Shown here in pieces: positions 1 through 64,000 of a stretch of 64,000 nucleotides of DNA; within the stretch, counting starts at the first letter, position 1, and every line of letters starts with the position of its first letter. The notes beneath the pieces were generated by a model, which made no database searches, had not been told where the DNA came from, and saw nothing but the letters and a program-made list of their open reading frames with translations. Origin of the DNA: Verrucomicrobiota bacterium JB023. GTDB taxonomy: Bacteria > Verrucomicrobiota > Verrucomicrobiia > Verrucomicrobiales > Akkermansiaceae. Position numbers and translations under genes: made by a program. The stretch is taken from contig JAUTCR010000009.1 in NCBI GenBank assembly GCA_030673895.1, positions 1-64,000 of the forward strand, given 5' to 3'.

Positions 1-41
1 GATGAGGAGGTTTCGAAGATTGGCAGGCATAGGCAATTTGG

Positions 42-1259
42 TCAGAAGCGATAGTTGAGCGAGACTCCCAGCTGGTTGTTCGCGTAGCCGTAACTCGGAT
101 CCGTGGAATCATTCTCAGACCACTGGTAAAGGAAAATCAGCTCGGACTCGTCGCCGAAACGGTAACGCACGGAAGGCCTGATGAAGGTGATCACGTCCTC
201 CCGTCCCGAGTCCGCCGAGCCATCAACCGCGAAGTAATCGGCTGACTCGCGGCCGAACTCCAAGCCTGCGGACCAGCCATCCTTCAACTTTTGGCTCACC
301 CCGGCCCGAAGCCCAGTCAAGGTGTAGTTCTCTCCGATGAGCGCGACCGAAGACTCCTCCCGGCGATAGGCCTCCAGATAGAAGGCGGTCGAGGACCTCG
401 GAAGCCACTCCGCCCGCGCGGCCAGATAGGGATCCCAGCCTGAGCCGACCTGGTAGTCCCGATACTCAACCCCGCCGCCTAGCGACAGGTTAAACTTGGC
501 ACGAGGTGCCCAAAAGACTTCACCCCTCAGACGCTGTAATTGCTGACTGTCAGTCCCGTCCACCTCCGTCTCACCCGTCTCCAAGCCGACCTCGAAGCGG
601 GTCTTGGGAGAAAACCGGTGCTTGGCCGTGACGCCAACCGAAGATTCCCACAAATCGGCCACCGCTGGACTCTCCTGATCGATGGCCCGCTTGCGGCCGA
701 ATACCTCATAGGACCATTTGCCCTTGGGCTCGAAGGCTACCGCCCCGTTCATTTCCCACTCTTGGCGGTCGCTCTGTCCACCCAGGTCTGCGGACGGACT
801 TCCCAGCCTTGCCCAAGTTCCCGAGTAGGCGACTGCGATTCTCTTCCGCTTGAAGCCCCCCTCCACGAGGACACGATGGTCCATGCGGCTGTCCTCACTT
901 TCCTTCAAATAAATAACCGCAGCCCCCTCATAAGCGATTCTTACCCAGTCCTCTCTGCGCTTGCCTGCCGTCCAGCCGATCTGCGGCTCCACTTGCACGA
1001 CCAGATCCCCTCGCTTGTCCGATGAGGATTGGAAGATGTTGTCATCGTAAGCCACGGAAGTCACCAGGCCCAGGTCCAAGCCTTCTCGCGTCGACTCCTC
1101 GACACCGGTGTACGCCGCACCCAGGACGCGCCGGTCAATCTTCCCAACCACCCGCTTCGATTCCACGGTGGTCAGACTCTCTCCACGAGCCCCACCTGCG
1201 GAAACGAACAGGGTGAGAAGAGTGCACCCCAAGGGCGCTTTTTTAGAAAAAATCTTCAC
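42..1259 (-). CDS. Outer membrane beta-barrel protein
   Basis: Predicted outer membrane beta-barrel of 405 residues. The first 26 residues form a Sec signal peptide (KKAP, then a hydrophobic stretch ending at GGARG). The rest alternates short amphipathic strands with aromatic girdles and polar turns, and the protein ends in LNYRF, a terminal Phe as usually recognised by the BAM machinery. The start is GTG at 1259, because an in-frame TGA overlaps just upstream. No catalytic motif is visible. It resembles the 'outer membrane beta-barrel' proteins often found near exopolysaccharide or PEP-CTERM loci, but that link is only inferred from the glycan genes nearby on the other strand. It could be a porin-like or structural barrel; the substrate is unknown. 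Confidence 0.75.
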   Translation of the reverse strand: MKIFSKKAPLGCTLLTLFVSAGGARGESLTTVESKRVVGKIDRRVLGAAYTGVEESTREGLDLGLVTSVAYDDNIFQSSSDKRGDLVVQVEPQIGWTAGKRREDWVRIAYEGAAVIYLKESEDSRMDHRVLVEGGFKRKRIAVAYSGTWARLGSPSADLGGQSDRQEWEMNGAVAFEPKGKWSYEVFGRKRAIDQESPAVADLWESSVGVTAKHRFSPKTRFEVGLETGETEVDGTDSQQLQRLRGEVFWAPRAKFNLSLGGGVEYRDYQVGSGWDPYLAARAEWLPRSSTAFYLEAYRREESSVALIGENYTLTGLRAGVSQKLKDGWSAGLEFGRESADYFAVDGSADSGREDVITFIRPSVRYRFGDESELIFLYQWSENDSTDPSYGYANNQLGVSLNYRF

Positions 1260-1403
1260 TCAGGCCAACTCCACAGAAAGTTTATAAAATTTAAAGCAGT
1301 CGGACAAATGAAATCTCCCTAGCATTAAGCATTTCTGAATGAGCGGATCGAGACCACTTCCTCTTCGCTTTACCACCGAGAAATTCTTTGGCATGAGTGC
1401 GCC

Positions 1404-2516
1404 GTGGACTTGATTCACTTTCAATGCCCCCATTGCGGGAACGAATTGACCGTTCCCCGCGAAGTGGCCCATCTCACGGGCCCCTGTCCCCGCTGCGGCA
1501 CGGTGATTCAAGGCCCCGCCTCCTCTCCACCGGCTCCGCTACCTCCCCCCACGCCGACGGTCCCTCCCGCGCTAGAACTCGAGACACCTCCTCCCCCGAC
1601 CACTGAACGGGAGGCCGCCTACCCGGCCCCTTTTGGTGAAACCCCGGAATCCTCTCCTTCCCCCGAACCAGCCAAGTCCGGCGGACTCTCCCTACCCGCA
1701 TCCATCGCATTGGCTCTCTGCAGTGGCTTGATCTTCGGCGTGCTCGGCTTTGTTGTCGGACGAACGGTCTCCCAAGCGCCTCCCGGACCTCCTTCGACGG
1801 CTGACGTGGCCCACCCTTCCTCCGAGGTCGCCACCGAGGAGCCTACCGCTACTCAGCTCCCGACGGCAGGTGGCGCCGCCCCTCCCATCATTGATGCCCG
1901 CACCACCTTGGAAGCGTTTCTCAATGCCCCCGGCTGGTCCACGCGAAGCGTTCACGTCATTGCTCCTGATGAGGTGATGGAGGAAATGGAGTCCTTGGCC
2001 ACCCAAAACAATCAGGACCGGCCCATCCCTTTCAGTCAAATTGACCTGGCTCTCGATGAGCCCGAGCGCCGCGTTTACAGCGTCTACAACGATGATTTCC
2101 CCGACGGCATTCTGGTGGAGCTCCATCTGGTGAATGGTCGATGGAAGATTCACTGGCCCCACTTCGCGGAGATCTTCTATCGACGCTTCGAGCACTTCGT
2201 GACCACGCCCGGGCCAGCCGCAGCTTCCTTCCGAGTCTTTGCCCGCCCGGCAGCCGGTGAAAGTGACCCTTACCAACCTTCCCGCCTGCAAGTCGCGGCC
2301 TTGAATTCGACGACTTTCAGAACACTCACCCTCGACGAAGAGGCGCGCGATAAATACTCGGACTGGTTGAAAAGCCTGGTTGAGAATGGCCTCTTCACCA
2401 GACAGGAAGTCATTTCCGAAGGCATTCCTCTCGTTCTCGAAATCTCTAAATCAGCGGCCACCCCGCCTTCTCTAACGGGGCGCGATATCATCTCAACCTC
2501 ATGGTGGTCACGCTGA
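1404..2516 (+). CDS. Zinc-ribbon, single-pass membrane protein of unknown function
   Basis: Hypothetical protein of 370 residues that starts with GTG. Residues 8-34 carry two CPxCG knuckles (CPHCG and CPRCG) that make a zinc ribbon at the N-terminus. A Pro/Thr/Glu-rich disordered stretch follows (about 40-95), then one membrane helix (about 98-122, rich in Leu, Gly and Val). The C-terminal 200 residues form a soluble domain I do not recognise. The topology suggests a cytoplasmic zinc ribbon and an outside C-terminal domain. The ribbon may be purely structural. No partner is evident: the next gene begins 98 bp downstream and belongs to a glycan cluster. Confidence 0.7.
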   Translation: MDLIHFQCPHCGNELTVPREVAHLTGPCPRCGTVIQGPASSPPAPLPPPTPTVPPALELETPPPPTTEREAAYPAPFGETPESSPSPEPAKSGGLSLPASIALALCSGLIFGVLGFVVGRTVSQAPPGPPSTADVAHPSSEVATEEPTATQLPTAGGAAPPIIDARTTLEAFLNAPGWSTRSVHVIAPDEVMEEMESLATQNNQDRPIPFSQIDLALDEPERRVYSVYNDDFPDGILVELHLVNGRWKIHWPHFAEIFYRRFEHFVTTPGPAAASFRVFARPAAGESDPYQPSRLQVAALNSTTFRTLTLDEEARDKYSDWLKSLVENGLFTRQEVISEGIPLVLEISKSAATPPSLTGRDIISTSWWSR

Positions 2517-2614
2517 GGAGCGTGAAGTCGCCTGACGCCGTGCTTTTCACCCCGATAAATAAATGCTAAGGGGCGCGCGTTTTCCCATAGGGAAGACTTG
2601 GTTCACCCGCCTCC

Positions 2615-4069
2615 ATGCAGACTACGGACACTCAGTCGAAGGAAGACTCTTCGCGCCGCAATCGCTCCATCAAGAGCGCGGTCTTCACTTCACTAGCCTC
2701 CAAGCTGGGGACGGTGCTGCTGCAATTTGTCTCCATTCCCATTGCCTATCAAAAGCTGGGGCCAGAGACCTTCGGCCTCTACGCGACCATCTCGATCGCG
2801 ATTGGGACCGTGATCGTCTTTCAGCTGGGGATTGGGCCCGCCCTGGCCCACGGCTTATCGCACGCCACTTCCAAAAAGGATCTGGCAAAGGAGAAGGACT
2901 ACTTCTCGACGTCCTGGCTCCTGATGGTTGCTCTCACCTTGATCGGCGGAGCGGTGGCGGGGCTCGTTTTCAACTTCGTCCCTCTCCATGTTTTTCTCGG
3001 GGATGAATACACGCCCTTTGAGGAGCAGATCATGCCCGGGCTCTGGCTTGGGCTCGCAATCGTGCTTTTCGAGTTCGTCCTCAGCCACACCGAGCGCTCG
3101 CGAGAGGGCTATCTCCAGGTTCATCTCAACAACCTCTGGGGCGCGGCAGGCAACTTTCTTGGTGCCCTGGCCGTGGTCGCGGCCATGTTGAGCCGTCCCT
3201 CAATCGAGACGCTCATCCTCGCCGTGTATGGCTCGCGGGTGCTCGCTCGCATCGGCAATACCATTCACCTCTATCTGCAACGACCGGAGCTGCGCCCGAG
3301 CATTCGCCACTTCAAGGTCCCTCTGATGAAGGAGCTGCTATCGGATGGATTCTCCTTCACGATCTCCCATACGATCACGGGGCTGGTTCAGCTCAACGTC
3401 TGCGGCCTCATCGTCGCCCGCCATGGAGGCCCTCCGGAAGTCGGTATCTTTCAGATCCTGATGAACTTCTATGTGCAGCTGCTCGGCATCATCATGATGT
3501 TCACCACTCCCACCTGGCCGGCCATCGTGGACGCATGGGCACGGGCCGACACCGGCTGGATCCGACGAGCGACCAAAAGGCTCTGGGCGCTGACCCTTGG
3601 CTACGCGGGCTGCGGAGTGGTTGGCCTGACCTTCCTCGGTCCTCTCATCCTCCCCTTGGTCTTCGGGGATGAGTTCCCCATCAATCGCGATATCCTCTTC
3701 GCCTTTTCCCTCTATTTCCTGGGAGCGTCCTGGGGACATACCAATCATTCCATTTTGGTCGGCTTGGGCTTGGTCAGGCGCTCGGCGACCATTTCGATTA
3801 TTGAAACGGCTATTTTGCCGGTGCTTGCCTTTTTCGGGATCGCCTGGTTCTCGCTGCCGGGCCTCTTTGAGGGCATGGCGCTGGCGATGTTTGCGGTCTC
3901 CGCCTGGATCTTCCCCCTCATGCTGCTGCGACGCGTCAAAGAGAAGGACAGCGTGGCCGACGAGACTCTTGCCGCTCCTCTCCCCCTTGTGCCTTCTCTC
4001 TCGGCCACCAGCGCCTTGACGCCAGATGGAGAGAGCGAAATCGCCCCTCCCTCGACTCCCAAACCCTAA
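2615..4069 (+). CDS. Oligosaccharide flippase / polysaccharide biosynthesis membrane protein
   Basis: Integral membrane protein of 484 residues with about 12-14 hydrophobic helices, of the MATE-like/MVF (Wzx, RfbX) type that moves lipid-linked sugars across the inner membrane. The first helices follow a basic N-terminus (about 15-50) and contain the usual pattern of small residues and Pro. A low-complexity Ala/Pro/Ser tail covers the last 40 residues. It is the first gene of a tight cluster: the PIG-L deacetylase and GT4 glycosyltransferase follow with almost no gap, which suggests one operon for a decorated surface glycan. The transported lipid-linked product cannot be read from the sequence. 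Confidence 0.8.
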   Translation: MQTTDTQSKEDSSRRNRSIKSAVFTSLASKLGTVLLQFVSIPIAYQKLGPETFGLYATISIAIGTVIVFQLGIGPALAHGLSHATSKKDLAKEKDYFSTSWLLMVALTLIGGAVAGLVFNFVPLHVFLGDEYTPFEEQIMPGLWLGLAIVLFEFVLSHTERSREGYLQVHLNNLWGAAGNFLGALAVVAAMLSRPSIETLILAVYGSRVLARIGNTIHLYLQRPELRPSIRHFKVPLMKELLSDGFSFTISHTITGLVQLNVCGLIVARHGGPPEVGIFQILMNFYVQLLGIIMMFTTPTWPAIVDAWARADTGWIRRATKRLWALTLGYAGCGVVGLTFLGPLILPLVFGDEFPINRDILFAFSLYFLGASWGHTNHSILVGLGLVRRSATISIIETAILPVLAFFGIAWFSLPGLFEGMALAMFAVSAWIFPLMLLRRVKEKDSVADETLAAPLPLVPSLSATSALTPDGESEIAPPSTPKP

Positions 4070-4103
4070 TCATTTCTCAAGCTTCAACGCCTCCTCCCCA
4101 TCG

Positions 4104-4871
4104 ATGCCAGATCGCTATCCGATACGCCGGGCCCTCAGGAAACTCCTGCGGCCAATCGTCCGGCGCTCCTACCAGCCGCCGAAGAGCATTGAGCCCTCTG
4201 ACCTGCCGGGCCCGTCGCTCTTCCTCCTCGCTCATCCGGATGATGAAGTCTTCTGCTCAGGCCTTATTCGTTATGTCCGCGAACAGGGCCAGCCGGCCCA
4301 TATCGCCTGCTTCACGCGCGGGGAGGGAGGAACCCGTGGTTCTTACCCGGATGATGTCGACTTGGCTGCGGTCAGGGAGAAGGAGATGGAGCAGTCGGCC
4401 GAAATTCTCGGGGCGTCCAGCCTGACCTTCCTCGGATATGAAGATCCCGAGACGAATGACGATAGATTGGAGAGCCCTCAATTCGACCCTCTCCAACTTC
4501 AGGAGCAGCTCACCAACCTAATGGCAAAGCATGACATCTCGCTGCTCGTCTCCCATGGCTCCAGCGGTGAATACTGGCATCCCGCACACGTCACCCTTCA
4601 TGAGGAAGCAAAACGGCTGGCCGAGAATCATCGTGACCTGAGCTTCTGGACGATGAACGCCTGGGTCCCCGACCACCCTCTCGACCGTGTGCTGAATCAA
4701 GACGACATTCCCACCCTCAAGCTCGACGCCTCGAGCTACGAGGAGGAGAGAATCCAGTCTCTCTTGGCCCATCAATCCCAGCTCGAGGTCTTTGAAACCT
4801 TCGTCGAAGGGTCGGTCAGGGACTACATCGACCAGACTCACCTCGAAGCCTACCGCCAGGTGAAACCATGA
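4104..4871 (+). CDS. PIG-L family deacetylase
   Basis: PIG-L (LmbE-like) zinc-dependent N-deacetylase of about 255 residues, which removes acetyl from N-acetylated sugars. The signature LAHPDDEVF lies about 35 residues in, giving the His and Asp metal ligands and the catalytic Asp; a later HPAHV supplies another ligand His. I placed the start at ATG 4104 (MPDRYPIRR). An in-frame ATG at 4026 would overlap the flippase gene by 44 bp and add a Pro/Ser-rich leader. The stop overlaps the next gene's start (ATGA), so translation is probably coupled to the glycosyltransferase. It likely deacetylates a GlcNAc-type unit of the glycan handled by the neighbouring flippase. Confidence 0.82.
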   Translation: MPDRYPIRRALRKLLRPIVRRSYQPPKSIEPSDLPGPSLFLLAHPDDEVFCSGLIRYVREQGQPAHIACFTRGEGGTRGSYPDDVDLAAVREKEMEQSAEILGASSLTFLGYEDPETNDDRLESPQFDPLQLQEQLTNLMAKHDISLLVSHGSSGEYWHPAHVTLHEEAKRLAENHRDLSFWTMNAWVPDHPLDRVLNQDDIPTLKLDASSYEEERIQSLLAHQSQLEVFETFVEGSVRDYIDQTHLEAYRQVKP

Positions 4872-6112
4872 AAATTGTTCACCTCTCCAGTCACGATCTC
4901 CATGGCGGCGCAGCCATCGCCGCCAGCCGCCTCCATCTGGGCCTCTGCTCTCAAGGGGAAGACTCCCGCATGCTGGTGGGTGATAAAAGTGGAAGCGACC
5001 CCGCAACAATCGCCCTTCACAATAACTTCACCAACTCGCTCCGACGCAATCTCGATCGCCTCCCCCTCGCCTTGGACAAGGCCCCCTCCTCCATCGCCTG
5101 GCGCACTCTGGCATGGCTCCCCAATCGCAAACTGCAGGCCGCCTTGCAGCGCGAAGAACCCGCCCTTGTCCACATCCAATGGACGCAGAACGGCTTCATG
5201 CCCCTGAGCTTGATCCCTTCCATCGAGGCTCCCATCGTCTGGACCTTCCACGACCTCTGGCCCGTCTGCGGCTCGTTCCATCACGAATACGAAAACGATC
5301 TCCGTTATCCCGGCGCCTACACTGCGAGCAATCGGCCCCGCGACCGCAAGGGCCTCGACCTCGACCGACGAGTCGCTGTTAGAAAAGCGAAAATCTATCA
5401 GACAGCCCCTATCCATGCGATCGTTCCCAGTCGCTGGATGGCCGAACAAGTCAAGGCGTCCTACCTTTGGCAAGACCGCCCTCTGGAGGTGATCCCCTGC
5501 GGGCTCGATACCCGCCTGTTCAAGCCCTTGGACCGAGCCTTCGCGCGGCAGTTATTGAATCTCCCGTCAGAGAAGACGCTCATCCTCTTCGGTGCCATGT
5601 ATGCGGGCTCGGACAAGAACAAAGGCTATTCGCAATTGCGCGCCGCCCTTGATCAACTCTCTCTCCCCCAGGATCAGGTCGAGCTGGCCATCTTCGGCAT
5701 GTCGGCTCCCGCGCCGGGAGAAGAGCCCCTGCCCTATCCTGCCCATTGGCTTGGTGTGCTCAGGGATCCGCAGACTCTCGCCGCCCTCTACTCCGCTGCG
5801 GATGTGATGGTCGTCCCTTCCCTGCAAGAGTCCTTCGGCCAGACCGCGTCCGAGGCCCTCGCGTGCGGAACACCGGTGGCCTGCTTCGACACCTCAGGCT
5901 TGAAGGATATCGTCGATCACAAGGAGAACGGCTATCGCGCCCAAGCATTCGATGCCAGTGATCTCGCCAGGGGAATTGACTGGATCCTCGAACAACCCGA
6001 CCGTCACCAACAACTGTCCCTGGCAGCAAGAGAGAAGGTTCTTGCCACCTTCTCTCTCGAGCAGGTCGTCAGCCAACACCTCAGCCTCTACCACAAACTG
6101 GTCGAAGCCTAG
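4868..6112 (+). CDS. Glycosyltransferase family 4 protein
   Basis: GT-B fold glycosyltransferase of 414 residues. The N-terminal half begins with MKIVHLSSHDLHGGA, the Gly-rich turn typical of GT4 enzymes that act on polyprenyl-linked or free acceptors. The C-terminal half has the E-x7-E donor-binding motif within a segment starting VVPSLQESFGQT and ending with a GTPV turn. It follows the deacetylase with a 4-bp overlap and is the last gene of the flippase/deacetylase/transferase run. The family is WcaC-like by general pattern; donor and acceptor are not assignable. No terminator was seen on the plus strand after it, but a minus-strand terminator for the convergent kinase gene sits 60 bp downstream. 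Confidence 0.85.
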   Translation: MKIVHLSSHDLHGGAAIAASRLHLGLCSQGEDSRMLVGDKSGSDPATIALHNNFTNSLRRNLDRLPLALDKAPSSIAWRTLAWLPNRKLQAALQREEPALVHIQWTQNGFMPLSLIPSIEAPIVWTFHDLWPVCGSFHHEYENDLRYPGAYTASNRPRDRKGLDLDRRVAVRKAKIYQTAPIHAIVPSRWMAEQVKASYLWQDRPLEVIPCGLDTRLFKPLDRAFARQLLNLPSEKTLILFGAMYAGSDKNKGYSQLRAALDQLSLPQDQVELAIFGMSAPAPGEEPLPYPAHWLGVLRDPQTLAALYSAADVMVVPSLQESFGQTASEALACGTPVACFDTSGLKDIVDHKENGYRAQAFDASDLARGIDWILEQPDRHQQLSLAAREKVLATFSLEQVVSQHLSLYHKLVEA

Positions 6113-6169
6113 CAAAGCGTTCGCGCGAACCCGACGAACTTCTCCCCCTCCCACAGCCTATGGCAGGGA

Positions 6170-6200
6170 AAGAAAAAAGCCGCGGCAGGAGCCACGGCTT
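6170..6200 (-). terminator. Rho-independent terminator of the PfkB kinase gene
   Basis: Read on the minus strand, a 9-bp stem with one G-T pair (AAGCCGTGG / CCGCGGCTT) closes a 6-base loop and runs into a T-rich stretch. It lies 44 bp after the kinase stop codon. Confidence 0.75.
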
Positions 6201-6243
6201 AATCGATCCGAATACGATACCGGGTGCTAAAGTAGGATGAGCT

Positions 6244-7320
6244 CTATCGCTGCACGCGGGCATTGCCCTTCCAGATGCTCCAAATCTGGTCCTCGTCGGC
6301 AGGCTGCCCATAGTCAGTCAGAAGCGTTGCAGCATTGGCTCCACAAGCCCAACCAAACTGGGCGCACTTCTCACCTTCCCAGCCTTTGAGAATGCCGTAG
6401 AGCATGCCCCCAACGAAGCCATCTCCGCCACCGATGCGGTCAATGACCCCGATTTGCCGTGGCTCCAGCACATGCCAGTCATCACCGGCGGAGACGATGG
6501 CACCCCACTCGTGGAGATTCACGCTGACCACCTCACGCAGTGTGGTCGCGAAGAGAGAGGCATTAGGGAACTCGGTCTTCACCCGGCCAATCATTTCCTT
6601 AAAGCCATCGATCTTGTCAGAGATGCCCTTGCCGCCAGCCTCAGGGCCTTCAACTCCCAAACACAACTGGAAGTCCTCCTCATTACCGACCAGGACATCG
6701 GAAACGCTCGCGATTTCACGGAAGATAGCTCCAAGCTCTTCTTCCCGGCCTTTCCAAAACGTCGCCCGGTGATTGAGGTCAAAAGAGATCTTGGTGCCAT
6801 GCTTAGCCGCTGCCCGGGCGATCTCGAGGCAGAATTGACCTGTCTCAGGCGACAAGGCCGCAATAAGGCCGGACAAGTGAACCATCTGGGCTCCCTCTTC
6901 TCCAAAGATTCGCTCCAGATCGAAATCCTCGACATTGAGCAGGCGACCGACTTCGCCCGCGCGGTCATTCCAGACCCGGGGGGCACGGGAACCTACGCCG
7001 CTGTCAGCCATATTGATCTGATGCCGGTAGCCCCAAGGACCATCCTGATCAAACTCCGGTCCCTCATAACTCATGTGCCGACTGGCGAGGTTGTCTTTGA
7101 TAAAGCGGGAAACCGGGCTGCCCTTGACGAAGGCTGTGAGCACCTTGACAGGCAATCCGAGGAAGGAAGAAACCGAGCCAACATTGGACTCGGCACTCGT
7201 CGCCTGCATCTTGAAGGTATCGCTGCAGTGGAAAGGCTGACCATTGGTTGGGGTCAAGCGGATCCCCATGCTGGTTGGAATGACCAGCGCATTTTGACAG
7301 TTGGGTTTCAGTTCGATCAT
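6244..7320 (-). CDS. PfkB family carbohydrate kinase (2-keto-3-deoxygluconate kinase-like)
   Basis: Ribokinase/PfkB fold sugar kinase of 358 residues. The C-terminal signature DRIGGGDGFVGGML (about residues 292-305) contains the catalytic Asp and the anion hole that activates the sugar hydroxyl for ATP-dependent phosphorylation. The middle part has the usual ISFDLNHR strand, where KDG kinases and ribokinases place the substrate pocket. Overall pattern and length fit KDG kinase-type members that convert 2-keto-3-deoxygluconate to the 6-phosphate. No aldolase or transporter lies next to it, so the substrate remains inferred. It is a single gene followed by its own terminator. Confidence 0.8.
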   Translation of the reverse strand: MIELKPNCQNALVIPTSMGIRLTPTNGQPFHCSDTFKMQATSAESNVGSVSSFLGLPVKVLTAFVKGSPVSRFIKDNLASRHMSYEGPEFDQDGPWGYRHQINMADSGVGSRAPRVWNDRAGEVGRLLNVEDFDLERIFGEEGAQMVHLSGLIAALSPETGQFCLEIARAAAKHGTKISFDLNHRATFWKGREEELGAIFREIASVSDVLVGNEEDFQLCLGVEGPEAGGKGISDKIDGFKEMIGRVKTEFPNASLFATTLREVVSVNLHEWGAIVSAGDDWHVLEPRQIGVIDRIGGGDGFVGGMLYGILKGWEGEKCAQFGWACGANAATLLTDYGQPADEDQIWSIWKGNARVQR

Positions 7321-7759
7321 GTCACTGCGGAGCAGGCAATTTGCAGATCAAAAACTCAAGGAGAAAACCAAGGAATAAGAGACCTAATGGGAAGAGCGTA
7401 GGCAAGTATCACCCATCCTTAACAATTCCGCCTCAAAGTTTGCCCTCTTGCAGGCTCCGATCACACGCCCTCTCTTCAAAAGCGCCCTTAAACTCCCTAT
7501 TTGTTAGAACAACTAACAGATAGAGAACCGGCCCCTTCTGCGCATCAATGATGGGAAGATCGAGCAAGTCAAAAAGTCGGCCCGCCTCTTGCCTATTCAC
7601 CTCCAGGGCGCTGCTTTTTCTAAACTTAAGCAACTGCGTCGCCTTGAGATGATGGTCTCCATCCCGCCCGCTACGCCACCGTGGCCGGACGCAACCGCAT
7701 CTTTCCCCGTAGGCTTGGAGCTTCCGAGAAACTACTGGAAAACCAGTCACCTTGAGCGA
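7321..7759. other. Intergenic region between kinase and ACT-protein genes
   Basis: 439 bp with no convincing gene. It lies upstream of the kinase (minus) and downstream of the ACT protein (minus), so it should hold the kinase promoter. It contains an inverted repeat at 7500-7520 and a small perfect hairpin at 7734-7747 (ACTGG, loop of four A, CCAGT) just after the ACT-protein gene. A 105-codon minus-strand reading frame fills part of it but has no recognisable domain. Confidence 0.5.
7500..7520. promoter_or_regulatory. Inverted repeat, possible operator upstream of the PfkB gene
   Basis: TTTGTTAG, a 5-base spacer and CTAACAGA form an inverted repeat with one mismatch in 8 bp, in an A/T-rich stretch 180 bp before the kinase start. 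The form fits a dimeric regulator site, but no adjacent regulator gene is present. Confidence 0.3.
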
Positions 7760-8221
7760 CTAGCGACTCAGGTCCTTTTGGCAGAGCACCTTGAAACCAC
7801 TTGTCCGGAGAACTTGGGCAGCAAAATCGCCATCATCGAGATGAAAGGCCATCAAGGTCAATCCCTCGGGATGAGGGAGAAGACCATAGGCGAAATCGAT
7901 GTTCACCTCAGCCAAGCGGAGCGCGTCCAGACAGTCGCCCAGCTCCGGCCCCGTCTCACGAAAGCCGACCACCACCAATTCGCAGCAAGTGTGCGGGATT
8001 CCCTTCTCCATGAAGATCGCCTGAGCCCCATCGGGATCACTGAGGACCAACCGGGCAACGGTGGCATCCCGAGAGTCTTGCACGCTGATTCCCAGGATCT
8101 CGATGGCGTGACGCTTTAGCAAGGCCGAGAGCGCAACCAAAGCTCCCGCCCTGTTATCGAGGAGCACTGAAAACTGACGGATGGCGTCACCCGGTGGCAT
8201 CACCTCAAGCTCGGTATTCAT
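7760..8221 (-). CDS. Tandem ACT-domain protein
   Basis: Protein of 153 residues made of two ACT-like units. The first starts near residue 14 with FSVLLDNRAGALVALSALL, the classic beta-alpha entry of ACT domains. The second starts near residue 85 with a DCLDALRLAEVNIDFAYG pattern. ACT pairs bind small ligands, mostly amino acids, and control enzymes or transcription. No catalytic or DNA-binding domain is fused. The ATG at 8221 was chosen because the ACT fold begins right after it; upstream reading continues open but is the antisense of the next gene. It is transcribed divergently from the carboxynorspermidine synthase-like gene 120 bp away, so a link to amino-acid or polyamine sensing is possible but unproven. 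Confidence 0.75.
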   Translation of the reverse strand: MNTELEVMPPGDAIRQFSVLLDNRAGALVALSALLKRHAIEILGISVQDSRDATVARLVLSDPDGAQAIFMEKGIPHTCCELVVVGFRETGPELGDCLDALRLAEVNIDFAYGLLPHPEGLTLMAFHLDDGDFAAQVLRTSGFKVLCQKDLSR

Positions 8222-8341
8222 TCTGAGAGAAATCGTTAGCAAAGCCGAAGAGGCAGTGCGAGCCATCACTTTGACCGCAGAAGACTTCCTCCTTATCAGA
8301 ATCACTTGCCAAAGAATGCGCGGCCATCGAAGTTCGCGGCG

Positions 8342-9586
8342 ATGTCCAAACACGTTCTCATTATCGGAGCCGGAGGCGTAGGCCACGTCGTCGCCCACAA
8401 ATGCGCGATGGTGCCTGAAGTCTTCGGCCAGATCACGCTTGCTTCCCGCACGCTTTCCAAATGCGAAGCCATCGCGGCCTCCGTCAAGGAACGGGTTGGC
8501 AGGGACATTGCCGTGCGGGCGATTGATGCCGACGACGTTGAGGCTACGAGCGCGCTCTTGCAGGAACTCAAGCCCGACCTCTTGCTCAACGTCGCTCTTC
8601 CCTATCAGGATATCCCCTTGATGGACGCTTGCCTCGCAGCTGGCGTCGACTACCTCGATACCGCCAACTACGAACCACCCAACGAAGCCAAATTCGAATA
8701 CAGCCATCAGTGGGCCTATCAGGATCGGTTCCATCAAGCCGGTCTCTCCGCCCTCCTGGGTAGTGGCTTTGATCCCGGCGTCACCGGAGTGTTCACCGCC
8801 TGGGCCCTGAAACACCATTTCTCCGAAATCCACACCCTTGACATCGTCGATGTGAATGGCGGGGACCACGGACACGCCTTCGCCACGAACTTCAACCCGG
8901 AAATTAACATCCGGGAGGTCACCGCGCCATGCCGCCACTGGGAGAACGGCGAGTTCATCGAGACCCCTGCCATGTCGCAGCATCAGAGCTTCACCTGCCC
9001 GGAGGGAGTGGGCACCTTCGAGATCTACCGCATGTATCATGAGGAGCTGGAGTCACTCACCAAGCACATCCCCACCATTCGCCGGGCCCAATTCTGGATG
9101 AGCTTCTCGCCGAACTACCTGAAGCACCTGGAGGTGTTGCAAAATGTGGGCATGACCCGGATCGACCCGGTGGAGTATAACGGCACTGAAATCATCCCCC
9201 TTCAATTCCTCAAGGCGGTTCTCCCAAATCCAGGCGACCTCGGCGAGCGCACCAAGGGCCGAACCTGCATCGGCAACATCATCACCGGCCTCGGCAAGGA
9301 TGGAGAGGCCAAGGCCATCTACATCTACAACATTTGCGACCACGAGGCCTGCTTCGAAGAGGTGGGTTCGCAGGCCATCTCTTACACCACTGGCGTCCCC
9401 GCGATGATTGGAGCCAAGCAAATGCTCGCGGGTGAGTGGAGCAAGCCGGGGGTCTGGAACATCGAGCAACACGACCCGGACTCCTTCATGGAAGACCTCA
9501 ATCAACATGGTCTCCCTTGGCAAATGGTAGAGCTTTCCCGGGAGGATGCCGAGAAGCTCACAGTCACGGCCGGAGGGAAAAATTAA
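8342..9586 (+). CDS. Saccharopine dehydrogenase family protein, probable carboxynorspermidine synthase
   Basis: NAD(P)-dependent dehydrogenase of 414 residues. The Rossmann turn VLIIGAGGVGHVVAHK is at the N-terminus, followed by an ITLASRT strand end that reads the cofactor ribose. Later ICDHEACFEEVGSQAISYTT and a TGVPA turn match carboxynorspermidine (carboxyspermidine) dehydrogenases better than lysine-pathway saccharopine dehydrogenases. Such enzymes condense aspartate semialdehyde with a diamine in the alternative polyamine route. The expected decarboxylase partner is not adjacent. Start ATG 8342 puts the Rossmann motif near the N-terminus; a codon at 8306 would add 12 residues. A strong terminator follows the gene. 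Confidence 0.75.
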   Translation: MSKHVLIIGAGGVGHVVAHKCAMVPEVFGQITLASRTLSKCEAIAASVKERVGRDIAVRAIDADDVEATSALLQELKPDLLLNVALPYQDIPLMDACLAAGVDYLDTANYEPPNEAKFEYSHQWAYQDRFHQAGLSALLGSGFDPGVTGVFTAWALKHHFSEIHTLDIVDVNGGDHGHAFATNFNPEINIREVTAPCRHWENGEFIETPAMSQHQSFTCPEGVGTFEIYRMYHEELESLTKHIPTIRRAQFWMSFSPNYLKHLEVLQNVGMTRIDPVEYNGTEIIPLQFLKAVLPNPGDLGERTKGRTCIGNIITGLGKDGEAKAIYIYNICDHEACFEEVGSQAISYTTGVPAMIGAKQMLAGEWSKPGVWNIEQHDPDSFMEDLNQHGLPWQMVELSREDAEKLTVTAGGKN

Positions 9587-9642
9587 AGCTCGCCATCCTA
9601 CGCTCCGCGACCAAGCCGTTTCAGAAGCGAGAAAGGAAATCG

Positions 9643-9678
9643 AAAAAGCTGCTCCCCGGCCCGGGTAGCAGCTTTTTT
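9643..9678 (+). terminator. Strong Rho-independent terminator
   Basis: AAAAAGCTGCT and AGCAGCTTTTTT form an 11-bp stem around a GC-rich loop, with a T run on the plus strand and an A run upstream, so it could act in both directions. It ends the dehydrogenase transcript. Confidence 0.85.
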
Positions 9679-9794
9679 AGTTGGGAAACTGCCCACCTAA
9701 CAACTATCTGTCGAAATGGTCACAAAGGGGACATGCTTTACCCTTTTTTTCTGACCCCGAGGTCATTGAATCGCGGCCGTCGCACTTGACCACC

Positions 9795-10307
9795 ATGAAA
9801 CTGAAAATTGCTTCTTTGATTCTCGGGCTTTCCGCTGCTTCCCTTTCCGCTGTTACCACTCTTGACCTCAGTGGAACAGTCATCACCGACACAGGAGCCT
9901 ATGACGGCACTCCTATTTCGATCACTTTCGAGTTCGATGAGACCGTGACTCCTGATATCGACGGATTTCTGCCTAACAGCGCCGTCTCCGTCACCTTCAA
10001 CTTCCAGGGCCAGAGCTTCAGCGAGACCGACGAGATCGGCTACCTCGACGCTAACTCTCCCTTCTACGCCGCCTTCTTCACCTCTCAGGGTGAACTTGCC
10101 TCCTTCTCCTTCGCGGCTGCTGCCAATCAGGGAGCCTTGGATGCAGTGACCGGGTTTGACTCGTCCACCTTCCCTCTCGACAACCCCATCACCATCTCCG
10201 ACCAAGCCATTTCCGGCTTCTTGGTCAATGCCACCGTGGTGCCCGAGCCTTCCGCAGCTCTCCTCGCTCTACTTGGCTTTGGAGCCCTCGCTCGTCGCCG
10301 TCGCTAA
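9795..10307 (+). CDS. PEP-CTERM sorting domain protein
   Basis: Small secreted protein of 170 residues. The signal peptide covers about residues 1-20 (MKLKIASLILGLSAASLS). The central part is Thr/Ser/Asp-rich beta structure with no known catalytic motif. The C-terminus has the tripartite PEP-CTERM signal: VPEPSAA, a hydrophobic Leu/Ala/Gly stretch, then a basic ARRRR end. Proteins of this kind are cut by an exosortase and may be attached to exopolysaccharide. No exosortase gene lies in this window, so the sorting enzyme must be elsewhere. ATG 9795 was chosen because it begins the signal peptide. It stands alone between two terminators. Confidence 0.88.
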   Translation: MKLKIASLILGLSAASLSAVTTLDLSGTVITDTGAYDGTPISITFEFDETVTPDIDGFLPNSAVSVTFNFQGQSFSETDEIGYLDANSPFYAAFFTSQGELASFSFAAAANQGALDAVTGFDSSTFPLDNPITISDQAISGFLVNATVVPEPSAALLALLGFGALARRRR

Positions 10308-10352
10308 GCGCGGCGCATCCTGCGAGTTACGAAAAAGATACATTTTTGTCAC

Positions 10353-10388
10353 AAAAAAAACCTCCTCATCTGAGGAGGTTTTCTTTTT
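10353..10388 (+). terminator. Rho-independent terminator after the PEP-CTERM gene
   Basis: A perfect 12-bp stem (AAAACCTCCTCA / TGAGGAGGTTTT) with a two-base loop, A run before and T-rich run after. Confidence 0.9.
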
Positions 10389-10445
10389 GTTAGAATAGCC
10401 CAAATTCTGATTTGGGCGACCAAAACGATATCTTATCAACCACAG

Positions 10446-11975
10446 ATGAAATACTTGACCACCACTCTGTCTCTTGCTCTTGCAGCCGGAGCCTATGCGG
10501 GAACCCACACTTGGTTCACCCCTCTTACCGAGTCCGCCCCAGTCACTGACCCAAACTCTCCTGAAGAGCTGACCCAGCCTTGGATCAGCCCTGAGGGCAT
10601 CGCACAGAAAAACGTCGTCAGCCTCCGTGAGGTCGAGGATGAAATTCTCAGCTACGGCCAAAGCATCGTCCACATCCCCGAGCTTGGTTCGACCGGCTCC
10701 ATGATCGACATGATCGCTTATGACGATACCGGCAACTTCCTCTTCCTTCCTCACGAAACACTTGTTGGTGCCGGCGTCACGCGGGTGAACCTCTACAACT
10801 GCGAGACCGTCAACCTCTTCGCTGGTGACGGAAATGGAACCGAAGGCGATTGGAGCAATGACTGGGGTGCCTTTGACCCTGCTCGCTACACCCCTTACGG
10901 CACCGTCTGGGCTGCTGAGGAATGGTCTGGCGAAGGCCGCGTCATGGAGGTCGTCAATCCTTTTGCTGATCCAGAAGACATCGTCGTCCGCGAGCTCGAG
11001 GTCTTCGCGAACGTCTCTCACGAGGGGATCAACTTCAGCGAGAAGTTCGACGACACCGTCTACTACGTTGATGAGGACCGCTCCGGTTCCGTCTACAAGT
11101 ATGTGATGTCTGCTCCAGGTAGCTACCTCAGCGGAGGCCAGACCTTCGTTCTTTCCGTCGATTCCTTCGTTGCAAACGGCGGCGACGCTTCTTCCAACTG
11201 GAATGTGGGCGACAATAGCGACATCCGCACCGGCATGGCTTCTTGGGTCCCTATCACCGATGAAAACGGCGTACCTCTTCCCGGCTTGACCGATCCCTTC
11301 ACCGTCACCAGCGAGAACGGTCGTCCCGGCCGCACTGCTGCCAACGAGGTGAACGGCACACCTTACGGTCGTCCCGAGGATTGCGAAGTGGGCACCCTCG
11401 CCAACGGCAACGAAGTCCTCTACTTCGCAGCCACCTCCGAGAACACCGTTTACTCGGTCGAGATGATCCAAGCTGAAATCCCCGCCCGTTGGGTCCGCAT
11501 CGGACGTCGCTGGGTATGGCAGCCTGCTTACACCGTCGACAAGGCCATGGTCCGCGTCTTCGCCAGCGAGAACGGCACTCCTAAGAATGACGGATTCGCT
11601 CCTACCTCCGCAGTCATCAACTCTCCTGATAACCTTGCCCAGGACGCCCTTGGTAACATCTACATCATCGAAGATGCTCCTAACGGAAGCTCGACCGGTG
11701 GTGACATCTGGTTCGTCCGCGACCAGAACAACGACGGTGTCGGTGAGTCTGTTGACCACTTCCTGAGCCTTCAGGTCGCTGGATCCGAAGCCACCGGAAT
11801 GATCTGGAACCCGGTTTACCCCGAGGAGTTCGTCATTGCGGTCCAGCACCCTTCCTCGACCAATCTTGCCGAAATTCCTAACGGTCTCGGTGATGCGGTC
11901 TGGATGTTCAACGTCACCAACATTCCTGATCAGACCTTCGTTCACCAGCTGATCTCCACTCAGACAGCAGACTGA
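10446..11975 (+). CDS. Secreted PhoX-like (DUF839) protein
   Basis: Exported protein of 509 residues with a Sec signal peptide (cleavage near AGAYAG, residue 19). It has the beta-propeller repeats of the PhoX/DUF839 family, seen in blocks such as YTPYGTVWAAEEWSGEGRV, SHEGINFSEKFDDTVYYVDE, GRPEDCEV and SPDNLAQDALGNIYIIEDA. PhoX enzymes are calcium- and iron-dependent alkaline phosphatases, normally exported by Tat; here no twin-arginine is visible. The acidic metal-site residues (PEDCE and SPDN blocks) are present, so an active phosphatase or related hydrolase is plausible but not proven. Strong terminators flank it on both sides, so it is its own transcription unit, although the adjoining CXXCH protein may act with it. 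Confidence 0.78.
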   Translation: MKYLTTTLSLALAAGAYAGTHTWFTPLTESAPVTDPNSPEELTQPWISPEGIAQKNVVSLREVEDEILSYGQSIVHIPELGSTGSMIDMIAYDDTGNFLFLPHETLVGAGVTRVNLYNCETVNLFAGDGNGTEGDWSNDWGAFDPARYTPYGTVWAAEEWSGEGRVMEVVNPFADPEDIVVRELEVFANVSHEGINFSEKFDDTVYYVDEDRSGSVYKYVMSAPGSYLSGGQTFVLSVDSFVANGGDASSNWNVGDNSDIRTGMASWVPITDENGVPLPGLTDPFTVTSENGRPGRTAANEVNGTPYGRPEDCEVGTLANGNEVLYFAATSENTVYSVEMIQAEIPARWVRIGRRWVWQPAYTVDKAMVRVFASENGTPKNDGFAPTSAVINSPDNLAQDALGNIYIIEDAPNGSSTGGDIWFVRDQNNDGVGESVDHFLSLQVAGSEATGMIWNPVYPEEFVIAVQHPSSTNLAEIPNGLGDAVWMFNVTNIPDQTFVHQLISTQTAD

Positions 11976-12006
11976 TCGTCGTCTTAGACGCATCATCTCA
12001 GCACTC

Positions 12007-12045
12007 AACGGGGAGGAGGTCACACTCCTCCCCGTTTCCCGTTTT
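12007..12045 (+). terminator. Rho-independent terminator after the PhoX-like gene
   Basis: AACGGGGAGGAG and CTCCTCCCCGTT pair over 12 bp with a 6-base loop; T-rich sequence follows. It separates the PhoX-like gene from the CXXCH protein. Confidence 0.85.
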
Positions 12046-12073
12046 CCCACCACCACAACCAATCTAATAGACA

Positions 12074-13750
12074 ATGAGAAACTCACTTCTTTGGTTCACC
12101 GCGCCGGCACTCCCGATTTTCTTCATCTCCGCTGCCGAGAACACTCCGGCAGAAAAACCTGCTGCCGGCCCCCCTCCCTACGAAAGGATCATCAACGAGC
12201 TTCGCTCCCACGATGAGGTCCTTCCTCCCCCGCCTCAGGACTACGTCGTCCGTGAGATGTACAATCACGAGGGCGTGATCCCGCCCCAGTGCTACACGAA
12301 GAATCACCAAGTCTTCAATGCCTGCTACGTCTGCCACCAGGCAGAAATCCCGGGGCGCGAGAACGTGATGAACGACGACGACCTGCAAGCAGCCTACAGC
12401 TTCAGCGACGTCGGAATGGCCAACCACTGGAAGAACCTCTTCGAAGACCGCTCCGAACGGGTCGAAGAAATGAGCGATGAAGAGATCCTCGCATACATCA
12501 ATGAAGACAACTACTCGGAGCTTCCCGAGCGCCTCAAGGAGGCCGACTTCAAAGGATGGATTCCTGAACTCAACGATTTGGAAAAAGGAGCCGAGGCTTT
12601 CGACGAGCATGGCTTCGCAAAAGACGGCAGCCACTGGGTCGCCTTCAACTACAAGCCTTTCCCCAGCACCTTCTGGCCGACCAATGGCTCGACCGATGAC
12701 GTCATGATCCGGCTTGACCAGCTCTTTCGCCAGACGAAGGACGGCAAAGAATCACTCGATGTCTATAAAGCGAATCTCGCCCTTCTTGAGGCCAACATGA
12801 AGGGGCTGGATCGCATCTCAACCTTGCCCGTGGACGAGGCCATCATCGGCCGCGACCTCAATGGAGATGGAGAACTTACGGTGATCGAAGAGATCACGTC
12901 CCACGACGCCTGGGTCGGCGCCGCGGAAAAGGCTTACAAATCGACCTTCATCTACCCTGCAGGCACCGAATTCATGCACACCGTCCGCTACGTCGGATTT
13001 GACGAGGATGGCGAAATCACCGTCTCCAAGCGGATGAAGGAAGTCCGCTACATGAAGAAGTGGCGAGTCTACGGGAAACCGACCTACGCCCGCTCCTACG
13101 AGCTTGAAGGTTTCGAGAAAGAAGCTGGGCACCTTCCCAGCTATCAGCCACTCGCCGAGCACGGTCTGGACAACAAGAATGGCTGGTCCATCGCCGGCTT
13201 CATCGAGGGATACAATGGCCGCCTGCGAGTCCTGACCCACGAAGAAAACTTCTCCTGCATGGGCTGCCACAATTCGATTGGTTCGACGATCGACAAGACC
13301 TTCAGTTTCCCTCGCAAGGTCGAAGGAGCCAAGGGCTGGGGCTACATCGATCTGAAGGGAATGCCCGACGTGCCAACCTTGGGTGAAAAGAAAGGTGAAT
13401 TCGAAACCTACCTTGAGCGAGTCGGCGGAGGAAGCGAGTTTCGCAACAACGTCGAGATGACCAAGCGTTGGTTCCAAGACAACCACCCAACGAAAATCGA
13501 CGAGAAGAAACTCGCCAAGGCCAAGGACGTCTACGACCTCATCACCCCAAGCCGCAAGCGAGCCTTGGAGCTCAACAAGGCGTATAAAACCATCGTCGAA
13601 GACCAGGACTACATCTACGGCAAGGATGCCATCATCACCCCGCCCGAGAACGTCTTTGAATTCATCGACAACGAGACCGCCACCCCCTTGCGCCCCGAGA
13701 ACCAGTATCGCTGGAACATTCTCCTCGATTGGTCCTCTTACACGGATTAA
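12074..13750 (+). CDS. Secreted protein with two c-type haem motifs and an EF-hand-like loop
   Basis: Exported protein of 558 residues; signal peptide about 1-20, cleaved near ISAA. Two haem-attachment motifs are visible: CYVCH at 84-88 and CMGCH at 395-399, so it is probably a periplasmic dihaem cytochrome. A calcium-loop-like DLNGDGELTVIEE lies at 261-273. The long middle segment is rich in Asp, Glu, Lys and aromatic residues and matches no family I can name. The position right after a secreted PhoX/DUF839 protein suggests a related envelope role, though a terminator lies between them. Axial ligands beyond the CXXCH histidines cannot be named from sequence alone. A redox role is inferred from the haem motifs. 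Confidence 0.7.
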   Translation: MRNSLLWFTAPALPIFFISAAENTPAEKPAAGPPPYERIINELRSHDEVLPPPPQDYVVREMYNHEGVIPPQCYTKNHQVFNACYVCHQAEIPGRENVMNDDDLQAAYSFSDVGMANHWKNLFEDRSERVEEMSDEEILAYINEDNYSELPERLKEADFKGWIPELNDLEKGAEAFDEHGFAKDGSHWVAFNYKPFPSTFWPTNGSTDDVMIRLDQLFRQTKDGKESLDVYKANLALLEANMKGLDRISTLPVDEAIIGRDLNGDGELTVIEEITSHDAWVGAAEKAYKSTFIYPAGTEFMHTVRYVGFDEDGEITVSKRMKEVRYMKKWRVYGKPTYARSYELEGFEKEAGHLPSYQPLAEHGLDNKNGWSIAGFIEGYNGRLRVLTHEENFSCMGCHNSIGSTIDKTFSFPRKVEGAKGWGYIDLKGMPDVPTLGEKKGEFETYLERVGGGSEFRNNVEMTKRWFQDNHPTKIDEKKLAKAKDVYDLITPSRKRALELNKAYKTIVEDQDYIYGKDAIITPPENVFEFIDNETATPLRPENQYRWNILLDWSSYTD

Positions 13751-13859
13751 GGTGATTTTTACAAAATCGCGACCGCTGGTTGAGTTTTCAATCAAGAAAA
13801 CAGGCTGAGACGGACACGATTTATGAAATAAGCTCAATTTTCACCACCCTTTCGCAGCA

Positions 13860-13893
13860 AAAATCGCCACTTTCGAGAGAAGGTGGCGATTTT
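13860..13893 (+). terminator. Hairpin upstream of ilvB: terminator or attenuator
   Basis: AAATCGCCAC and GTGGCGATTT pair over 10 bp with a 12-base loop and T-rich sequence after. It lies 110 bp after the CXXCH gene and 55 bp before ilvB, so it may end the former or sit in the ilvB leader. No leader peptide with branched-chain codons is visible. Confidence 0.6.
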
Positions 13894-13947
13894 CGTCTTG
13901 AAGAAAGACCACTTGAAGCGCACTTTGCGGGACGAAATCCAAATTTT

Positions 13948-15678
13948 ATGTCCGAAAAGCAAACACTCGATGGAGCCCAGGCTCTGATCAAAACCCTGGA
14001 CGATTTGGGGATTGAATACATCTTCGGCTACTCGGGAGGAGCCGCAATTCCTATCTTCGACGCCTTGGAAACGGTTAAGACGAAGATGAAGTTCATTCTC
14101 GTGCGCCATGAGCAAGGAGCCGTTCACATGGCCGACGGGTATGCCCGTGCGACTGGGAAACCAGCGGCAGTGCTTGTCACCTCCGGCCCCGGAGCAGGCA
14201 ACACCGTCACCGGACTCATGACCGCCATGATGGACTCCGTTCCGATGATCGTCCTCTGTGGTCAGCAGGTGACCTGGATGCTCGGCAAGGACGCCTTCCA
14301 GGAAGCTGACATTTTCGGAATCACCATCCCCGTGGTGAAGCACAATTACCTCGTCCGGGAAACGAATGCTCTCCCCCGTGTTGCGCGGGAAGCTTATCAC
14401 ATTTCCACCACTGGTCGCCCCGGCCCTGTCCTCATTGATATCCCCAAAGATATCTCCCAGGCCCCTTTCAGCGGGGAAATGAATCCTCCCCTTGATCTCC
14501 CCGGCTACGATCCGGCTTGCTCGAAGGAGATTGAAAGCACCCCGGTCGAGGAAGCGAGCCGATTGATTGCACTGGCCAAGCGCCCCGTCATCCTCGCCGG
14601 TCAGGGCTGCATGATCTCCCGCGCCGATGAGGAGTTGATGACCTTGGCCACCACTCTCGGAGCCCCCGTCACCACCACCCTTTTGGGCAAGGGAGTCTTC
14701 CCTGAAACCCATGAATTGGCTCTAGGCATGCTCGGCATGCACGGGACAGCCTACGCAAATAAAGCCATGGTCGAATGTGATCTCCTCATCAACGTCGGCT
14801 CCCGCTTTGATGACCGGATCATCGGACAACCCGACAAGTTCTGCCAAGACGCCAAGATCATTCATATCGACATCGACCCGGCGGAGATGGACAAAATGAT
14901 CCGCCCCGACATCCAGATCATCGGTGACGCCAAGGCCGCCCTCAATGCCCTCATCGAGAAGGTGAGCCCCCTGGATACCTCGGAGTGGCTCGGCGTTCTC
15001 GATAGCTATAAGAAGAAGTTCCCCCTCTCCTACCGCAAACAAGGCGGCCTGCGAATGCAGCAGGTTATCGATGAGCTTTATAAGCAGACTGGAGGAGATG
15101 CCATCGTCTCCACAGACGTCGGCCAGCACCAGATGTGGGCTGCCCAGTTTTACAAGAACAACCAATCGTTGCATTGGCTCTCGTCCGGCGGTGCCGGCAC
15201 CATGGGCTTCGGCTTTCCTGCAGCCATCGGGGCGCAATTTGCTCAGCCCGATAAGATGGTTATCTCCATCGCCGGCGACGGAGGCTTCCAAATGACGATG
15301 TTCGAACTGGCGACGGCCCAGATTCACAAGCTCCCCATCAAGATCGTTGTCCTCAATAACCATTACCTCGGGATGGTGCGCCAATGGCAGGAACTGTTCT
15401 TCGACAATCGCGAAAGCGGGGTCGATCTTTTGGGCAATCCCGATTTCTGCAAGCTTGCCGCTGCTTACGACATCCCCAGTGTTAATATCAAGCGCCCTGC
15501 GGACGTCACGCGGAAGATCGAGGAAGCGCTCGCTTACAACGATGGCCCCATCCTGATTCATGCCGAATGCGTTAAGACAGAGAATGTCTTCCCCATGATT
15601 CCCGCCGGAGCAGCCTTGGAAGATATGCTGACCGAGGCCCCGAAGGTCAAAATGGAGAAGCCTATCGGCTCCACCTAA
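13948..15678 (+). CDS. ilvB: Acetolactate synthase large subunit
   Basis: Catalytic subunit of acetohydroxyacid synthase, the first common step of valine, leucine and isoleucine synthesis; it joins pyruvate with pyruvate or 2-oxobutyrate using ThDP, Mg and FAD. The 576 residues show the three family domains. The N-terminal ThDP pyrimidine part has the catalytic Glu in [15 protein letters not shown] (about 48-62). The central FAD domain includes NVGSRFDDR. The C-terminal ThDP domain has [11 protein letters not shown] and [15 protein letters not shown] 13948 gives [10 protein letters not shown], the usual beginning; the frame is open further upstream but would read through the hairpin. The regulatory subunit gene ilvN follows. 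Confidence 0.95.
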
Positions 15679-15697
15679 TCTCCTCAACTTGGACCAT

Positions 15698-15743
15698 GGC
15701 GGGTCTGCTGATTCTAGCAGCTCGCCGCCTATTTTCCTTTCTT
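15698..15743 (+). promoter_or_regulatory. Hairpin with T-rich tail between ilvB and ilvN
   Basis: CTGCT and AGCAG pair around a 6-base loop, extended by an imperfect GGCG / CGCC outer stem with a bulge. A T-rich run follows. It may lower read-through from ilvB into ilvN or protect the ilvB transcript end. Confidence 0.35.
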
Positions 15744-15765
15744 ACCTAACCTTTCCCATACCTTC

Positions 15766-16299
15766 ATGACCATCACCACTACGGAAACACCCGTTGCCGA
15801 CCGCCTCAGCGGCGGCACTCACACGCTGTCCGTCTATGTGAATAACCAACCCGGCGTTCTCATGCGCATCTGCCAGGTATTTGCCAGACGGGGCTTCAAT
15901 ATTGACTCGCTCGTCGTCTCCCAGGGACGAAGCCGGAAGTTCTCCCGGATGACCATCGGCATTTCAGGTGACCCCGAAGGCCTTGAGCAAATCGTCAAGC
16001 AGGTCAATAAACTCATCGACGTCATCCATTGCCAGGAGCACACCGCTGCTGATGCGGTCGTGAAAGAGATGCTCCTGATCAAGTTCCTCGTCGGTCAAAA
16101 GGAACGCACTGAGGCTCTGCACGTCATTGACCACTTCGGAGGCAAAACTCTCGATCTCACACCGACCTCAATGATCGCCATGCTCCAAGGTGATTCCCGC
16201 AAGATCGACTCGGCCATCACGATGCTGTCTCAATTTGAGATCATCGAAACGGTGCGCACGGGCAAGGTCGTCATGGCTCGGGGAGAACAGGCCACCTGA
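15766..16299 (+). CDS. ilvN: Acetolactate synthase small (regulatory) subunit
   Basis: Regulatory subunit of acetohydroxyacid synthase, 177 residues, which raises catalytic activity and confers valine feedback inhibition. The ACT domain runs from about residue 20 to 95, with HTLSVYVNNQPGVLMRI, then GFNIDSLVVSQ and a MTIGISGD strand. The second domain (about 100-175) matches the ALS small-subunit C-terminal fold. It follows ilvB by 87 bp and is ended by a strong terminator. ilvC, which often follows in this operon, is absent here; the next genes are on the opposite strand. Confidence 0.94.
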   Translation: MTITTTETPVADRLSGGTHTLSVYVNNQPGVLMRICQVFARRGFNIDSLVVSQGRSRKFSRMTIGISGDPEGLEQIVKQVNKLIDVIHCQEHTAADAVVKEMLLIKFLVGQKERTEALHVIDHFGGKTLDLTPTSMIAMLQGDSRKIDSAITMLSQFEIIETVRTGKVVMARGEQAT

Positions 16300-16327
16300 T
16301 CTGCACCAGCCCGACTCTATTTCCTCG

Positions 16328-16356
16328 AAAAGACGCGGCCGACCGCGTCTTTTTTT
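16328..16356 (+). terminator. Rho-independent terminator after ilvN
   Basis: AAAAGACGCGG pairs with CCGCGTCTTTT around a four-base loop, followed by a run of T. Confidence 0.9.
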
Positions 16357-16501
16357 GATCGTGTGACCGGCTTAAGGCGTTAGAAACCGCTGAACGATTG
16401 CGGCCCCATCAACAATCGATAATCGGGGCCGAGTTCATATCGCGTCCTCCGGTTTCTGCGGCTGGAAGATCAAGTCTCCTCAACGAGCCGGACTGAGTAA
16501 T

Positions 16502-16885
16502 TCAGCCCCGCAAATCTGCCTCGTCGTCATCACCCTCGGCATCTTCAGCCTTGGGAAGTTGGTCGACCTCTTCCAACAGGTTGACCATATCGACGCCCCT
16601 TTCGGCCGAAGCATCGTGCCTGAAGGATAAGACTGGAGTATTACGCAGCGTGACCCGCTTCATAACCTTCGATTGAACGAATCCGGCCTTGCGCGAGAGC
16701 TTCTCCAAGACGGGCTCAGCCCCTCCACCGAGGACACTTACCCAAACCTTTGCCTCCTTGAGATCCTTCGTGACTTCAACCGCGCTGACCGTCACGAGAA
16801 TGCCTTTCCACTCAAAATCCCGCTGAATCACGGTAGAGACCTCCCGCTTCAGCAATTCATCCACCCTCTCCATTCGCTTCGACAT
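16502..16885 (-). CDS. rbfA: Ribosome-binding factor A
   Basis: Small KH-like protein of 127 residues that matures the 30S subunit by acting on the 5' end of 16S rRNA. It starts MSKRMERVDELLKREVSTVI, the usual basic helix, and keeps the VTVSAVEVTKDLKEAKVWVS core strand. The central LRNTPVLSFRHDASAERG matches the conserved 'R..P.L.F..D.S...G' motif. The C-terminal 20 residues are acidic. It is the last gene of nusA-infB-rbfA, 56 bp after infB. truB and rpsO, often next in this operon, are not present here. Confidence 0.93.
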   Translation of the reverse strand: MSKRMERVDELLKREVSTVIQRDFEWKGILVTVSAVEVTKDLKEAKVWVSVLGGGAEPVLEKLSRKAGFVQSKVMKRVTLRNTPVLSFRHDASAERGVDMVNLLEEVDQLPKAEDAEGDDDEADLRG

Positions 16886-16941
16886 GACTGTATTCTACAA
16901 CGAGGCGCCGACTCTCCCGAGCCGAACGCCTCAGATTCGGA

Positions 16942-19080
16942 TTACAATTCCACAGGAATGTGTTCGAGCAAGTAGCACTCGATCACGTCACCTTCTTCGT
17001 AATCGTTGAAGTCGCCCAGTCTGATGCCGCATTCCAGCCCCATCTTGACTTCCTCAACCTCATCCTGGTAACGGCGAAGGGTAGACATCTTGCCATCGAA
17101 GACGGGGGTTCCGTCCCGAAGAACTCGGGCATGTGCGGTGCGAGCCACTTTCCCATCCGTGATGTAGCAACCCGCGGCCCGACCTTTCTTGACCTTGAAG
17201 ACCTGCTTCACTTCGGCATGGCCGATGATCTTCTCGCGGGTCTCAGGCACCAGCAGTCCCAGCATGGCTTCCCGAACTTGGTCGAGCAGCTCATAGACAA
17301 CTGAATAGAGCTTGATCTGAACTCCCTCAGACTTCGCCACTTTGACCGCCTTGTTCTCAACCTTGGTGTTGAAACCAAGAACGATGGCTTCTGATGAGCT
17401 GGCCAAAAGAATATCCGACTCGGTGATTGAGCCCGTCGCCGCATGAAGGAAGTGGACGTCAACCTTATCGGATTCGATTTCGTTGACTGCGCCCTGGATG
17501 GCCTGAACGGATCCCTGCACATCGGCTCGGAGAATCAGATTGAGACGGGTCCGCTCACCTTCTTGAACGAAGGCCAGCATATCCTCCATCCGGCTCTTGC
17601 GCGGCTTCTCAAGACGCTGAAGGCGCTTCTCGTCCAAACGCTCAGTGCTCAGCTTCTTCGCTGCCCGCTCATTCTCCATCGCGACAAGCTCATCCCCCAC
17701 ATGCGGAGGCTCGGAGAAACCAATGACCTCGACCGGATAGCCGGGAGGCACTTTCTTGACTTGCTGATTCCGGTCGTTAATCAACGACTTCACCTTACCG
17801 GAATAAGGGCCGCAAATGAATGGCTGGCCCACCTTCAAGGTGCCGTTTTCCACAATGATGGTGGCGGTCGGTCCTTTGCCGGGCTGGATCTGGGATTCAA
17901 TGACAATTGCTCGGGCGTTGGCCTTCGGATTGGCTTTCAGCTCAAGAACCTCAGCTTGCAGAGCCATCAGTTCGAGAAATTCTTCCATTCCCTGACCGGT
18001 CTGGGCGGAGACTTCGACGCATTCCACATCACCGCCGAAATCGGTTGGCACCAGCTCGCTCTCCATCAGCTGCGTCTTGACCCGGGTCGGGTCAGCTGCA
18101 TCGAGGTCGCACTTGTTGATGGCGACGATGATCGTTTTGTTGGCGGCCTTCGCGTGGCTGATGGCCTCTTTGGTCTGCGGCATGATGCCGTCATCTGCGG
18201 CGACAACCAAGACGACGATGTCCGTCACGTCAGCCCCCCTCGCTCTCATCGCAGAGAAAACGGAGTGACCCGGCGTATCAATGAAGGTGATGGGATGCCC
18301 GTTGTAATCAACCTGGTAGGCGCCAACGTGCTGGGTAATGCCTCCGGCCTCCCCTTTGGTCACCCGGGAATCCCGAATGTAGTCCAGAAGAGACGTCTTG
18401 CCGTGGTCGACGTGCCCCATGAATGTGATGATGGGTGCGCGGAGTCGCATCTGCTCCTCCGGCGTTTCCGGCTCGGGCTCCGGCTCCTCGATTTTCTCCT
18501 GAACCTTGTGGACACCTCCGCCTTTTTCGCGCTTTTCACGCTCGAAGACAAAGCCGTGCGCCTCACAAACCTTCTCGGCAATGTCAGGTTCGATCGCCTG
18601 CTTAGGGCTAACAAATACTTCCAAGGCAATGAGATCCTTCATGATCTCGAAGCCCTTCAGACCCATGCGAGCCGCGAGTTCCTCGACGATGATCGGAGGC
18701 TTGATGCTGATGCGCTTATCGTCACCCTCGCTAACAACAGGCTCATCGCCTTGATTATCGGCCACCGGTTCGGAAGCCGCTTCTGAAGCGGATTGACCGG
18801 AGGTCGGAGCAACCTCATCGCTGTCCGATTGAATTTTAGAAATCGGAGCGAGAACGTCCTTCCCCGACTTTTGCGTCTTTTTGACCAGAGCAGGCTTCCC
18901 TGCATCCTCGACCTCGATACCCAAATCGAGAGCCTTGGCTTTCTGCTCAGCTACCGTCGGCTTGTGAGCAGCAGCTTGCTTATCACGCTGGCGCTCCCGG
19001 CGTGACTTCTTGTTCTTGGAGTCGTCGAGCAAGTCGAGCACCTCCTTCTTTCCGGTTTTCTTTTGGGAATCGTCTGCCAT
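16942..19080 (-). CDS. infB: Translation initiation factor IF-2
   Basis: GTPase that places initiator tRNA on the 30S subunit and promotes 50S joining; 712 residues. The N-terminal about 130 residues are charged and disordered, then an IF2 N-terminal helix domain (about 130-180). The G domain shows the P-loop GHVDHGKTSLLD (about 221-232), DTPGH (about 268-272) and NKCD (about 322-325). Domains II to IV follow, ending VIECYLLEHIPVEL. The N-terminal region is shorter than in Escherichia coli (890 residues), which is common outside Proteobacteria. It lies 70 bp after nusA in one operon. Confidence 0.96.
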   Translation of the reverse strand: MADDSQKKTGKKEVLDLLDDSKNKKSRRERQRDKQAAAHKPTVAEQKAKALDLGIEVEDAGKPALVKKTQKSGKDVLAPISKIQSDSDEVAPTSGQSASEAASEPVADNQGDEPVVSEGDDKRISIKPPIIVEELAARMGLKGFEIMKDLIALEVFVSPKQAIEPDIAEKVCEAHGFVFEREKREKGGGVHKVQEKIEEPEPEPETPEEQMRLRAPIITFMGHVDHGKTSLLDYIRDSRVTKGEAGGITQHVGAYQVDYNGHPITFIDTPGHSVFSAMRARGADVTDIVVLVVAADDGIMPQTKEAISHAKAANKTIIVAINKCDLDAADPTRVKTQLMESELVPTDFGGDVECVEVSAQTGQGMEEFLELMALQAEVLELKANPKANARAIVIESQIQPGKGPTATIIVENGTLKVGQPFICGPYSGKVKSLINDRNQQVKKVPPGYPVEVIGFSEPPHVGDELVAMENERAAKKLSTERLDEKRLQRLEKPRKSRMEDMLAFVQEGERTRLNLILRADVQGSVQAIQGAVNEIESDKVDVHFLHAATGSITESDILLASSSEAIVLGFNTKVENKAVKVAKSEGVQIKLYSVVYELLDQVREAMLGLLVPETREKIIGHAEVKQVFKVKKGRAAGCYITDGKVARTAHARVLRDGTPVFDGKMSTLRRYQDEVEEVKMGLECGIRLGDFNDYEEGDVIECYLLEHIPVEL

Positions 19081-19150
19081 TCAGTCTGGTCTTCTTAGTC
19101 GCTGTCTTCTCGTTATTAAAAGTCGTCATAACCCAAGCCTTTTTCAAGTC

Positions 19151-20521
19151 TCAAGCTTCGGGCTCTTCATCGTTCCGCCCCTCGGAGACGGAACCTTCCG
19201 CTTCCCCGTCGGTCGGGGGCGCGGGCTCACCTTCCTCTGGGGAGGCACTCTCTGCGGAAGCAATACCCATGACCTTGCGAGCTTTCTCAAGGACATTCTC
19301 AGCGGCTTCCCGATCACCATCAAGTGTCATCTCGAGGTATTCGATCGGCATCTGAGTCACTAGCTCGCTTGTCGCCCCTCCTGCCCGGAAGAGCTTATCC
19401 GCGATATCGGAAGGAATATCCAGCTCATCGGCCAAGCCATGAGCCGCGTCAGCGACCCGAGCTTCGAACTGTTCATGCTGGCTCTCATCCTTGCGAACCT
19501 GCACATCCCAGCCGACCAGCTTGGATGTCAGACGCGCGTTCTGTCCACGACGTCCAATCGCCTTGCTGAGATCCTCTTCATCCACCGTCAGATGGATGAC
19601 CTTGCCTTCCTCATCCTGACGGAAGCTACGAATCTGAGCGGGTTTCAAGGCGTCGCTGACGAACTCCTGCACGTCTTCGCTCCATCGGATGATATCCACT
19701 TTCTCATTGTTGAGCTCGCGGACGATGTTCTTCACCCGCGCACCGCGCAGGCCAACACAAGCACCGACAGGGTCCACTTTCTCATCAGTGGTCGCTACGG
19801 CCACCTTGGTCCGGTAACCGGCCTCACGGGCAATCGCCTTGAGCTCGACCGTGCGGTCAGAAATTTCTGCCACCTCGGCTTCAAACAGACGACGAACGAA
19901 GGCCGGATGGCTACGGGAAAGAATGATTTCAGGGCCACGAGCGTCATTATCGACCGAGACCACGTAGGCCCGGATCCGGTCACCGACATTGTAATCCTCG
20001 GTGCTCACCCGCTCACGGGAAGGCATGCGAGCCTCGAACTTGCCCAAGTCGACCATAACGTCGTTCTTCTCAAAGCGACGCACGGTCCCACTCACAATAT
20101 CACCCGCCCGATCCTTGAACTCCTCATACATCATCTCCTTCTCGGCCATGCGGAGACGCTGCATCATGGTCTGCTTTGCCGTCTGAACGGCAATGCGACC
20201 GAAGTTCTTGGGGGTGACGTTGAAATCAAGATGATCGCCGACTTCCACCTCGGGCTTCCGCTTTTTCGCAAGCGAAAGCGGAACCTCGTTGAATTTGTCC
20301 TGATATTCTTCGTCAGAAACGACTTCCAGCTCGGCAAAGATCTTGGTCTCCCCCTTCTTGGTATCGATTGTGGCGCGTAGGGTTTCAATCGATTCCGCGC
20401 CTGGCACCATGCGGCGATAAGCTGAGGTAAAGGCGTACTCGAGAGCCTCAACGACACGCTCCCGCGTGATCGCCTTTTCGCGCTCGTAAAAATCGATGAG
20501 AGCAACAATGTCGTTGGTCAT
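19151..20521 (-). CDS. nusA: Transcription termination/antitermination factor NusA
   Basis: RNA polymerase-binding factor of 456 residues that controls pausing, termination and antitermination. The N-terminal domain (1-125) begins MTNDIVALIDFYEREKAITR. An S1 domain follows (about 130-205, with GDIVSGTVRRFEKNDVMVDL). Two KH domains come next, recognised by DPVGACVGLRGARVKNIV and by KAIGRRGQNARLTSKLVGWD. The last about 40 residues are a Glu/Pro/Ser-rich tail. It is the first gene of a nusA-infB-rbfA operon; rimP, which usually precedes nusA, is absent and the divergent HAD gene starts 165 bp away. Confidence 0.95.
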   Translation of the reverse strand: MTNDIVALIDFYEREKAITRERVVEALEYAFTSAYRRMVPGAESIETLRATIDTKKGETKIFAELEVVSDEEYQDKFNEVPLSLAKKRKPEVEVGDHLDFNVTPKNFGRIAVQTAKQTMMQRLRMAEKEMMYEEFKDRAGDIVSGTVRRFEKNDVMVDLGKFEARMPSRERVSTEDYNVGDRIRAYVVSVDNDARGPEIILSRSHPAFVRRLFEAEVAEISDRTVELKAIAREAGYRTKVAVATTDEKVDPVGACVGLRGARVKNIVRELNNEKVDIIRWSEDVQEFVSDALKPAQIRSFRQDEEGKVIHLTVDEEDLSKAIGRRGQNARLTSKLVGWDVQVRKDESQHEQFEARVADAAHGLADELDIPSDIADKLFRAGGATSELVTQMPIEYLEMTLDGDREAAENVLEKARKVMGIASAESASPEEGEPAPPTDGEAEGSVSEGRNDEEPEA

Positions 20522-20686
20522 GGTTTCGTCGTGATCACTCTAGACAGAAAAGAGTGGGTCTTACGAACCCACCCTTGGAACCGTTCAAGAGTTGTCTTCC
20601 GCGAGGGAGATAAGGTCGCCTCCTGCGGTAAGCAAGCTTGAAATCCTTGAATTCATTTCAACAAGAGACCTAATCATGGCATCGCA

Positions 20687-21364
20687 ATGATGCCCGTCCT
20701 CTCTCTTGATGCTGCCGGAACTCTCATCCACCCCGCCGAACGCGTGGGCGCCACCTATGCTCGCATCGCGGCACGACATGGCTTGGATGCCGACCCCAAC
20801 GAGCTGGACAGACGCTTTGCCGCGGCGTTTGCCACTCACCCTGCCCCCCGCTACCTACCCGGCGAAAATGGAGACAAGGCCGAACGTGCTTGGTGGGAGG
20901 AACTGGTGAAAGCGGTGTTCGAGGAAGAAGACCTGATTGATTTCCCCTCCTTTTTTAACGAGCTTTTTGCTCACTTTGCCTCCGGAGAGGCTTGGGCGCT
21001 CTATCCTGACGCCAAGCCCTTCTTAAATGAGGCCAAGAACCGGGGATTCCGATTGATTATGGTTTCGAACTTTGATCGTCGCCTCCATTCGATTTGCCAC
21101 GACATGGATCTCAGCTCCTATTTTGACTTCATCCTCACCTCGGCTGAAGCCAAAGCCCGGAAACCCTCTCCATTGATTTTTCAGATGGCCGAGAACCGTC
21201 TTGGCCCCGACCCGGGAAGGATTCACCACATTGGCGATTCACCCGAGGCTGACATGAGGGGCCCCCATTCAGTCGGCTGGCGTGCGGACCTCATCGAGAG
21301 ACCCAAGGACGATCTCCTCTCTATCCTTTCCCGACTCACTCGCCCTGCCCGAAGCGACGCTTGA
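20687..21364 (+). CDS. HAD superfamily hydrolase, general-acid Asp replaced
   Basis: HAD (IA subfamily) protein of 225 residues. Motif I reads SLDAAGTL near residue 7: the nucleophile Asp is present, but the second Asp of the usual DxD, the general acid in phosphatases, is Ala. Motif II lies in a MVSNFDRR strand, motif III supplies Lys in EAKARKPSP, and motif IV is HIGDSPEAD. The DREG-2/HDHD3-like branch also lacks the second Asp, so this could be a poor phosphatase or another function. Two adjacent ATG codons precede the motif; the first is used. The 3' end overlaps the minus-strand ATPase gene by 29 bp. Confidence 0.78.
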   Translation: MMPVLSLDAAGTLIHPAERVGATYARIAARHGLDADPNELDRRFAAAFATHPAPRYLPGENGDKAERAWWEELVKAVFEEEDLIDFPSFFNELFAHFASGEAWALYPDAKPFLNEAKNRGFRLIMVSNFDRRLHSICHDMDLSSYFDFILTSAEAKARKPSPLIFQMAENRLGPDPGRIHHIGDSPEADMRGPHSVGWRADLIERPKDDLLSILSRLTRPARSDA

Positions 21365-23612
21365 ACTGATTGAGCAAATCTTCCACTTTGGCCGCCTCAT
21401 CATCAATGGATTGCGGCGAATCTCCCGATATTTGAGGAGTGGCAGAGAACGGAGAACTCACAGGCTGCGAGTCCGCAACGCCATCGCCAGGCCCTTCCGG
21501 AACGCTGGCCGCCGCAGGTTCAGAATCAGCCGAAGGCGCCTCGTCATCAACCCGCTCGAATGGATTGGCTTCCGCCTTCGCGGGAGGAATTGCGGCTGAT
21601 TCCGGCTCCGAAGCTGTCTTTTCACTCTTCCATGCGGAACTCAAATCCTTCTCCCAGGATGGTGGCTCAGTCGGCTGGAAGGGCGACTCGCTCGGCTTAC
21701 TCGGTTCGTTCGGTTCACTCGAGGGAGGCGCGGACGCCAAATCAAAGGGGTTGCCGACTCCGCCCTCATCGCCTGCTTCCTTTGGCGCAAGGGGCTGAGA
21801 AGGCCGAGCAGGGGCCGAGGCTTCATCCTCAGCGACCCGGAACGGTGATTCCTCAAGGCGAGGCACTTCTTCTGCCTGCTTGGTCTGCTGAAAGGAATTC
21901 TCAAAGATGCCCTCTTTCGACTCCGATGAATTCTCGTCTTTGGCAACCGCTTCCCCGGGCAAGTCCCAAGGCAATTTCACTGGTTCCTCTTGAGACTTCT
22001 GGGAAAAACCTTCCGGCTGGAGAATGGGAGGTTCGTCAACAACTTCATCTTCCTTACTTCCCGAACGAAGTCCAAAGGGATCAGGCAGATTTTCTGGAAT
22101 CGTCTCGTCGGGGACACTGAAAACCGGCTCTGCAGGCTCTTTCTGAGGCTCAACATCGATTACCGGCTTAGGCTCTTCCGCCCCGAAGATACCAGAATCA
22201 ACCATTTGCCGGGGAACATCGACCTCAGGCTCGACGGCAACCGTCTCGCTGTCACTGGACTGCGGCACCGCTTTGAAAGGACTTTCGGACTCAGCTTCTG
22301 TTTCGAAAGGATTGCCCACCACCTCCTCGACTGCAGGGACAGGTTTCTGCTCCACTTCAGAAGGCTTCACTGGGGCAGCAAAATCCGCTGTCTTCTGCTC
22401 TGCCTTGGAGGGCTCTTCTTTCTCCACCAAGGGCTCAAGCACCGTGGGCAGCGCCGGGGGCACAGGAACTGACTCCTTCTCTTTCGAGGTATCGTCACTC
22501 CCCTCACTTGCCAAAGACTTCTGTAAGCGGGAAGCCTCGCGCATGATATCGCGAGCAAACAATCCCCCGCCGAAACTCATCCGCGCGAGAATAGCCTCCG
22601 CATCAGCTCCGAAACGCCCCTTAACCAGAGCCTTGGCCTCGTCTTCCGAAGCCTCCACCAAATCAACGGGATACTCGGTCAAGCGATCCCGCAAGCCACC
22701 AGGCATCAGCGGCTCGAAACCGGTCTCCCAGACGTCTTGGTTGACACTCAGAATCAGAGTCAAATCAGGACAGGCTTGGCGGACCTGCACAAGGAAAGCA
22801 GCCACCCGCAGTCCATCCTCCGGCTGATTGGACAAGCCCTCCGTCTCATCAAATACCAAAACGACCGGCTCGACGAGACCGAGCAGACAGAAGAGCGCAT
22901 GCAGCCGCTCCTCGGCCATTCCGCTCCCCAAAGTCTTCAATTCGGCAAAAACGGCTTCCGTAAGCTGCCGAGTCCGTTCAACACGCTCAGGAGCGGTGGT
23001 TGCAAAGCGAAACAGCAAATCAATCCAATAAGAGGCATCACGCAAGGCCGCCCCCGACTTTTCACTCAGTTCCGCTGCAAGCCTTGGCCCCAAAACCTCG
23101 AAATTTGACTGCGTCCAATGGGCTGTCGCCGCCTGCTGGTGGTGAAAATCAAAAGTTTCGACCGGGCGATTCTCCAGGGCGAAAATTGCCCCCTCCCTGT
23201 CGTGACTGGGGATTTCTCCCGAAACCAGCAGCGGCCTCAGGCCGACGGCCAGAAGACGACGAGCGAAGAAATCAAGCTCTGTCAATCCTCCCGAGGCTGG
23301 CAGGATTCCAGTCAATTGACGCAAGACGCTCTCAAGAACAACGTGGGCGTCCAACTTGCCTCCACAAGTTGGCTCAGCTGCGAGAAATTTGAATTCATCG
23401 CCGAGAGAACTACGAAGCGACTGCAAGAGGAGCGTTTTCCCGTAGCCCGCCCGGGGCGAGCGAAGGAGAATGACCCGTCCCGATTCCTGCTTGGCCTCTC
23501 TGACCAGCGCCTCGAGTTGGGTCATCGCTTTCCCATTGATTTCGGGTACGACCTTGACCAAAGAACGGCCAAAGACTTCAAAGAGAGTTGGGGGAATGGA
23601 AGACTGGGACAT
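21336..23612 (-). CDS. P-loop ATPase with long acidic tail carrying repeated NPF/SPF/DPF motifs
   Basis: Protein of 758 residues in two parts. The first 365 residues form a P-loop ATPase: a Walker A-like SPRAGYGKT at 52-60 (the first Gly is replaced) and a Walker B VVLVFDETEGL at 250-260, followed by a sensor-like LILSVNQDVW. The remaining about 390 residues are Glu/Pro/Ser-rich and probably disordered. They contain eight x-P-F tripeptides: NPF at 434, 621 and 683, DPF at 511, SPF at 444, 589, 643 and 720. The last 20 residues form a basic helix. I do not recognise the tail in any family. It is the third gene of a minus-strand run after a secretin and an AsmA-like membrane protein, suggesting an envelope role. 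Confidence 0.75.
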   Translation of the reverse strand: MSQSSIPPTLFEVFGRSLVKVVPEINGKAMTQLEALVREAKQESGRVILLRSPRAGYGKTLLLQSLRSSLGDEFKFLAAEPTCGGKLDAHVVLESVLRQLTGILPASGGLTELDFFARRLLAVGLRPLLVSGEIPSHDREGAIFALENRPVETFDFHHQQAATAHWTQSNFEVLGPRLAAELSEKSGAALRDASYWIDLLFRFATTAPERVERTRQLTEAVFAELKTLGSGMAEERLHALFCLLGLVEPVVLVFDETEGLSNQPEDGLRVAAFLVQVRQACPDLTLILSVNQDVWETGFEPLMPGGLRDRLTEYPVDLVEASEDEAKALVKGRFGADAEAILARMSFGGGLFARDIMREASRLQKSLASEGSDDTSKEKESVPVPPALPTVLEPLVEKEEPSKAEQKTADFAAPVKPSEVEQKPVPAVEEVVGNPFETEAESESPFKAVPQSSDSETVAVEPEVDVPRQMVDSGIFGAEEPKPVIDVEPQKEPAEPVFSVPDETIPENLPDPFGLRSGSKEDEVVDEPPILQPEGFSQKSQEEPVKLPWDLPGEAVAKDENSSESKEGIFENSFQQTKQAEEVPRLEESPFRVAEDEASAPARPSQPLAPKEAGDEGGVGNPFDLASAPPSSEPNEPSKPSESPFQPTEPPSWEKDLSSAWKSEKTASEPESAAIPPAKAEANPFERVDDEAPSADSEPAAASVPEGPGDGVADSQPVSSPFSATPQISGDSPQSIDDEAAKVEDLLNQFKRRFGQGE

Positions 23613-23702
23613 AGAAAGAATGCTAAGTCGTTTCTCAGAAGCTTTTGGATCCCTTCCAAGACCGCAAGCAAGAAGGCTGTATTGCCACGGAAAGAACGAC
23701 CC

Positions 23703-25187
23703 TTAGCGAGTCAGCTGGTCGAATAATGACTCTCCGTCCACCGGCTGACGTGTTTCCACTGGCTCAGGCGCATCAGTGAAATACGTGCCGAAATCGTCCG
23801 AAGGCGAAGAAACCGTTCCGCCAAGTTTGACCGGCACCCAGTCAAAACCATCCAACTTCTTGCAAGCGCGCTCGAACCTCAATTTCTGGCTATTCGGAAT
23901 CCGCAGCTTCTTGTGAGTAGGGAGACCAACCTCCAAATCGCCGGACAGACGCTGGCCGTCAATTTTCAGATTCCCCCGAAGACCGACGACACCCGTCTCC
24001 CGCAAATCAATGTCCCTCAATTCAACAGTCTGGCCACTCCGGTGAACCGTGAATTGACATGCCGAACTGATCTCCGGGCTCTTGTAGTTCACTTCTTGGA
24101 AAATCTCACGAAGCTCCTCCAAAAATTCGAATTGGGCCAAGGTCACATAAGAAGGATTGGCTTCGAGATGCACCTGATGGCTGTCATAGTTCCAGCTATC
24201 GAAGGTCAACAGACCCATCTCCTCCTCGAAGCGCCCCATAACGAGCTGACCCAAGTTCCGGCCAATGACAGATGAAAACGGGGTCTCATTGACAGTCAGG
24301 TTCAACGTCTTCTCTCCCTCATCCTTTAGTAAAGCACCACTCAGAACGACCTGGCCAGAGGGCTCGTCGCCAAGCCGGAATGACACGACCTCCACCCGAT
24401 CACTCCCAGTGAGAAGAGTCGCTCTCTGGATCGGCAACTGCCCCCATCCCGGCAAGACCAGCTCGCCGCCCTCCAAAAGGAATTCGGCCCCACCCAGACG
24501 GGGCTTCATGACCGCGCTCGTTCCTGAGATTCGGAAATTCGAATTCTTTTTCCCAAAGAAAGCGGAGAGGTAATCACAGCGGAAACGAGCAAAGTCAGGC
24601 TCAGCGAGTGCCTCACCATCGACGCGAGGCAACTGGCGACCTTCGGACTGGGAAAAAGTGACAAGCCCTTTCTCAGCCCGGACCAATTCCCCACTCCACT
24701 GTCCCGTCAAAAAGGAATACCATTTGAGGTCCGCCTTGACCGCATCCAGTCGAACCTCCTCCAGAAAAGAACCCTCGGGCCATTTGCTGGTCACCGTGCG
24801 GGCGCTGACGCTGGTGGGTAAGACATGAAGCTGCTTGAAGGTCGCGGTCCCCGCACCCATTTCACTTACCGTGGCACGGAGATCACCGGCAAACCCGCTG
24901 CTATGGTAACGAGCAAGAAGCAGCAAAAGACCGATGCAGAGAAGGAGCGGAACGGCAATCAACGCGATCAAGCGAACCCGCCCAACGACCTTCTTGCGTT
25001 TGGCAATTTCGTCTTTCTTTTGTTTAGAGCGCCTCTTTCGTTTCCGCACTCTCAGCGCTTGGCTCCCGTCTGATCTGGTAACTATTTCACCATCTTCGCG
25101 TGCGGATTTCGTCCGCTCGCCGTCGCGAAGCTTATCCAGCATCTCATCGACGCTGTAAGAGCGGTTATCAGGATTTGATTGGGACAT
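23703..25187 (-). CDS. AsmA-like single-pass membrane protein
   Basis: Protein of 494 residues, not assigned to a named family. The first 65 residues are polar and basic (RVRKRKRRSKQKKDE), then one membrane helix (about 70-92). About 400 residues outside the cytoplasm follow, made of repeated beta segments such as GLRGNLKIDGQRLSGDLEVG near the C-terminus. That pattern resembles AsmA/TamB-type proteins that work between the two membranes. It sits between the secretin gene (38 bp upstream) and the ATPase gene (90 bp downstream), all on the minus strand. It may be the inner-membrane partner of the secretin. No known pilus-assembly motif such as PilN or PilO was found. Confidence 0.65.
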   Translation of the reverse strand: MSQSNPDNRSYSVDEMLDKLRDGERTKSAREDGEIVTRSDGSQALRVRKRKRRSKQKKDEIAKRKKVVGRVRLIALIAVPLLLCIGLLLLLARYHSSGFAGDLRATVSEMGAGTATFKQLHVLPTSVSARTVTSKWPEGSFLEEVRLDAVKADLKWYSFLTGQWSGELVRAEKGLVTFSQSEGRQLPRVDGEALAEPDFARFRCDYLSAFFGKKNSNFRISGTSAVMKPRLGGAEFLLEGGELVLPGWGQLPIQRATLLTGSDRVEVVSFRLGDEPSGQVVLSGALLKDEGEKTLNLTVNETPFSSVIGRNLGQLVMGRFEEEMGLLTFDSWNYDSHQVHLEANPSYVTLAQFEFLEELREIFQEVNYKSPEISSACQFTVHRSGQTVELRDIDLRETGVVGLRGNLKIDGQRLSGDLEVGLPTHKKLRIPNSQKLRFERACKKLDGFDWVPVKLGGTVSSPSDDFGTYFTDAPEPVETRQPVDGESLFDQLTR

Positions 25188-25225
25188 GGAGGAGAAGATT
25201 GCTGACAGCCCGTAGTCAGGGATGG

Positions 25226-27682
25226 TCAGCGAGGCTGGTAGTCATTCCCACCCGGGTCAACCACACGCACCGTCACAAAAATCATCACCAACTTCTTCTG
25301 CCGAAGATTGACTTCGGATCGGAAGCCTCGGCCGATGAGCGGAAGGTCACCTAAAAGCGGCACCTTGTCTTCCACTTTTTCAACCTGCTCGGTCACCACC
25401 CCACCGATGAGCACGGTGTGGCCATTGGCAATGGTGACTTGGGTCCTCGCCCGCACTGTGTCGAAGAGAGGCATGAGAATGTCATTCGAGGTCACCTCCC
25501 CCGCTTGACCCGTGACATCAATCCCCGAGAGCCCGAAGCTAGCCTGCGTGCTCCCCCCTCGCAGAGGCTCCCCGTAGTTGATGAAGCCGAGAAACTCTTT
25601 GATGGTGGGCGTGATCGTCAAATCAACGACCGAGCGATCCTGACTCACGATTGGCTGAACCTCCAGAATTGTTCCGACATTGGCGGTCTCAAAGGCGGTG
25701 GGGTGAGAAGGTGTCGGGATAAACGAAGTCGGGCTCACCGATTGCCCTGTATCCAGATCGGTCAGGGTGGAGGTACCAATCGAATCCGGCATTTCCGGCG
25801 GATCGTATTCGGTGGGGTAGATCAGCTCTTTCACCGACTCGATGACCGCTTGCTCACCATTCCGGGTGACCACTGAAGGCTGGGTCATCAGGTCGACCCC
25901 CTTCTTGTTCTGCAGTCCACGGAGGAGGACTGACACCCCGTAATCGTCAATGACGCCAAGGGCGGAAAGGAATCCGGGAGCAGAAGCCACCGAATCTGAC
26001 ACATCGTCGGGGGTGAACGTGTTGGTGCCGGAGAGAGTCGTCACCGCCGCAGTCACTTGCCGCTGCTCTCGGTTGAGCAGATTATTAAGCGGGTCACCCG
26101 AGACGGCGAAATCGCCACTCCGCAATCCGGCCGAAACAGGATTCAAACCCGTGATAAAATCAGAAGCCCGGCCGTTGCTGGTCGTTCCACCGCCCAAAAA
26201 CATGTTCCCGTCATTCACAAGCTTGTCGAATGCGGTATCGAAACCTAACTCCTCGATGTTCTCTTGCTCCACCCGAACAAGCTTCGTCTCGATCACGACC
26301 TGAATCGGCTCCTGTTCGCGAAGGGCGGCGAGCACGTCCTCGACGGCCTGATGATTGACCGAGGTGTTTTTAACGAAAAGCTCTCCCAAGGCCGCGTTGA
26401 AGCTGGCAGTGGCACCCTCAGGGAACCCAACCCCCGAGTTTTCAAGAATTTCCCTAGCGGATAGGCGGGGAGCAAGGCGGCTCTGCCCTTCATCATCTGA
26501 ACCAAAAGGATCGTTGTCAGCTGCAGTGGCTGCGCTTGACTGGGTCATGAAGGCTGGCGGCACCTTATAACGACGGACCACCAAGGTATCGGTGGCTCCC
26601 GCCAGAGGGCTGATCACGACAGCGAAATCATCGACCCGGTAGCGCGTCTTGGTTTGGCGAGTCACATACTCAAGCACTTGCCGCAGCGGAACATTGCGCA
26701 AACGGAAGGAAAACCGACGGTTCAACACCTCCCGAGCTTCCGGCGTATTGCCACTGCCAACATCAATCACAAAGCTTACCCCCTTTTCCGACTCCTCAGA
26801 GATTGGGTCCAAATTGCGAGCCTGAGCCTCTAGATACTCAACAGCCTCGCGGAGACTGCTTTCTTCAAATTCTACAAAGGGAACGATGATCTCATCCAGC
26901 TTGCGATTGAGCGCCCTGGCTTGCACGCCCCCACCGATGGCGCCGACATCTTGGAATAGAAGCTCTTCGGCGAGCACCTTCTTCTCAGGCAATTGCCAAC
27001 CCGCTTCCACTTGGTTTAGCAGGTCGGCCCGCATGTGATCGTAAGCAACTCCCGCGTATTCCGAGATCTGAGCATTGCACCGCTCCATTCCCCGGCGGGC
27101 CGCCTTGTTGTATTGGTCGATACGGAGGACGGATTCGTAAAGCGCCAGAGCTTTGTCAAAGTCGCCTAGATTGTAAGCCCCTTCGGCAGTATAGAGAAGT
27201 CGGCGCACTTCATCGACATTGGCAACATGCTCGGGAGTCGCCGCAGGATTGGACCGAATTGGATCGAAAAGCTTGCCTTGCATAATCTGCGCAGGCGCGT
27301 AGTCGGGATCGACATCAGGAGAGAGAACCTCCTCCATCAGACGAAGTGCATCCTCTCTCCGCCCTTCCCGATTCATGACCTTGGCCGCCTCCACAGCAGC
27401 TTGCGCGTAGCGCTGACGGGCGCCCGCCCTCAGTCCCGCGGTCTTCTCACCTTCCGGCAGCAGAGAATAGGCGGCCCGGTAGGCCTCCACAGCTTTCTCG
27501 AACTCGGAAGCGCGGTAAAAGGTATCGCCAGAAAGAATCTGCTCCTCGGCGGAAATCACCTGATCCCGGCGCTGAGCGCGTTCCTTGCCTAGCAGAGATT
27601 GCGAGAGAGCGACTTCCGAGGTCAGAAGTCCCAAGCCGACAAGCCCGAGGGCCAACTTCATTGAATTACAATTTTTCAACAT
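25226..27682 (-). CDS. Type IV pilus/type II-like secretin, Amuc_1098-like
   Basis: Outer membrane secretin of about 818 residues. After a signal peptide (about 1-30, ending VALSQS) come TPR-like helical repeats (about 40-215). A STN/N0-like segment follows, with a RFSFRLRNVPLRQVLEYVT strand-helix pattern. An N1-like segment precedes the secretin domain (about 520-800), which has ends such as VLIGGVVTEQVEKVEDKVP and LGDLPLIGRGFRSE. The TPR-plus-secretin layout matches the Akkermansia Amuc_1098 family better than standard PilQ. The start is uncertain: ATG 27682 and 27661 both precede the signal peptide; 27727 adds 15 more residues. pilM, pilN, pilO and a pilus ATPase are not adjacent. The AsmA-like and ATPase genes follow. 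Confidence 0.85.
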   Translation of the reverse strand: MLKNCNSMKLALGLVGLGLLTSEVALSQSLLGKERAQRRDQVISAEEQILSGDTFYRASEFEKAVEAYRAAYSLLPEGEKTAGLRAGARQRYAQAAVEAAKVMNREGRREDALRLMEEVLSPDVDPDYAPAQIMQGKLFDPIRSNPAATPEHVANVDEVRRLLYTAEGAYNLGDFDKALALYESVLRIDQYNKAARRGMERCNAQISEYAGVAYDHMRADLLNQVEAGWQLPEKKVLAEELLFQDVGAIGGGVQARALNRKLDEIIVPFVEFEESSLREAVEYLEAQARNLDPISEESEKGVSFVIDVGSGNTPEAREVLNRRFSFRLRNVPLRQVLEYVTRQTKTRYRVDDFAVVISPLAGATDTLVVRRYKVPPAFMTQSSAATAADNDPFGSDDEGQSRLAPRLSAREILENSGVGFPEGATASFNAALGELFVKNTSVNHQAVEDVLAALREQEPIQVVIETKLVRVEQENIEELGFDTAFDKLVNDGNMFLGGGTTSNGRASDFITGLNPVSAGLRSGDFAVSGDPLNNLLNREQRQVTAAVTTLSGTNTFTPDDVSDSVASAPGFLSALGVIDDYGVSVLLRGLQNKKGVDLMTQPSVVTRNGEQAVIESVKELIYPTEYDPPEMPDSIGTSTLTDLDTGQSVSPTSFIPTPSHPTAFETANVGTILEVQPIVSQDRSVVDLTITPTIKEFLGFINYGEPLRGGSTQASFGLSGIDVTGQAGEVTSNDILMPLFDTVRARTQVTIANGHTVLIGGVVTEQVEKVEDKVPLLGDLPLIGRGFRSEVNLRQKKLVMIFVTVRVVDPGGNDYQPR

Positions 27683-28167
27683 CAATGGTGCGGTGCGTCT
27701 GACCCTTATAAGCAACTCATTTCGCAACGGCCATCACTAAATCAGGCCAATTGCGGCACAAATTTCAAATCCGACGCCATCGTCAATACAAGCGTCAACT
27801 CCCCTCTGATCAGCAAGACAACCAGACCTTGAGCCCTGCGCCCCGCTCCTCATGTGCTGAGCGGAAGATCAAGCTGACGGTGATGGTGAGCACGACGATG
27901 ACCCTGCAAGCGCAGCCGTATCCGAATCAGCTGCCGTTTGAGAATGCCGAGACGAACCCTGACCCACCATAATCTGATTCTCCATGCGAATTTGGACATG
28001 ACGATGATTTATGGAATAATGAACAACTGTTCAAGCGAATTATTCAGAAGACTTAAATTTTCTGTCACTCTTCGAGATGAATGCGTATTGTCGTCCAGAC
28101 GCTGTCTGGATGCTCGCTTGTTACCCTAAGGGAAATCAGCGTAGTCCTTGCATCGACCTACACGGGC
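27683..28167. other. Divergent intergenic region, secretin and CheB-CheR kinase
   Basis: About 485 bp between divergent start codons, so it should hold promoters for both genes. It is A/T-rich near 27990-28080 and more GC-rich at 27850-27960. A 73-codon plus-strand frame and a 38-codon minus-strand frame were read but neither shows a domain or clear start signals. No convincing gene or operator is visible. Confidence 0.5.
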
Positions 28168-31100
28168 ATGAACGAACACCCCACGAAGGAGAATCAAGCT
28201 CCTGAACTCATTGTCTGCCTCGGCGCCTCAGCCGGCGGTTTGGAGGCGCTTGAAGCCTTCTTTAAACAACTTCCCGATGACCTGGACTGTGCTTTTGTGG
28301 TCGTTCAGCATTTGTCTCCCGACTTCAAGAGTCTCATGGGTGAGATTCTGACCCGATGCACGTCGCTGCCAATTGTCACTCTGAAGGATGGAGGCACTCT
28401 GCAGCGCAACTGCGTGCATCTGATCCCGCCCACGAAGGAAATTCGTTTCGAGGGATTAACCGCTCGCTTGGGCGAGCGGCCCTCCAAGGGAGTCCCGCCT
28501 ATGATTATCGATCACTGTTTCCAGTCTCTTGCTTCCGAGTTCGGGCAAAAGGCGGTGGCTATCGTTCTTTCGGGCACGGGTAGCGATGGGAGCCGGGGCG
28601 TCGCGAGCATTGCGGAGGCTGACGGCTTGGTCATCGTTCAGGACCCGCTCGATGCAAAGTTCGACGGCATGCCGAGGAGCGCTATCAATACGGGTGCCGT
28701 GCACCTGATCCTGACTCCCGGTGAGATGCCGGGCATCGTGAACCGCTTTCGTCACGACCCGGATTCCGGTCGGCAACCTCTCCCCCCCTTGGGCTTGTCG
28801 GAGAACCTGAGCGACATCCAGCGCATCCAGCGAGCTCTCAAGAACAACTTTGGGGTCGACTTCGGTCGCTACTACAAGGAAGGAACCATCAATCGCCGAA
28901 TCGATCGTCGCGTCAAAATCACCCACAAGACCGACCTCGCCACTTATCGCCATCTGGTTGAGTCAAACAAGGATGAGCTTGAGGCGCTCTACAAGGATCT
29001 GCTTATCGGCGTCACCTCATTCTTTCGCGATCCGGAGGCCTTCGAACAGCTGGAGAAACTCGTCTTTCCGAGGTTTCTTGATGATACCAACCGGGAATCG
29101 ATTCGCATTTGGATCCCCGGATGCGCGAGCGGCGAGGAGGTTTATTCCATCCTCATCCTCCTGCTGGAATTCCTTCGGGACAACGAAGCTTCCATCCCAG
29201 TCAAAATCTTCGCCACGGATCTCCATCGTGATTCCCTCGATCTCGCCAGCACCGCCATCTACACCAATGAAGCACTTCATGCGGTGCGGCCGGAGCTGAT
29301 CTCGCTCTATTTCAGGAAGGTGCCGGGAGGCTTTCAAGTCAGCCATAAGCTGCGGGAGATGGTCGTTTTCGCCCGGCATAATCTCATTGAAGACGCCCCT
29401 TTCACCCGGATGGACCTGGTGGTTTGCCGCAATTTGCTCATCTATTTCAATCAAGAGGCGCAGACGAGGGTCTTGGGGCTGTTTGGGTATTCGCTCGTTC
29501 AAAATGGTCACGTCTTCCTCGGCACGAGCGAGAGCATTCCGGAGAAAAATAAAAACTTCGCGCAAATCGACGGTTCGGCCCGAATCTTCCGCAAGGTGCG
29601 GGAAATTGATTTTGTGACTTCCTTCCGGGCGGTCGACCCCGGTTCGCCAAAGCCCGGGGCCGCCGTGCAGCACAATCCGATCATACGCTCCAAGAATCCT
29701 TCGGAGCGGATCCTCGATTCCCTCCTCGGTTGCTTTGTCCCAAGCGGCTTCCTTGTGAACCGGGAGAATCAACTGGTCTACACCGTGGGCAATGTTTCCC
29801 GGTTCCTCCGGCTCTCGCCGGGCCGCATGACCGACGACTTCCTGCAGATGGTGCCCGAGAAGCTGCGTCTCCACTTCACCGGAGCCATTCGGCGGTCATT
29901 CTCCGAGCAAAAAGCGATCGACTATGGAATCATCACTCTCGACGAATCCGTGGAAAACGGGAAGACCGAGCGCTTCCACCTCCGCGCGCTTCCCGTGGAA
30001 GACTACTCGCACAATCTGCAACACACGTTCCTCTCTCTCACCAGACCGCAGGAAGAAACTCCCGCGCAAGAGAGCCAAACTCGCGCGCCCAGCCTGGAGC
30101 TTCCCGAACTGGCCGCCCGTCGGATCGAGGAACTTGAGAACGAGCTCGCCCTCTCACGTGAGGGCCACCAAACCGTTGTCGAAGAACTGGAAAGCTCCAA
30201 CGAAGAACTGCAATCAACGAACGAGGAGCTGATTGCTTCCAATGAAGAGCTCCAGTCCACCAATGAGGAGCTGCAATCCGTCAATGAAGAGCTTTATACG
30301 GTCAATGCCGAGTTCGACTCCAAGAACAGGGAGCTGAGTATCCTTTCTTCAGACTTGGAGAACTTTCTCCAATCCACACAGATTGGGACCATTTTCCTCG
30401 ACTCGAGCTACAACATCAGACGCTTCACTGAAGCTGCCGGTCACGCCATGCATCTGCGCGACGGTGATGAAGGCCGCCCCATTCTTCACGTCACATCGCC
30501 GCTCGGGCTCAATGCCAATGACTTGCTCACCATCCTAAAATTAGTAGAGGATAGCGGCCAGCCCGAAGAGCGGGAAATTGAAGGACCGAATGGAGCTTGC
30601 TTCCTTCTCCGGGTTCTCCCCTTCAGCGAGAGCACAAGTGAGAGCCCGGGCTTCGTCCTCACCTTCGTTGACGTCTCCCCGGTCAAGGAATCCGAGAGAG
30701 AGCGCGAGCGGCTCGCTGCCAATCTCCAAAATCTCATCGAGTCCGTCGATGGCATCCTCTTGACTCTCGGGAAGGACGGCGAGGTTACCAAGCCATCCCA
30801 GAGCTGGCAGTCCTACACCGGACAGCTCTGGCACGACTATAAAAAGCACGGCTGGCTGGACAAGATTGAGAACGCGCCACGGCCGGAGGACATCTTCACG
30901 CCCGACGTCATCAGTAGGCGCCGCTTCCAACATCAATTTTCGCTCTGGTCGGATGAAACCAAGAGCTTCCGGCATTGTCTGGCTCGATTCTCGGCCTTAC
31001 CTGCCGACGAGGGCTGGGCCGGCCTGATTGTCGATCTTGAGAACGAAACTGAAACCCGCCGCATACTTGAGCAAAAGCAAGCCGTGCTGGATGAAGTGAC

Positions 31101-32199
31101 CGACCAGACCTCCACTTGTATCTTCCTGAAGGACCTCGATGGCACCTACATGAGCCTCAACCGCTTCGCGCGCGAGCTGATGAACATTACCAAGGAACAA
31201 GTGGATGCCGGAATCAGCGACTTCGACCTCTTCCCCGAGAACGAGGCGCAAAAAATCAGGGAAGACGATCTCAAGATCATCGAGAGCAAGGAGCGAGCTC
31301 ATTTTGAGGAAACGGTCGGCGTCCCCGGGGGCAAAGTCCGTATCTTCTCAACGACCAAGATCCCACTCATTGATCAAAACGGAAACGCTTACGGTCTTGC
31401 CGGGGTCTCGACCGATGTCACCGGCCATCGGGAAAGCGAGCGCATCAAGGCGCAAAAGTCGGAACTTGAGCGAGTCAATGCCGAGCTCGAAGACAAGAAC
31501 GAACAGCTCGACACTTTTGCCACCGTGGCCTCCCACGATCTCAAGCAGCCTCTTCGCATTATCACGAATTACTCGGACATTCTGCTTGAGGAAGAGGCGT
31601 CCAAATTCGACTCCCAGACCGTTATCTACATGCAGCGGATCTCAGACGCTGCGCGACGTCTCAATAACTTGCTCGAATCTATCTTTGAATACTCCCGTTC
31701 CAGTCGCGAGTCTCTCAAACGCTCCGAGATCGATACCAATGCCATCTTGGACGAAGTGCTCGAAGCGCACCACACCAGCATCAAGGAAGGGAAAGTCCAA
31801 GTGATAGCGGAAAGCCTGCACCCCCTGACGGCCGACCGGAATATGTTCTACCAGATCCTCCTCAACCTCGTCGGGAATAGCCTCAAGTTCCGCTCCACCA
31901 CTCACCCGACCCTGCATGTTTATAGCAGACAGCTCGAGGGTGGGAGAATCGTCTTCGGTGTCTCGGACAATGGCATCGGCATCGCCGACAAGCACTTCCC
32001 ACGAGTCTTCGAGCCGTTCGAACGCCTTCATTCGCGGGAGGATTATGAAGGAAGCGGCATCGGGCTATCCGTCGCCAAGACCGTTGCCGTTCGCCACGGT
32101 GGCGATATCAAAATTGCCTCTCGGCAAGGTGAAGGGACCACTGTTGAATTCGCCTTACAACCTGGAACCGATTGGGAAACCCAGCATCCTCCATCATGA
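28168..32199 (+). CDS. CheB-CheR-PAS-histidine kinase fusion
   Basis: Multidomain signalling protein of 1343 residues. The CheB methylesterase domain (about 12-190) has all three catalytic sites: Ser in GASAGGLEAL, His in QHLSPDFKS and Asp in GTGSDGS. The CheR methyltransferase domain (about 205-475) has the SAM loop GCASGEEVYS. A coiled coil (about 665-720) repeats the heptad-like SNEELQSTNEEL. PAS-like domains (about 725-1088) precede a HisKA dimerisation helix with the phospho-acceptor in VASHDLKQPLRII, and an HATPase with GIGIADKH and GSGIGLS. ATG 28168 starts just before the CheB domain; an upstream frame is open to 28081. It overlaps the next gene by 4 bp. The chemoreceptor-modification domains work probably in a non-motility pathway. 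Confidence 0.9.
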   Translation: MNEHPTKENQAPELIVCLGASAGGLEALEAFFKQLPDDLDCAFVVVQHLSPDFKSLMGEILTRCTSLPIVTLKDGGTLQRNCVHLIPPTKEIRFEGLTARLGERPSKGVPPMIIDHCFQSLASEFGQKAVAIVLSGTGSDGSRGVASIAEADGLVIVQDPLDAKFDGMPRSAINTGAVHLILTPGEMPGIVNRFRHDPDSGRQPLPPLGLSENLSDIQRIQRALKNNFGVDFGRYYKEGTINRRIDRRVKITHKTDLATYRHLVESNKDELEALYKDLLIGVTSFFRDPEAFEQLEKLVFPRFLDDTNRESIRIWIPGCASGEEVYSILILLLEFLRDNEASIPVKIFATDLHRDSLDLASTAIYTNEALHAVRPELISLYFRKVPGGFQVSHKLREMVVFARHNLIEDAPFTRMDLVVCRNLLIYFNQEAQTRVLGLFGYSLVQNGHVFLGTSESIPEKNKNFAQIDGSARIFRKVREIDFVTSFRAVDPGSPKPGAAVQHNPIIRSKNPSERILDSLLGCFVPSGFLVNRENQLVYTVGNVSRFLRLSPGRMTDDFLQMVPEKLRLHFTGAIRRSFSEQKAIDYGIITLDESVENGKTERFHLRALPVEDYSHNLQHTFLSLTRPQEETPAQESQTRAPSLELPELAARRIEELENELALSREGHQTVVEELESSNEELQSTNEELIASNEELQSTNEELQSVNEELYTVNAEFDSKNRELSILSSDLENFLQSTQIGTIFLDSSYNIRRFTEAAGHAMHLRDGDEGRPILHVTSPLGLNANDLLTILKLVEDSGQPEEREIEGPNGACFLLRVLPFSESTSESPGFVLTFVDVSPVKESERERERLAANLQNLIESVDGILLTLGKDGEVTKPSQSWQSYTGQLWHDYKKHGWLDKIENAPRPEDIFTPDVISRRRFQHQFSLWSDETKSFRHCLARFSALPADEGWAGLIVDLENETETRRILEQKQAVLDEVTDQTSTCIFLKDLDGTYMSLNRFARELMNITKEQVDAGISDFDLFPENEAQKIREDDLKIIESKERAHFEETVGVPGGKVRIFSTTKIPLIDQNGNAYGLAGVSTDVTGHRESERIKAQKSELERVNAELEDKNEQLDTFATVASHDLKQPLRIITNYSDILLEEEASKFDSQTVIYMQRISDAARRLNNLLESIFEYSRSSRESLKRSEIDTNAILDEVLEAHHTSIKEGKVQVIAESLHPLTADRNMFYQILLNLVGNSLKFRSTTHPTLHVYSRQLEGGRIVFGVSDNGIGIADKHFPRVFEPFERLHSREDYEGSGIGLSVAKTVAVRHGGDIKIASRQGEGTTVEFALQPGTDWETQHPPS

Positions 32200-32609
32200 C
32201 TACCATTGCCCTCGTCGAAGACGATCCAGATGAGCGTCTCTTCATTACCCGTGCCATCGACCAGCTCCCTCTGGAGGTCAGCGTGGACTACTTCACCGAT
32301 GGAGAGGAGGCCATTGAAGGCCTTTTGGGAGCGGAAAAGGGCACCTACGCCTTAATCCTACTCGATCTCAAGATCCCGAAAATCGACGGGATTGGCGTTC
32401 TGAATTCTCTAGGCAATGGCAAATCTAGCAGATATACCCCTGTCATTGTCTGTTCGGGCTCAAAATCTAGTCAGGATGTTCAGCGAGCCTGGGAGGCTGG
32501 ATGCTCTGGTTACTTCGCGAAACCGGACAGCCCAACAGGTTATCGCGAGATGATCCAAACCATCGTAGGCTATTGGCTCTCCCCTCTCTTGGTGAGCCCG
32601 GAAGCCTAA
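32196..32609 (+). CDS. Single-domain response regulator (Rcp1-like)
   Basis: Receiver domain of 137 residues without an output domain. The acidic pocket is at EDDPDE near the N-terminus, the phospho-acceptor Asp lies in LILLDLKIPKIDG, and Ser/Thr and Lys switch residues appear in VIVCSGSKSS and FAKPDSP. The ATG overlaps the stop of the CheB-CheR kinase (ATGA), so translation is coupled. The kinase is the obvious phosphodonor. Such proteins usually act by binding a partner or as a phosphorelay intermediate. Confidence 0.92.
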   Translation: MTTIALVEDDPDERLFITRAIDQLPLEVSVDYFTDGEEAIEGLLGAEKGTYALILLDLKIPKIDGIGVLNSLGNGKSSRYTPVIVCSGSKSSQDVQRAWEAGCSGYFAKPDSPTGYREMIQTIVGYWLSPLLVSPEA

Positions 32610-32621
32610 TTAGCACGAACC

Positions 32622-32996
32622 ATGAACAACATTCTCATCATCGACGACGAGAAAGACTTCTGCATCGGGCTCAAGCAATGTCTTGAGTCTCTCGGCATCT
32701 ATAAGGTCTCCTACCGGACTGAACCGGAACGGGTGGAATATAGCCTCGAGTATGAAGATGCGGATGTCATCCTGGTCGATCTCCGGATGGACGACCGGTC
32801 GGGTGAAGAATTGATCCTCTCCCTCAGAGGAAATGATGAGAAGCCAGTCAAACGCTTCATCGCCGTCTCCGGAATCACTGCGGTGGAGACCCAGATCCCG
32901 ATTAATCCTCCAGTCCCCCTCCTACCCAAGCCAGTCAACATCAGTCGACTGCACGAGCTTATCCAAGAAACTCTTACCCAACCCTCGGTCGCTTGA
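32622..32996 (+). CDS. Single-domain response regulator
   Basis: Receiver domain of 124 residues, again without an output domain. DDEKDF forms the acidic pocket, the acceptor Asp is in VILVDLRMDDRSGEE, and FIAVSGIT and LLPKPVN hold the switch Ser and Lys. It lies 12 bp after the other receiver and is probably in the same transcript. Its 3' end overlaps the convergent receiver-kinase gene by 23 bp. Two single receivers beside one CheB-CheR kinase suggest a branched phosphorelay. Confidence 0.9.
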   Translation: MNNILIIDDEKDFCIGLKQCLESLGIYKVSYRTEPERVEYSLEYEDADVILVDLRMDDRSGEELILSLRGNDEKPVKRFIAVSGITAVETQIPINPPVPLLPKPVNISRLHELIQETLTQPSVA

Positions 32997-34131
32997 CCAA
33001 GGGCACGAACCAAATGGCCATCGCCCCTCCCTCTGGGAGATTCTTAAGCCCGATGGAACCACCTCGACGGCTGGCAATCATTGATGTGATCCACAACCCC
33101 AGACCCGTCCCGCTGCCCGTCTGTTTGGTCGAGCGGAAAGCTTCGAAATAAGAGGAGGGGTCTCCTTGAAACCCCGCCCCTTCATCAATCACCCGCAAGA
33201 CAGCGTAGTCTTGCTTCGGATTGAGCAAACTGGAGAACGCCATATCCCGGACGGGACCGCGGCTGATTCCTGTTTCCAACCTCACCCGGCCTTCCTCCCC
33301 GGTCGCGTCGAAGGCGTTCTCCAACAGATTGACGAGGATCTGGACCAGCTCCGAGCGATCCACCTCCACAGGCAAGACCTCGGAGCCCAAATCAAAATCA
33401 AAACGCTCTTGAGCACCCTCCCTCCAAGCATAGTCATGAGAGAGCGCTTCGGTCACCGCGTGCCGCAAGTCCACCTCGTGGGTCGGCTCAGCACTGGGTC
33501 GTGAGAATAGAAGCAGGCGATCAATTAACTTGGTGCCCCGAGTCACCGCCCGGCTGATCCGTGCGGGCACTTCCTGCAAATCCTCGGGTATTTCATTTTT
33601 ACGGATCTCCAGCACACCTGCCCCGAGTCCGATAATCCCGAAAGGATTCTTCACCTCGTGAGCCATCGCTGTCACCAGTCGGCCCAAGGCGTGCAGCTTT
33701 TCACCTTCCATCAAGCGCTGCTGCGCGGCGGACAGCTCTTTTGTCAAGCGGTCACGCTCGACCGCCAGGAGGATAGCTCTCTCCAAACTGGGAGGCCTAA
33801 GGCCGTCCTTGAGGAGGTAGTCTTGGGCCCCCTTGGCGACCAGCCCCAATGCCAAGCCCTCATCCATCATGCCGCTCAGGATCACGATCGGGCTTTCGGT
33901 CATTTCCTTCACCGCTCGATAGGTTTCCTGGCCCCGACTGCCGGGCAGATTAAGGTCCAGGAGGATGATGGAGGGATGTCCCTCCTCACTAATCACCTTT
34001 GCGGTCTCTTCCAAATCTCTCGAAAAGGTGAGCCTGATATTGGTCAATGTCTCAGCCCGCTCCAGGCAACGCTGAGTCCAGAGACGATCATCGGGATCGT
34101 CTTCGACCAGATGGATCCATGATATTTCCAT
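32974..34131 (-). CDS. Receiver-histidine kinase hybrid
   Basis: Protein of 385 residues with an N-terminal receiver domain (1-125; DDPDD pocket and SIILLDLNLPGS acceptor) followed by a histidine kinase. The HisKA helix has LVTAMAHEVKNPFGI with the phospho-His, and the ATPase domain includes LENAFDATGEEGRV and GSGTGLGLWIT. No membrane helix or sensor domain is visible, so input probably comes through the receiver or the short linker. It is convergent with the receiver genes and shares its last 23 bp with them, which suggests all four act in one circuit. DNA-binding output is absent, so the final target is unknown. Confidence 0.9.
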   Translation of the reverse strand: MEISWIHLVEDDPDDRLWTQRCLERAETLTNIRLTFSRDLEETAKVISEEGHPSIILLDLNLPGSRGQETYRAVKEMTESPIVILSGMMDEGLALGLVAKGAQDYLLKDGLRPPSLERAILLAVERDRLTKELSAAQQRLMEGEKLHALGRLVTAMAHEVKNPFGIIGLGAGVLEIRKNEIPEDLQEVPARISRAVTRGTKLIDRLLLFSRPSAEPTHEVDLRHAVTEALSHDYAWREGAQERFDFDLGSEVLPVEVDRSELVQILVNLLENAFDATGEEGRVRLETGISRGPVRDMAFSSLLNPKQDYAVLRVIDEGAGFQGDPSSYFEAFRSTKQTGSGTGLGLWITSMIASRRGGSIGLKNLPEGGAMAIWFVPLVKRPRVG

Positions 34132-34274
34132 AACTCTCGACGCTCTCCTAGACCCAGATGAGGTGAATTGATAATAAGCTCACGAATAGGTAACGCGATA
34201 GGGTTATGAGTCCGATAGGAAGGTGAACACCAGAAAAATGATTAATAATTTCTCAGACAAGATATAAAACACCG

Positions 34275-36239
34275 CTAAATATCCTTGGGTGCACGGACGA
34301 CTCGATCCACCCCATGCTTGGTAATTATGTTGCCTCTTGTCGCCCTTCCCTTGAGCGCAATTTCACCAAATTGGAAAGGCCGGGAGACATTCCTTAGGCG
34401 CAACGCCGGCTTGAGATGGATGAGAACCGTATTGGCCGCGCTCTCTTCCTCGCTGTCGTGCACGGCGAAGTAGAGCACTCGGGTCCCCTTCCCTCCTTTG
34501 GCCAGCTCATATTCCTTGTCCCGGGTGACCCCGCCAACTTTGAAGCGCTTCGCCAGGACCGGGCCATCACGCCCCTCCCGATAAATCATGGAGTAGATTT
34601 TCTCTTCACCCTTTCTGAAAATATCGACATGGATAGGCTTCTGCCCAACAAAGACTTTCTCCGCGATCTTCACCACCCGCATAATTCCCTCTTGGGTGAA
34701 TGAAATGATGTCATCCATCCGCGAACATTTGGTGAGCGCTTCTTCTTTCTTCAATCCCCACCCTGCAAAGCCATTCTTCCGGTCGAGGTAAAGAGTCTCG
34801 TTGACCGCGACGACTTGAGTCCGGTCCACAGCTTCGAAGGTCTCGATGACCGTCTTTCGCTCGCGACCCTTGCCATACTTCTTCTTGAGATTCTCGAAAT
34901 AGCGGATGCTGTATCGCGTGAGATTGCGCAGGTTCTTCTCGGTTTCCGCAATGGCATCCTCCAGAGACTTGATCTCCTCATCGGCACGGAAGGAGTCGTA
35001 TTTAGAGATCCGTTTAATCTTAATCTCGGTCAGTCGGATGATATCATCTCGCGTGACTTCGCGCTTGAGGAGTTTCTTGAAGGGATCCAGCCCCTTGTCG
35101 ATGGCCTCGATTACAGCTTCCCAAGTCTCGCATTCCTCAATGTCGCGATAGATACGGTTCTCGATGAATATCTTCTCCAAGGAGCTGAAGTGCCACTTGT
35201 CATTGAGTTCGCCCAATCGAATCTCCAGCTCCCACTTCAGCAAATCCTTGGTCTGAAAGGCGCACCGCCGCACGATCTCCGAGACCCCGAGGAAGGCCGG
35301 CTTGCCATCCGCGATCACACAGGAATTAGGCGCAATCGAGACCTCACAGTCCGTAAACGCGAAGAGCGCGTCCCGAGCCTTCTCCGAGTCCACTCCCGGA
35401 GGCAACTGAATGGTGATGTCCGCCGTAGCGGCCGTGAAATCATCCACTTTCGAAATCTTAATTTTACCCTTCTCATTCGCCGCGACGATCGATTCAGCCA
35501 AGCTTTTGGTCGTCACCCCGAAGGGAACCTCGGTGACCCGGAGGAGGCGGCCCTTTTCAATCTCCACCTTGGCCCGCACCCGGATGCGCCCGCCGCGCAA
35601 GCCATCCTTGTAATCGGAGCAATCCATGATGCCACCGGTAGGAAAGTCCGGGTAGAGCTCGAAACTTTCCTTCCTCAGGCTCGCAATGCAGGCGTCCAGT
35701 AGCTCAATGAAGTTGTGGGGAAGAATCTTACAGGCCAAGCCCACCGCGATGCCCTCGGCCCCTTGAGCGAGAACGAGCGGAAACTTCATGGGAAGGGTCA
35801 CCGGCTCCTTGTTCCGGCCATCATAGCTCGCCGTCCACTCCGTGGTCTTCGGATTGAAGGCCACCTCCAGGGCGAAGGGAGTGAGCCGTGCCTCGATGTA
35901 TCGAGCAGCTGCCGCAGGGTCTCCGGTCAGGATGTTGCCCCAGTTCCCCTGTGTATCAATGAGTAGCTCCTTCTGCCCTAGGCCGACGATGGCGTCCTTA
36001 ATCGCGGAGTCCCCGTGCGGGTGATACTTTGTCGTGTCTCCCACGATGTTGGCCACCTTGGTGTAGCGGCCATCCTCCATCTGCCTCATCGAGTGCAGAA
36101 TCCTACGCTGGACCGGCTTCAACCCGTCTGCCAGATGCGGCACCGCCCGCTCCAGAATCACGTAGCTCGCGTAATCGATGAAGTAGTCCGAATACATCGA
36201 ACCCAAGCTGCTGTGCTCGTGACTGTCGTCTCCGTTCAT
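34275..36239 (-). CDS. Type IIA topoisomerase A subunit (ParC/GyrA type)
   Basis: DNA-cleaving subunit of about 654 residues that relaxes, decatenates or supercoils DNA with an ATPase partner. The beginning SSLGSMYSDYFIDYASYVILE and the PVQRRILHSM winged-helix segment are typical; the catalytic Tyr lies in AARYIEARLTP. The coiled-coil and C-gate region extends to about residue 460. The C-terminal part is only about 190 residues, shorter than the 6-blade GyrA domain, and lacks a clear GyrA box, so topoisomerase IV-like function is more likely. ATG 36239 was chosen because the conserved region starts about 15 residues later. The partner B subunit is not adjacent. Confidence 0.86.
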   Translation of the reverse strand: MNGDDSHEHSSLGSMYSDYFIDYASYVILERAVPHLADGLKPVQRRILHSMRQMEDGRYTKVANIVGDTTKYHPHGDSAIKDAIVGLGQKELLIDTQGNWGNILTGDPAAAARYIEARLTPFALEVAFNPKTTEWTASYDGRNKEPVTLPMKFPLVLAQGAEGIAVGLACKILPHNFIELLDACIASLRKESFELYPDFPTGGIMDCSDYKDGLRGGRIRVRAKVEIEKGRLLRVTEVPFGVTTKSLAESIVAANEKGKIKISKVDDFTAATADITIQLPPGVDSEKARDALFAFTDCEVSIAPNSCVIADGKPAFLGVSEIVRRCAFQTKDLLKWELEIRLGELNDKWHFSSLEKIFIENRIYRDIEECETWEAVIEAIDKGLDPFKKLLKREVTRDDIIRLTEIKIKRISKYDSFRADEEIKSLEDAIAETEKNLRNLTRYSIRYFENLKKKYGKGRERKTVIETFEAVDRTQVVAVNETLYLDRKNGFAGWGLKKEEALTKCSRMDDIISFTQEGIMRVVKIAEKVFVGQKPIHVDIFRKGEEKIYSMIYREGRDGPVLAKRFKVGGVTRDKEYELAKGGKGTRVLYFAVHDSEEESAANTVLIHLKPALRLRNVSRPFQFGEIALKGRATRGNIITKHGVDRVVRAPKDI

Positions 36240-36354
36240 GAAAGTGAACGCCAATGCTTGGGAGAACTTAAGCATCCCGCAAGCCCTTAGGGCGGCAGCA
36301 ATTTGCGCCCGGGCTAACCTTGCACTTCTCCCCTCGCCCTCTCTAAATGAGCTC

Positions 36355-36957
36355 GTGTCCGACTTTTCTCTTTCGACATACACTGGCGGCCTGGTTGCGA
36401 CAAACGGCCACTTCCTCACTTGCGGCGAGACCAGATTGCTCATCGACGCCCCCGACGGCGTCTTCGACTGGTTAGCAGCCAAGGGCGAGACCCCCGATGC
36501 GATTTTGCTCACCCACCAGCACTTTGATCACGTCGAGGATGCGCATCGCTTCGATTGCCCGATCCATGCCTTCTCACCGATGGACCGCGATCTCATCCTC
36601 GATGCCCGCGCCCGGGAGTGGGGCCTTCCGGTCAAGGTGGAAGACTTCAAGGTCGGCAAGATACTCAAAGAAGAACCGACGCTGACCATCGGTCAGCTCG
36701 AGCTGCAACTCATCCACGTCCCCGGCCACTCTCCCGACTCCCTCGTGTATCACCTCCCCGCCCTAGCCACCGCCTTCGCCGGCGACACCCTCTTCTGCGG
36801 AGGAGTCGGGCGCACCGACCTCCCCGGTGGCTCTCACGAGACTCTCATCTCAGGCATCAGGGAGAAATTGCTCACTCTCCCCCCCCAAACAACCTTTTAC
36901 CCCGGCCACGGCCCATCCACCACCGCGGCCGACGAGCAGGAAAACCCTTTTCTGTGA
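36355..36957 (+). CDS. MBL-fold metallo-hydrolase
   Basis: Metallo-beta-lactamase fold hydrolase of 200 residues. The metal-binding THQHFDHVED motif (THxHxDH) is near residue 55, HVPGHSPDSL holds the next His, and FAGDTLFCGGVGRTD supplies the bridging Asp. This pattern fits glyoxalase II-like or other thioester hydrolases. The start is GTG 36355; an in-frame ATG at 36238 would overlap the start of the topoisomerase gene and adds an unlikely leader. Substrate is unknown. It is divergent from the topoisomerase gene. Confidence 0.82.
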   Translation: MSDFSLSTYTGGLVATNGHFLTCGETRLLIDAPDGVFDWLAAKGETPDAILLTHQHFDHVEDAHRFDCPIHAFSPMDRDLILDARAREWGLPVKVEDFKVGKILKEEPTLTIGQLELQLIHVPGHSPDSLVYHLPALATAFAGDTLFCGGVGRTDLPGGSHETLISGIREKLLTLPPQTTFYPGHGPSTTAADEQENPFL

Positions 36958-37070
36958 GGATTTTAGCAAAAACGCGCCATCGCTGCGCATTTTCTCTTAT
37001 CACCTCCGCAAATATTGACTTACCCCTTGCGCTTCAGGCTGTCTAAGGACAGTTTCTCGCGTCTGTCACC

Positions 37071-37751
37071 ATGACCACCTTGACACGCTCTCTTTGTGCC
37101 TTTTGGAATTCCTCGATCGGCAAGAAAATTGTCGTTGCCGTCACCGGCCTCATCTTCATTGCCTTCCTCGCCGGCCACTTGATCGGCAACCTCCTCGTCT
37201 TTGTCGGGCAGGAAGCATTTAATGAATATGCCCATTGGCTGCATCACCTCGGACATGGCGGAGCCATCTGGGCCGCGCGAATCGTTCTCCTCGGATCGCT
37301 CGTTCTCCATGTTGTCGCTACCGTCTCGTTGACTCGGGCTAACCGCGCCGCCCGCCCTTCTTATGCCAAGGAGGACACCATCCAGGCGAGCCGCTCATCC
37401 CGGGTGATGATCTGGTCCGGCCTCACCGTGCTCGCGTTCATCATCTTTCACATCCTGCACTACACCGTCCGCGTCGACTCCCAGCTGGCCGAGCTAGGCA
37501 AGGAAGACCCTTGGAAAATGGTGATCGTCGGTTTCCAGAATCCGGCTGCATCCATTTTCTACGTGATTGCGATGGTCCTGCTCTGCTCTCACCTGGCCCA
37601 CGGCTTCTCGAGCGCCTTCCAGACTCTCGGCCTGAACTCGTCCAAGACCCGCCCCACCCTTCAATTGATCGGTAAAGCCTACGCCGTCTTGATTTGCCTC
37701 GGCTTCATCTCCATTCCCATCTCCATTCTCTTTTTCGGCTACGGAAACTAA
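37071..37751 (+). CDS. sdhC: Succinate dehydrogenase cytochrome b subunit
   Basis: Membrane subunit of succinate:quinone oxidoreductase, 226 residues, five hydrophobic helices. It matches the b558-type single anchor that replaces separate SdhC and SdhD: helices near 18-40, 65-90, 110-130, 155-175 and 200-220, with His residues (AGHLIGN, HILHY, SHLAHG) suited to two haems b. It is the first gene of sdhCAB, 12 bp before sdhA. Electrons pass from succinate through the flavin and iron-sulfur subunits to the quinone here. Confidence 0.92.
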   Translation: MTTLTRSLCAFWNSSIGKKIVVAVTGLIFIAFLAGHLIGNLLVFVGQEAFNEYAHWLHHLGHGGAIWAARIVLLGSLVLHVVATVSLTRANRAARPSYAKEDTIQASRSSRVMIWSGLTVLAFIIFHILHYTVRVDSQLAELGKEDPWKMVIVGFQNPAASIFYVIAMVLLCSHLAHGFSSAFQTLGLNSSKTRPTLQLIGKAYAVLICLGFISIPISILFFGYGN

Positions 37752-37763
37752 ACACCACCACCC

Positions 37764-39737
37764 ATGAGCGACCTTAACAGCAATATTCCCGAGGGCCCTT
37801 TGGCGGAAAAGTGGACCCGCTACAAGCGGTCCGCCAAGCTCATCAATCCAGCTAACAAGCGGAAATACAACGTGATCGTCGTCGGCAGCGGACTCGCTGG
37901 GGGATCGGCCGCAGCGACCCTTTCCGAGCTTGGCTACAAGGTGAAGTGCTTCTGCTATCAGGATTCACCACGCCGGGCGCACTCCATCGCGGCGCAGGGC
38001 GGCATCAACGCGGCGAAGAACTACCGCAATGATGGAGACTCCGTTTACCGTCTTTTCTACGATACACTCAAGGGTGGCGATTTCCGCTCTCGGGAGGCCA
38101 ACGTCTATCGGCTCGCCGAGGTGTCCAAGAACATCATCGACCAGTGCACGGCCCAAGGAGTTCCCTTCGCGCGGGAATACGGCGGCCTGCTCGACAACCG
38201 CTCATTCGGCGGGGCCCAGGTCTCGCGAACCTTTTATGCTCGTGGCCAGACCGGCCAGCAGCTGCTGATTGGCTGCTACCAAGCTCTCGAGAAGGAGGTC
38301 CACAAGGGAGGCGTGGAGATGTTCAATCGTCACGAAATGCTTGAGCTCGTGCTCGTCGATGGTCACGCGAAGGGTGTGATCATGCGCGACATGAAGACGG
38401 GTGAAATCTCGCGTCACTCCGCGGACACCGTCATCCTCGCCACAGGCGGCTACGGCAACGTCTTTTATCTCTCCACTAACGCCATGGGCTGCAACGTGAT
38501 GGCCGCCTGGAAGGCGCACAAGAAGGGAGCCTACTTCGCGAACCCTTGCTACACGCAGATCCACCCTACCTGCATCCCCGTCAGTGGTGATTATCAATCG
38601 AAGCTGACCCTGATGTCCGAGTCTCTCCGTAATGACGGCCGCATCTGGGTGCCGAAGAAAAAAGAAGACGCGGAAGCCATCCGCAAGGGCGAGAAAGTCG
38701 CTTCCGACATCCCCGACGAGGACCGCGATTACTACCTCGAGCGCAAGTACCCGTCCTTCGGCAACCTCGCGCCCCGGGATATCTCTTCCCGCGCTGCCAA
38801 GGAAGCGTGTGATGATGGACGGGGCGTTGCCTCCACCGGACTCGGCGTTTTCCTGGACTTCCGCGACGCCATCGAGCGACTTGGCGAAGACGCCATCCGG
38901 GCCCGCTATGGCAACCTCTTCCAGATGTATGAGAAGATCACCGGCGACAATCCCTACAAGCAGCCGATGATGATTTACCCCGCGGTCCACTACACCATGG
39001 GCGGCCTTTGGGTAGATTATAATCTGATGTCGAATGTTCCCGGCCTCCACGTCCTCGGAGAAGCCAACTTCTCCGACCATGGTGCCAACCGCCTGGGAGC
39101 TTCCGCCCTGATGCAGGGCCTCGCGGACGGCTACTTCGTTATTCCTGCCACCCTCCCGAACTACCTCGCTACCCAGAAACCGGGAACCGTCAGCACCGAC
39201 CACCCCGCCTTCGCCGAAGCCGAGAAATCAGTCAAAGAGCGCATCGACGCCCTGATGAGTGTGCAGGGCGATCGCTCCGTCGATTCCTATCACCGCGAAC
39301 TCGGACTTCTTGTCTGGGACAAGTGCGGAATGGAACGAACCAAGGAGGGCCTCGAATACGCTCTGGGTGAAATCAATCGCATCCGCGAAGACTTCTGGAA
39401 GAACGTCCGGATTCCCGGCAGCGCCGACGGCATGAATGCGGAGCTTGAGAAAGCAGGCCGCGTGGCCGATTTCTTCGAGTTTGCCTACACGCTCGTCTAC
39501 GATGCGCTCAAGCGGGAGGAATCCTGTGGAGGCCACTTCCGCGCGGAACACCAATTCACCGAGGCGGACGAGGAAGTGCAGAAAGGCCTCCTCGGGCCGG
39601 GTGAAGCCAAGCGCCATGACGACGACTTCCAATACGTCTCGGCCTGGGAATTCACCGGTGTCGGCAAGGAGCCCATCCTCCATCGTGAAGACCTCGTCTT
39701 CGAAGAAGTTCAACCAAGCGTCCGAAGCTACGTATAA
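37764..39737 (+). CDS. sdhA: Succinate dehydrogenase flavoprotein subunit
   Basis: FAD-containing catalytic subunit of 657 residues that oxidises succinate to fumarate. The dinucleotide motif [14 protein letters not shown] is near residue 35; the FAD-attaching His lies in [15 protein letters not shown]. Substrate residues are found in [12 protein letters not shown] and [14 protein letters not shown]. The C-terminal domain continues normally for the longer bacterial type found with b558 anchors. It is the middle gene of sdhCAB, with 12 bp to sdhC and 21 bp to sdhB. Confidence 0.95.
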
Positions 39738-39758
39738 TCCCTACCCCATCGTCCTATC

Positions 39759-40511
39759 ATGAATCTAACTCTCAAAGTTTGGAGACAGGCCGGTCCCAAT
39801 GCGGATGGCCACATCGAAACCTATCCCGCGAAGGACATTCCAGCGAGCGCGTCGTTCTTGGAGATGCTTGATATCGTCAACGAAGGCCTGATCGAACAAG
39901 GAGAGGAGCCCATCCACTTCGACCATGATTGCCGCGAAGGCATCTGTGGCATGTGCTCCCTGACCATCAACGGTGTCCCCCACGGCGATGAGCGGGCTAT
40001 CACTACCTGCCAGCTGCACATGCGCCACTTCAATGATGGCGACACCATCTGGATCGAACCCTTCCGCGCGAACTCCTTCCCTGTTCTCAAGGATCTGGTC
40101 GTCGACCGGACCGCCTTCGATCGCATCATTGCCTCCGGCGGTTACATTGATGTCCGGACCGGTTCCGCACCTGATGCGAATTCTGTCCCCATTGACAAGA
40201 AGGATGCGGACGAAGCCTTTGAAGCAGCCGCCTGCATCGGCTGCGGCGCCTGTGTGGCCGCTTGTAAGAACGCCAGCGCCATGCTCTTCGTCTCCGCGAA
40301 GGCCGCTCACCTCAACAAGCTGCCCCAGGGCCAGCCGGAGAAGGACAAGCGTGTCCTCGCCATGGTGCGCACCATGGACGGCGAGGGATTTGGCAACTGC
40401 ACCAACCAATACGAGTGCGAGGCAGCCTGCCCGAAGGAAATCAGCGTCGACAACATCGCCAAGCTCAATCGCGATTACCTCGCTGCCGTCGCACGCGAGG
40501 CAACAGTTTGA
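39759..40511 (+). CDS. sdhB: Succinate dehydrogenase iron-sulfur subunit
   Basis: Electron-transfer subunit of 250 residues. The [2Fe-2S] ligands are in [15 protein letters not shown] plus a later Cys; [14 protein letters not shown] and [10 protein letters not shown] hold the [4Fe-4S] and [3Fe-4S] ligands. It links SdhA to the membrane cytochrome b. It ends the sdhCAB operon, which has a good terminator 20 bp after the stop. Confidence 0.95.
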
Positions 40512-40530
40512 GCCTTTTCTTATCTTTCCG

Positions 40531-40566
40531 AGGGCGTGGAGCAGAAGCTTCACGCCCTTCTTTTTT
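40531..40566 (+). terminator. Rho-independent terminator of sdhCAB
   Basis: AGGGCGTGGAGC and GCTTCACGCCCT pair over 12 bp with one G-T pair and a four-base loop; TTCTTTTTT follows. Confidence 0.9.
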
Positions 40567-40605
40567 GCGTGGCGTTCGCCCCTTCCCCGTGCGCCTTGGC
40601 CCCGC

Positions 40606-40965
40606 TCACTTCAAGATGTGGCGCCCCTTCACCCTGGTGCCACAATAGACACAATTGGGCTTCGCGGTGGAAACTTTCTGCCCGCACTTCGGACACGTCA
40701 CAATCTCATCGGCAATTTTGCCATCCAGTTGCCCATCACGAAGGTCGATCTCATTCATCTTGGAGATGAGATGCTCATCCGTGAAGCCGAGGTGCCCGCT
40801 CAACAACTCCCACATCGCTTGGCTGGCCAAGGTCAACTCCTCGATCTCTTTCTTCAAGCGAGCGTTTTCGCGACCGAGTCGATCCGTTTTGTAGTTCGCG
40901 CTAAGAGCAGCACCCGCCTTCTGTTCCCGGTGTTTGTGCTGGTCGATTGCCCATCTTAGTGTCAT
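40606..40965 (-). CDS. Small coiled-coil zinc-ribbon protein
   Basis: Protein of 119 residues. A Glu/Lys/Arg-rich helix (about 30-55) suggests a coiled coil, then a short helical domain, and at the C-terminus a zinc ribbon formed by CPKCGQKV and CVYCGTRV. ATG 40965 was chosen because it gives a compact product; the frame is open further upstream but only as the antisense of ruvB. It could bind nucleic acid or a protein partner; no family name applies. It is divergent from ruvB. Confidence 0.65.
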   Translation of the reverse strand: MTLRWAIDQHKHREQKAGAALSANYKTDRLGRENARLKKEIEELTLASQAMWELLSGHLGFTDEHLISKMNEIDLRDGQLDGKIADEIVTCPKCGQKVSTAKPNCVYCGTRVKGRHILK

Positions 40966-41070
40966 CGGGAAGAGTTTATCGGCTCCACCCCTCCCGAGAA
41001 GCGAGAATTCGATTCCGGAGTCGTCCGCACACACAGAAAACCTTGGCGATCCCTGCCTTCTTGCCGGTGA

Positions 41071-42105
41071 ATGTCCACGCGCATGAACGAGCCCTTCGAC
41101 CCGAAAGTTCCCGGCGAGGACACCCCCTTTGACGTTTCGCTCCGGCCGCCGGACTTCAGCGACTTCCACGGCCAGGACAAGGTCAAGGAGCGCCTGGTTC
41201 TCATGGTCGAGGCAGCAAAGCGCCGAGGCGATGTGCTTGAGCATGTGCTTCTCTCCGGTCCTCCGGGGCTGGGGAAAACGACCTTGGCCAACATCATCGC
41301 CAAGGCGACCGGCACCAACTTGCACACCACCTCCGGACCACAGATTGAGAAAGCAGGCGATCTGGCCGGCATCCTCACCAACCTCCAAAAGGGCGACCTG
41401 CTGTTTATCGACGAGATTCACCGCCTCCACCCCGCCATTGAGGAGTATCTCTATCCCGCCATGGAGGACTACCGCCTCGATATCATCATCGATTCCGGAC
41501 CCTCTGCCCGCTCCATCCAGCTGAATCTCCCCAAGTTCACCCTGGTCGCAGCCACCACCCGAGCCGGGAAGCTCACCGCCCCTCTCCGCTCACGCTTCGG
41601 CCTCGTCAATCGACTCGATTACTACACCTCATCCGAGCTGGCCCACATTCTCCAACGCTCCGCCGAGCTGATCAATATCCCCATCGACCAAGAGGGAGCC
41701 ACCGAGATCGCCATGCGCTCGCGAGGCACCCCCCGGATCGCCAACAACCTCCTCCGCTGGGTCCGCGACTATGCCCAAGTGAAGGCCGAGGGCTCAATCA
41801 CCGGGCCCATCGCAGCCGACGCGCTCCACATGATCGAGATTGATGACGACGGACTTGATGAGATGGACAAGCGGCTGCTCGAGGCACTCATCTTCAAGTT
41901 TCAGGGCGGACCTTGCGGGCTGAAAACTCTCGCCACCGCCCTGGGTGAAGACGAGTCCACCCTGGAAGAAGTTCACGAGCCATTTCTCATCATGCAAGGC
42001 TTCCTCAAGCGGACCCCTCGCGGCCGGGTGGCCATGCCCCCGGCCTATCAAAAGATCGGAGCTCCGTTACCGAAAAGCGACGGCCAAGCGGGCCTATTCG
42101 ACTAA
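41071..42105 (+). CDS. ruvB: Holliday junction DNA helicase RuvB
   Basis: AAA+ motor of 344 residues that drives branch migration with RuvA during recombination and repair. The Walker [12 protein letters not shown] is near residue 55, Walker [11 protein letters not shown] near 110, and the arginine-finger region follows ([11 protein letters not shown]). The winged-helix DNA-binding domain is at the C-terminus (about 260-340, with [15 protein letters not shown]). ruvA and ruvC are not adjacent. The gene overlaps the convergent MDR oxidoreductase gene by 12 bp. Confidence 0.96.
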
Positions 42106-43137
42106 GAGCCCCCGGAAACTTTTCATCGGAGCCTCACCGCACTCCCCCTTCACCACCACATTGCCGAAGTGCGCTCCCGAGAGCTGGTAGTCGTAGATGT
42201 CATTGGCCTCCGCGAAGGGGAAGACCCGATCCACGATGGGCCGGATTTGGTGCTCAGCCAGCGCGGCGTGGAAGTTCTCTTGCATCGCGCGGCTTCCGAC
42301 ATAGATGCCGTAAACTTGCAGGCTTTTTCCAACGATGGGAAACGGATTCACCGTCGCCTTCAGGCCCGTCAAGACGCCGATAAGACTGATGACCCCACTA
42401 TAGCGAACCGCCTTCATCGACTTCTCCAAGGTCCCCGCCCCCCCGACCTCGACCACGAGGTCAACGCCGCGTTTTTCCGTGAGGCGATAGACCTCTTTCT
42501 CCCAATCGGGCGTCGTCTTGTAATTGATGGTGTGAGTGGCACCCATCGCCTTGACCCGCTCCAACTTCTCGTCAGAACTTGAGGTCACAATGGTCTTGAT
42601 GCCATGAGCGACAGCCAATTGGAGGGCAAAGATGGACACTCCCCCGGTTCCCTGCAAAAGAATCAGGTCGCCTTTCTTGACGGGAGATTTGTGCTCGAAG
42701 AGCGCATGCCAAGCGGTCAAACCAGCACAGGGCAAAGTGGCCGCCTCCTCAGCACTCAAGTGATCCGGGTATTTGAGGAAACTTTTCTCCGGTCCCACCA
42801 CCACCTCGGCGAGCATGCCATCGGTTTCGCCACCCCCGCGAGCGACCGAGTGAATCTCCTTCGTCGTCTCTCCCTCCATCCAGTTGGGAAAGAAAAGGCC
42901 AACCACCCGATCTCCCACCTTCAGGTCCGCGACTCCCGCCCCGACCTCGACCACTTCTCCAGCGCCATCGGAGAATGGCACAATCTCCTTATCGGAGAAT
43001 TTTCGGTTCAGAATATCACGATAGTTCAAGGAAGCGGCAGCCAGCCGCACTTTCACCTCTCCGGGGCCGACCTCAGGTTCGGGAACCTCGACAGCAGTGA
43101 TCGTTTCCTGCCCGGGCTGAATCAAATACTTCTTCAT
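42094..43137 (-). CDS. MDR-family NAD(P)-dependent oxidoreductase (quinone oxidoreductase-like)
   Basis: Medium-chain dehydrogenase/reductase of 347 residues. The N-terminal GroES-like domain starts [20 protein letters not shown]; the Rossmann domain has [16 protein letters not shown]. No cluster of four structural-zinc Cys is present, so it is probably a zinc-free member such as quinone oxidoreductase, which transfers hydride from NADPH to quinones or enones. The gene lies 15 bp after a quinol monooxygenase-like gene on the same strand, which fits a quinone redox pair. The substrate is not resolved. Confidence 0.8.
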
Positions 43138-43152
43138 CGTTCTACTTCCCTT

Positions 43153-43446
43153 TTAGCCAATCAAACTCATCTGCTCGACAGTGAAATCGGCCACGGCCCC
43201 TTCCGTTGCTTGCGCGTATCGCTTGATGTGCTCGCTTTCCATGTGCTGGTCCCAAAGCTCTTTGGACTCCCAAATCTCGAAAAACATAAAATGGCAGGGA
43301 TCTTCATTGTTCTGGTGCAGGTCATACTTGAGGCACCCGGGCTCCGCGCGAGTTGGCCCGATGACCTTCTCTAGCTCCGCTTTGAAAAGGTCGAGACTTT
43401 CGGGGTGGGCGTGGATATTGGCGACGACAGTGAGTTGCTTATTCAT
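43153..43446 (-). CDS. ABM-domain protein (quinol monooxygenase-like, YgiN type)
   Basis: Small protein of 97 residues with the antibiotic-biosynthesis-monooxygenase fold, beginning MNKQLTVVANIHAHPESL and with the conserved EPGCLKYDLHQ and FEIWES strands. YgiN-type members oxidise quinols without metal or flavin. The 15-bp distance to the following MDR oxidoreductase suggests co-transcription and a role in quinone redox balance. Alternatively it is an uncharacterised stress dimer. Confidence 0.8.
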   Translation of the reverse strand: MNKQLTVVANIHAHPESLDLFKAELEKVIGPTRAEPGCLKYDLHQNNEDPCHFMFFEIWESKELWDQHMESEHIKRYAQATEGAVADFTVEQMSLIG

Positions 43447-43689
43447 ATCTATCTTTCTGCAAGTGGGAGCGAACTCCCTTCCTCATCCAGCGCAGCCATC
43501 GGGCCTACTCCTTGCGACGAGAAAAGAGCTGAGTCCCTGTCGACTTGCTCGCGAATATTTCAAGAGCCTCTCTCACAAATTCTTCTCCTTGGATCAGAAT
43601 GACTCTGGCCCGCGCCTTCCCTCCAGATTTCTCAATGCACGTCACCTTGCGAAGACTCGCAGAGAGCGAAACTTCTCCGCAGCCTCATC
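43447..43689. other. Region between dnaN terminator and ABM gene
   Basis: About 240 bp without a recognised gene. A minus-strand frame of 46 codons (GTG at 43645, stop at 43505) was read; its product is basic with a helix-like EEFVREALEIF, but it lacks a clear start signal and any family match. It may be noise. Confidence 0.4.
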
Positions 43690-43720
43690 AAAAAAAACGC
43701 CGACCAGTAAGAGGTCGGCG
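43690..43720 (-). terminator. Rho-independent terminator of dnaN
   Basis: On the minus strand, CGCCGACC and GGTCGGCG pair over 8 bp around a 7-base loop, followed by a run of eight T. It lies 33 bp after dnaN. Confidence 0.9.
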
Positions 43721-43752
43721 ATTGGGTTGGGTCGAAAAACTGGGATAACGGC

Positions 43753-44850
43753 TCAGCCAGTCACCCGCATCGGCATGAGGACGTAGAGGAAATTATCCGA
43801 CGAGCGCAGAACTCCCGGACTCATTTCGTCGATGAGGTCCAAGTGGATTTCATCCTCTTCCAGATTCCGCAGAGGAGCCATCAGGAACTCGGGATTGAAG
43901 GCGATAGCAAACTCGGGGCCGGAATACTGCACCGCCATCGATTCCTGAGCTTCACCGATGTCGGGTGAGTTCGCGGTGACATCCAGATTATCCGGTCCGA
44001 AGACCAGCTTGACTGAGTTTGACTTCTCTGAGGAGAGGAGTGAAACACGGCGAACGGTCTCGAAGAAAGATTCGCGGCTGAGGGTCAGGCGCTCCCGCAT
44101 TTCACCGGGAATGACCTGTCGGTAGTTGGGATAATTTCCCTCAATGAGCTTGCTGACGATGAGACTCTCACCCACCTCGAAGGCGATCTGATTCCCTTTC
44201 AGGTTCGCCGTGATCTCTCCTTCCAGCCCGACAAGGCGGGCGACCTCTTGCACGGCTTTTGTCGGGACGATGATCTCGACCTCGTGAGAGGCTGGAAATT
44301 CCAGCTCATTTTCCACCATGGCCAAGCGACGGCCATCAGTCGCGACAAGCGTCATCTTGCCTTCCTTGAAGGAGATGAAGATGCCGTTAAGGACGTAGCG
44401 AGTCTCGTCTGTCGAGATGGCGTAGGAGGTCTTCTTAAGCCCCTCCTTGAGGATTGCTTGCGGAATCTTGTAGCTCTTGCCGTCGTCAAAGTCAGGCAAG
44501 GGCGGGAACTCATCCGAGGGTAAGCCGATGATCTTGAAGAAACTGGGTCCGCTGGTGATCTTGGCGACGTTTTTCGCATCGATACTCACTTCAACTTCTG
44601 CGGAAGGAAGTTCCCTGATGATGCTGACCAAGCGCTTGACGGGCAAGGTGGTCGCGCCCTCCTTGGAGACCTCGGCCTCAACAGAACCACTGACGCCGAC
44701 ATCCAAATCCGTCGTGGTGAGCTTGAGTTTGCCATCGCTGGCTTCGATGAGAACGTTGGAGAGGATTGGCAAGGTCGTCCGGGTGCTGACGACGTGCTGC
44801 ACCTGCTGCAATCCATCCAAAAAGGCTTCTTTAGCAATGCGAAACTTCAT
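43753..44850 (-). CDS. dnaN: DNA polymerase III sliding clamp (beta subunit)
   Basis: Replicative sliding clamp of 365 residues with three repeated domains. The start MKFRIAKEAFLDGLQQVQHVV is typical, as are TRTTLPILSNVLIEA and the C-terminal MSPGVLRSSDNFLYVLMPMR, which is close to the clamp-ending PMR motif. It encircles DNA and holds the polymerase. It lies 80 bp after dnaA and ends in a strong terminator; recF, usually third, does not follow. Confidence 0.96.
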   Translation of the reverse strand: MKFRIAKEAFLDGLQQVQHVVSTRTTLPILSNVLIEASDGKLKLTTTDLDVGVSGSVEAEVSKEGATTLPVKRLVSIIRELPSAEVEVSIDAKNVAKITSGPSFFKIIGLPSDEFPPLPDFDDGKSYKIPQAILKEGLKKTSYAISTDETRYVLNGIFISFKEGKMTLVATDGRRLAMVENELEFPASHEVEIIVPTKAVQEVARLVGLEGEITANLKGNQIAFEVGESLIVSKLIEGNYPNYRQVIPGEMRERLTLSRESFFETVRRVSLLSSEKSNSVKLVFGPDNLDVTANSPDIGEAQESMAVQYSGPEFAIAFNPEFLMAPLRNLEEDEIHLDLIDEMSPGVLRSSDNFLYVLMPMRVTG

Positions 44851-44930
44851 AAGGGACCCTGTGCCCCTAGGTTTCGTGGCGAGGACATTTTTGGCAAGCT
44901 CTCATTGGGTTATGACCCGATGGCAGGGTG

Positions 44931-46439
44931 TCACCGGCTCAAGCGACTCTCGATCAGCTCGAGAGTTTGCCGGGTGGTCGGCTCGGTATCGACCAAGCTG
45001 GTCACCTTTTTACAAGCATGGATGATGGTCCCGTGATCCCGCCCAAAGGCATCACCGATCTCGACCAGAGAATTCTGGGTGTGCTTGCGGCTCAGGAACA
45101 TGGCGACCTGCCGGGCGTGGGCAATGTGCTTGGGGCGCTTGCGACCCGTCAGGTCGGAGACGCGCAAATCGAAGTATTCGGCGACGACTCGCTGGATGCT
45201 GTCGATGCTCACCTTCCGGGTGGCTTCTTCCCTAATGACATCCTTGAGTAAGAGCTCGACGCGCTGCTCGTTGATCTCCCCCTTGCCCAAGGAAAGATAA
45301 GTGGCCACCCGCACCAAGGCTCCTTCGAGGCGACGGATGTTGCTCTTCACCCGCTCGGCAATGAAAGTGAGGATATCGAACGGGATCCGGACCTGCCACT
45401 CCTCCATCTTTTTCTGCAAGATAGCGATGCGCATCTCGAGCGAAGGAGGCTGCAGATCGACGGTCAACCCGCTTTCGAAGCGCGAAACCAGGCGGGGCTC
45501 AAGAGTCTGGATCTCACAGGCCGGACGGTCCGAGGTGAGGACGATCTGAGCCTGGATATCAAGGAGAGCATTGAAGGTGTGGAAGAATTCGTCGCCGGAC
45601 TTCTCCTTACCGCCGAGGAACTGGACGTCATCGACCATGAGGACATCCGCCTTGCGATAATTGCTCCGAAAGCGCTCAATGGTGCCCTTCTGCAGGGAAT
45701 CGATGAACTCATTGGTGAATCTCTCACAAGTGAGGTAGAGGACCTTGGCCTTGGGTCGGCTCGCCAAGATGGCGTGTCCGAGGGCCTGCATCAGGTGAGT
45801 CTTTCCCATCCCGGAATCTCCGTGGAGGAAGAGCGGGTTGTAGTTGGTGGCCTTGCCCGTGGCGATGGCCTTGCAGGCCGCGTAGGCAAATTCATTGCTT
45901 CCCCCGACCACAAAGCGGTCGAAGGTGTTGCTCGGATTGAGGCGGGCCCCACGAATTCGGCGATCCAGCTGTCCCGGCTTTTCCGGAGATTTGCGAGCTG
46001 CTGCCGCTGTCGCCGTCTCGGGCTCACGCCCTACCGCCCGCACCTCAGTGACGGGACGGGCTTGGGCCACCCGCAAGCGAACGTGCGCCACCGCTGAGGG
46101 CTCAAGAACTTCGCCAAGCGCTTGGTGAAGCTCCGGCATGAAATTGGTCTCAATCCAGAGACAATGGGTGTCGGATGGAACCTCGAGAAACCAACTTCCA
46201 TCCTCTTCGAGGGTCAGACGGGAATCCCGGAACCAGCGATTATAAGCGTCGTCCCTCACGAGGGTGCGCAACAGCGGCTGCAACCTTTCACCCGCGCTGG
46301 CATCATCACCGCGTTCGACAAATTCTCCCATCTCTCCAAGCTCCTCTGCTTCATCCCCATCACTCATTTCAGCATCTGTGACAGGGAAATCAGGAAGAGA
46401 GCTAGCAGAGTGATGGTCAGATTGTCGCATGGGAGTCAT
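44931..46439 (-). CDS. dnaA: Chromosomal replication initiator DnaA
   Basis: AAA+ initiator of 502 residues. Domain I and a Ser/Asp/Pro-rich linker cover residues 1-165. The ATPase domain has LHGDSGMGKTHLM and VDDVQFLGGKEKS. The C-terminal domain IV contains FGRDHGTIIHACKKV, the DnaA signature helix for DnaA-box binding. The ATG at 46439 gives the longest product; ATG 46430 would remove three residues. Gene order dnaA-dnaN is the common pattern near the replication origin. A candidate promoter is given separately. Confidence 0.95.
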   Translation of the reverse strand: MTPMRQSDHHSASSLPDFPVTDAEMSDGDEAEELGEMGEFVERGDDASAGERLQPLLRTLVRDDAYNRWFRDSRLTLEEDGSWFLEVPSDTHCLWIETNFMPELHQALGEVLEPSAVAHVRLRVAQARPVTEVRAVGREPETATAAAARKSPEKPGQLDRRIRGARLNPSNTFDRFVVGGSNEFAYAACKAIATGKATNYNPLFLHGDSGMGKTHLMQALGHAILASRPKAKVLYLTCERFTNEFIDSLQKGTIERFRSNYRKADVLMVDDVQFLGGKEKSGDEFFHTFNALLDIQAQIVLTSDRPACEIQTLEPRLVSRFESGLTVDLQPPSLEMRIAILQKKMEEWQVRIPFDILTFIAERVKSNIRRLEGALVRVATYLSLGKGEINEQRVELLLKDVIREEATRKVSIDSIQRVVAEYFDLRVSDLTGRKRPKHIAHARQVAMFLSRKHTQNSLVEIGDAFGRDHGTIIHACKKVTSLVDTEPTTRQTLELIESRLSR

Positions 46440-46936
46440 CGTTCGAGAGTTTTCCGAAAAACAGCGCCCAGCATCCTGCGAAAATCAATCCACCCGCGCG
46501 CTGCCTATCGAAGGGGCGAAAAGGTTTAGTTTAAAAATCGGGGGTAAACCAAGCTCAAGAATCCTTCTTTTTTTGAAATTTCGTGAAATCTTCCAACCTC
46601 CGTGGTTCCACGCCCAATTTTCTAACAGACTTGACCTCGAAGTTACTTAACTTTCGCGAACCGATGCGTTACAGAATTGTCACACCTTCTTCTACCCCGC
46701 TCATACAAAAAACAGAAAAAAGGACCGTGACAAACTCTCCCTGAGACGATTAGAGAAAACGAGAGAATTGAGGCAACAATCTAACCGCAGTTTCATCTGA
46801 GGGCTTTCCACCACGCTTTGGGCGCTCCCAACCAACTCGTTTCTCCCGGTCCACGCCGCCATGGGACTCCTCGATTGCCAGCTGGAAGCACCTGTTACGT
46901 GCTAAAAACTTTCTCCCGCTGACCAAGCCGACTTGC
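46440..46936. other. Region upstream of dnaA; no clear origin elements
   Basis: 497 bp between dnaA and the symporter gene. It is A/T-rich near 46530-46700 and has a candidate dnaA promoter. I found no DnaA box close to the TTATCCACA consensus in either strand, and no A/T-rich 13-mer array typical of origins. It may still hold an origin with diverged boxes. Confidence 0.5.
46523..46558 (-). promoter_or_regulatory. Candidate sigma-70-type promoter of dnaA
   Basis: On the minus strand, TTGAGC at 46553-46558 and TTTAAA at 46530-46535 are separated by 17 bp. The predicted start near 46523 would give a leader of about 84 bases before dnaA. Confidence 0.35.
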
Positions 46937-48529
46937 TCAGTGACGCCCCACTCTCGTACCGAGGAAGAACGTGATCGCGGTCGTGAGGGGCCATGCCCAG
47001 AAGTAGCCGACAGTTGGCTTGATTTGACCCGCATCGTTCATCTCATAAGTTGGCAAGCTGGCGAGCCAGTCCAGAGAGAGGCCCACGTTCTCCAGAAGGA
47101 CCCAAAGGTCCATCCGGATGAAGGCGACGAAAATGAAAGAAAGCACCGATCCGATGACCAGCCCCTTCAGACTCCCCTCTCCCCGGAGCGAAACGAGGAA
47201 CATCCCCAGCAACGGCCCCATGGTGTAAGCAGTCATCCCGAAGGCCAGAGGCAGGATGGGCACTCCCATGCGCTCCTTGGCGACATACATCGCCATCGTG
47301 AACAAGGTCAGCACGATTCCCCAGATGACCACCAGGATGCGGGACTTCCGGACCAGCCGGTCCTGATGAGCCTGATCGGCTTGCTCTTGGCTGTCAGGAT
47401 TGTGGAAGAGGGACAGCGTCGTCTGACTGAGAGCCGCCAAAATTGAATCCAAGCTGGAGATCGCCGCCGCGAAGACGGCTGCGAGAATCAAACCGCTGAG
47501 CCCGATGGGCAGCTCGGAGATGATCCAGACCGGGAAGACCTTGTCCCCATCGGCAGGCACCCCATTCTCATTAAACTGCAGCGCTTCGCCGACAACTCCC
47601 TCGGCGGGATGGGTGGCGTAGAAAACAAAAAGTCCGGCACCCACCAAGAGCATCAACAAGGTCAGCAGCTGACCCACGGAGCTCCAGATGATCGCCTTCT
47701 TGGCATCCTCCGGGCTTTTGCAGCAGAACATGCGCTGCGCGTTCAATTGATCGACTCCAAAGGCGGTCAAGTTCTGGAATGGCACCGCGAGGAGCGCGAC
47801 CCAGAAGGTGAACTCAAACTCCGGAGCGAAACCAAAGCGAGCATCCCAAATTTGCGTTTTCCCTGCATTGCTCGCGGTCTCCCAATATTCCGCAAAGCCG
47901 CCATCAAGATGGGAGATCATCCAATAGAGCGAAAGGAGCCCACCCACGGTGAAGAGGAAGAACTGCATCACATCCGTCCAGATCACGGTGCGCATGCCCC
48001 CCATCAGGGTCCAGCCCACGGCGAAGAGACCAATGATCACGATGCACAGCTCGAAGGGCAAGCCAGTCACCACCTTCAGGGGCAAGGCTGCCACCAAAAC
48101 GCGGACGCTTTGCCCGAGAATGGAGCCCAGCGAAAAGAAAACGGTCGCGAGCGTCTTGAGCCGGGGATTGATTCGCTGCCCCATGTAGTCATACGGACTG
48201 TAGATATTCCCCTCATAGAAAGTCCTGACGAAATAGAGTCCCACGATAACCCGACCGATTACTGAGCCGATGCCCCACAGCATGTAGGTGAAGTCCCCAT
48301 TGGCCGCCATGACCATCCCAGGCACCCCGATGAAGGTGACGCCGCTGATCTCGGTCGCGATGATGGAGCCGCAGACTGCCTGCCAGGGCAACGATTTACC
48401 CCCCTTGAAGAAGTCGTTGATGGACGCCTGCTTCCCCCGCATCAGGTGCCCCACCCAAGTAGTGAGAGCCAAGTACCCGAAGAGCACCACCCAGTTGACC
48501 CAGTGGAACAGTTCACTCACATCATTCAT
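46937..48529 (-). CDS. Sodium:solute symporter (SSS family)
   Basis: Integral membrane protein of 530 residues with 13-14 hydrophobic helices. The N-terminal helix pair has NDFFKGGKSLPW and the unwound TM1 segment SIIATEISGVTFIG typical of SSS transporters such as sodium/glucose or sodium/myo-inositol carriers. A GGMRTVIWTDVMQFF helix and an AAAISSLDSILAALS helix (Ser residues near the second sodium site) support it. The substrate is unknown; sugar or organic-acid uptake is inferred. It is divergent from kdsB. Confidence 0.88.
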   Translation of the reverse strand: MNDVSELFHWVNWVVLFGYLALTTWVGHLMRGKQASINDFFKGGKSLPWQAVCGSIIATEISGVTFIGVPGMVMAANGDFTYMLWGIGSVIGRVIVGLYFVRTFYEGNIYSPYDYMGQRINPRLKTLATVFFSLGSILGQSVRVLVAALPLKVVTGLPFELCIVIIGLFAVGWTLMGGMRTVIWTDVMQFFLFTVGGLLSLYWMISHLDGGFAEYWETASNAGKTQIWDARFGFAPEFEFTFWVALLAVPFQNLTAFGVDQLNAQRMFCCKSPEDAKKAIIWSSVGQLLTLLMLLVGAGLFVFYATHPAEGVVGEALQFNENGVPADGDKVFPVWIISELPIGLSGLILAAVFAAAISSLDSILAALSQTTLSLFHNPDSQEQADQAHQDRLVRKSRILVVIWGIVLTLFTMAMYVAKERMGVPILPLAFGMTAYTMGPLLGMFLVSLRGEGSLKGLVIGSVLSFIFVAFIRMDLWVLLENVGLSLDWLASLPTYEMNDAGQIKPTVGYFWAWPLTTAITFFLGTRVGRH

Positions 48530-48678
48530 AATTTCCAGCCAAGCCAGCCAGAGCCACTCCGTCCACTGCGGGATGCGCCATGCAGCACCAGAATGGAAAA
48601 AACTCTGTCACTGACCTCGCTTCCCGCTTGGCGAAATCGGGGGTCTCTTTCTAAGGTCGTGGAACCCACGCCCGCAGC

Positions 48679-49449
48679 TTGCAAATCTCACCGGAAAACC
48701 ATCGCATCATTGGCATCATCCCAGCTCGCTGGGACTCCAGCCGCTTCCCTGGGAAACCCCTGCACCCACTTCTGGGTAAACCACTTCTGCAGCATGTCGT
48801 CGAGCGAGCCAGCCAATGCCAGAAGCTCGCCGGCCTCCTCGTCGCCACAGATGATGAGCGCATCGCGGAAGCTGCCAAAAGCTACGGCGTCGCGGTCGCG
48901 ATGACCTCCCGGGACCACCCCACGGGGACCGACCGGATTGCCGAGGCTGCCGGGGCCGACCCTGCGGCCAGCTATTTCATCAATATCCAAGGGGACGAAC
49001 CGCTCATCGACCCCAGCCTCGTGGACGAGCTCGCCGGGAATCTCTCTGCCGATCCCTCCATCGATATGATCACCGCGGCCTCCCCCATCCGTGACGAAAC
49101 TCAATTCCAAGACCCCAATATCGTGAAGGTGGTCCTCAATGGGAGTCAGGATGCTCTCTACTTCTCCCGCTCCCCCATCCCTTACCCCCGGCAGGGCGAG
49201 GAGCACTTGCCCCTCCGGCATATCGGGCTCTATGGCTACCGTGCCGACTTCCTCAAAACCTTCGTCACCTGGCCTCCGGCGCCTACGGAAGTGATTGAAT
49301 CTCTTGAACAACTCCGTGCCTTGCACCATGGAGCCCGCATCCGCGTCGTGCTGACGGAACATGAAGCCATCGGACTCGACACACCGGAGCAAGTCCCCCA
49401 TCTCGAAGCCCTTCTGCGCAATCTCCACTCCAGCCATCAAACCACCTAA
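48679..49449 (+). CDS. kdsB: 3-deoxy-manno-octulosonate cytidylyltransferase
   Basis: CMP-Kdo synthetase of 256 residues, which activates Kdo for the lipopolysaccharide inner core using CTP. The nucleotide-binding IIPARWDSSRFPGKPL is near the N-terminus, followed by VVERASQCQKLAGLLVATDD and FINIQGDEPLIDP, all family-defining. The start is TTG 48679, because no ATG or GTG is near the conserved beginning; the upstream base sequence has no strong Shine-Dalgarno site. It lies 15 bp before pyrG, which makes the CTP it uses. Confidence 0.93.
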   Translation: MQISPENHRIIGIIPARWDSSRFPGKPLHPLLGKPLLQHVVERASQCQKLAGLLVATDDERIAEAAKSYGVAVAMTSRDHPTGTDRIAEAAGADPAASYFINIQGDEPLIDPSLVDELAGNLSADPSIDMITAASPIRDETQFQDPNIVKVVLNGSQDALYFSRSPIPYPRQGEEHLPLRHIGLYGYRADFLKTFVTWPPAPTEVIESLEQLRALHHGARIRVVLTEHEAIGLDTPEQVPHLEALLRNLHSSHQTT

Positions 49450-49464
49450 GCCTCTCGTCACCCC

Positions 49465-51105
49465 GTGAAATATATCTTTGTAACCGGAGGAGTCGTCTCC
49501 TCTCTCGGAAAGGGTCTCGCCGCCGCCTCCATTGGCACCCTGCTCGAGCATCGTGGCCACAAGGTCATGATTCAGAAATTCGATCCCTATCTCAATGTCG
49601 ATCCCGGCACCATGTCCCCCTACCAGCATGGCGAGGTCTACGTCCTTGATGACGGAGCCGAGACCGATCTGGACCTCGGTCACTACGAGCGCTTCACCTC
49701 CTCGAAGCTCTCCCGGCTCAATTCCCTGTCCTCCGGGCAGGTCTTCGAGACCGTGATCCGCAATGAGCGCGAAGGCAAATACCTCGGCAAGACTGTGCAG
49801 TATATCCCGCACGTCACCGATGAAATCCAGAAGCGTCTCTTCGACGTCACCGAAGCCAACCCCGAGGTCGATATTCTGATGACGGAAATCGGCGGCACGG
49901 TGGGCGATATTGAGGGCACCCTCTTCCTCGAAGCCCTCCGCCAGTTCGCCCTCGAGGTTGGCCGCGAGAACGTTTGCTTCATCCACGTCACCCTCCTGCC
50001 CCTCGTCCGCGCGGCCGGCGAGATCAAGACCAAGCCCACCCAGCAATCGGTGGCCAAGCTGCGGGAGATCGGCATCCAGCCAGACATCATCATCTGCCGC
50101 ACCGAGCACGATCTCGATGAGGACAATCGGCGCAAGATCGCGATGTTCTGCAATGTGGAGAAGAAGAACGTCGTCGCCTTCCGCGATGTCGAGCACACCA
50201 TTTATCAGTGCCCGCTCGATCTCCGCAGGGATAAGATTGACCGCCTCGTCGTTGATCGCCTCGGCATGTCGGATTCACCCACCCCCGTCCTTGATGACTG
50301 GGAAGACTTCGTCGACCGCATCGTTCATCCCAAGGAGTCCATCGACATCGCCGTCGTCGGCAAATACATCGAGCTGCAGGATGCCTACAAATCGATCTAC
50401 GAGAGCCTCACCCATGCCGGCGCCCACCACCGCACCCGGGTCAATATCATCCGCGTCGATGCGGAGGCCCTCGAGAGCCACGGCCCGCAAAAGGTGATTG
50501 GCCAAGTCGACGGCATCCTCATCCCCGGAGGCTTCGGCGATCGGGGCATCGAAGGGAAAATCATTGCCGCCAAGCACGCGCGGGAGAATGGCATCCCCTA
50601 CTTCGGAATCTGCCTGGGGATGCAGATCGCGACCATTGAGTTCGCCCGCAACGTTTGCGGCATCGAAGCCGCGACCTCAACCGAGTTCGAAAAGAACGCC
50701 TCGGAACCTGTCATCTGCCTGCAGGAGGAGCAGAAAGGCATCCGGGACATGGGTGGCTCCATGCGCCTCGGCCTCCAAAAATCCATTCTCTTCGCGGGAA
50801 CGAAATCGGCCACCCTCTACGGCGATGTGAACGAGATCTTCGAGCGTCATCGTCACCGCTACGAATTCAACTCCGATTACCAGGACAAGCTTCAGGATTG
50901 CGGACTCATCATCTCATCGGTTTCGGCCAATGAGGGCCTCGTCGAAATCATCGAGCTGCCCGACCATCCTTATTTCGTCGCCGCGCAATTCCATCCCGAG
51001 TTCCTCTCCAAGCCTAACTACCCGCACCCCTTGTTCGCAGGCTTTGTCGAGGCCGCGCTCGGCAACAAGAAGCGTGCTGAATTGGAAGAGCCTGTCGCTG
51101 AGTAA
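49465..51105 (+). CDS. pyrG: CTP synthase
   Basis: Amidotransferase of 546 residues that makes CTP from UTP, ATP and glutamine. The synthase domain starts [20 protein letters not shown], and has the [19 protein letters not shown] motif. The C-terminal glutaminase domain carries the catalytic Cys in [10 protein letters not shown] and the His/Glu in AQFHPEF. The start codon is GTG. It follows kdsB by 15 bp; coupling CTP supply with CMP-Kdo formation is common. Confidence 0.97.
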
Positions 51106-51141
51106 GCTCCCTCACTCCACCAACCCACCCGCGCTACCCCT

Positions 51142-52212
51142 ATGCTTCCTATCATTCTCGGACTTGATGGCCCTCGCTTGACCGAGGCCGACCGCGAGCG
51201 AATCAGCCGACATCAGCCGGCAGGATTCATCCTCTTCACCCGGAATGTGACCGATGCGCCCCAGGTGCGAGCGCTTACCGACGAGCTGCGAGACCTCTCC
51301 GAGCACCCCTGCCTGATCGGGATTGATAACGAAGGAGGTCGCGTCTGGCGCACTGCCGACCTTGGCCCGACCCCGCCGGATGCCGCCACCTTCGCCTCCA
51401 AGGCAACTTACAAGGAGGCTGCCCGCTTCGGAGCGCTTGCCGGCCGCCAGCTTGAAATGCTGGGGATCAATTTGAATTTCGCGCCCGATCTCGACATTGA
51501 TCACCGCCCGGCCGAGGCCAATGCCTTGCGAGGTCGCTGCTGGGGACGCGAGAGCCAGGCAGTCATTGACTTCGCGGGCAACTTCGGCCGCTGGATGAAG
51601 AAGAATGGCGTGCTCAGCTGCGGCAAGCACTTCCCTGCAGGAGGCCGCGCCCAGCTGGATCCCCATCACGACCTTCCCGCCGTCTCCGAGGGCCTCGATG
51701 AACTCTTGGCCACCGACATCCTGCCCTACACCGCTCTCGCTCCGGAGCTGGACGCCATCATGACGGCGCACATTCGTTATCCGGCCATCGATGCCGACTA
51801 CCCGTCCTCCCTCTCTCCCAAAATCGTCACGGGCATTCTGCGTAATCAGCTCGGCTACGAGGGCTTGGTCCTGACCGATGACCTCGATATGGGAGCAATC
51901 ACCAAGCATTACGGGCGGGGCAAGGACTTCGAGCTAGCCTGGCGGGCCGGCACCGACCTCCCCCTGCTCTGCCACGCGGTGGGAACCATCGAGGCCACCG
52001 CGGAAGCCTACCAGCGCGTCCCCCTCTCACTGCGGATCGATATTGAGGACCGCCTCACCAAGGTCCAACGCAAGCTCAAATTCCCTCCCGCTTTCGTCCC
52101 CGACAACCTTGCGCAGACGCATCGCGACTTGGCTGAGCTCACCAAGGAAATCACCGGGGAGGAGAGCTTCCAGAGTGACGCCCCGAGCCAATCACCCGTG
52201 GAGACCTACTGA
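51142..52212 (+). CDS. Glycoside hydrolase family 3 protein (NagZ-like)
   Basis: GH3 enzyme of 356 residues, size typical of NagZ beta-N-acetylglucosaminidases that trim cell-wall muropeptides. The nucleophile Asp lies in VLTDDLDMGAI (about 252). The KHFP motif that normally reads KHFPGHG is here KHFPAGG, followed by LDPHHDLP with the Asp-His loop. The GHG to AGG change is unusual and could alter substrate handling. ATG 51142 begins just before the barrel. A periplasmic signal is absent, fitting cytosolic recycling. Confidence 0.8.
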   Translation: MLPIILGLDGPRLTEADRERISRHQPAGFILFTRNVTDAPQVRALTDELRDLSEHPCLIGIDNEGGRVWRTADLGPTPPDAATFASKATYKEAARFGALAGRQLEMLGINLNFAPDLDIDHRPAEANALRGRCWGRESQAVIDFAGNFGRWMKKNGVLSCGKHFPAGGRAQLDPHHDLPAVSEGLDELLATDILPYTALAPELDAIMTAHIRYPAIDADYPSSLSPKIVTGILRNQLGYEGLVLTDDLDMGAITKHYGRGKDFELAWRAGTDLPLLCHAVGTIEATAEAYQRVPLSLRIDIEDRLTKVQRKLKFPPAFVPDNLAQTHRDLAELTKEITGEESFQSDAPSQSPVETY

Positions 52213-52213
52213 C

Positions 52214-52921
52214 ATGCTCCGCCACTCGCTGCTCGCGCTCATCGCCTTCCTCAGCGTCTCTTGCCAAACTGCGGTCATCCACGAAAACGCGACCGTCGTC
52301 GTGAAGGATGTCCAGATCCCCAGCTCCATGCCTTGGTATTCCCGCTTCGCCAAGCACACCTTCATCGACTACCGCGATGCTCCCGGCCAGCCATGGCATC
52401 GGCTGGAAATTGTGAACAAAAACAGCGGCATCGACCACGGCCCCATCTCGGCCGCGCAAGCCCACAGCCCCCGGCGCTGGGGAGAACGTGTCCGCATCCT
52501 TAAGCAGGTCCGAGAGGAAACACCTAATACCTCCCAAGATATCCGAGCCTTCGCCGCTCGCTATGACGCCTCGGTTTACCGCGCTTGGCCGGGCCCGAAT
52601 AGCAACACCTTCGCCGAGGAGCTACTGCGCTCCAGCAAGGGAATCGCCGCCGTGATCGATCACAACGCCATTGGCAAGGAGCACGACTTCTACTTTGGCC
52701 CTACCGCAGGAGGAACCGGTTTGGAAATCCAGACCCCTCTCCTCGGCACCGCCCTGGGGCTCCGTGAAGGAGTGGAGCTGAACCTTATCGGCTTGACGTT
52801 TCGGGTGAGTTTCTGGCCTCCGAGCTTGCAGCTTCCGTTTCTACCGGCAGTTCTGCCGGGGGCACCGCGATTGGCGCCGCCCCCTCATCAGCCTGCGCCT
52901 TCTCCTCAATCAGCTGAATGA
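52214..52921 (+). CDS. DUF3750 lipoprotein
   Basis: Lipoprotein of 235 residues. The signal peptide ends in LSVSCQT, so Cys17 would be lipidated. The DUF3750 core has the VYRAWPGPNSNTFAEELLR motif and a final GLTFRVSFWPPSLQLPF segment close to the family's usual end. About 30 Pro-rich residues follow. ATG 52214 lies one base after the stop of the GH3 gene. The last 137 bp overlap the convergent CPBP gene. Function unknown; envelope location is predicted. Confidence 0.8.
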   Translation: MLRHSLLALIAFLSVSCQTAVIHENATVVVKDVQIPSSMPWYSRFAKHTFIDYRDAPGQPWHRLEIVNKNSGIDHGPISAAQAHSPRRWGERVRILKQVREETPNTSQDIRAFAARYDASVYRAWPGPNSNTFAEELLRSSKGIAAVIDHNAIGKEHDFYFGPTAGGTGLEIQTPLLGTALGLREGVELNLIGLTFRVSFWPPSLQLPFLPAVLPGAPRLAPPPHQPAPSPQSAE

Positions 52922-53759
52922 ATTCCTGGTAATCCTCCGGCAAGGATTCCGTCGGGATGTAGCCGTTCAGAATCAGATACAGTGGCATCGTGGCAAGGAA
53001 GTTCTGGATGGAATGCATCAGAATCGGCACCCAGAGACTGCCTGTTATTTCACGAGCCGCCACAAAGAGAAGGCCGAGCAGAAAGAGAAAGCCGAACGCG
53101 CTGATATCCTGATATTGACCGTGCACGACGGAAAAGAGCGCCGCCGTCGCGATTGCCGAGCCCCAGACCCCGAGAAAAGACTGCCGGAGCCCGGAGTGCA
53201 AGAGTCCACGGAAGAGAAACTCCTCAAAGAAGGGAGCGCCAACGGAGACACCTAGCAAAAGCAGGATGAGCCAATCAGTATTCTTGACCGCCACCCCGAT
53301 ACCCGCTCGATCATCGATCGCGGACTCTCCGGCAAATAACTGCATCAAACTGCCCAGGGCCACGAGAATGAAGGGCGTTACCACGATTGTCGCGGGCCAG
53401 ACCCAGAGCTTGGGGGCCCTTAAGTCAAGACCACGCGCAAGGGAGATTCCCCTCACCTTGACGACGGCAATGACCCCGAGCACGCCAATAATTGCCGGGA
53501 AGAAGCCGACCACGCCAAGGTAGTCACCATCGGAGATAAGACTTTCGCTTGCTTGCCCGGACCCACTCTCGTCTTTTGCCTCGAGCCCTTGCGTTTTAAT
53601 GATTATCTGCGCGCAAACTGCTTGGGCGGTCAGCCAGAAACTCGCTACGATGAGCATCCAAATGATTGACCAGCCCGGCCCCCAAGGCCTGCGATCTTCG
53701 CTCGGAATGGGTGGAGGAGAGTCCGGCAGCTCAGGATCTCGGTAAGGTGTCGCGTCCAC
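52785..53759 (-). CDS. CPBP family intramembrane metalloprotease
   Basis: Membrane protein of 324 residues with about eight helices. The active-site motifs are EEFLFRGLLHSGLR (EExxxR), then a VVHGQYQD (Hxxx) helix and an LMHSIQNFLA helix. CPBP (Abi, CAAX-like) proteases or relatives act on membrane proteins or in bacteriocin self-protection. The start is GTG 53759. The C-terminal 45 residues (Ala/Pro/Glu-rich) are encoded antisense to the DUF3750 gene and may be non-essential. Confidence 0.82.
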   Translation of the reverse strand: MDATPYRDPELPDSPPPIPSEDRRPWGPGWSIIWMLIVASFWLTAQAVCAQIIIKTQGLEAKDESGSGQASESLISDGDYLGVVGFFPAIIGVLGVIAVVKVRGISLARGLDLRAPKLWVWPATIVVTPFILVALGSLMQLFAGESAIDDRAGIGVAVKNTDWLILLLLGVSVGAPFFEEFLFRGLLHSGLRQSFLGVWGSAIATAALFSVVHGQYQDISAFGFLFLLGLLFVAAREITGSLWVPILMHSIQNFLATMPLYLILNGYIPTESLPEDYQEFIQLIEEKAQADEGAAPIAVPPAELPVETEAASSEARNSPETSSR

Positions 53760-53825
53760 AAACTCCTCATGCCATAGGAATTTAGGGCTGTCTTCTGCAA
53801 TTCCCTCCTAGCGGGTAAAAATGTT

Positions 53826-53841
53826 TGGCATATATTCTGCT
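53826..53841 (+). promoter_or_regulatory. Candidate sigma-54 (-24/-12) promoter upstream of rpoN
   Basis: TGGCATATATTCTGCT fits TGGCACGN4TTGCW: the GG and GC pairs are separated by exactly 10 bases, 5 of 6 upstream and 4 of 5 downstream positions agree. The predicted transcription start near 53852 lies 35 bases before rpoN. Confidence 0.55.
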
Positions 53842-53886
53842 TATTGTCTCGCCTTTTTCTCAAGAGCGTACAATGTGGTGTCGAGT

Positions 53887-55290
53887 ATGCCCTCAGCCAC
53901 TCTTAGCCAAAACCTGTCACAAACCCAGACTCTCGCTCCCCAGATGCGCCAGAGCTTGGAGATCCTCCAAGCAAACACCTTGGAGCTGACGCAATTGCTG
54001 AGACAACAGCTGGAGATTAACCCCACTCTGGAGGACCTGACGGAGACCCCCTCATTGGAAGACCTCGAGTTCGACGCTCCGGACGAGGACAACTTTGATG
54101 ACCACTACGACAGCTTCGAGGACGACATGCGGGACCTCGCCATCATGGAGCAGCGCTCGGTTGGCAGCAATCCCGACTCCGAAGAGCGTCGGGAGCATCT
54201 CTACAATTCCCTCGTCGCCCCTGCGACCTTGGCCAGCCACCTGACGGAACAGGTCGAGGAATCCGCGCTGCGGGAGGAGATCCGCCTCGCTGCCATCGCG
54301 ATGATTGGCAATATGGATGACCGCGGATTCTTCGACGAAGATCCCGAAGTGCTTGGTGCCCGGATGGGCATCCCGGCAGACGTGCTGGAAGAGACCCTCG
54401 CCCTTCTGCACACCCTCGACCCGCCCGGTGTCGCCGCCCGCGACTTGCGCGACTCCCTCCTCCTCCAACTGGAAAGGCTGGGTTTGGCCGATTCCTTGGA
54501 ACACCGCATCGTCAGCAAGCACCTCAAGGACCTTGCCAAGAAGCATTTCCCGCAGATTGCACGCTCACTCAAGGTGACTGTCGATGAAGTCGCCGCCGCT
54601 GCTGACCATATCGCTGCTCTAGATCCTTCCCCCGGCGCCGCCTTCGATAGCACGCGCAATCCCGTCATCATCCCGGATGTCCGCATCGTCCGCAATGAAG
54701 ATGGCAACTGGCAGGCCCAGCCGATCAACGACCAGCTGCCCCGGCTCCGCATCTCGGATACTTACAAAGACATGCTCTCCGGCTCGCCAGACAAGAAACT
54801 GCGCGCCTACCTCCGCGACCAAATCCGGGACGGCCGCGTCTTGATCCGCGCCCTGGACCAACGGCAGGAAACGATCACCGCGATCGCCAGTGAAATCATC
54901 CGGCATCAACCGGCCTTCTTGGATAAAGGCCCCCGGCACCTGCGCCCCCTGACCATGAATGAGGTCGCGGACACCATCGGAGTCCACCCCACCACCGTGT
55001 CCCGGGCTGTAGCCGGTAAGTATGCGGAGACCCCCCACGGCATCGTGGAGATGAGACGCTTCTTCGCCACCGGCTATCAGACCGCTGGCGGCACCGATGT
55101 CTCCAACGCCGGAGTCCGTCAAGCCATCCAGGATCTCATCGAGGATGAGGATCCAAGGAAGCCGCTCTCGGATTCCGCCATCGAGAAGGCCCTGAAGGCC
55201 CAAGGCATCAACGTCGCCCGAAGGACCGTCGCCAAATACCGCGAGCAGCTGAACATCCTCCCCTCCCACCTCCGCAAGAGCTATAAGTGA
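53887..55290 (+). CDS. rpoN: RNA polymerase sigma-54 factor
   Basis: Alternative sigma factor of 467 residues for -24/-12 promoters. Region I has LAPQMRQSLEILQANTLEL and LRQQLEINPTLED; an acidic region II (about 45-90) follows. The core-binding domain is in the middle, the helix-turn-helix includes VADTIGVHPTTVSRAV, and the RpoN box ARRTVAKYRE is near the C-terminus. ATG 53887 (MPSATLSQNL) begins region I; a codon at 53821 is open upstream but overlaps the candidate sigma-54 promoter. No activator gene of the NtrC type is next to it. Confidence 0.95.
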   Translation: MPSATLSQNLSQTQTLAPQMRQSLEILQANTLELTQLLRQQLEINPTLEDLTETPSLEDLEFDAPDEDNFDDHYDSFEDDMRDLAIMEQRSVGSNPDSEERREHLYNSLVAPATLASHLTEQVEESALREEIRLAAIAMIGNMDDRGFFDEDPEVLGARMGIPADVLEETLALLHTLDPPGVAARDLRDSLLLQLERLGLADSLEHRIVSKHLKDLAKKHFPQIARSLKVTVDEVAAAADHIAALDPSPGAAFDSTRNPVIIPDVRIVRNEDGNWQAQPINDQLPRLRISDTYKDMLSGSPDKKLRAYLRDQIRDGRVLIRALDQRQETITAIASEIIRHQPAFLDKGPRHLRPLTMNEVADTIGVHPTTVSRAVAGKYAETPHGIVEMRRFFATGYQTAGGTDVSNAGVRQAIQDLIEDEDPRKPLSDSAIEKALKAQGINVARRTVAKYREQLNILPSHLRKSYK

Positions 55291-55402
55291 CCGTAGTGTC
55301 CTTTCTCTCTCGGCAAGGCCCATCCCGATGCCGACAAGGAATCATTGAATTCCCCCTTGGAACAATTTCCGCGGGCCAGTAAACAGGTCCGCACGTCGCA
55401 CC

Positions 55403-56338
55403 ATGATCCGCGTTGAAAATCTCACCAAAGCCTATGGCCGTCACCGAGCGGTTGATTCGATCAATTTCGAAGTCGCGGAGGGAGACGTCGTCGGATTCCT
55501 GGGACCCAACGGAGCCGGCAAGACGTCCACCATCCGTGTCCTCACCGGCTACCATCCTCCCACCTCAGGAGCCGCCTCGGTAGCCGGACACGATGTCTTC
55601 CGCAATTCGATCGAAGCCCGGCGCAGCATCGGCTACATGCCGGAGAACGTGCCTCTCTATCGTGACCTCCGCGTGCGGGAATTCCTTAAGCATCGCGGCA
55701 TCATCAAAGGACTGAAAGGCAAGGAACTGCATCGTCGCTTGGATCTCGTTCTGGAGGAATGCGGACTGGGAGATGTGCGGCGGAAGATGATCAAGACGCT
55801 CTCCAAGGGTTATCGCCAACGCGTGGGCCTCGCCGACGCCCTCATCCATGATCCTCCCCTTCTCATTCTCGATGAGCCCACCAACGGACTTGATCCGAAT
55901 CAGATCCGCTCAATCCGCAATCTCATCAAGAACCTCGCCAACACGCGGACGATTTTTCTCTCTTCCCACATCCTCTCGGAGGTGGAGATGATCTGTAAAA
56001 AGGTGATCATCATCGACCAAGGTCACGTCAAAGCTCACGACACCCCCGCCAATTTGGTCGCCAACATGCGGGCTGCCGGACACATCACGCTGGAAATCGA
56101 TGGCCCCGAGGAGGAAATCCTCCCTGCCCTCAATGACCTTCCCCACATGAAGAAGGTCACCCGCGAGGCGACCAATGAGGAAGGGTATCATCGCCTCACC
56201 TTGATCGTCGACTCCGGCACCGACACCCGCCCCCGCATCTCGAAGCTGGCGGCGAGCAAAGGCTGGACCATCCGCACCCTTCACCGCCACCAAGGCACGC
56301 TGGAGGACGTCTTTGTGGAATTGACCCGACGGGATTGA
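55403..56338 (+). CDS. ABC transporter ATP-binding protein without adjacent permease
   Basis: ATPase of 311 residues. Walker A GPNGAGKTST is near residue 38, the signature LSKGYRQRVG near 133, Walker B LLILDEPTNGLD near 155, and the switch His in FLSSHILSEVE. The C-terminal 80 residues form an extra domain found in GldA-type and multidrug or efflux ATPases. No permease gene follows; the next gene is a TetR regulator. The permease may be elsewhere, so the substrate is unknown. Confidence 0.88.
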   Translation: MIRVENLTKAYGRHRAVDSINFEVAEGDVVGFLGPNGAGKTSTIRVLTGYHPPTSGAASVAGHDVFRNSIEARRSIGYMPENVPLYRDLRVREFLKHRGIIKGLKGKELHRRLDLVLEECGLGDVRRKMIKTLSKGYRQRVGLADALIHDPPLLILDEPTNGLDPNQIRSIRNLIKNLANTRTIFLSSHILSEVEMICKKVIIIDQGHVKAHDTPANLVANMRAAGHITLEIDGPEEEILPALNDLPHMKKVTREATNEEGYHRLTLIVDSGTDTRPRISKLAASKGWTIRTLHRHQGTLEDVFVELTRRD

Positions 56339-56496
56339 CCTCCCGCGGCTTCTCCTCCTACCTGCAAGTACTTCGTCGGGGAACACTATCGCCCCGTCGC
56401 TTTGCCTGATCCAGTCGAGCCTCCCCTGCGACCCTCCAGCGAGGCGATGGCGGAAAGCTCATTGTTAGCTTGCCTTGCCCTCTCTGCAGCTGTTAC

Positions 56497-56514
56497 ATAC
56501 CAACTAGTTTGAAT
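56497..56514. promoter_or_regulatory. Candidate TetR-type operator overlapping the regulator start codon
   Basis: ATACCAACTAGTTTGAAT is an 18-bp imperfect palindrome with 7 of 9 pairs matching and a perfect AACTAGTT centre. It includes the first two bases of the regulator ATG, which fits autoregulation. Confidence 0.45.
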
Positions 56515-57172
56515 GAATCGTCGTCGGAAATCTCCTGAAGAAACACGCGCCAGCCTGGTCGAAGCCACCGTCAAATTGATTCTTGGACAAGGTTTTGCGG
56601 CAACCCGGGTTGATGAGATCTGCCGGGAGGCAGGGGTCACAAAAGGGGCTTTCTTCCATCACTTCGCCAGTAAGGAGGACATTGGGAAAGCGGCCATCGA
56701 TTGGTGGGGTCGCATGGGTGACCGGGTTTATTCTCCCGCCTGGTCGGATGATGGCCGGGATCCCCTGACCCGACTCAACCAAATGCTGGAGATCATGCAC
56801 TCCTTCACCGAACGCCCGGATCCTTGCGTCTGCGTCGTCGGAATGATGTCACAAGAGTATGGACAAACCGACACACCCTACCGCGAATGCTGCCAACAGG
56901 AGCTGGACAACTGGACCAAGCAGGTCGCCAAGCTGCTTGCCGAGGCGAAGAAAAAACATCGGCCCGGAACCCGCTTCGATCCTCTCACCGTCGCAAACTT
57001 CCTCAACTCACTGTGGCAGGGCTCCATGCTGATTGCCAAGACCCAGGGCCAACCCCGACTAATACAAGATAATCTCGCCATCGCGCGCTCCTATCTCCTC
57101 ACCCTCTTTCCCGGGCAGGCAGACCGCCTGCGCCACCGGAAACCCAAAACAAAACTAAATCAAACATCATGA
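56513..57172 (+). CDS. TetR/AcrR family transcriptional regulator
   Basis: Regulator of 219 residues. The N-terminal helix-turn-helix has RASLVEATVKLILGQGFAAT, then VDEICREAGVTKGAFFHHF, typical of the family. The rest is a ligand-binding helical domain with several Cys (CVCVV, CCQQ). It starts a cassette of five genes on the plus strand (to 58974) with small or overlapping gaps, so it probably controls them. The candidate operator overlaps its start codon. The next gene overlaps by 4 bp. Confidence 0.9.
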   Translation: MNRRRKSPEETRASLVEATVKLILGQGFAATRVDEICREAGVTKGAFFHHFASKEDIGKAAIDWWGRMGDRVYSPAWSDDGRDPLTRLNQMLEIMHSFTERPDPCVCVVGMMSQEYGQTDTPYRECCQQELDNWTKQVAKLLAEAKKKHRPGTRFDPLTVANFLNSLWQGSMLIAKTQGQPRLIQDNLAIARSYLLTLFPGQADRLRHRKPKTKLNQTS

Positions 57173-57720
57173 AAACAACGCTATTAGCGCTTCACGCGCT
57201 CCTCTTGTGTGGCCCGGTCGCCGCGCAAGATAAACCCCAGCAGCCCTCATTCCCGGAACCTACCGAACAACATCAATGGTTACAAAAATTCGTCGGAGAA
57301 TGGGATGTCGAATCCGAGCTTCATATGGAGCCGGGAAAGGAACCGATCCGGGGAGAAGGAACGGAAACCGTCACCTCACTCGGCGGTTTTTGGATCGTCT
57401 CAGAACTCGAGTCCTCGATCATGGATCAGGAAATGAGCGGCCGCATGACCATCGGTTTCGATTCGCAGGAGAACGCCTTCGTGGCGACCTGGGTCGACTC
57501 GATGACAAGTCAGTTGTGGACCTACACCGGGAAGTCGACCGAAGGAGAGAACAAGCTGGTGCTCACAACCGAGGGCTTCTGCCTCATGAGAGGAGAATCC
57601 TGTGACTTCCGCGACACCGTGACCTTCCTTGATGATGATACCCGAACCATGGTGTCCGAAACTCAAGGAGAGAACGGCGAATGGGTCACGATCATGAAAG
57701 CAACCTTCACTAGAAAATAA
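57169..57720 (+). CDS. Secreted DUF1579 protein
   Basis: Protein of 183 residues with a signal peptide (about 1-20, ending GPVAAQ). The LQKFVGEWDVESEL start and GRMTIGFDSQENAFVATWVD strand match DUF1579 lipocalin-like proteins of unknown function. Its ATG overlaps the TetR stop (ATGA). A role in sequestering a small hydrophobic compound is possible, but nothing in the sequence proves it. Confidence 0.8.
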   Translation: MKTTLLALHALLLCGPVAAQDKPQQPSFPEPTEQHQWLQKFVGEWDVESELHMEPGKEPIRGEGTETVTSLGGFWIVSELESSIMDQEMSGRMTIGFDSQENAFVATWVDSMTSQLWTYTGKSTEGENKLVLTTEGFCLMRGESCDFRDTVTFLDDDTRTMVSETQGENGEWVTIMKATFTRK

Positions 57721-57728
57721 CTTAGCTG

Positions 57729-58142
57729 ATGAACCCGAAAGATAACCCGGTCGGCTGGTTCGAAATCTATGTTGATGATCTCGAGCGAGCAAAGTCATTC
57801 TATGAGTCCGTCTTCGCAATCAAACTCGAGCTTCTTCCCTGCCCGGAAGGCTCTCCCGATTGCCCGACTCCACAGATGCTGCAATTTCCCAGTGACCACC
57901 CGCGACCCGGAGCTGCGGGAGCTCTCGTTAAGATGGAAGGCATGCCACCAGGCCCCGGAGGCACCCTCGTTTACTTTTCCTGCGAGGACTGCGCGATCGA
58001 AGCGGCTCGCGCCCAAGACAGTGGCGGCGAGCTGGTTCAAGGGAAATTCCCCATCGGCGAGTATGGCTTCATAGCCATCATCAAGGACTCCGAGGGCAAC
58101 GTCATCGGGCTTCACAGCCCACCGGCAGAGAGCGACTGCTAA
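57729..58142 (+). CDS. VOC family protein
   Basis: Small protein of 137 residues with two beta-alpha-beta-beta-beta modules of the vicinal oxygen chelate fold. It begins with VGWFEIYVDDLERAKSFYESVF and ends with FIAIIKDSEGNVIGLHSP, the standard VOC entry and exit. Enzyme or ligand-binding (resistance-like) roles both occur in this family. It lies 8 bp after the DUF1579 gene in the same cassette. Confidence 0.85.
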   Translation: MNPKDNPVGWFEIYVDDLERAKSFYESVFAIKLELLPCPEGSPDCPTPQMLQFPSDHPRPGAAGALVKMEGMPPGPGGTLVYFSCEDCAIEAARAQDSGGELVQGKFPIGEYGFIAIIKDSEGNVIGLHSPPAESDC

Positions 58143-58191
58143 TCGAACTTATGCTTGGCAAGCCGACGCTCCGGCTTGCCTTCCTTTTCCT

Positions 58192-58563
58192 ATGAATCAT
58201 CTCACTTATGTCGACGGCTTTGTGATCCCGGTCGCAAAGGAACACCTGGAAGCCTATAAGGAACATGCCTGCGAAGCTGGTAAAATCTGGATGGAGTACG
58301 GCGCACTAGCCTACAACGAGGGCGTTGGGGAGGACCTTGCCGCAGGCGAGCAAACCCTCTCCTTTCTCAAAATGGCGGATTGCGCGGATAACGAAACTGT
58401 CATCTTTGCCTGGGTCGTCTATCGGGACCGAGCCCATCGAGATAAGGTCAATGCCAAGGTAATGGCCGACCCTCGTATCCAAAAGATGTGCGTCACTTGC
58501 TCCGAACTATTCGATCCCAACCGAATGGCCTACGGCGGCTTTCAATCCTTCTTCACCACCTGA
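58192..58563 (+). CDS. DUF1428 family protein
   Basis: Protein of 123 residues with the alpha/beta barrel-like fold of DUF1428 (YbaA type): it begins NHLTYVDGFVIPVAKEHLEAY and keeps the FAWVVYRDRAHRDKVNAKV strand-helix. Function unknown. It follows the VOC gene by 49 bp, and the DoxX-like gene begins right after its stop. Confidence 0.83.
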   Translation: MNHLTYVDGFVIPVAKEHLEAYKEHACEAGKIWMEYGALAYNEGVGEDLAAGEQTLSFLKMADCADNETVIFAWVVYRDRAHRDKVNAKVMADPRIQKMCVTCSELFDPNRMAYGGFQSFFTT

Positions 58564-58974
58564 ATGAGATATCTACCAATCGTCGCAGGGTCCCTACTCG
58601 GGATCGCTTTCTTTGCTTTCGGGCTGATGTTTCTTCTCGACCTCGTCCCTGAGCAATCCGAACAACCCGCACCACCCGAGGATTCGCCCGTCGCCCTCTT
58701 CATGGGGGCCATGCTTCCCACGGGCTACCTGACATTTGTCAAAGTGCTGGAGGTGCTTGGAGGCCTTCTCGTCGCCCTTCCGAGGACACGAAACCTTGGT
58801 CTTCTCATCCTCGGCCCCATCTTGGTCAATATCATTGCCTTTAACCTCTTCATCGTGGGAGGAGAGAGCGTCTTTGATCCCCTGCTCATTATCCTCAGCC
58901 TTCTGGCGGTTTACTTGCTATGGGTAGAGAGACGAGCCTTTGCTGCTCTTCTTCTCCGTCCATCCCTCAAGTGA
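58564..58974 (+). CDS. DoxX-like membrane protein
   Basis: Small membrane protein of 136 residues with four hydrophobic helices (about 5-27, 55-75, 78-100 and 105-125). The LTFVKVLEVLGGLLVALP pattern fits DoxX-like proteins, which occur in thiol and redox modules. It begins one base after the DUF1428 stop and its last 8 bp overlap the convergent recQ gene. Its role in the TetR cassette is unknown. Confidence 0.7.
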   Translation: MRYLPIVAGSLLGIAFFAFGLMFLLDLVPEQSEQPAPPEDSPVALFMGAMLPTGYLTFVKVLEVLGGLLVALPRTRNLGLLILGPILVNIIAFNLFIVGGESVFDPLLIILSLLAVYLLWVERRAFAALLLRPSLK

Positions 58975-60907
58975 AGCTCTCAACTGCGATGAGCACTTCC
59001 TGAAAAGAATAGCCCTCAAGATACCCGAAAGCACGGTGGCTCTTCAAGCGAGCTGCCGTGCTAGCCGGGCTGGCCAGCCCACAGAGAAATCTGGCCACTT
59101 GGCGTGGGCTCCGCAGCGCGGGATGACGCATCGCGATCACTCCCTGCACCTCCTCCAGGTCAGCCACCGAAAGCTCCCTGACTACATGCCCTGGAATCTC
59201 CCGCTCTGCTGTCCGCTTTTCCAGACATGAGCTGCACTTCCCGCAGGGCTCATGACCTTCTTCGCCGAAATACGAGAGAAGCCGTAGGACCAGACAACCC
59301 GGCTCACCGAAGAAGGAGAGCACCTCCTCAAGACGCTCAAGATCGCGCTCTTCCCTTTGCTCGAACCGAGCCCGCATCTCCCCCACCAGCTCACGCAAGA
59401 CGGGACGGTCAATAGGCCTCAAAAGGCGATAACGTTTACGGAATTGCGAAACCTTCACCGTGATATCGCCATGACCTTCCAGCCAACCAAGAGTTTTGCG
59501 AATCTTCTCGACCGGCTCGCCCATGGCTTCCGCCACTTCCTGTAATTCGAAGGTCAGCCAAACCCGTCCCCGCTGCCCGTGAGAGAACAAAGTGCGCAGA
59601 AACTGCTGCCGCCTCTCGGTATGGCCGGCAAGGGTCTGCTCCTCTCCTCTGACAAATTGGATCGCCATCCGGGCAAAGCTGGATCCCCGCGCTTCCACCC
59701 ACCCGTCCATCTCCAGGTAGGCGAGCAGGGTCTCAATCACGACGGGCTTGACATCACAGCCCCGGCTCAGCTCGTAGGGGCTGATCTCGATCTCATCGCC
59801 CAGCATCAGAATATGCTCCAGCAGACTCTTCACCGCCGAGGAGTCCGGCGTGTCCCCATAGATGAAGTTCTCCAGCGTGATCCGGTCATCCAGACAAGCC
59901 AAGACCTCACAATGCGCCTCCTCCCCATCGCGACCGGCCCGGCCCACTTCCTGAGCATAATTCTCCAAAGTCTTGGGCAGATTGTAATGATAGACCGCTC
60001 TCACGTCCGCCTTGTCGATGCCCATCCCGAAGGCGATCGTGGCCACCACGACCGGTAAGCGACCGCTCATGAAATCTTCCTGGACCTCGCTGCGAGCCTC
60101 CGCCCGCATCCCCGCATGATAGGCTCGCGCCCCCACCCCGGCCTCGCGTAATTTGGCGGCCACCGACTCCGCGGTGAATTGCAAGGTCACATAGACGATC
60201 GTCGCTCCAGGGAACTCCCGAAGGCGGGATGCGAGATGCGCCACCCGATCCTCGTCCTCACTGGGCGTGACCCTGAGAGCCAAATTGGGGCGGCGAAAAC
60301 TCGTTCTCACAAAGCCCTCCTCGGTGATGGCAAAGGCCTTGCAAATATCGGCGGCGACATCCGGAGTAGCCGTCGCGGTGAGGGCGAGACAACGGGCCAC
60401 GCCAGCCTCCCGGGCGAAGTCCGCGAGCTTCAAGTAATCTGGCCGGAAGTTATGGCCCCATTCCGAGATGCAATGGGCTTCATCCACCGCGAGGAGATCC
60501 AGCTGGCAGCCCTGCAGCGTGTTGCGGAATCGCTCGCTCGCGAACCGCTCCGGCGCCACGTAGAGCAGCTTGACCTGCCCTTGATTCAGGCGGCGAAAAA
60601 CCTCGGCAGACTCGGCGGCATCCAAGGTAGAGTCCAGACGCTCGGCAGCGATTCCCTTCGCCCTTAGGGACTCCACCTGATCCTTCATGAGAGCCAGGAG
60701 CGGAGAGACCACCAGGGTCAAGCCCTCGAAAAGGATCGCCGGCAATTGGTAGCAAAGGCTCTTGCCCGCTCCTGTTGGGAAAAGGGCCAGCGCGGACTGA
60801 CCAGCCATGAGGGCGTTGACCACCTCAGCTTGCCCCGGGCGTAGCGATTCAAAGCCAAAGACCGATTTCAGGCGGGTCTCCAGCAGCAACTTCTGTCTGT
60901 CATCCAT
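58967..60907 (-). CDS. recQ: ATP-dependent DNA helicase RecQ
   Basis: Superfamily 2 helicase of 646 residues, which unwinds DNA 3' to 5' in recombination and fork repair. Motif I is LFPTGAGKSLCYQLPA, motif II AVDEAHCISEWGHNFRPDY, and motif VI has a GRAGRDGEEA arm. The zinc-binding region shows CGKCSSCLEKR after a Cys in EPGCLVL. A C-terminal winged-helix and short tail follow; an HRDC domain is not clear. It overlaps the DoxX-like gene by 8 bp at its 3' end. Downstream of ftsZ on the same strand, with ftsZ's terminator between. Confidence 0.92.
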   Translation of the reverse strand: MDDRQKLLLETRLKSVFGFESLRPGQAEVVNALMAGQSALALFPTGAGKSLCYQLPAILFEGLTLVVSPLLALMKDQVESLRAKGIAAERLDSTLDAAESAEVFRRLNQGQVKLLYVAPERFASERFRNTLQGCQLDLLAVDEAHCISEWGHNFRPDYLKLADFAREAGVARCLALTATATPDVAADICKAFAITEEGFVRTSFRRPNLALRVTPSEDEDRVAHLASRLREFPGATIVYVTLQFTAESVAAKLREAGVGARAYHAGMRAEARSEVQEDFMSGRLPVVVATIAFGMGIDKADVRAVYHYNLPKTLENYAQEVGRAGRDGEEAHCEVLACLDDRITLENFIYGDTPDSSAVKSLLEHILMLGDEIEISPYELSRGCDVKPVVIETLLAYLEMDGWVEARGSSFARMAIQFVRGEEQTLAGHTERRQQFLRTLFSHGQRGRVWLTFELQEVAEAMGEPVEKIRKTLGWLEGHGDITVKVSQFRKRYRLLRPIDRPVLRELVGEMRARFEQREERDLERLEEVLSFFGEPGCLVLRLLSYFGEEGHEPCGKCSSCLEKRTAEREIPGHVVRELSVADLEEVQGVIAMRHPALRSPRQVARFLCGLASPASTAARLKSHRAFGYLEGYSFQEVLIAVESFT

Positions 60908-61034
60908 CGACTTATGCTTCTAACAGTTCATTTTTTCAGTGACGCACCGGTCGGATTCATGCTTTTAAGTCTCTTATCCAATTCTCATTAAGGCAATTGG
61001 ATAGGTGACCGCTTTCACCAGACACACACACACC

Positions 61035-61068
61035 AAAAACCCGACGGGCTCGCGCTCGTCGGGTTTTT
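61035..61068 (-). terminator. Rho-independent terminator of ftsZ
   Basis: AAAAACCCGACG and CGTCGGGTTTTT pair over 12 bp around a 10-base loop. It is symmetric enough to act in both directions, and lies 60 bp after the ftsZ stop codon. Confidence 0.9.
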
Positions 61069-61127
61069 GCCTTATGTCATCAGGCAGCCCCGGATGCCCC
61101 CAAGAACCACCTGCCAGTAAAGTTTCA

Positions 61128-62825
61128 TCAACGGGTCCGCTTCCGCAAATAGGGTGGGACGTCAAGGTCCTCTCCATCAATGACGTTGGGACTCTCTCCC
61201 TCAAAGCGCCCCTTGGGGCCGCCATCCAATTGCAGCTCGGTCTGCCCGGCCTTTGAGCTCTTCTTCTCAGGAAAGGCCTTCTCCCCCTTGCTGTCACCAG
61301 CTTCCGGCGGATGGATTTCCTCCCAATCATCGTCTTCCAGCTCTCCCAATTGGTCATGGGGGACCGGCTTCTTTCGGTCGCTTGGGCGCAAGGTCACGAC
61401 GCTTTCCTCGTCTTTCCCCTTCGGCTTGTCCGCTTTGGCCGGAGCGGCCTTCTTGGCTGCTGGCTTGGGGTCGGGTTCTTCCTCGGGATCCTCCGCATCT
61501 TCCAGCTCCTTCTTGATCACGTCCTCTAGCTTAGGCTCCTTATCCTCTTCCTCGTCCTCTTCGTCATCCTCCTCCGGCTCGGGCTCATCATCGACAAGCT
61601 CCTCCTCGTCATCAGCCGCTTCAGGTTCCTCATCATCCGCAACCTCTTCTTCCCCTTCCTCAGGTTCCTCGGGCTCGTCCTCTTCCTCCTCGTCTTCGAG
61701 CTCCACCTCGGGCACAAAGTCGTCCTCCTTTTCCGCAGGAGTCACCCGTTTGAAGACGTTGCTGGTCACTTCTTTGACAAACTCATCCTCGTCCTCATCC
61801 TCATCATCGAATTCAGGCAGAGCGATCGCCTCCGTTCCTTCCGAGGCGATGAGCTTGTTCTCCGGAAGTGCGCTAATTACCGTCACACTCAGATTCTCCC
61901 CCATCGCGGGGTCGATGGCAGCACCGAAGAGGATATGAGCATCCTTGGGCACATGCTTGGTCAGCCCCTGCATCAGCAGCTCGACTTCGAAGAGCGTCAT
62001 GTCCTCACCTCCACTGACGTGAACTAGAACTGATTCCGCGTCCTTGAGCAGGCTACCGCGATCGAGCAGCGGACTTCCCAATGCGTTCTTCAGCGCCGCT
62101 TGAGCGCGATTCTTCCCTTTCGAAAGACCGGAGCCGAAGAGGCAACGGGACCGGGTGGTCTTCAGCGCGGTCACCAGGTCATCAAGTCCGACATTCACCA
62201 GCCCGGGCTTCAGCACCAAACGGGTGACCGCCTTGATGCTTTCGGAAATCATTCGATCCGCTGCCGTGAAGGCCTCGTGGATGCCTTGCTTGGCCAGGAC
62301 CAGCTCGCCCATCCTCCCATTGTCAAAGGTGACGAGCGCATTGGAGAGAACTGCCAGTTCGTTGAGCGCGGTCTCCGCTTGCTCCCGACGGCGTTGTCCC
62401 TCGAAGGAGAATGGCATCGTGGCGAAGACGACCACGAAGGCCCCTTCCTCGCGAGCGAGACGCGTCACAATCGGTGCCGCTCCCGAACCCGTTCCTCCGC
62501 CCAGACCGACGCACAGGAAGATGATGCGTCGCCCCTTGAGAGCCTCGCGAACCTTCTCCTCGGCCTCCAGCACAGCCTGCTTGCCCAGCTCGGGATCGCC
62601 TCCCGCACCCAGGCCTTTGGTCAAATTCTCGCCCAGCTGGATCTTCTCTCCGGCCATTGATTGGGCCAGCGTCCGCATATCGGTATTCAGCGCAAGCAGC
62701 TCAGCTCCGTCCATCCCATCAAGGGCAGCCCGGTCCAACATATTCGCTCCTGCTCCACCCAATCCGATGACTTTCAAGTCCGAAGTCGGAATGGTCTGCT
62801 GCCTGTCTCTTTCAAAGGGAATCAT
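61128..62825 (-). CDS. ftsZ: Cell division protein FtsZ with long acidic linker and altered T7 loop
   Basis: Tubulin-like GTPase that forms the division ring; 565 residues against 380-400 in most bacteria. The GTPase domain (about 15-325) has VIGLGGAGANML, the GGGTGSG GTP loop at 109-115 and a PFSFEGQRRREQA segment. The T7 loop at 208-217 reads PGLVNVGLDDL: the first Asp of the NxDxxD pattern is Gly213, while the second (Asp216) remains. A linker from about 339 to 452 is largely Asp and Glu, followed by a Lys/Pro/Ala segment. The end DLDVPPYLRKRTR is the conserved peptide that binds FtsA, ZapA-like or SepF-type partners. No ftsA or ftsQ is adjacent. Confidence 0.9.
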   Translation of the reverse strand: MIPFERDRQQTIPTSDLKVIGLGGAGANMLDRAALDGMDGAELLALNTDMRTLAQSMAGEKIQLGENLTKGLGAGGDPELGKQAVLEAEEKVREALKGRRIIFLCVGLGGGTGSGAAPIVTRLAREEGAFVVVFATMPFSFEGQRRREQAETALNELAVLSNALVTFDNGRMGELVLAKQGIHEAFTAADRMISESIKAVTRLVLKPGLVNVGLDDLVTALKTTRSRCLFGSGLSKGKNRAQAALKNALGSPLLDRGSLLKDAESVLVHVSGGEDMTLFEVELLMQGLTKHVPKDAHILFGAAIDPAMGENLSVTVISALPENKLIASEGTEAIALPEFDDEDEDEDEFVKEVTSNVFKRVTPAEKEDDFVPEVELEDEEEEDEPEEPEEGEEEVADDEEPEAADDEEELVDDEPEPEEDDEEDEEEDKEPKLEDVIKKELEDAEDPEEEPDPKPAAKKAAPAKADKPKGKDEESVVTLRPSDRKKPVPHDQLGELEDDDWEEIHPPEAGDSKGEKAFPEKKSSKAGQTELQLDGGPKGRFEGESPNVIDGEDLDVPPYLRKRTR

Positions 62826-63092
62826 CGTTTGCTTGATTAATTAAGAAGTCCTTACCACTCGCCTCAATCCGGCTTCCAGCCCCAATCCGAAAAAGCGTGG
62901 CTGTATGCGCAGCGGAGAGGCGGTCTCGTCAACTACTGCCAGCACTATCGGACAGCCCCTGCCGCAACCAAGCCCGAATTACGGAATCGGGCGGAGAAGC
63001 TACGACATCCCCCGGCCGAATATCCCGAGCCCCCTCGATTTGAATCACTCTTGAGTCTTGCAGTCTTCCATCTGGTATCTTGAATTTCCCCC

Positions 63093-64000
63093 GTGTCCTA
63101 CATTCCTACCATCGGGCTCGAAGTCCACTGCCAGGTCAAAACGAACTCCAAGATGTTTTGCGCCTGCCCGACCTCGTTCGGTGATGAGCCCAATACGAAC
63201 ACCTGCCCCACCTGTCTCGGCCTCCCCGGTGCCCTCCCCGTCCTCAATGCCTACGCCATCGAGCAGACCCTCCTCGCCGGCCTCATGCTCGGCTGCGGCT
63301 CGCCGGAAATCTCCAAATGGGACCGTAAGAACTACTTCTACCCGGACATGCCGAAGAACTACCAGACCTCGCAGATGGACCTCCCCCTCTGCCTGGGCGG
63401 CGGCGTGCCCCTCTACGACCACAATTACCCCAAGGACCACCAAAAGAACATCGCCCGCCCTGGCAAGGTGGTGAAGCTCAACCGCATCCACCTCGAGGAA
63501 GACGTCGCCAAGTCCACCCACCAGGCCAGTTCCTCTCTCATCGACTTCAACCGCGCCGGTACCCCCCTCATGGAAATCGTCTCCGAGCCCGATATCGACT
63601 CCGCCGAGGAAGCCTTCGCCTACGTCAAGACTCTCCAACAAATCCTCATCCACGGCGGGATTTCCGATGCCGATATGGAGAAAGGCCAACTGCGCTGCGA
63701 CGTGAACATCTCCGTCCGCAAGAACCCCGAAGACCCCCTCGGTGAACGCACCGAGCTGAAGAACCTCAACTCCTTCTCCGCCATCCGCCGCGCCATCGTC
63801 TACGAGATCAATCGTCAGACCGAAGAGCTCGAGCAAGGCATCCCGCAGATTCAGCAGACCGCCCGCTGGGATGACGACCTCGGCGAGTCCCAGCCCATGC
63901 GGACCAAGGAAGACGCCCACGATTACCGCTACTTCCCCTGCCCCGACCTTCTCCCCATCCACACTGCTCCGTTGTTAGAGAAAGTCCGTCCCAGCCTCCC
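63093..64000 (+). CDS. gatB: Aspartyl/glutamyl-tRNA amidotransferase subunit B (partial, runs off the window)
   Basis: N-terminal 302 codons of GatB, part of the GatCAB complex that converts Glu-tRNA(Gln) or Asp-tRNA(Asn) to the amidated form. The start is GTG 63093, giving SYIPTIGLEVHCQVKT. Zinc-binding Cys occur in CACPTSF and CPTCLGLPG. The KWDRKNYFYPDMPKNYQTSQ and HLEEDVAKSTH motifs and an RCDVNISVR strand are family-defining. The stop lies beyond 64000. gatA and gatC are not visible upstream; ftsZ is divergent about 270 bp away. Confidence 0.96.
   Translation, partial: MSYIPTIGLEVHCQVKTNSKMFCACPTSFGDEPNTNTCPTCLGLPGALPVLNAYAIEQTLLAGLMLGCGSPEISKWDRKNYFYPDMPKNYQTSQMDLPLCLGGGVPLYDHNYPKDHQKNIARPGKVVKLNRIHLEEDVAKSTHQASSSLIDFNRAGTPLMEIVSEPDIDSAEEAFAYVKTLQQILIHGGISDADMEKGQLRCDVNISVRKNPEDPLGERTELKNLNSFSAIRRAIVYEINRQTEELEQGIPQIQQTARWDDDLGESQPMRTKEDAHDYRYFPCPDLLPIHTAPLLEKVRPSL

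Follow-up and report, generated by a model that had tools for sequence, protein, structure and literature searches.

A pilus-family secretin and a predicted AsmA-like inner-membrane protein form a two-gene module in an order of Verrucomicrobiota

In Verrucomicrobiota bacterium JB023, a secretin of the Amuc_1098 family is encoded directly upstream of an AsmA-like protein, and these two genes are the core of a module found in several family-level groups of one order. A profile search for the AsmA-like protein in 192 genomes of the order gave a full-length match in 74, and in all 74 a secretin of the kind that we call type B lies immediately upstream on the same strand; for this count the secretin rows were hand-picked from match lists, and only genomes with a full-length AsmA-like match were counted. 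We believe that transport or anchoring of hydrophobic cargo across the envelope is the probable role of the pair, and that the pair is not the pilus machine suggested by the database name of its secretin. Our preferred reading, drawn by analogy with a type II secretion system (T2SS), is a tentative one: the pair may be a conduit or bridge for acylated cargo, in which a periplasmic groove would shield the acyl chains and hand the cargo to the type-B secretin.

Results

The window, by which we mean the whole stretch of 64,000 nucleotides analysed, contains three minus-strand genes in the transcription order secretin, AsmA-like protein, ATPase. The sequence-only reading had placed the three on one strand with gaps of 38 bp (secretin to AsmA-like gene) and 90 bp (AsmA-like gene to ATPase gene), and the coordinates bear this out:

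25226..27682, minus strand: type-B Amuc_1098-family secretin, ~818 aa from the ATG at 27682; 865 bits to NF042912
27023..27595, minus strand: N-terminal TPR region of the secretin, Pfam TPR matches at ORF residues ~67-212; outer limits approximate
25256..25915, minus strand: Secretin domain PF00263, Pfam match
23703..25187, minus strand: predicted AsmA-like inner-membrane protein, 494 aa, AF2 model; its gene directly follows that of the type-B secretin in 74 of 74 genomes
25020..25157, minus strand: predicted cytosolic segment of the AsmA-like protein (YSVDEM..RL...EIVTRSDGSQALRVRKRKRR), best-conserved part in the family alignment
24906..24992, minus strand: predicted single transmembrane helix of the AsmA-like protein, residues ~66-94 by hydropathy; helix 56-94 in the AF2 model
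23769..24848, minus strand: predicted periplasmic beta-groove domain of the AsmA-like protein, residues ~114-473, from the AF2 model and structural matches
21336..23612, minus strand: AAA+ ATPase with a long acidic tail, 758 aa; facultative neighbour
22491..23534, minus strand: predicted ORC/Cdc6/RdrA-like AAA+ domain of the ATPase, residues 27-374, AF2 model pLDDT 87.3
21339..22457, minus strand: acidic xPF-rich tail of the ATPase, 8 PF motifs, net charge -52
21339..21404, minus strand: C-terminal helix motif of the ATPase, V-E/D-[DE]-LL-x-QF-[KR]-x-R-[FY]-G, common to most homologues, same family-level clade

Besides the ATG at 27682, the secretin could start at a TTG at 27727, which gives the longest ORF, or at an ATG at 27661, which opens a signal-peptide-like stretch. 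A plus-strand HAD-like ORF (20687-21364) shares 29 bp with the ATPase gene at the latter's 3' end. Upstream, positions 28081-34131 hold a CheB-CheR-PAS-histidine kinase fusion and receiver-like genes, between a parC-like gene (34275-36512) and the secretin; this block looks like an insertion because in close relatives (L040, L041, L046) parC and the secretin are direct neighbours.

The likeness of the secretin to Amuc_1098 noted from the sequence proved solid, with 865 bits against NF042912 (Amuc_1098_fam; cut-off 750) and a match to the Pfam Secretin domain. The genome encodes four secretins, two of them of the Amuc_1098 family, namely the window copy and a copy on contig C35. The operon of the latter contains members of the Amuc_1101 (PilM-like), Amuc_1100 and Amuc_1099 families, all above curated cut-offs (the NCBIfam models for Amuc_1098-1101 being NF042912, NF042425, NF038287 and NF045709), followed by a CoaE-Rho gene. 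We refer to the C35 copy, in its pilus-type operon, as type A and to the window copy as type B. Of the remaining two secretins, one is a T2SS GspD-like protein encoded near GspM/GspK-type genes on C25, and the other, on C59, is accompanied by E- and F-type genes of its own; the GspE/F-type genes of the genome are on C35, C5 and C59. In the CoaE-Rho gene (L037, 9055-10950 on C35), Rho is apparently fused to an N-terminal dephospho-CoA kinase, recognised by eye and similarity and not by Pfam; in other genera the corresponding position after the type-A secretin is occupied by separate CoaE and Rho ORFs.

Near the window secretin there is no motor, platform or pilin gene, no PilM, PilN or PilO gene and no GspE-like ATPase gene, and the Amuc_1099/1100/1101 context that accompanies the C35 paralog is absent. 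The earlier statement that standard pilus and T2SS partners are missing therefore holds for the locus but not for the genome, in which PilM-like and GspE/PilB-type genes are present with the second Amuc_1098-family secretin on C35. Because that sister copy sits with PilM, Amuc_1100 and Amuc_1099, the missing genes mark the type-B paralog and not the organism. We rejected the possibility that the locus is a fragment of a pilus operon, since the pilus-type operon is the one on C35. A stable linkage to pilMNO in relatives had been envisaged as a contrary outcome. PilM/1100/1099 genes accompany the type-A paralog, and type B pairs with the AsmA-like gene, which was found in none of the type-A (PilM/1100/1099/Rho) loci examined.

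Both types occur in most of the 58 relatives searched and are largely separate in the tree. A single type-B clade was not rejected by the tree test (p-AU 0.156; 0.057 for the ASM-linked rows alone), and the sequences neither establish nor reject that all type-B secretins go back strictly to one origin. Since the paralogs of some lineages group together, duplication in parallel or gene conversion is possible. Mean identity in the secretin domain is 48% within type B against 82% within type A; judged by sequence, type B is the faster evolving paralog and much less constrained.

These data bear on another explanation, in which a type IV pilus or pseudopilus, or DNA uptake, would use the type-B secretin as a second way through the outer membrane and borrow a motor and platform encoded elsewhere, with the AsmA-like protein as an inner-membrane dock or assembly factor replacing PilN/O/P. 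The secretin does exceed the Amuc_1098 equivalog cut-off and has kept its TPR and secretin domains, and several PilB/PilT/PilC-type genes of the genome could be shared. However, given that the role is already filled by the type-A copy in the PilM-1100-1099 operon, that type B is so much less constrained, and that its partner resembles lipid carriers rather than PilN/O/P, we consider this explanation somewhat unlikely.

The AsmA-like protein has no significant Pfam or NCBIfam match. The Pfam AsmA, TamB and T2SSN models matched none of 31 members (T2SSN at E up to 0.1), alignment profiles of this protein and of the ATPase found no matches among PDB sequences, and single members show weak sequence echoes of DUF748 and YhdP. 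An AF2 model based on 31 sequences (pLDDT 84.6) runs from a cytosolic segment with a short helix, through one long membrane-crossing helix, into a periplasmic beta-groove. Its top structural matches are TamB, Vps13 and LPD-3 (Z 7.3-7.6; 6.1-7.6 with Atg2 included), and a row for ApoB at Z 8.1 has a poor rmsd and is poorly superposed. These matches are modest (Z ~7.5; best Foldseek E 2.5e-3), against a background of unrelated porins at Z 5-6.5 in the same search. The model and the one hydrophobic helix agree with the initial description of an AsmA-like single-pass protein, and we predict an inner-membrane-anchored beta-groove of the TamB/AsmA kind. In the family alignment, conservation is highest in the cytosolic segment, which is basic. 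Two AsmA-like paralogs in the genome are unlinked to a secretin (C55:40797-42080 and C5:29297-29629; L038, L039), and their matches exclude the conserved cytosolic segment.

The distances of the two proteins are consistent with a physical partnership between them, although they are no proof of one: after regression on the type-A secretin, type-B secretin and AsmA-like distances remain correlated (partial r 0.58, 14 genomes), in a permutation that does not fully remove shared ancestry. The partnership has exceptions. Family f4 has type-B-like secretins with no AsmA-like gene, and genome G005 has kept the secretin and a DUF374 gene with no AsmA-like gene between them, from which we conclude that the secretin can work without its partner. 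A search of the collection with a single sequence (P0002) returned one named relative, Roseibacillus ishigakijimensis. In six loci from several genera (L044, L045, L047, L059, L060 and L062) a MoxR-DUF58 cluster follows the pair, in some with a transglutaminase-type gene.

One group of genomes (g3) represents Akkermansia or a very close relative, since the Amuc_1100 protein of its member G029 is close to the solved Akkermansia protein 6lad (E 1e-148). Next after the secretin/AsmA-like pair, usually at a distance of 15 bp, the Akkermansia-group loci examined have a DUF374 gene, and no genome of the group tested gave a second strong match to DUF374. The DUF374 family corresponds to LpxJ, whose members are late lipid A acyltransferases (PMC6148475). 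In other genera the one DUF374 gene is unlinked to the pair (on C33 in JB023), so the connection of the pair with acyl-lipid metabolism is limited to a single genus, and the shared operon there may reflect co-expression only. An LpxL-family gene was present in 13 of 13 genomes tested, and a divergent LptD was matched in five of 13 genomes by a profile that is weak for the group, matching G001 and not G000 or G002 of the same genus.

The predicted groove, the directly adjacent LpxJ-family gene of Akkermansia and the few LptD matches would all suit a pair that forms a bridge for phospholipid or LPS transport, with the secretin as an outer-membrane anchor and not a protein channel. The LptD profile, however, performs poorly in this group, and the two unlinked AsmA-like paralogs could carry out general lipid transport. 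Secretins are not, to our knowledge, exits for lipids. We regard such a bridge as improbable.

Among 40 genomes with both the pair and the ATPase gene, the two are side by side in 19, and the ATPase gene is located elsewhere in the other 21; a further 34 genomes, including all tested Akkermansia, keep the pair and have no close ATPase homologue. We therefore treat the ATPase as facultative and reject a three-gene core. Of the envelope module first proposed, the secretin/AsmA-like pair stands and the ATPase does not; the three-gene order sought in relatives is real, but it is not constant. A fragmentary assembly from the same genus (G003, L156; 170 contigs, 2.7 Mb) has the ATPase but neither an AsmA-like match nor a complete Amuc_1098-family secretin.

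The third protein was correctly recognised as a P-loop ATPase with a long, acidic, xPF-rich tail. Its Walker A and B motifs read GYGKT and VFDE, and the P-loop residues G56, G58 and K59, together with D255, N291 and R310, are invariant among its homologues. Pfam and NCBIfam gave only sub-threshold matches (AAA_16, NACHT, AAA_22) and no match to PF00437, the GspE/PilB type, and the modelled domain is most similar to Cdc6 (1fnn_A, Z 14.4) and RdrA (8hr8, Z 14.2). On its predicted fold, and with Walker A, Walker B and sensor residues present, the protein is an ORC/Cdc6-like AAA+ and not a GspE-type motor, an identity that we rejected. A GspA/ExeA-type assembly ATPase was also considered; no clear membrane anchor was seen in the third protein. 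We know of no linkage of ORC/Cdc6-type AAA+ or RdrA families to secretins. Unlike those proteins, this one has a tail of ~373 aa with a net charge of -52 and eight PF motifs, against 2.4 expected (3 of 2000 composition shuffles reach eight), and PF enrichment is strong in most long-tailed homologues tested. Other families of the order have a second AAA+ subfamily (L163-L175), marked by an NPF motif at the N-terminus and an FFWKRITRP-like one at the C-terminus; in the loci examined it is unlinked to secretins.

An ATPase of this switch-like class, with a motif-bearing tail, would fit an envelope scaffold, in which the three proteins tether both membranes and couple them to a cytosolic process with no transport of cargo. 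The strong conservation of the cytosolic AsmA-like segment and the position of the locus beside parC in several genomes would fit as well. Yet the ATPase is dispensable to the arrangement and the groove fold suggests cargo, and we find this reading very doubtful.

Discussion

The closest precedent for the pair is GspN/PulN of the T2SS. GspN is AsmA-like, is encoded in an operon with the secretin GspD, and moves lipoproteins to the surface (PMC12802150). The protein described here is likewise predicted to be an AsmA-like beta-taco with one inner-membrane helix, encoded in an operon with the gene of a dedicated secretin partner. In contrast to GspN, its partner is a pilus-type, Amuc_1098-family secretin, no other T2SS genes are found at the locus (the D, M and K genes of the genome's T2SS being on C25), the T2SSN family is not matched, and there is an extra conserved cytosolic segment. 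Compared with the wider AsmA family (TamB, YhdP, YdbH, AsmA), with which it would share an inner-membrane anchor and a periplasmic beta-groove, the protein has a short groove (~360 aa) and is linked to a secretin.

Amuc_1098 itself is the PilQ of Akkermansia muciniphila, encoded in the operon Amuc_1098-1101 (PMC4960237). The window copy belongs to the same family and has the same TPR N-terminus, whereas the counterpart of the pilus operon is the C35 copy. A literature search found no description, in this phylum, of a second Amuc_1098-type secretin or of a secretin/AsmA-like pair. The superfamilies of the parts and the one T2SS precedent for the pairing are known; the module appears to be undescribed, as had been supposed.

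The data show that the two genes are paired, that the secretin has a paralog and that the locus lacks a platform, and the folds are predicted from models; the cargo roles in the following model of an acylated-cargo conduit are inferred. The second, fast-evolving secretin would form the outer-membrane part, and the AsmA/TamB-like protein, anchored by its single helix in the inner membrane, would present its groove in the periplasm. There the groove may shield the acyl chains of a candidate lipidated cargo, either a surface lipoprotein or a lipid such as LPS, which would then be handed to the secretin; alternatively, the AsmA-like protein may dock on the secretin. In either case the two would cooperate much like GspN and GspD. 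Where present, the AAA+ protein (ORC/Cdc6/STAND-like) might be a cytosolic ATP-dependent switch or scaffold, and one may speculate that its acidic xPF tail contacts the basic cytosolic segment of the AsmA-like protein. The invariable pairing in the 74 genomes, the groove fold, the correlated distances, the DUF374 neighbour in Akkermansia and the lack of a local motor favour the conduit; the modest fold matches, the lack of a Pfam AsmA or T2SSN match, the restriction of the DUF374 link to Akkermansia and the secretins without a partner weaken it.

A more far-reaching form of this proposal, which we think unlikely as it stands, is that a pilus-type secretin has been recruited throughout the order, Akkermansia included, into a dedicated conduit for lipids or lipoproteins, of which it would form the outer-membrane end. 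The AsmA-like groove would be the inner end, no pilus or T2SS motor would be involved, and in Akkermansia the conduit would share one operon with an LpxJ-family acyltransferase.

Akkermansia is a widely studied gut bacterium, and its Amuc_1098-1100 pilus proteins are of therapeutic interest. As the NCBI equivalog model gives both paralogs the name of a type IV pilus protein, the second is likely hidden in annotations, and those affected likely include annotations of Akkermansia. With a secretin fixed to an AsmA-like groove, what was found very recently for GspN would reach outside type II secretion, and the pair gives a starting point for asking how lipoproteins or lipids are put on the surface of these bacteria.
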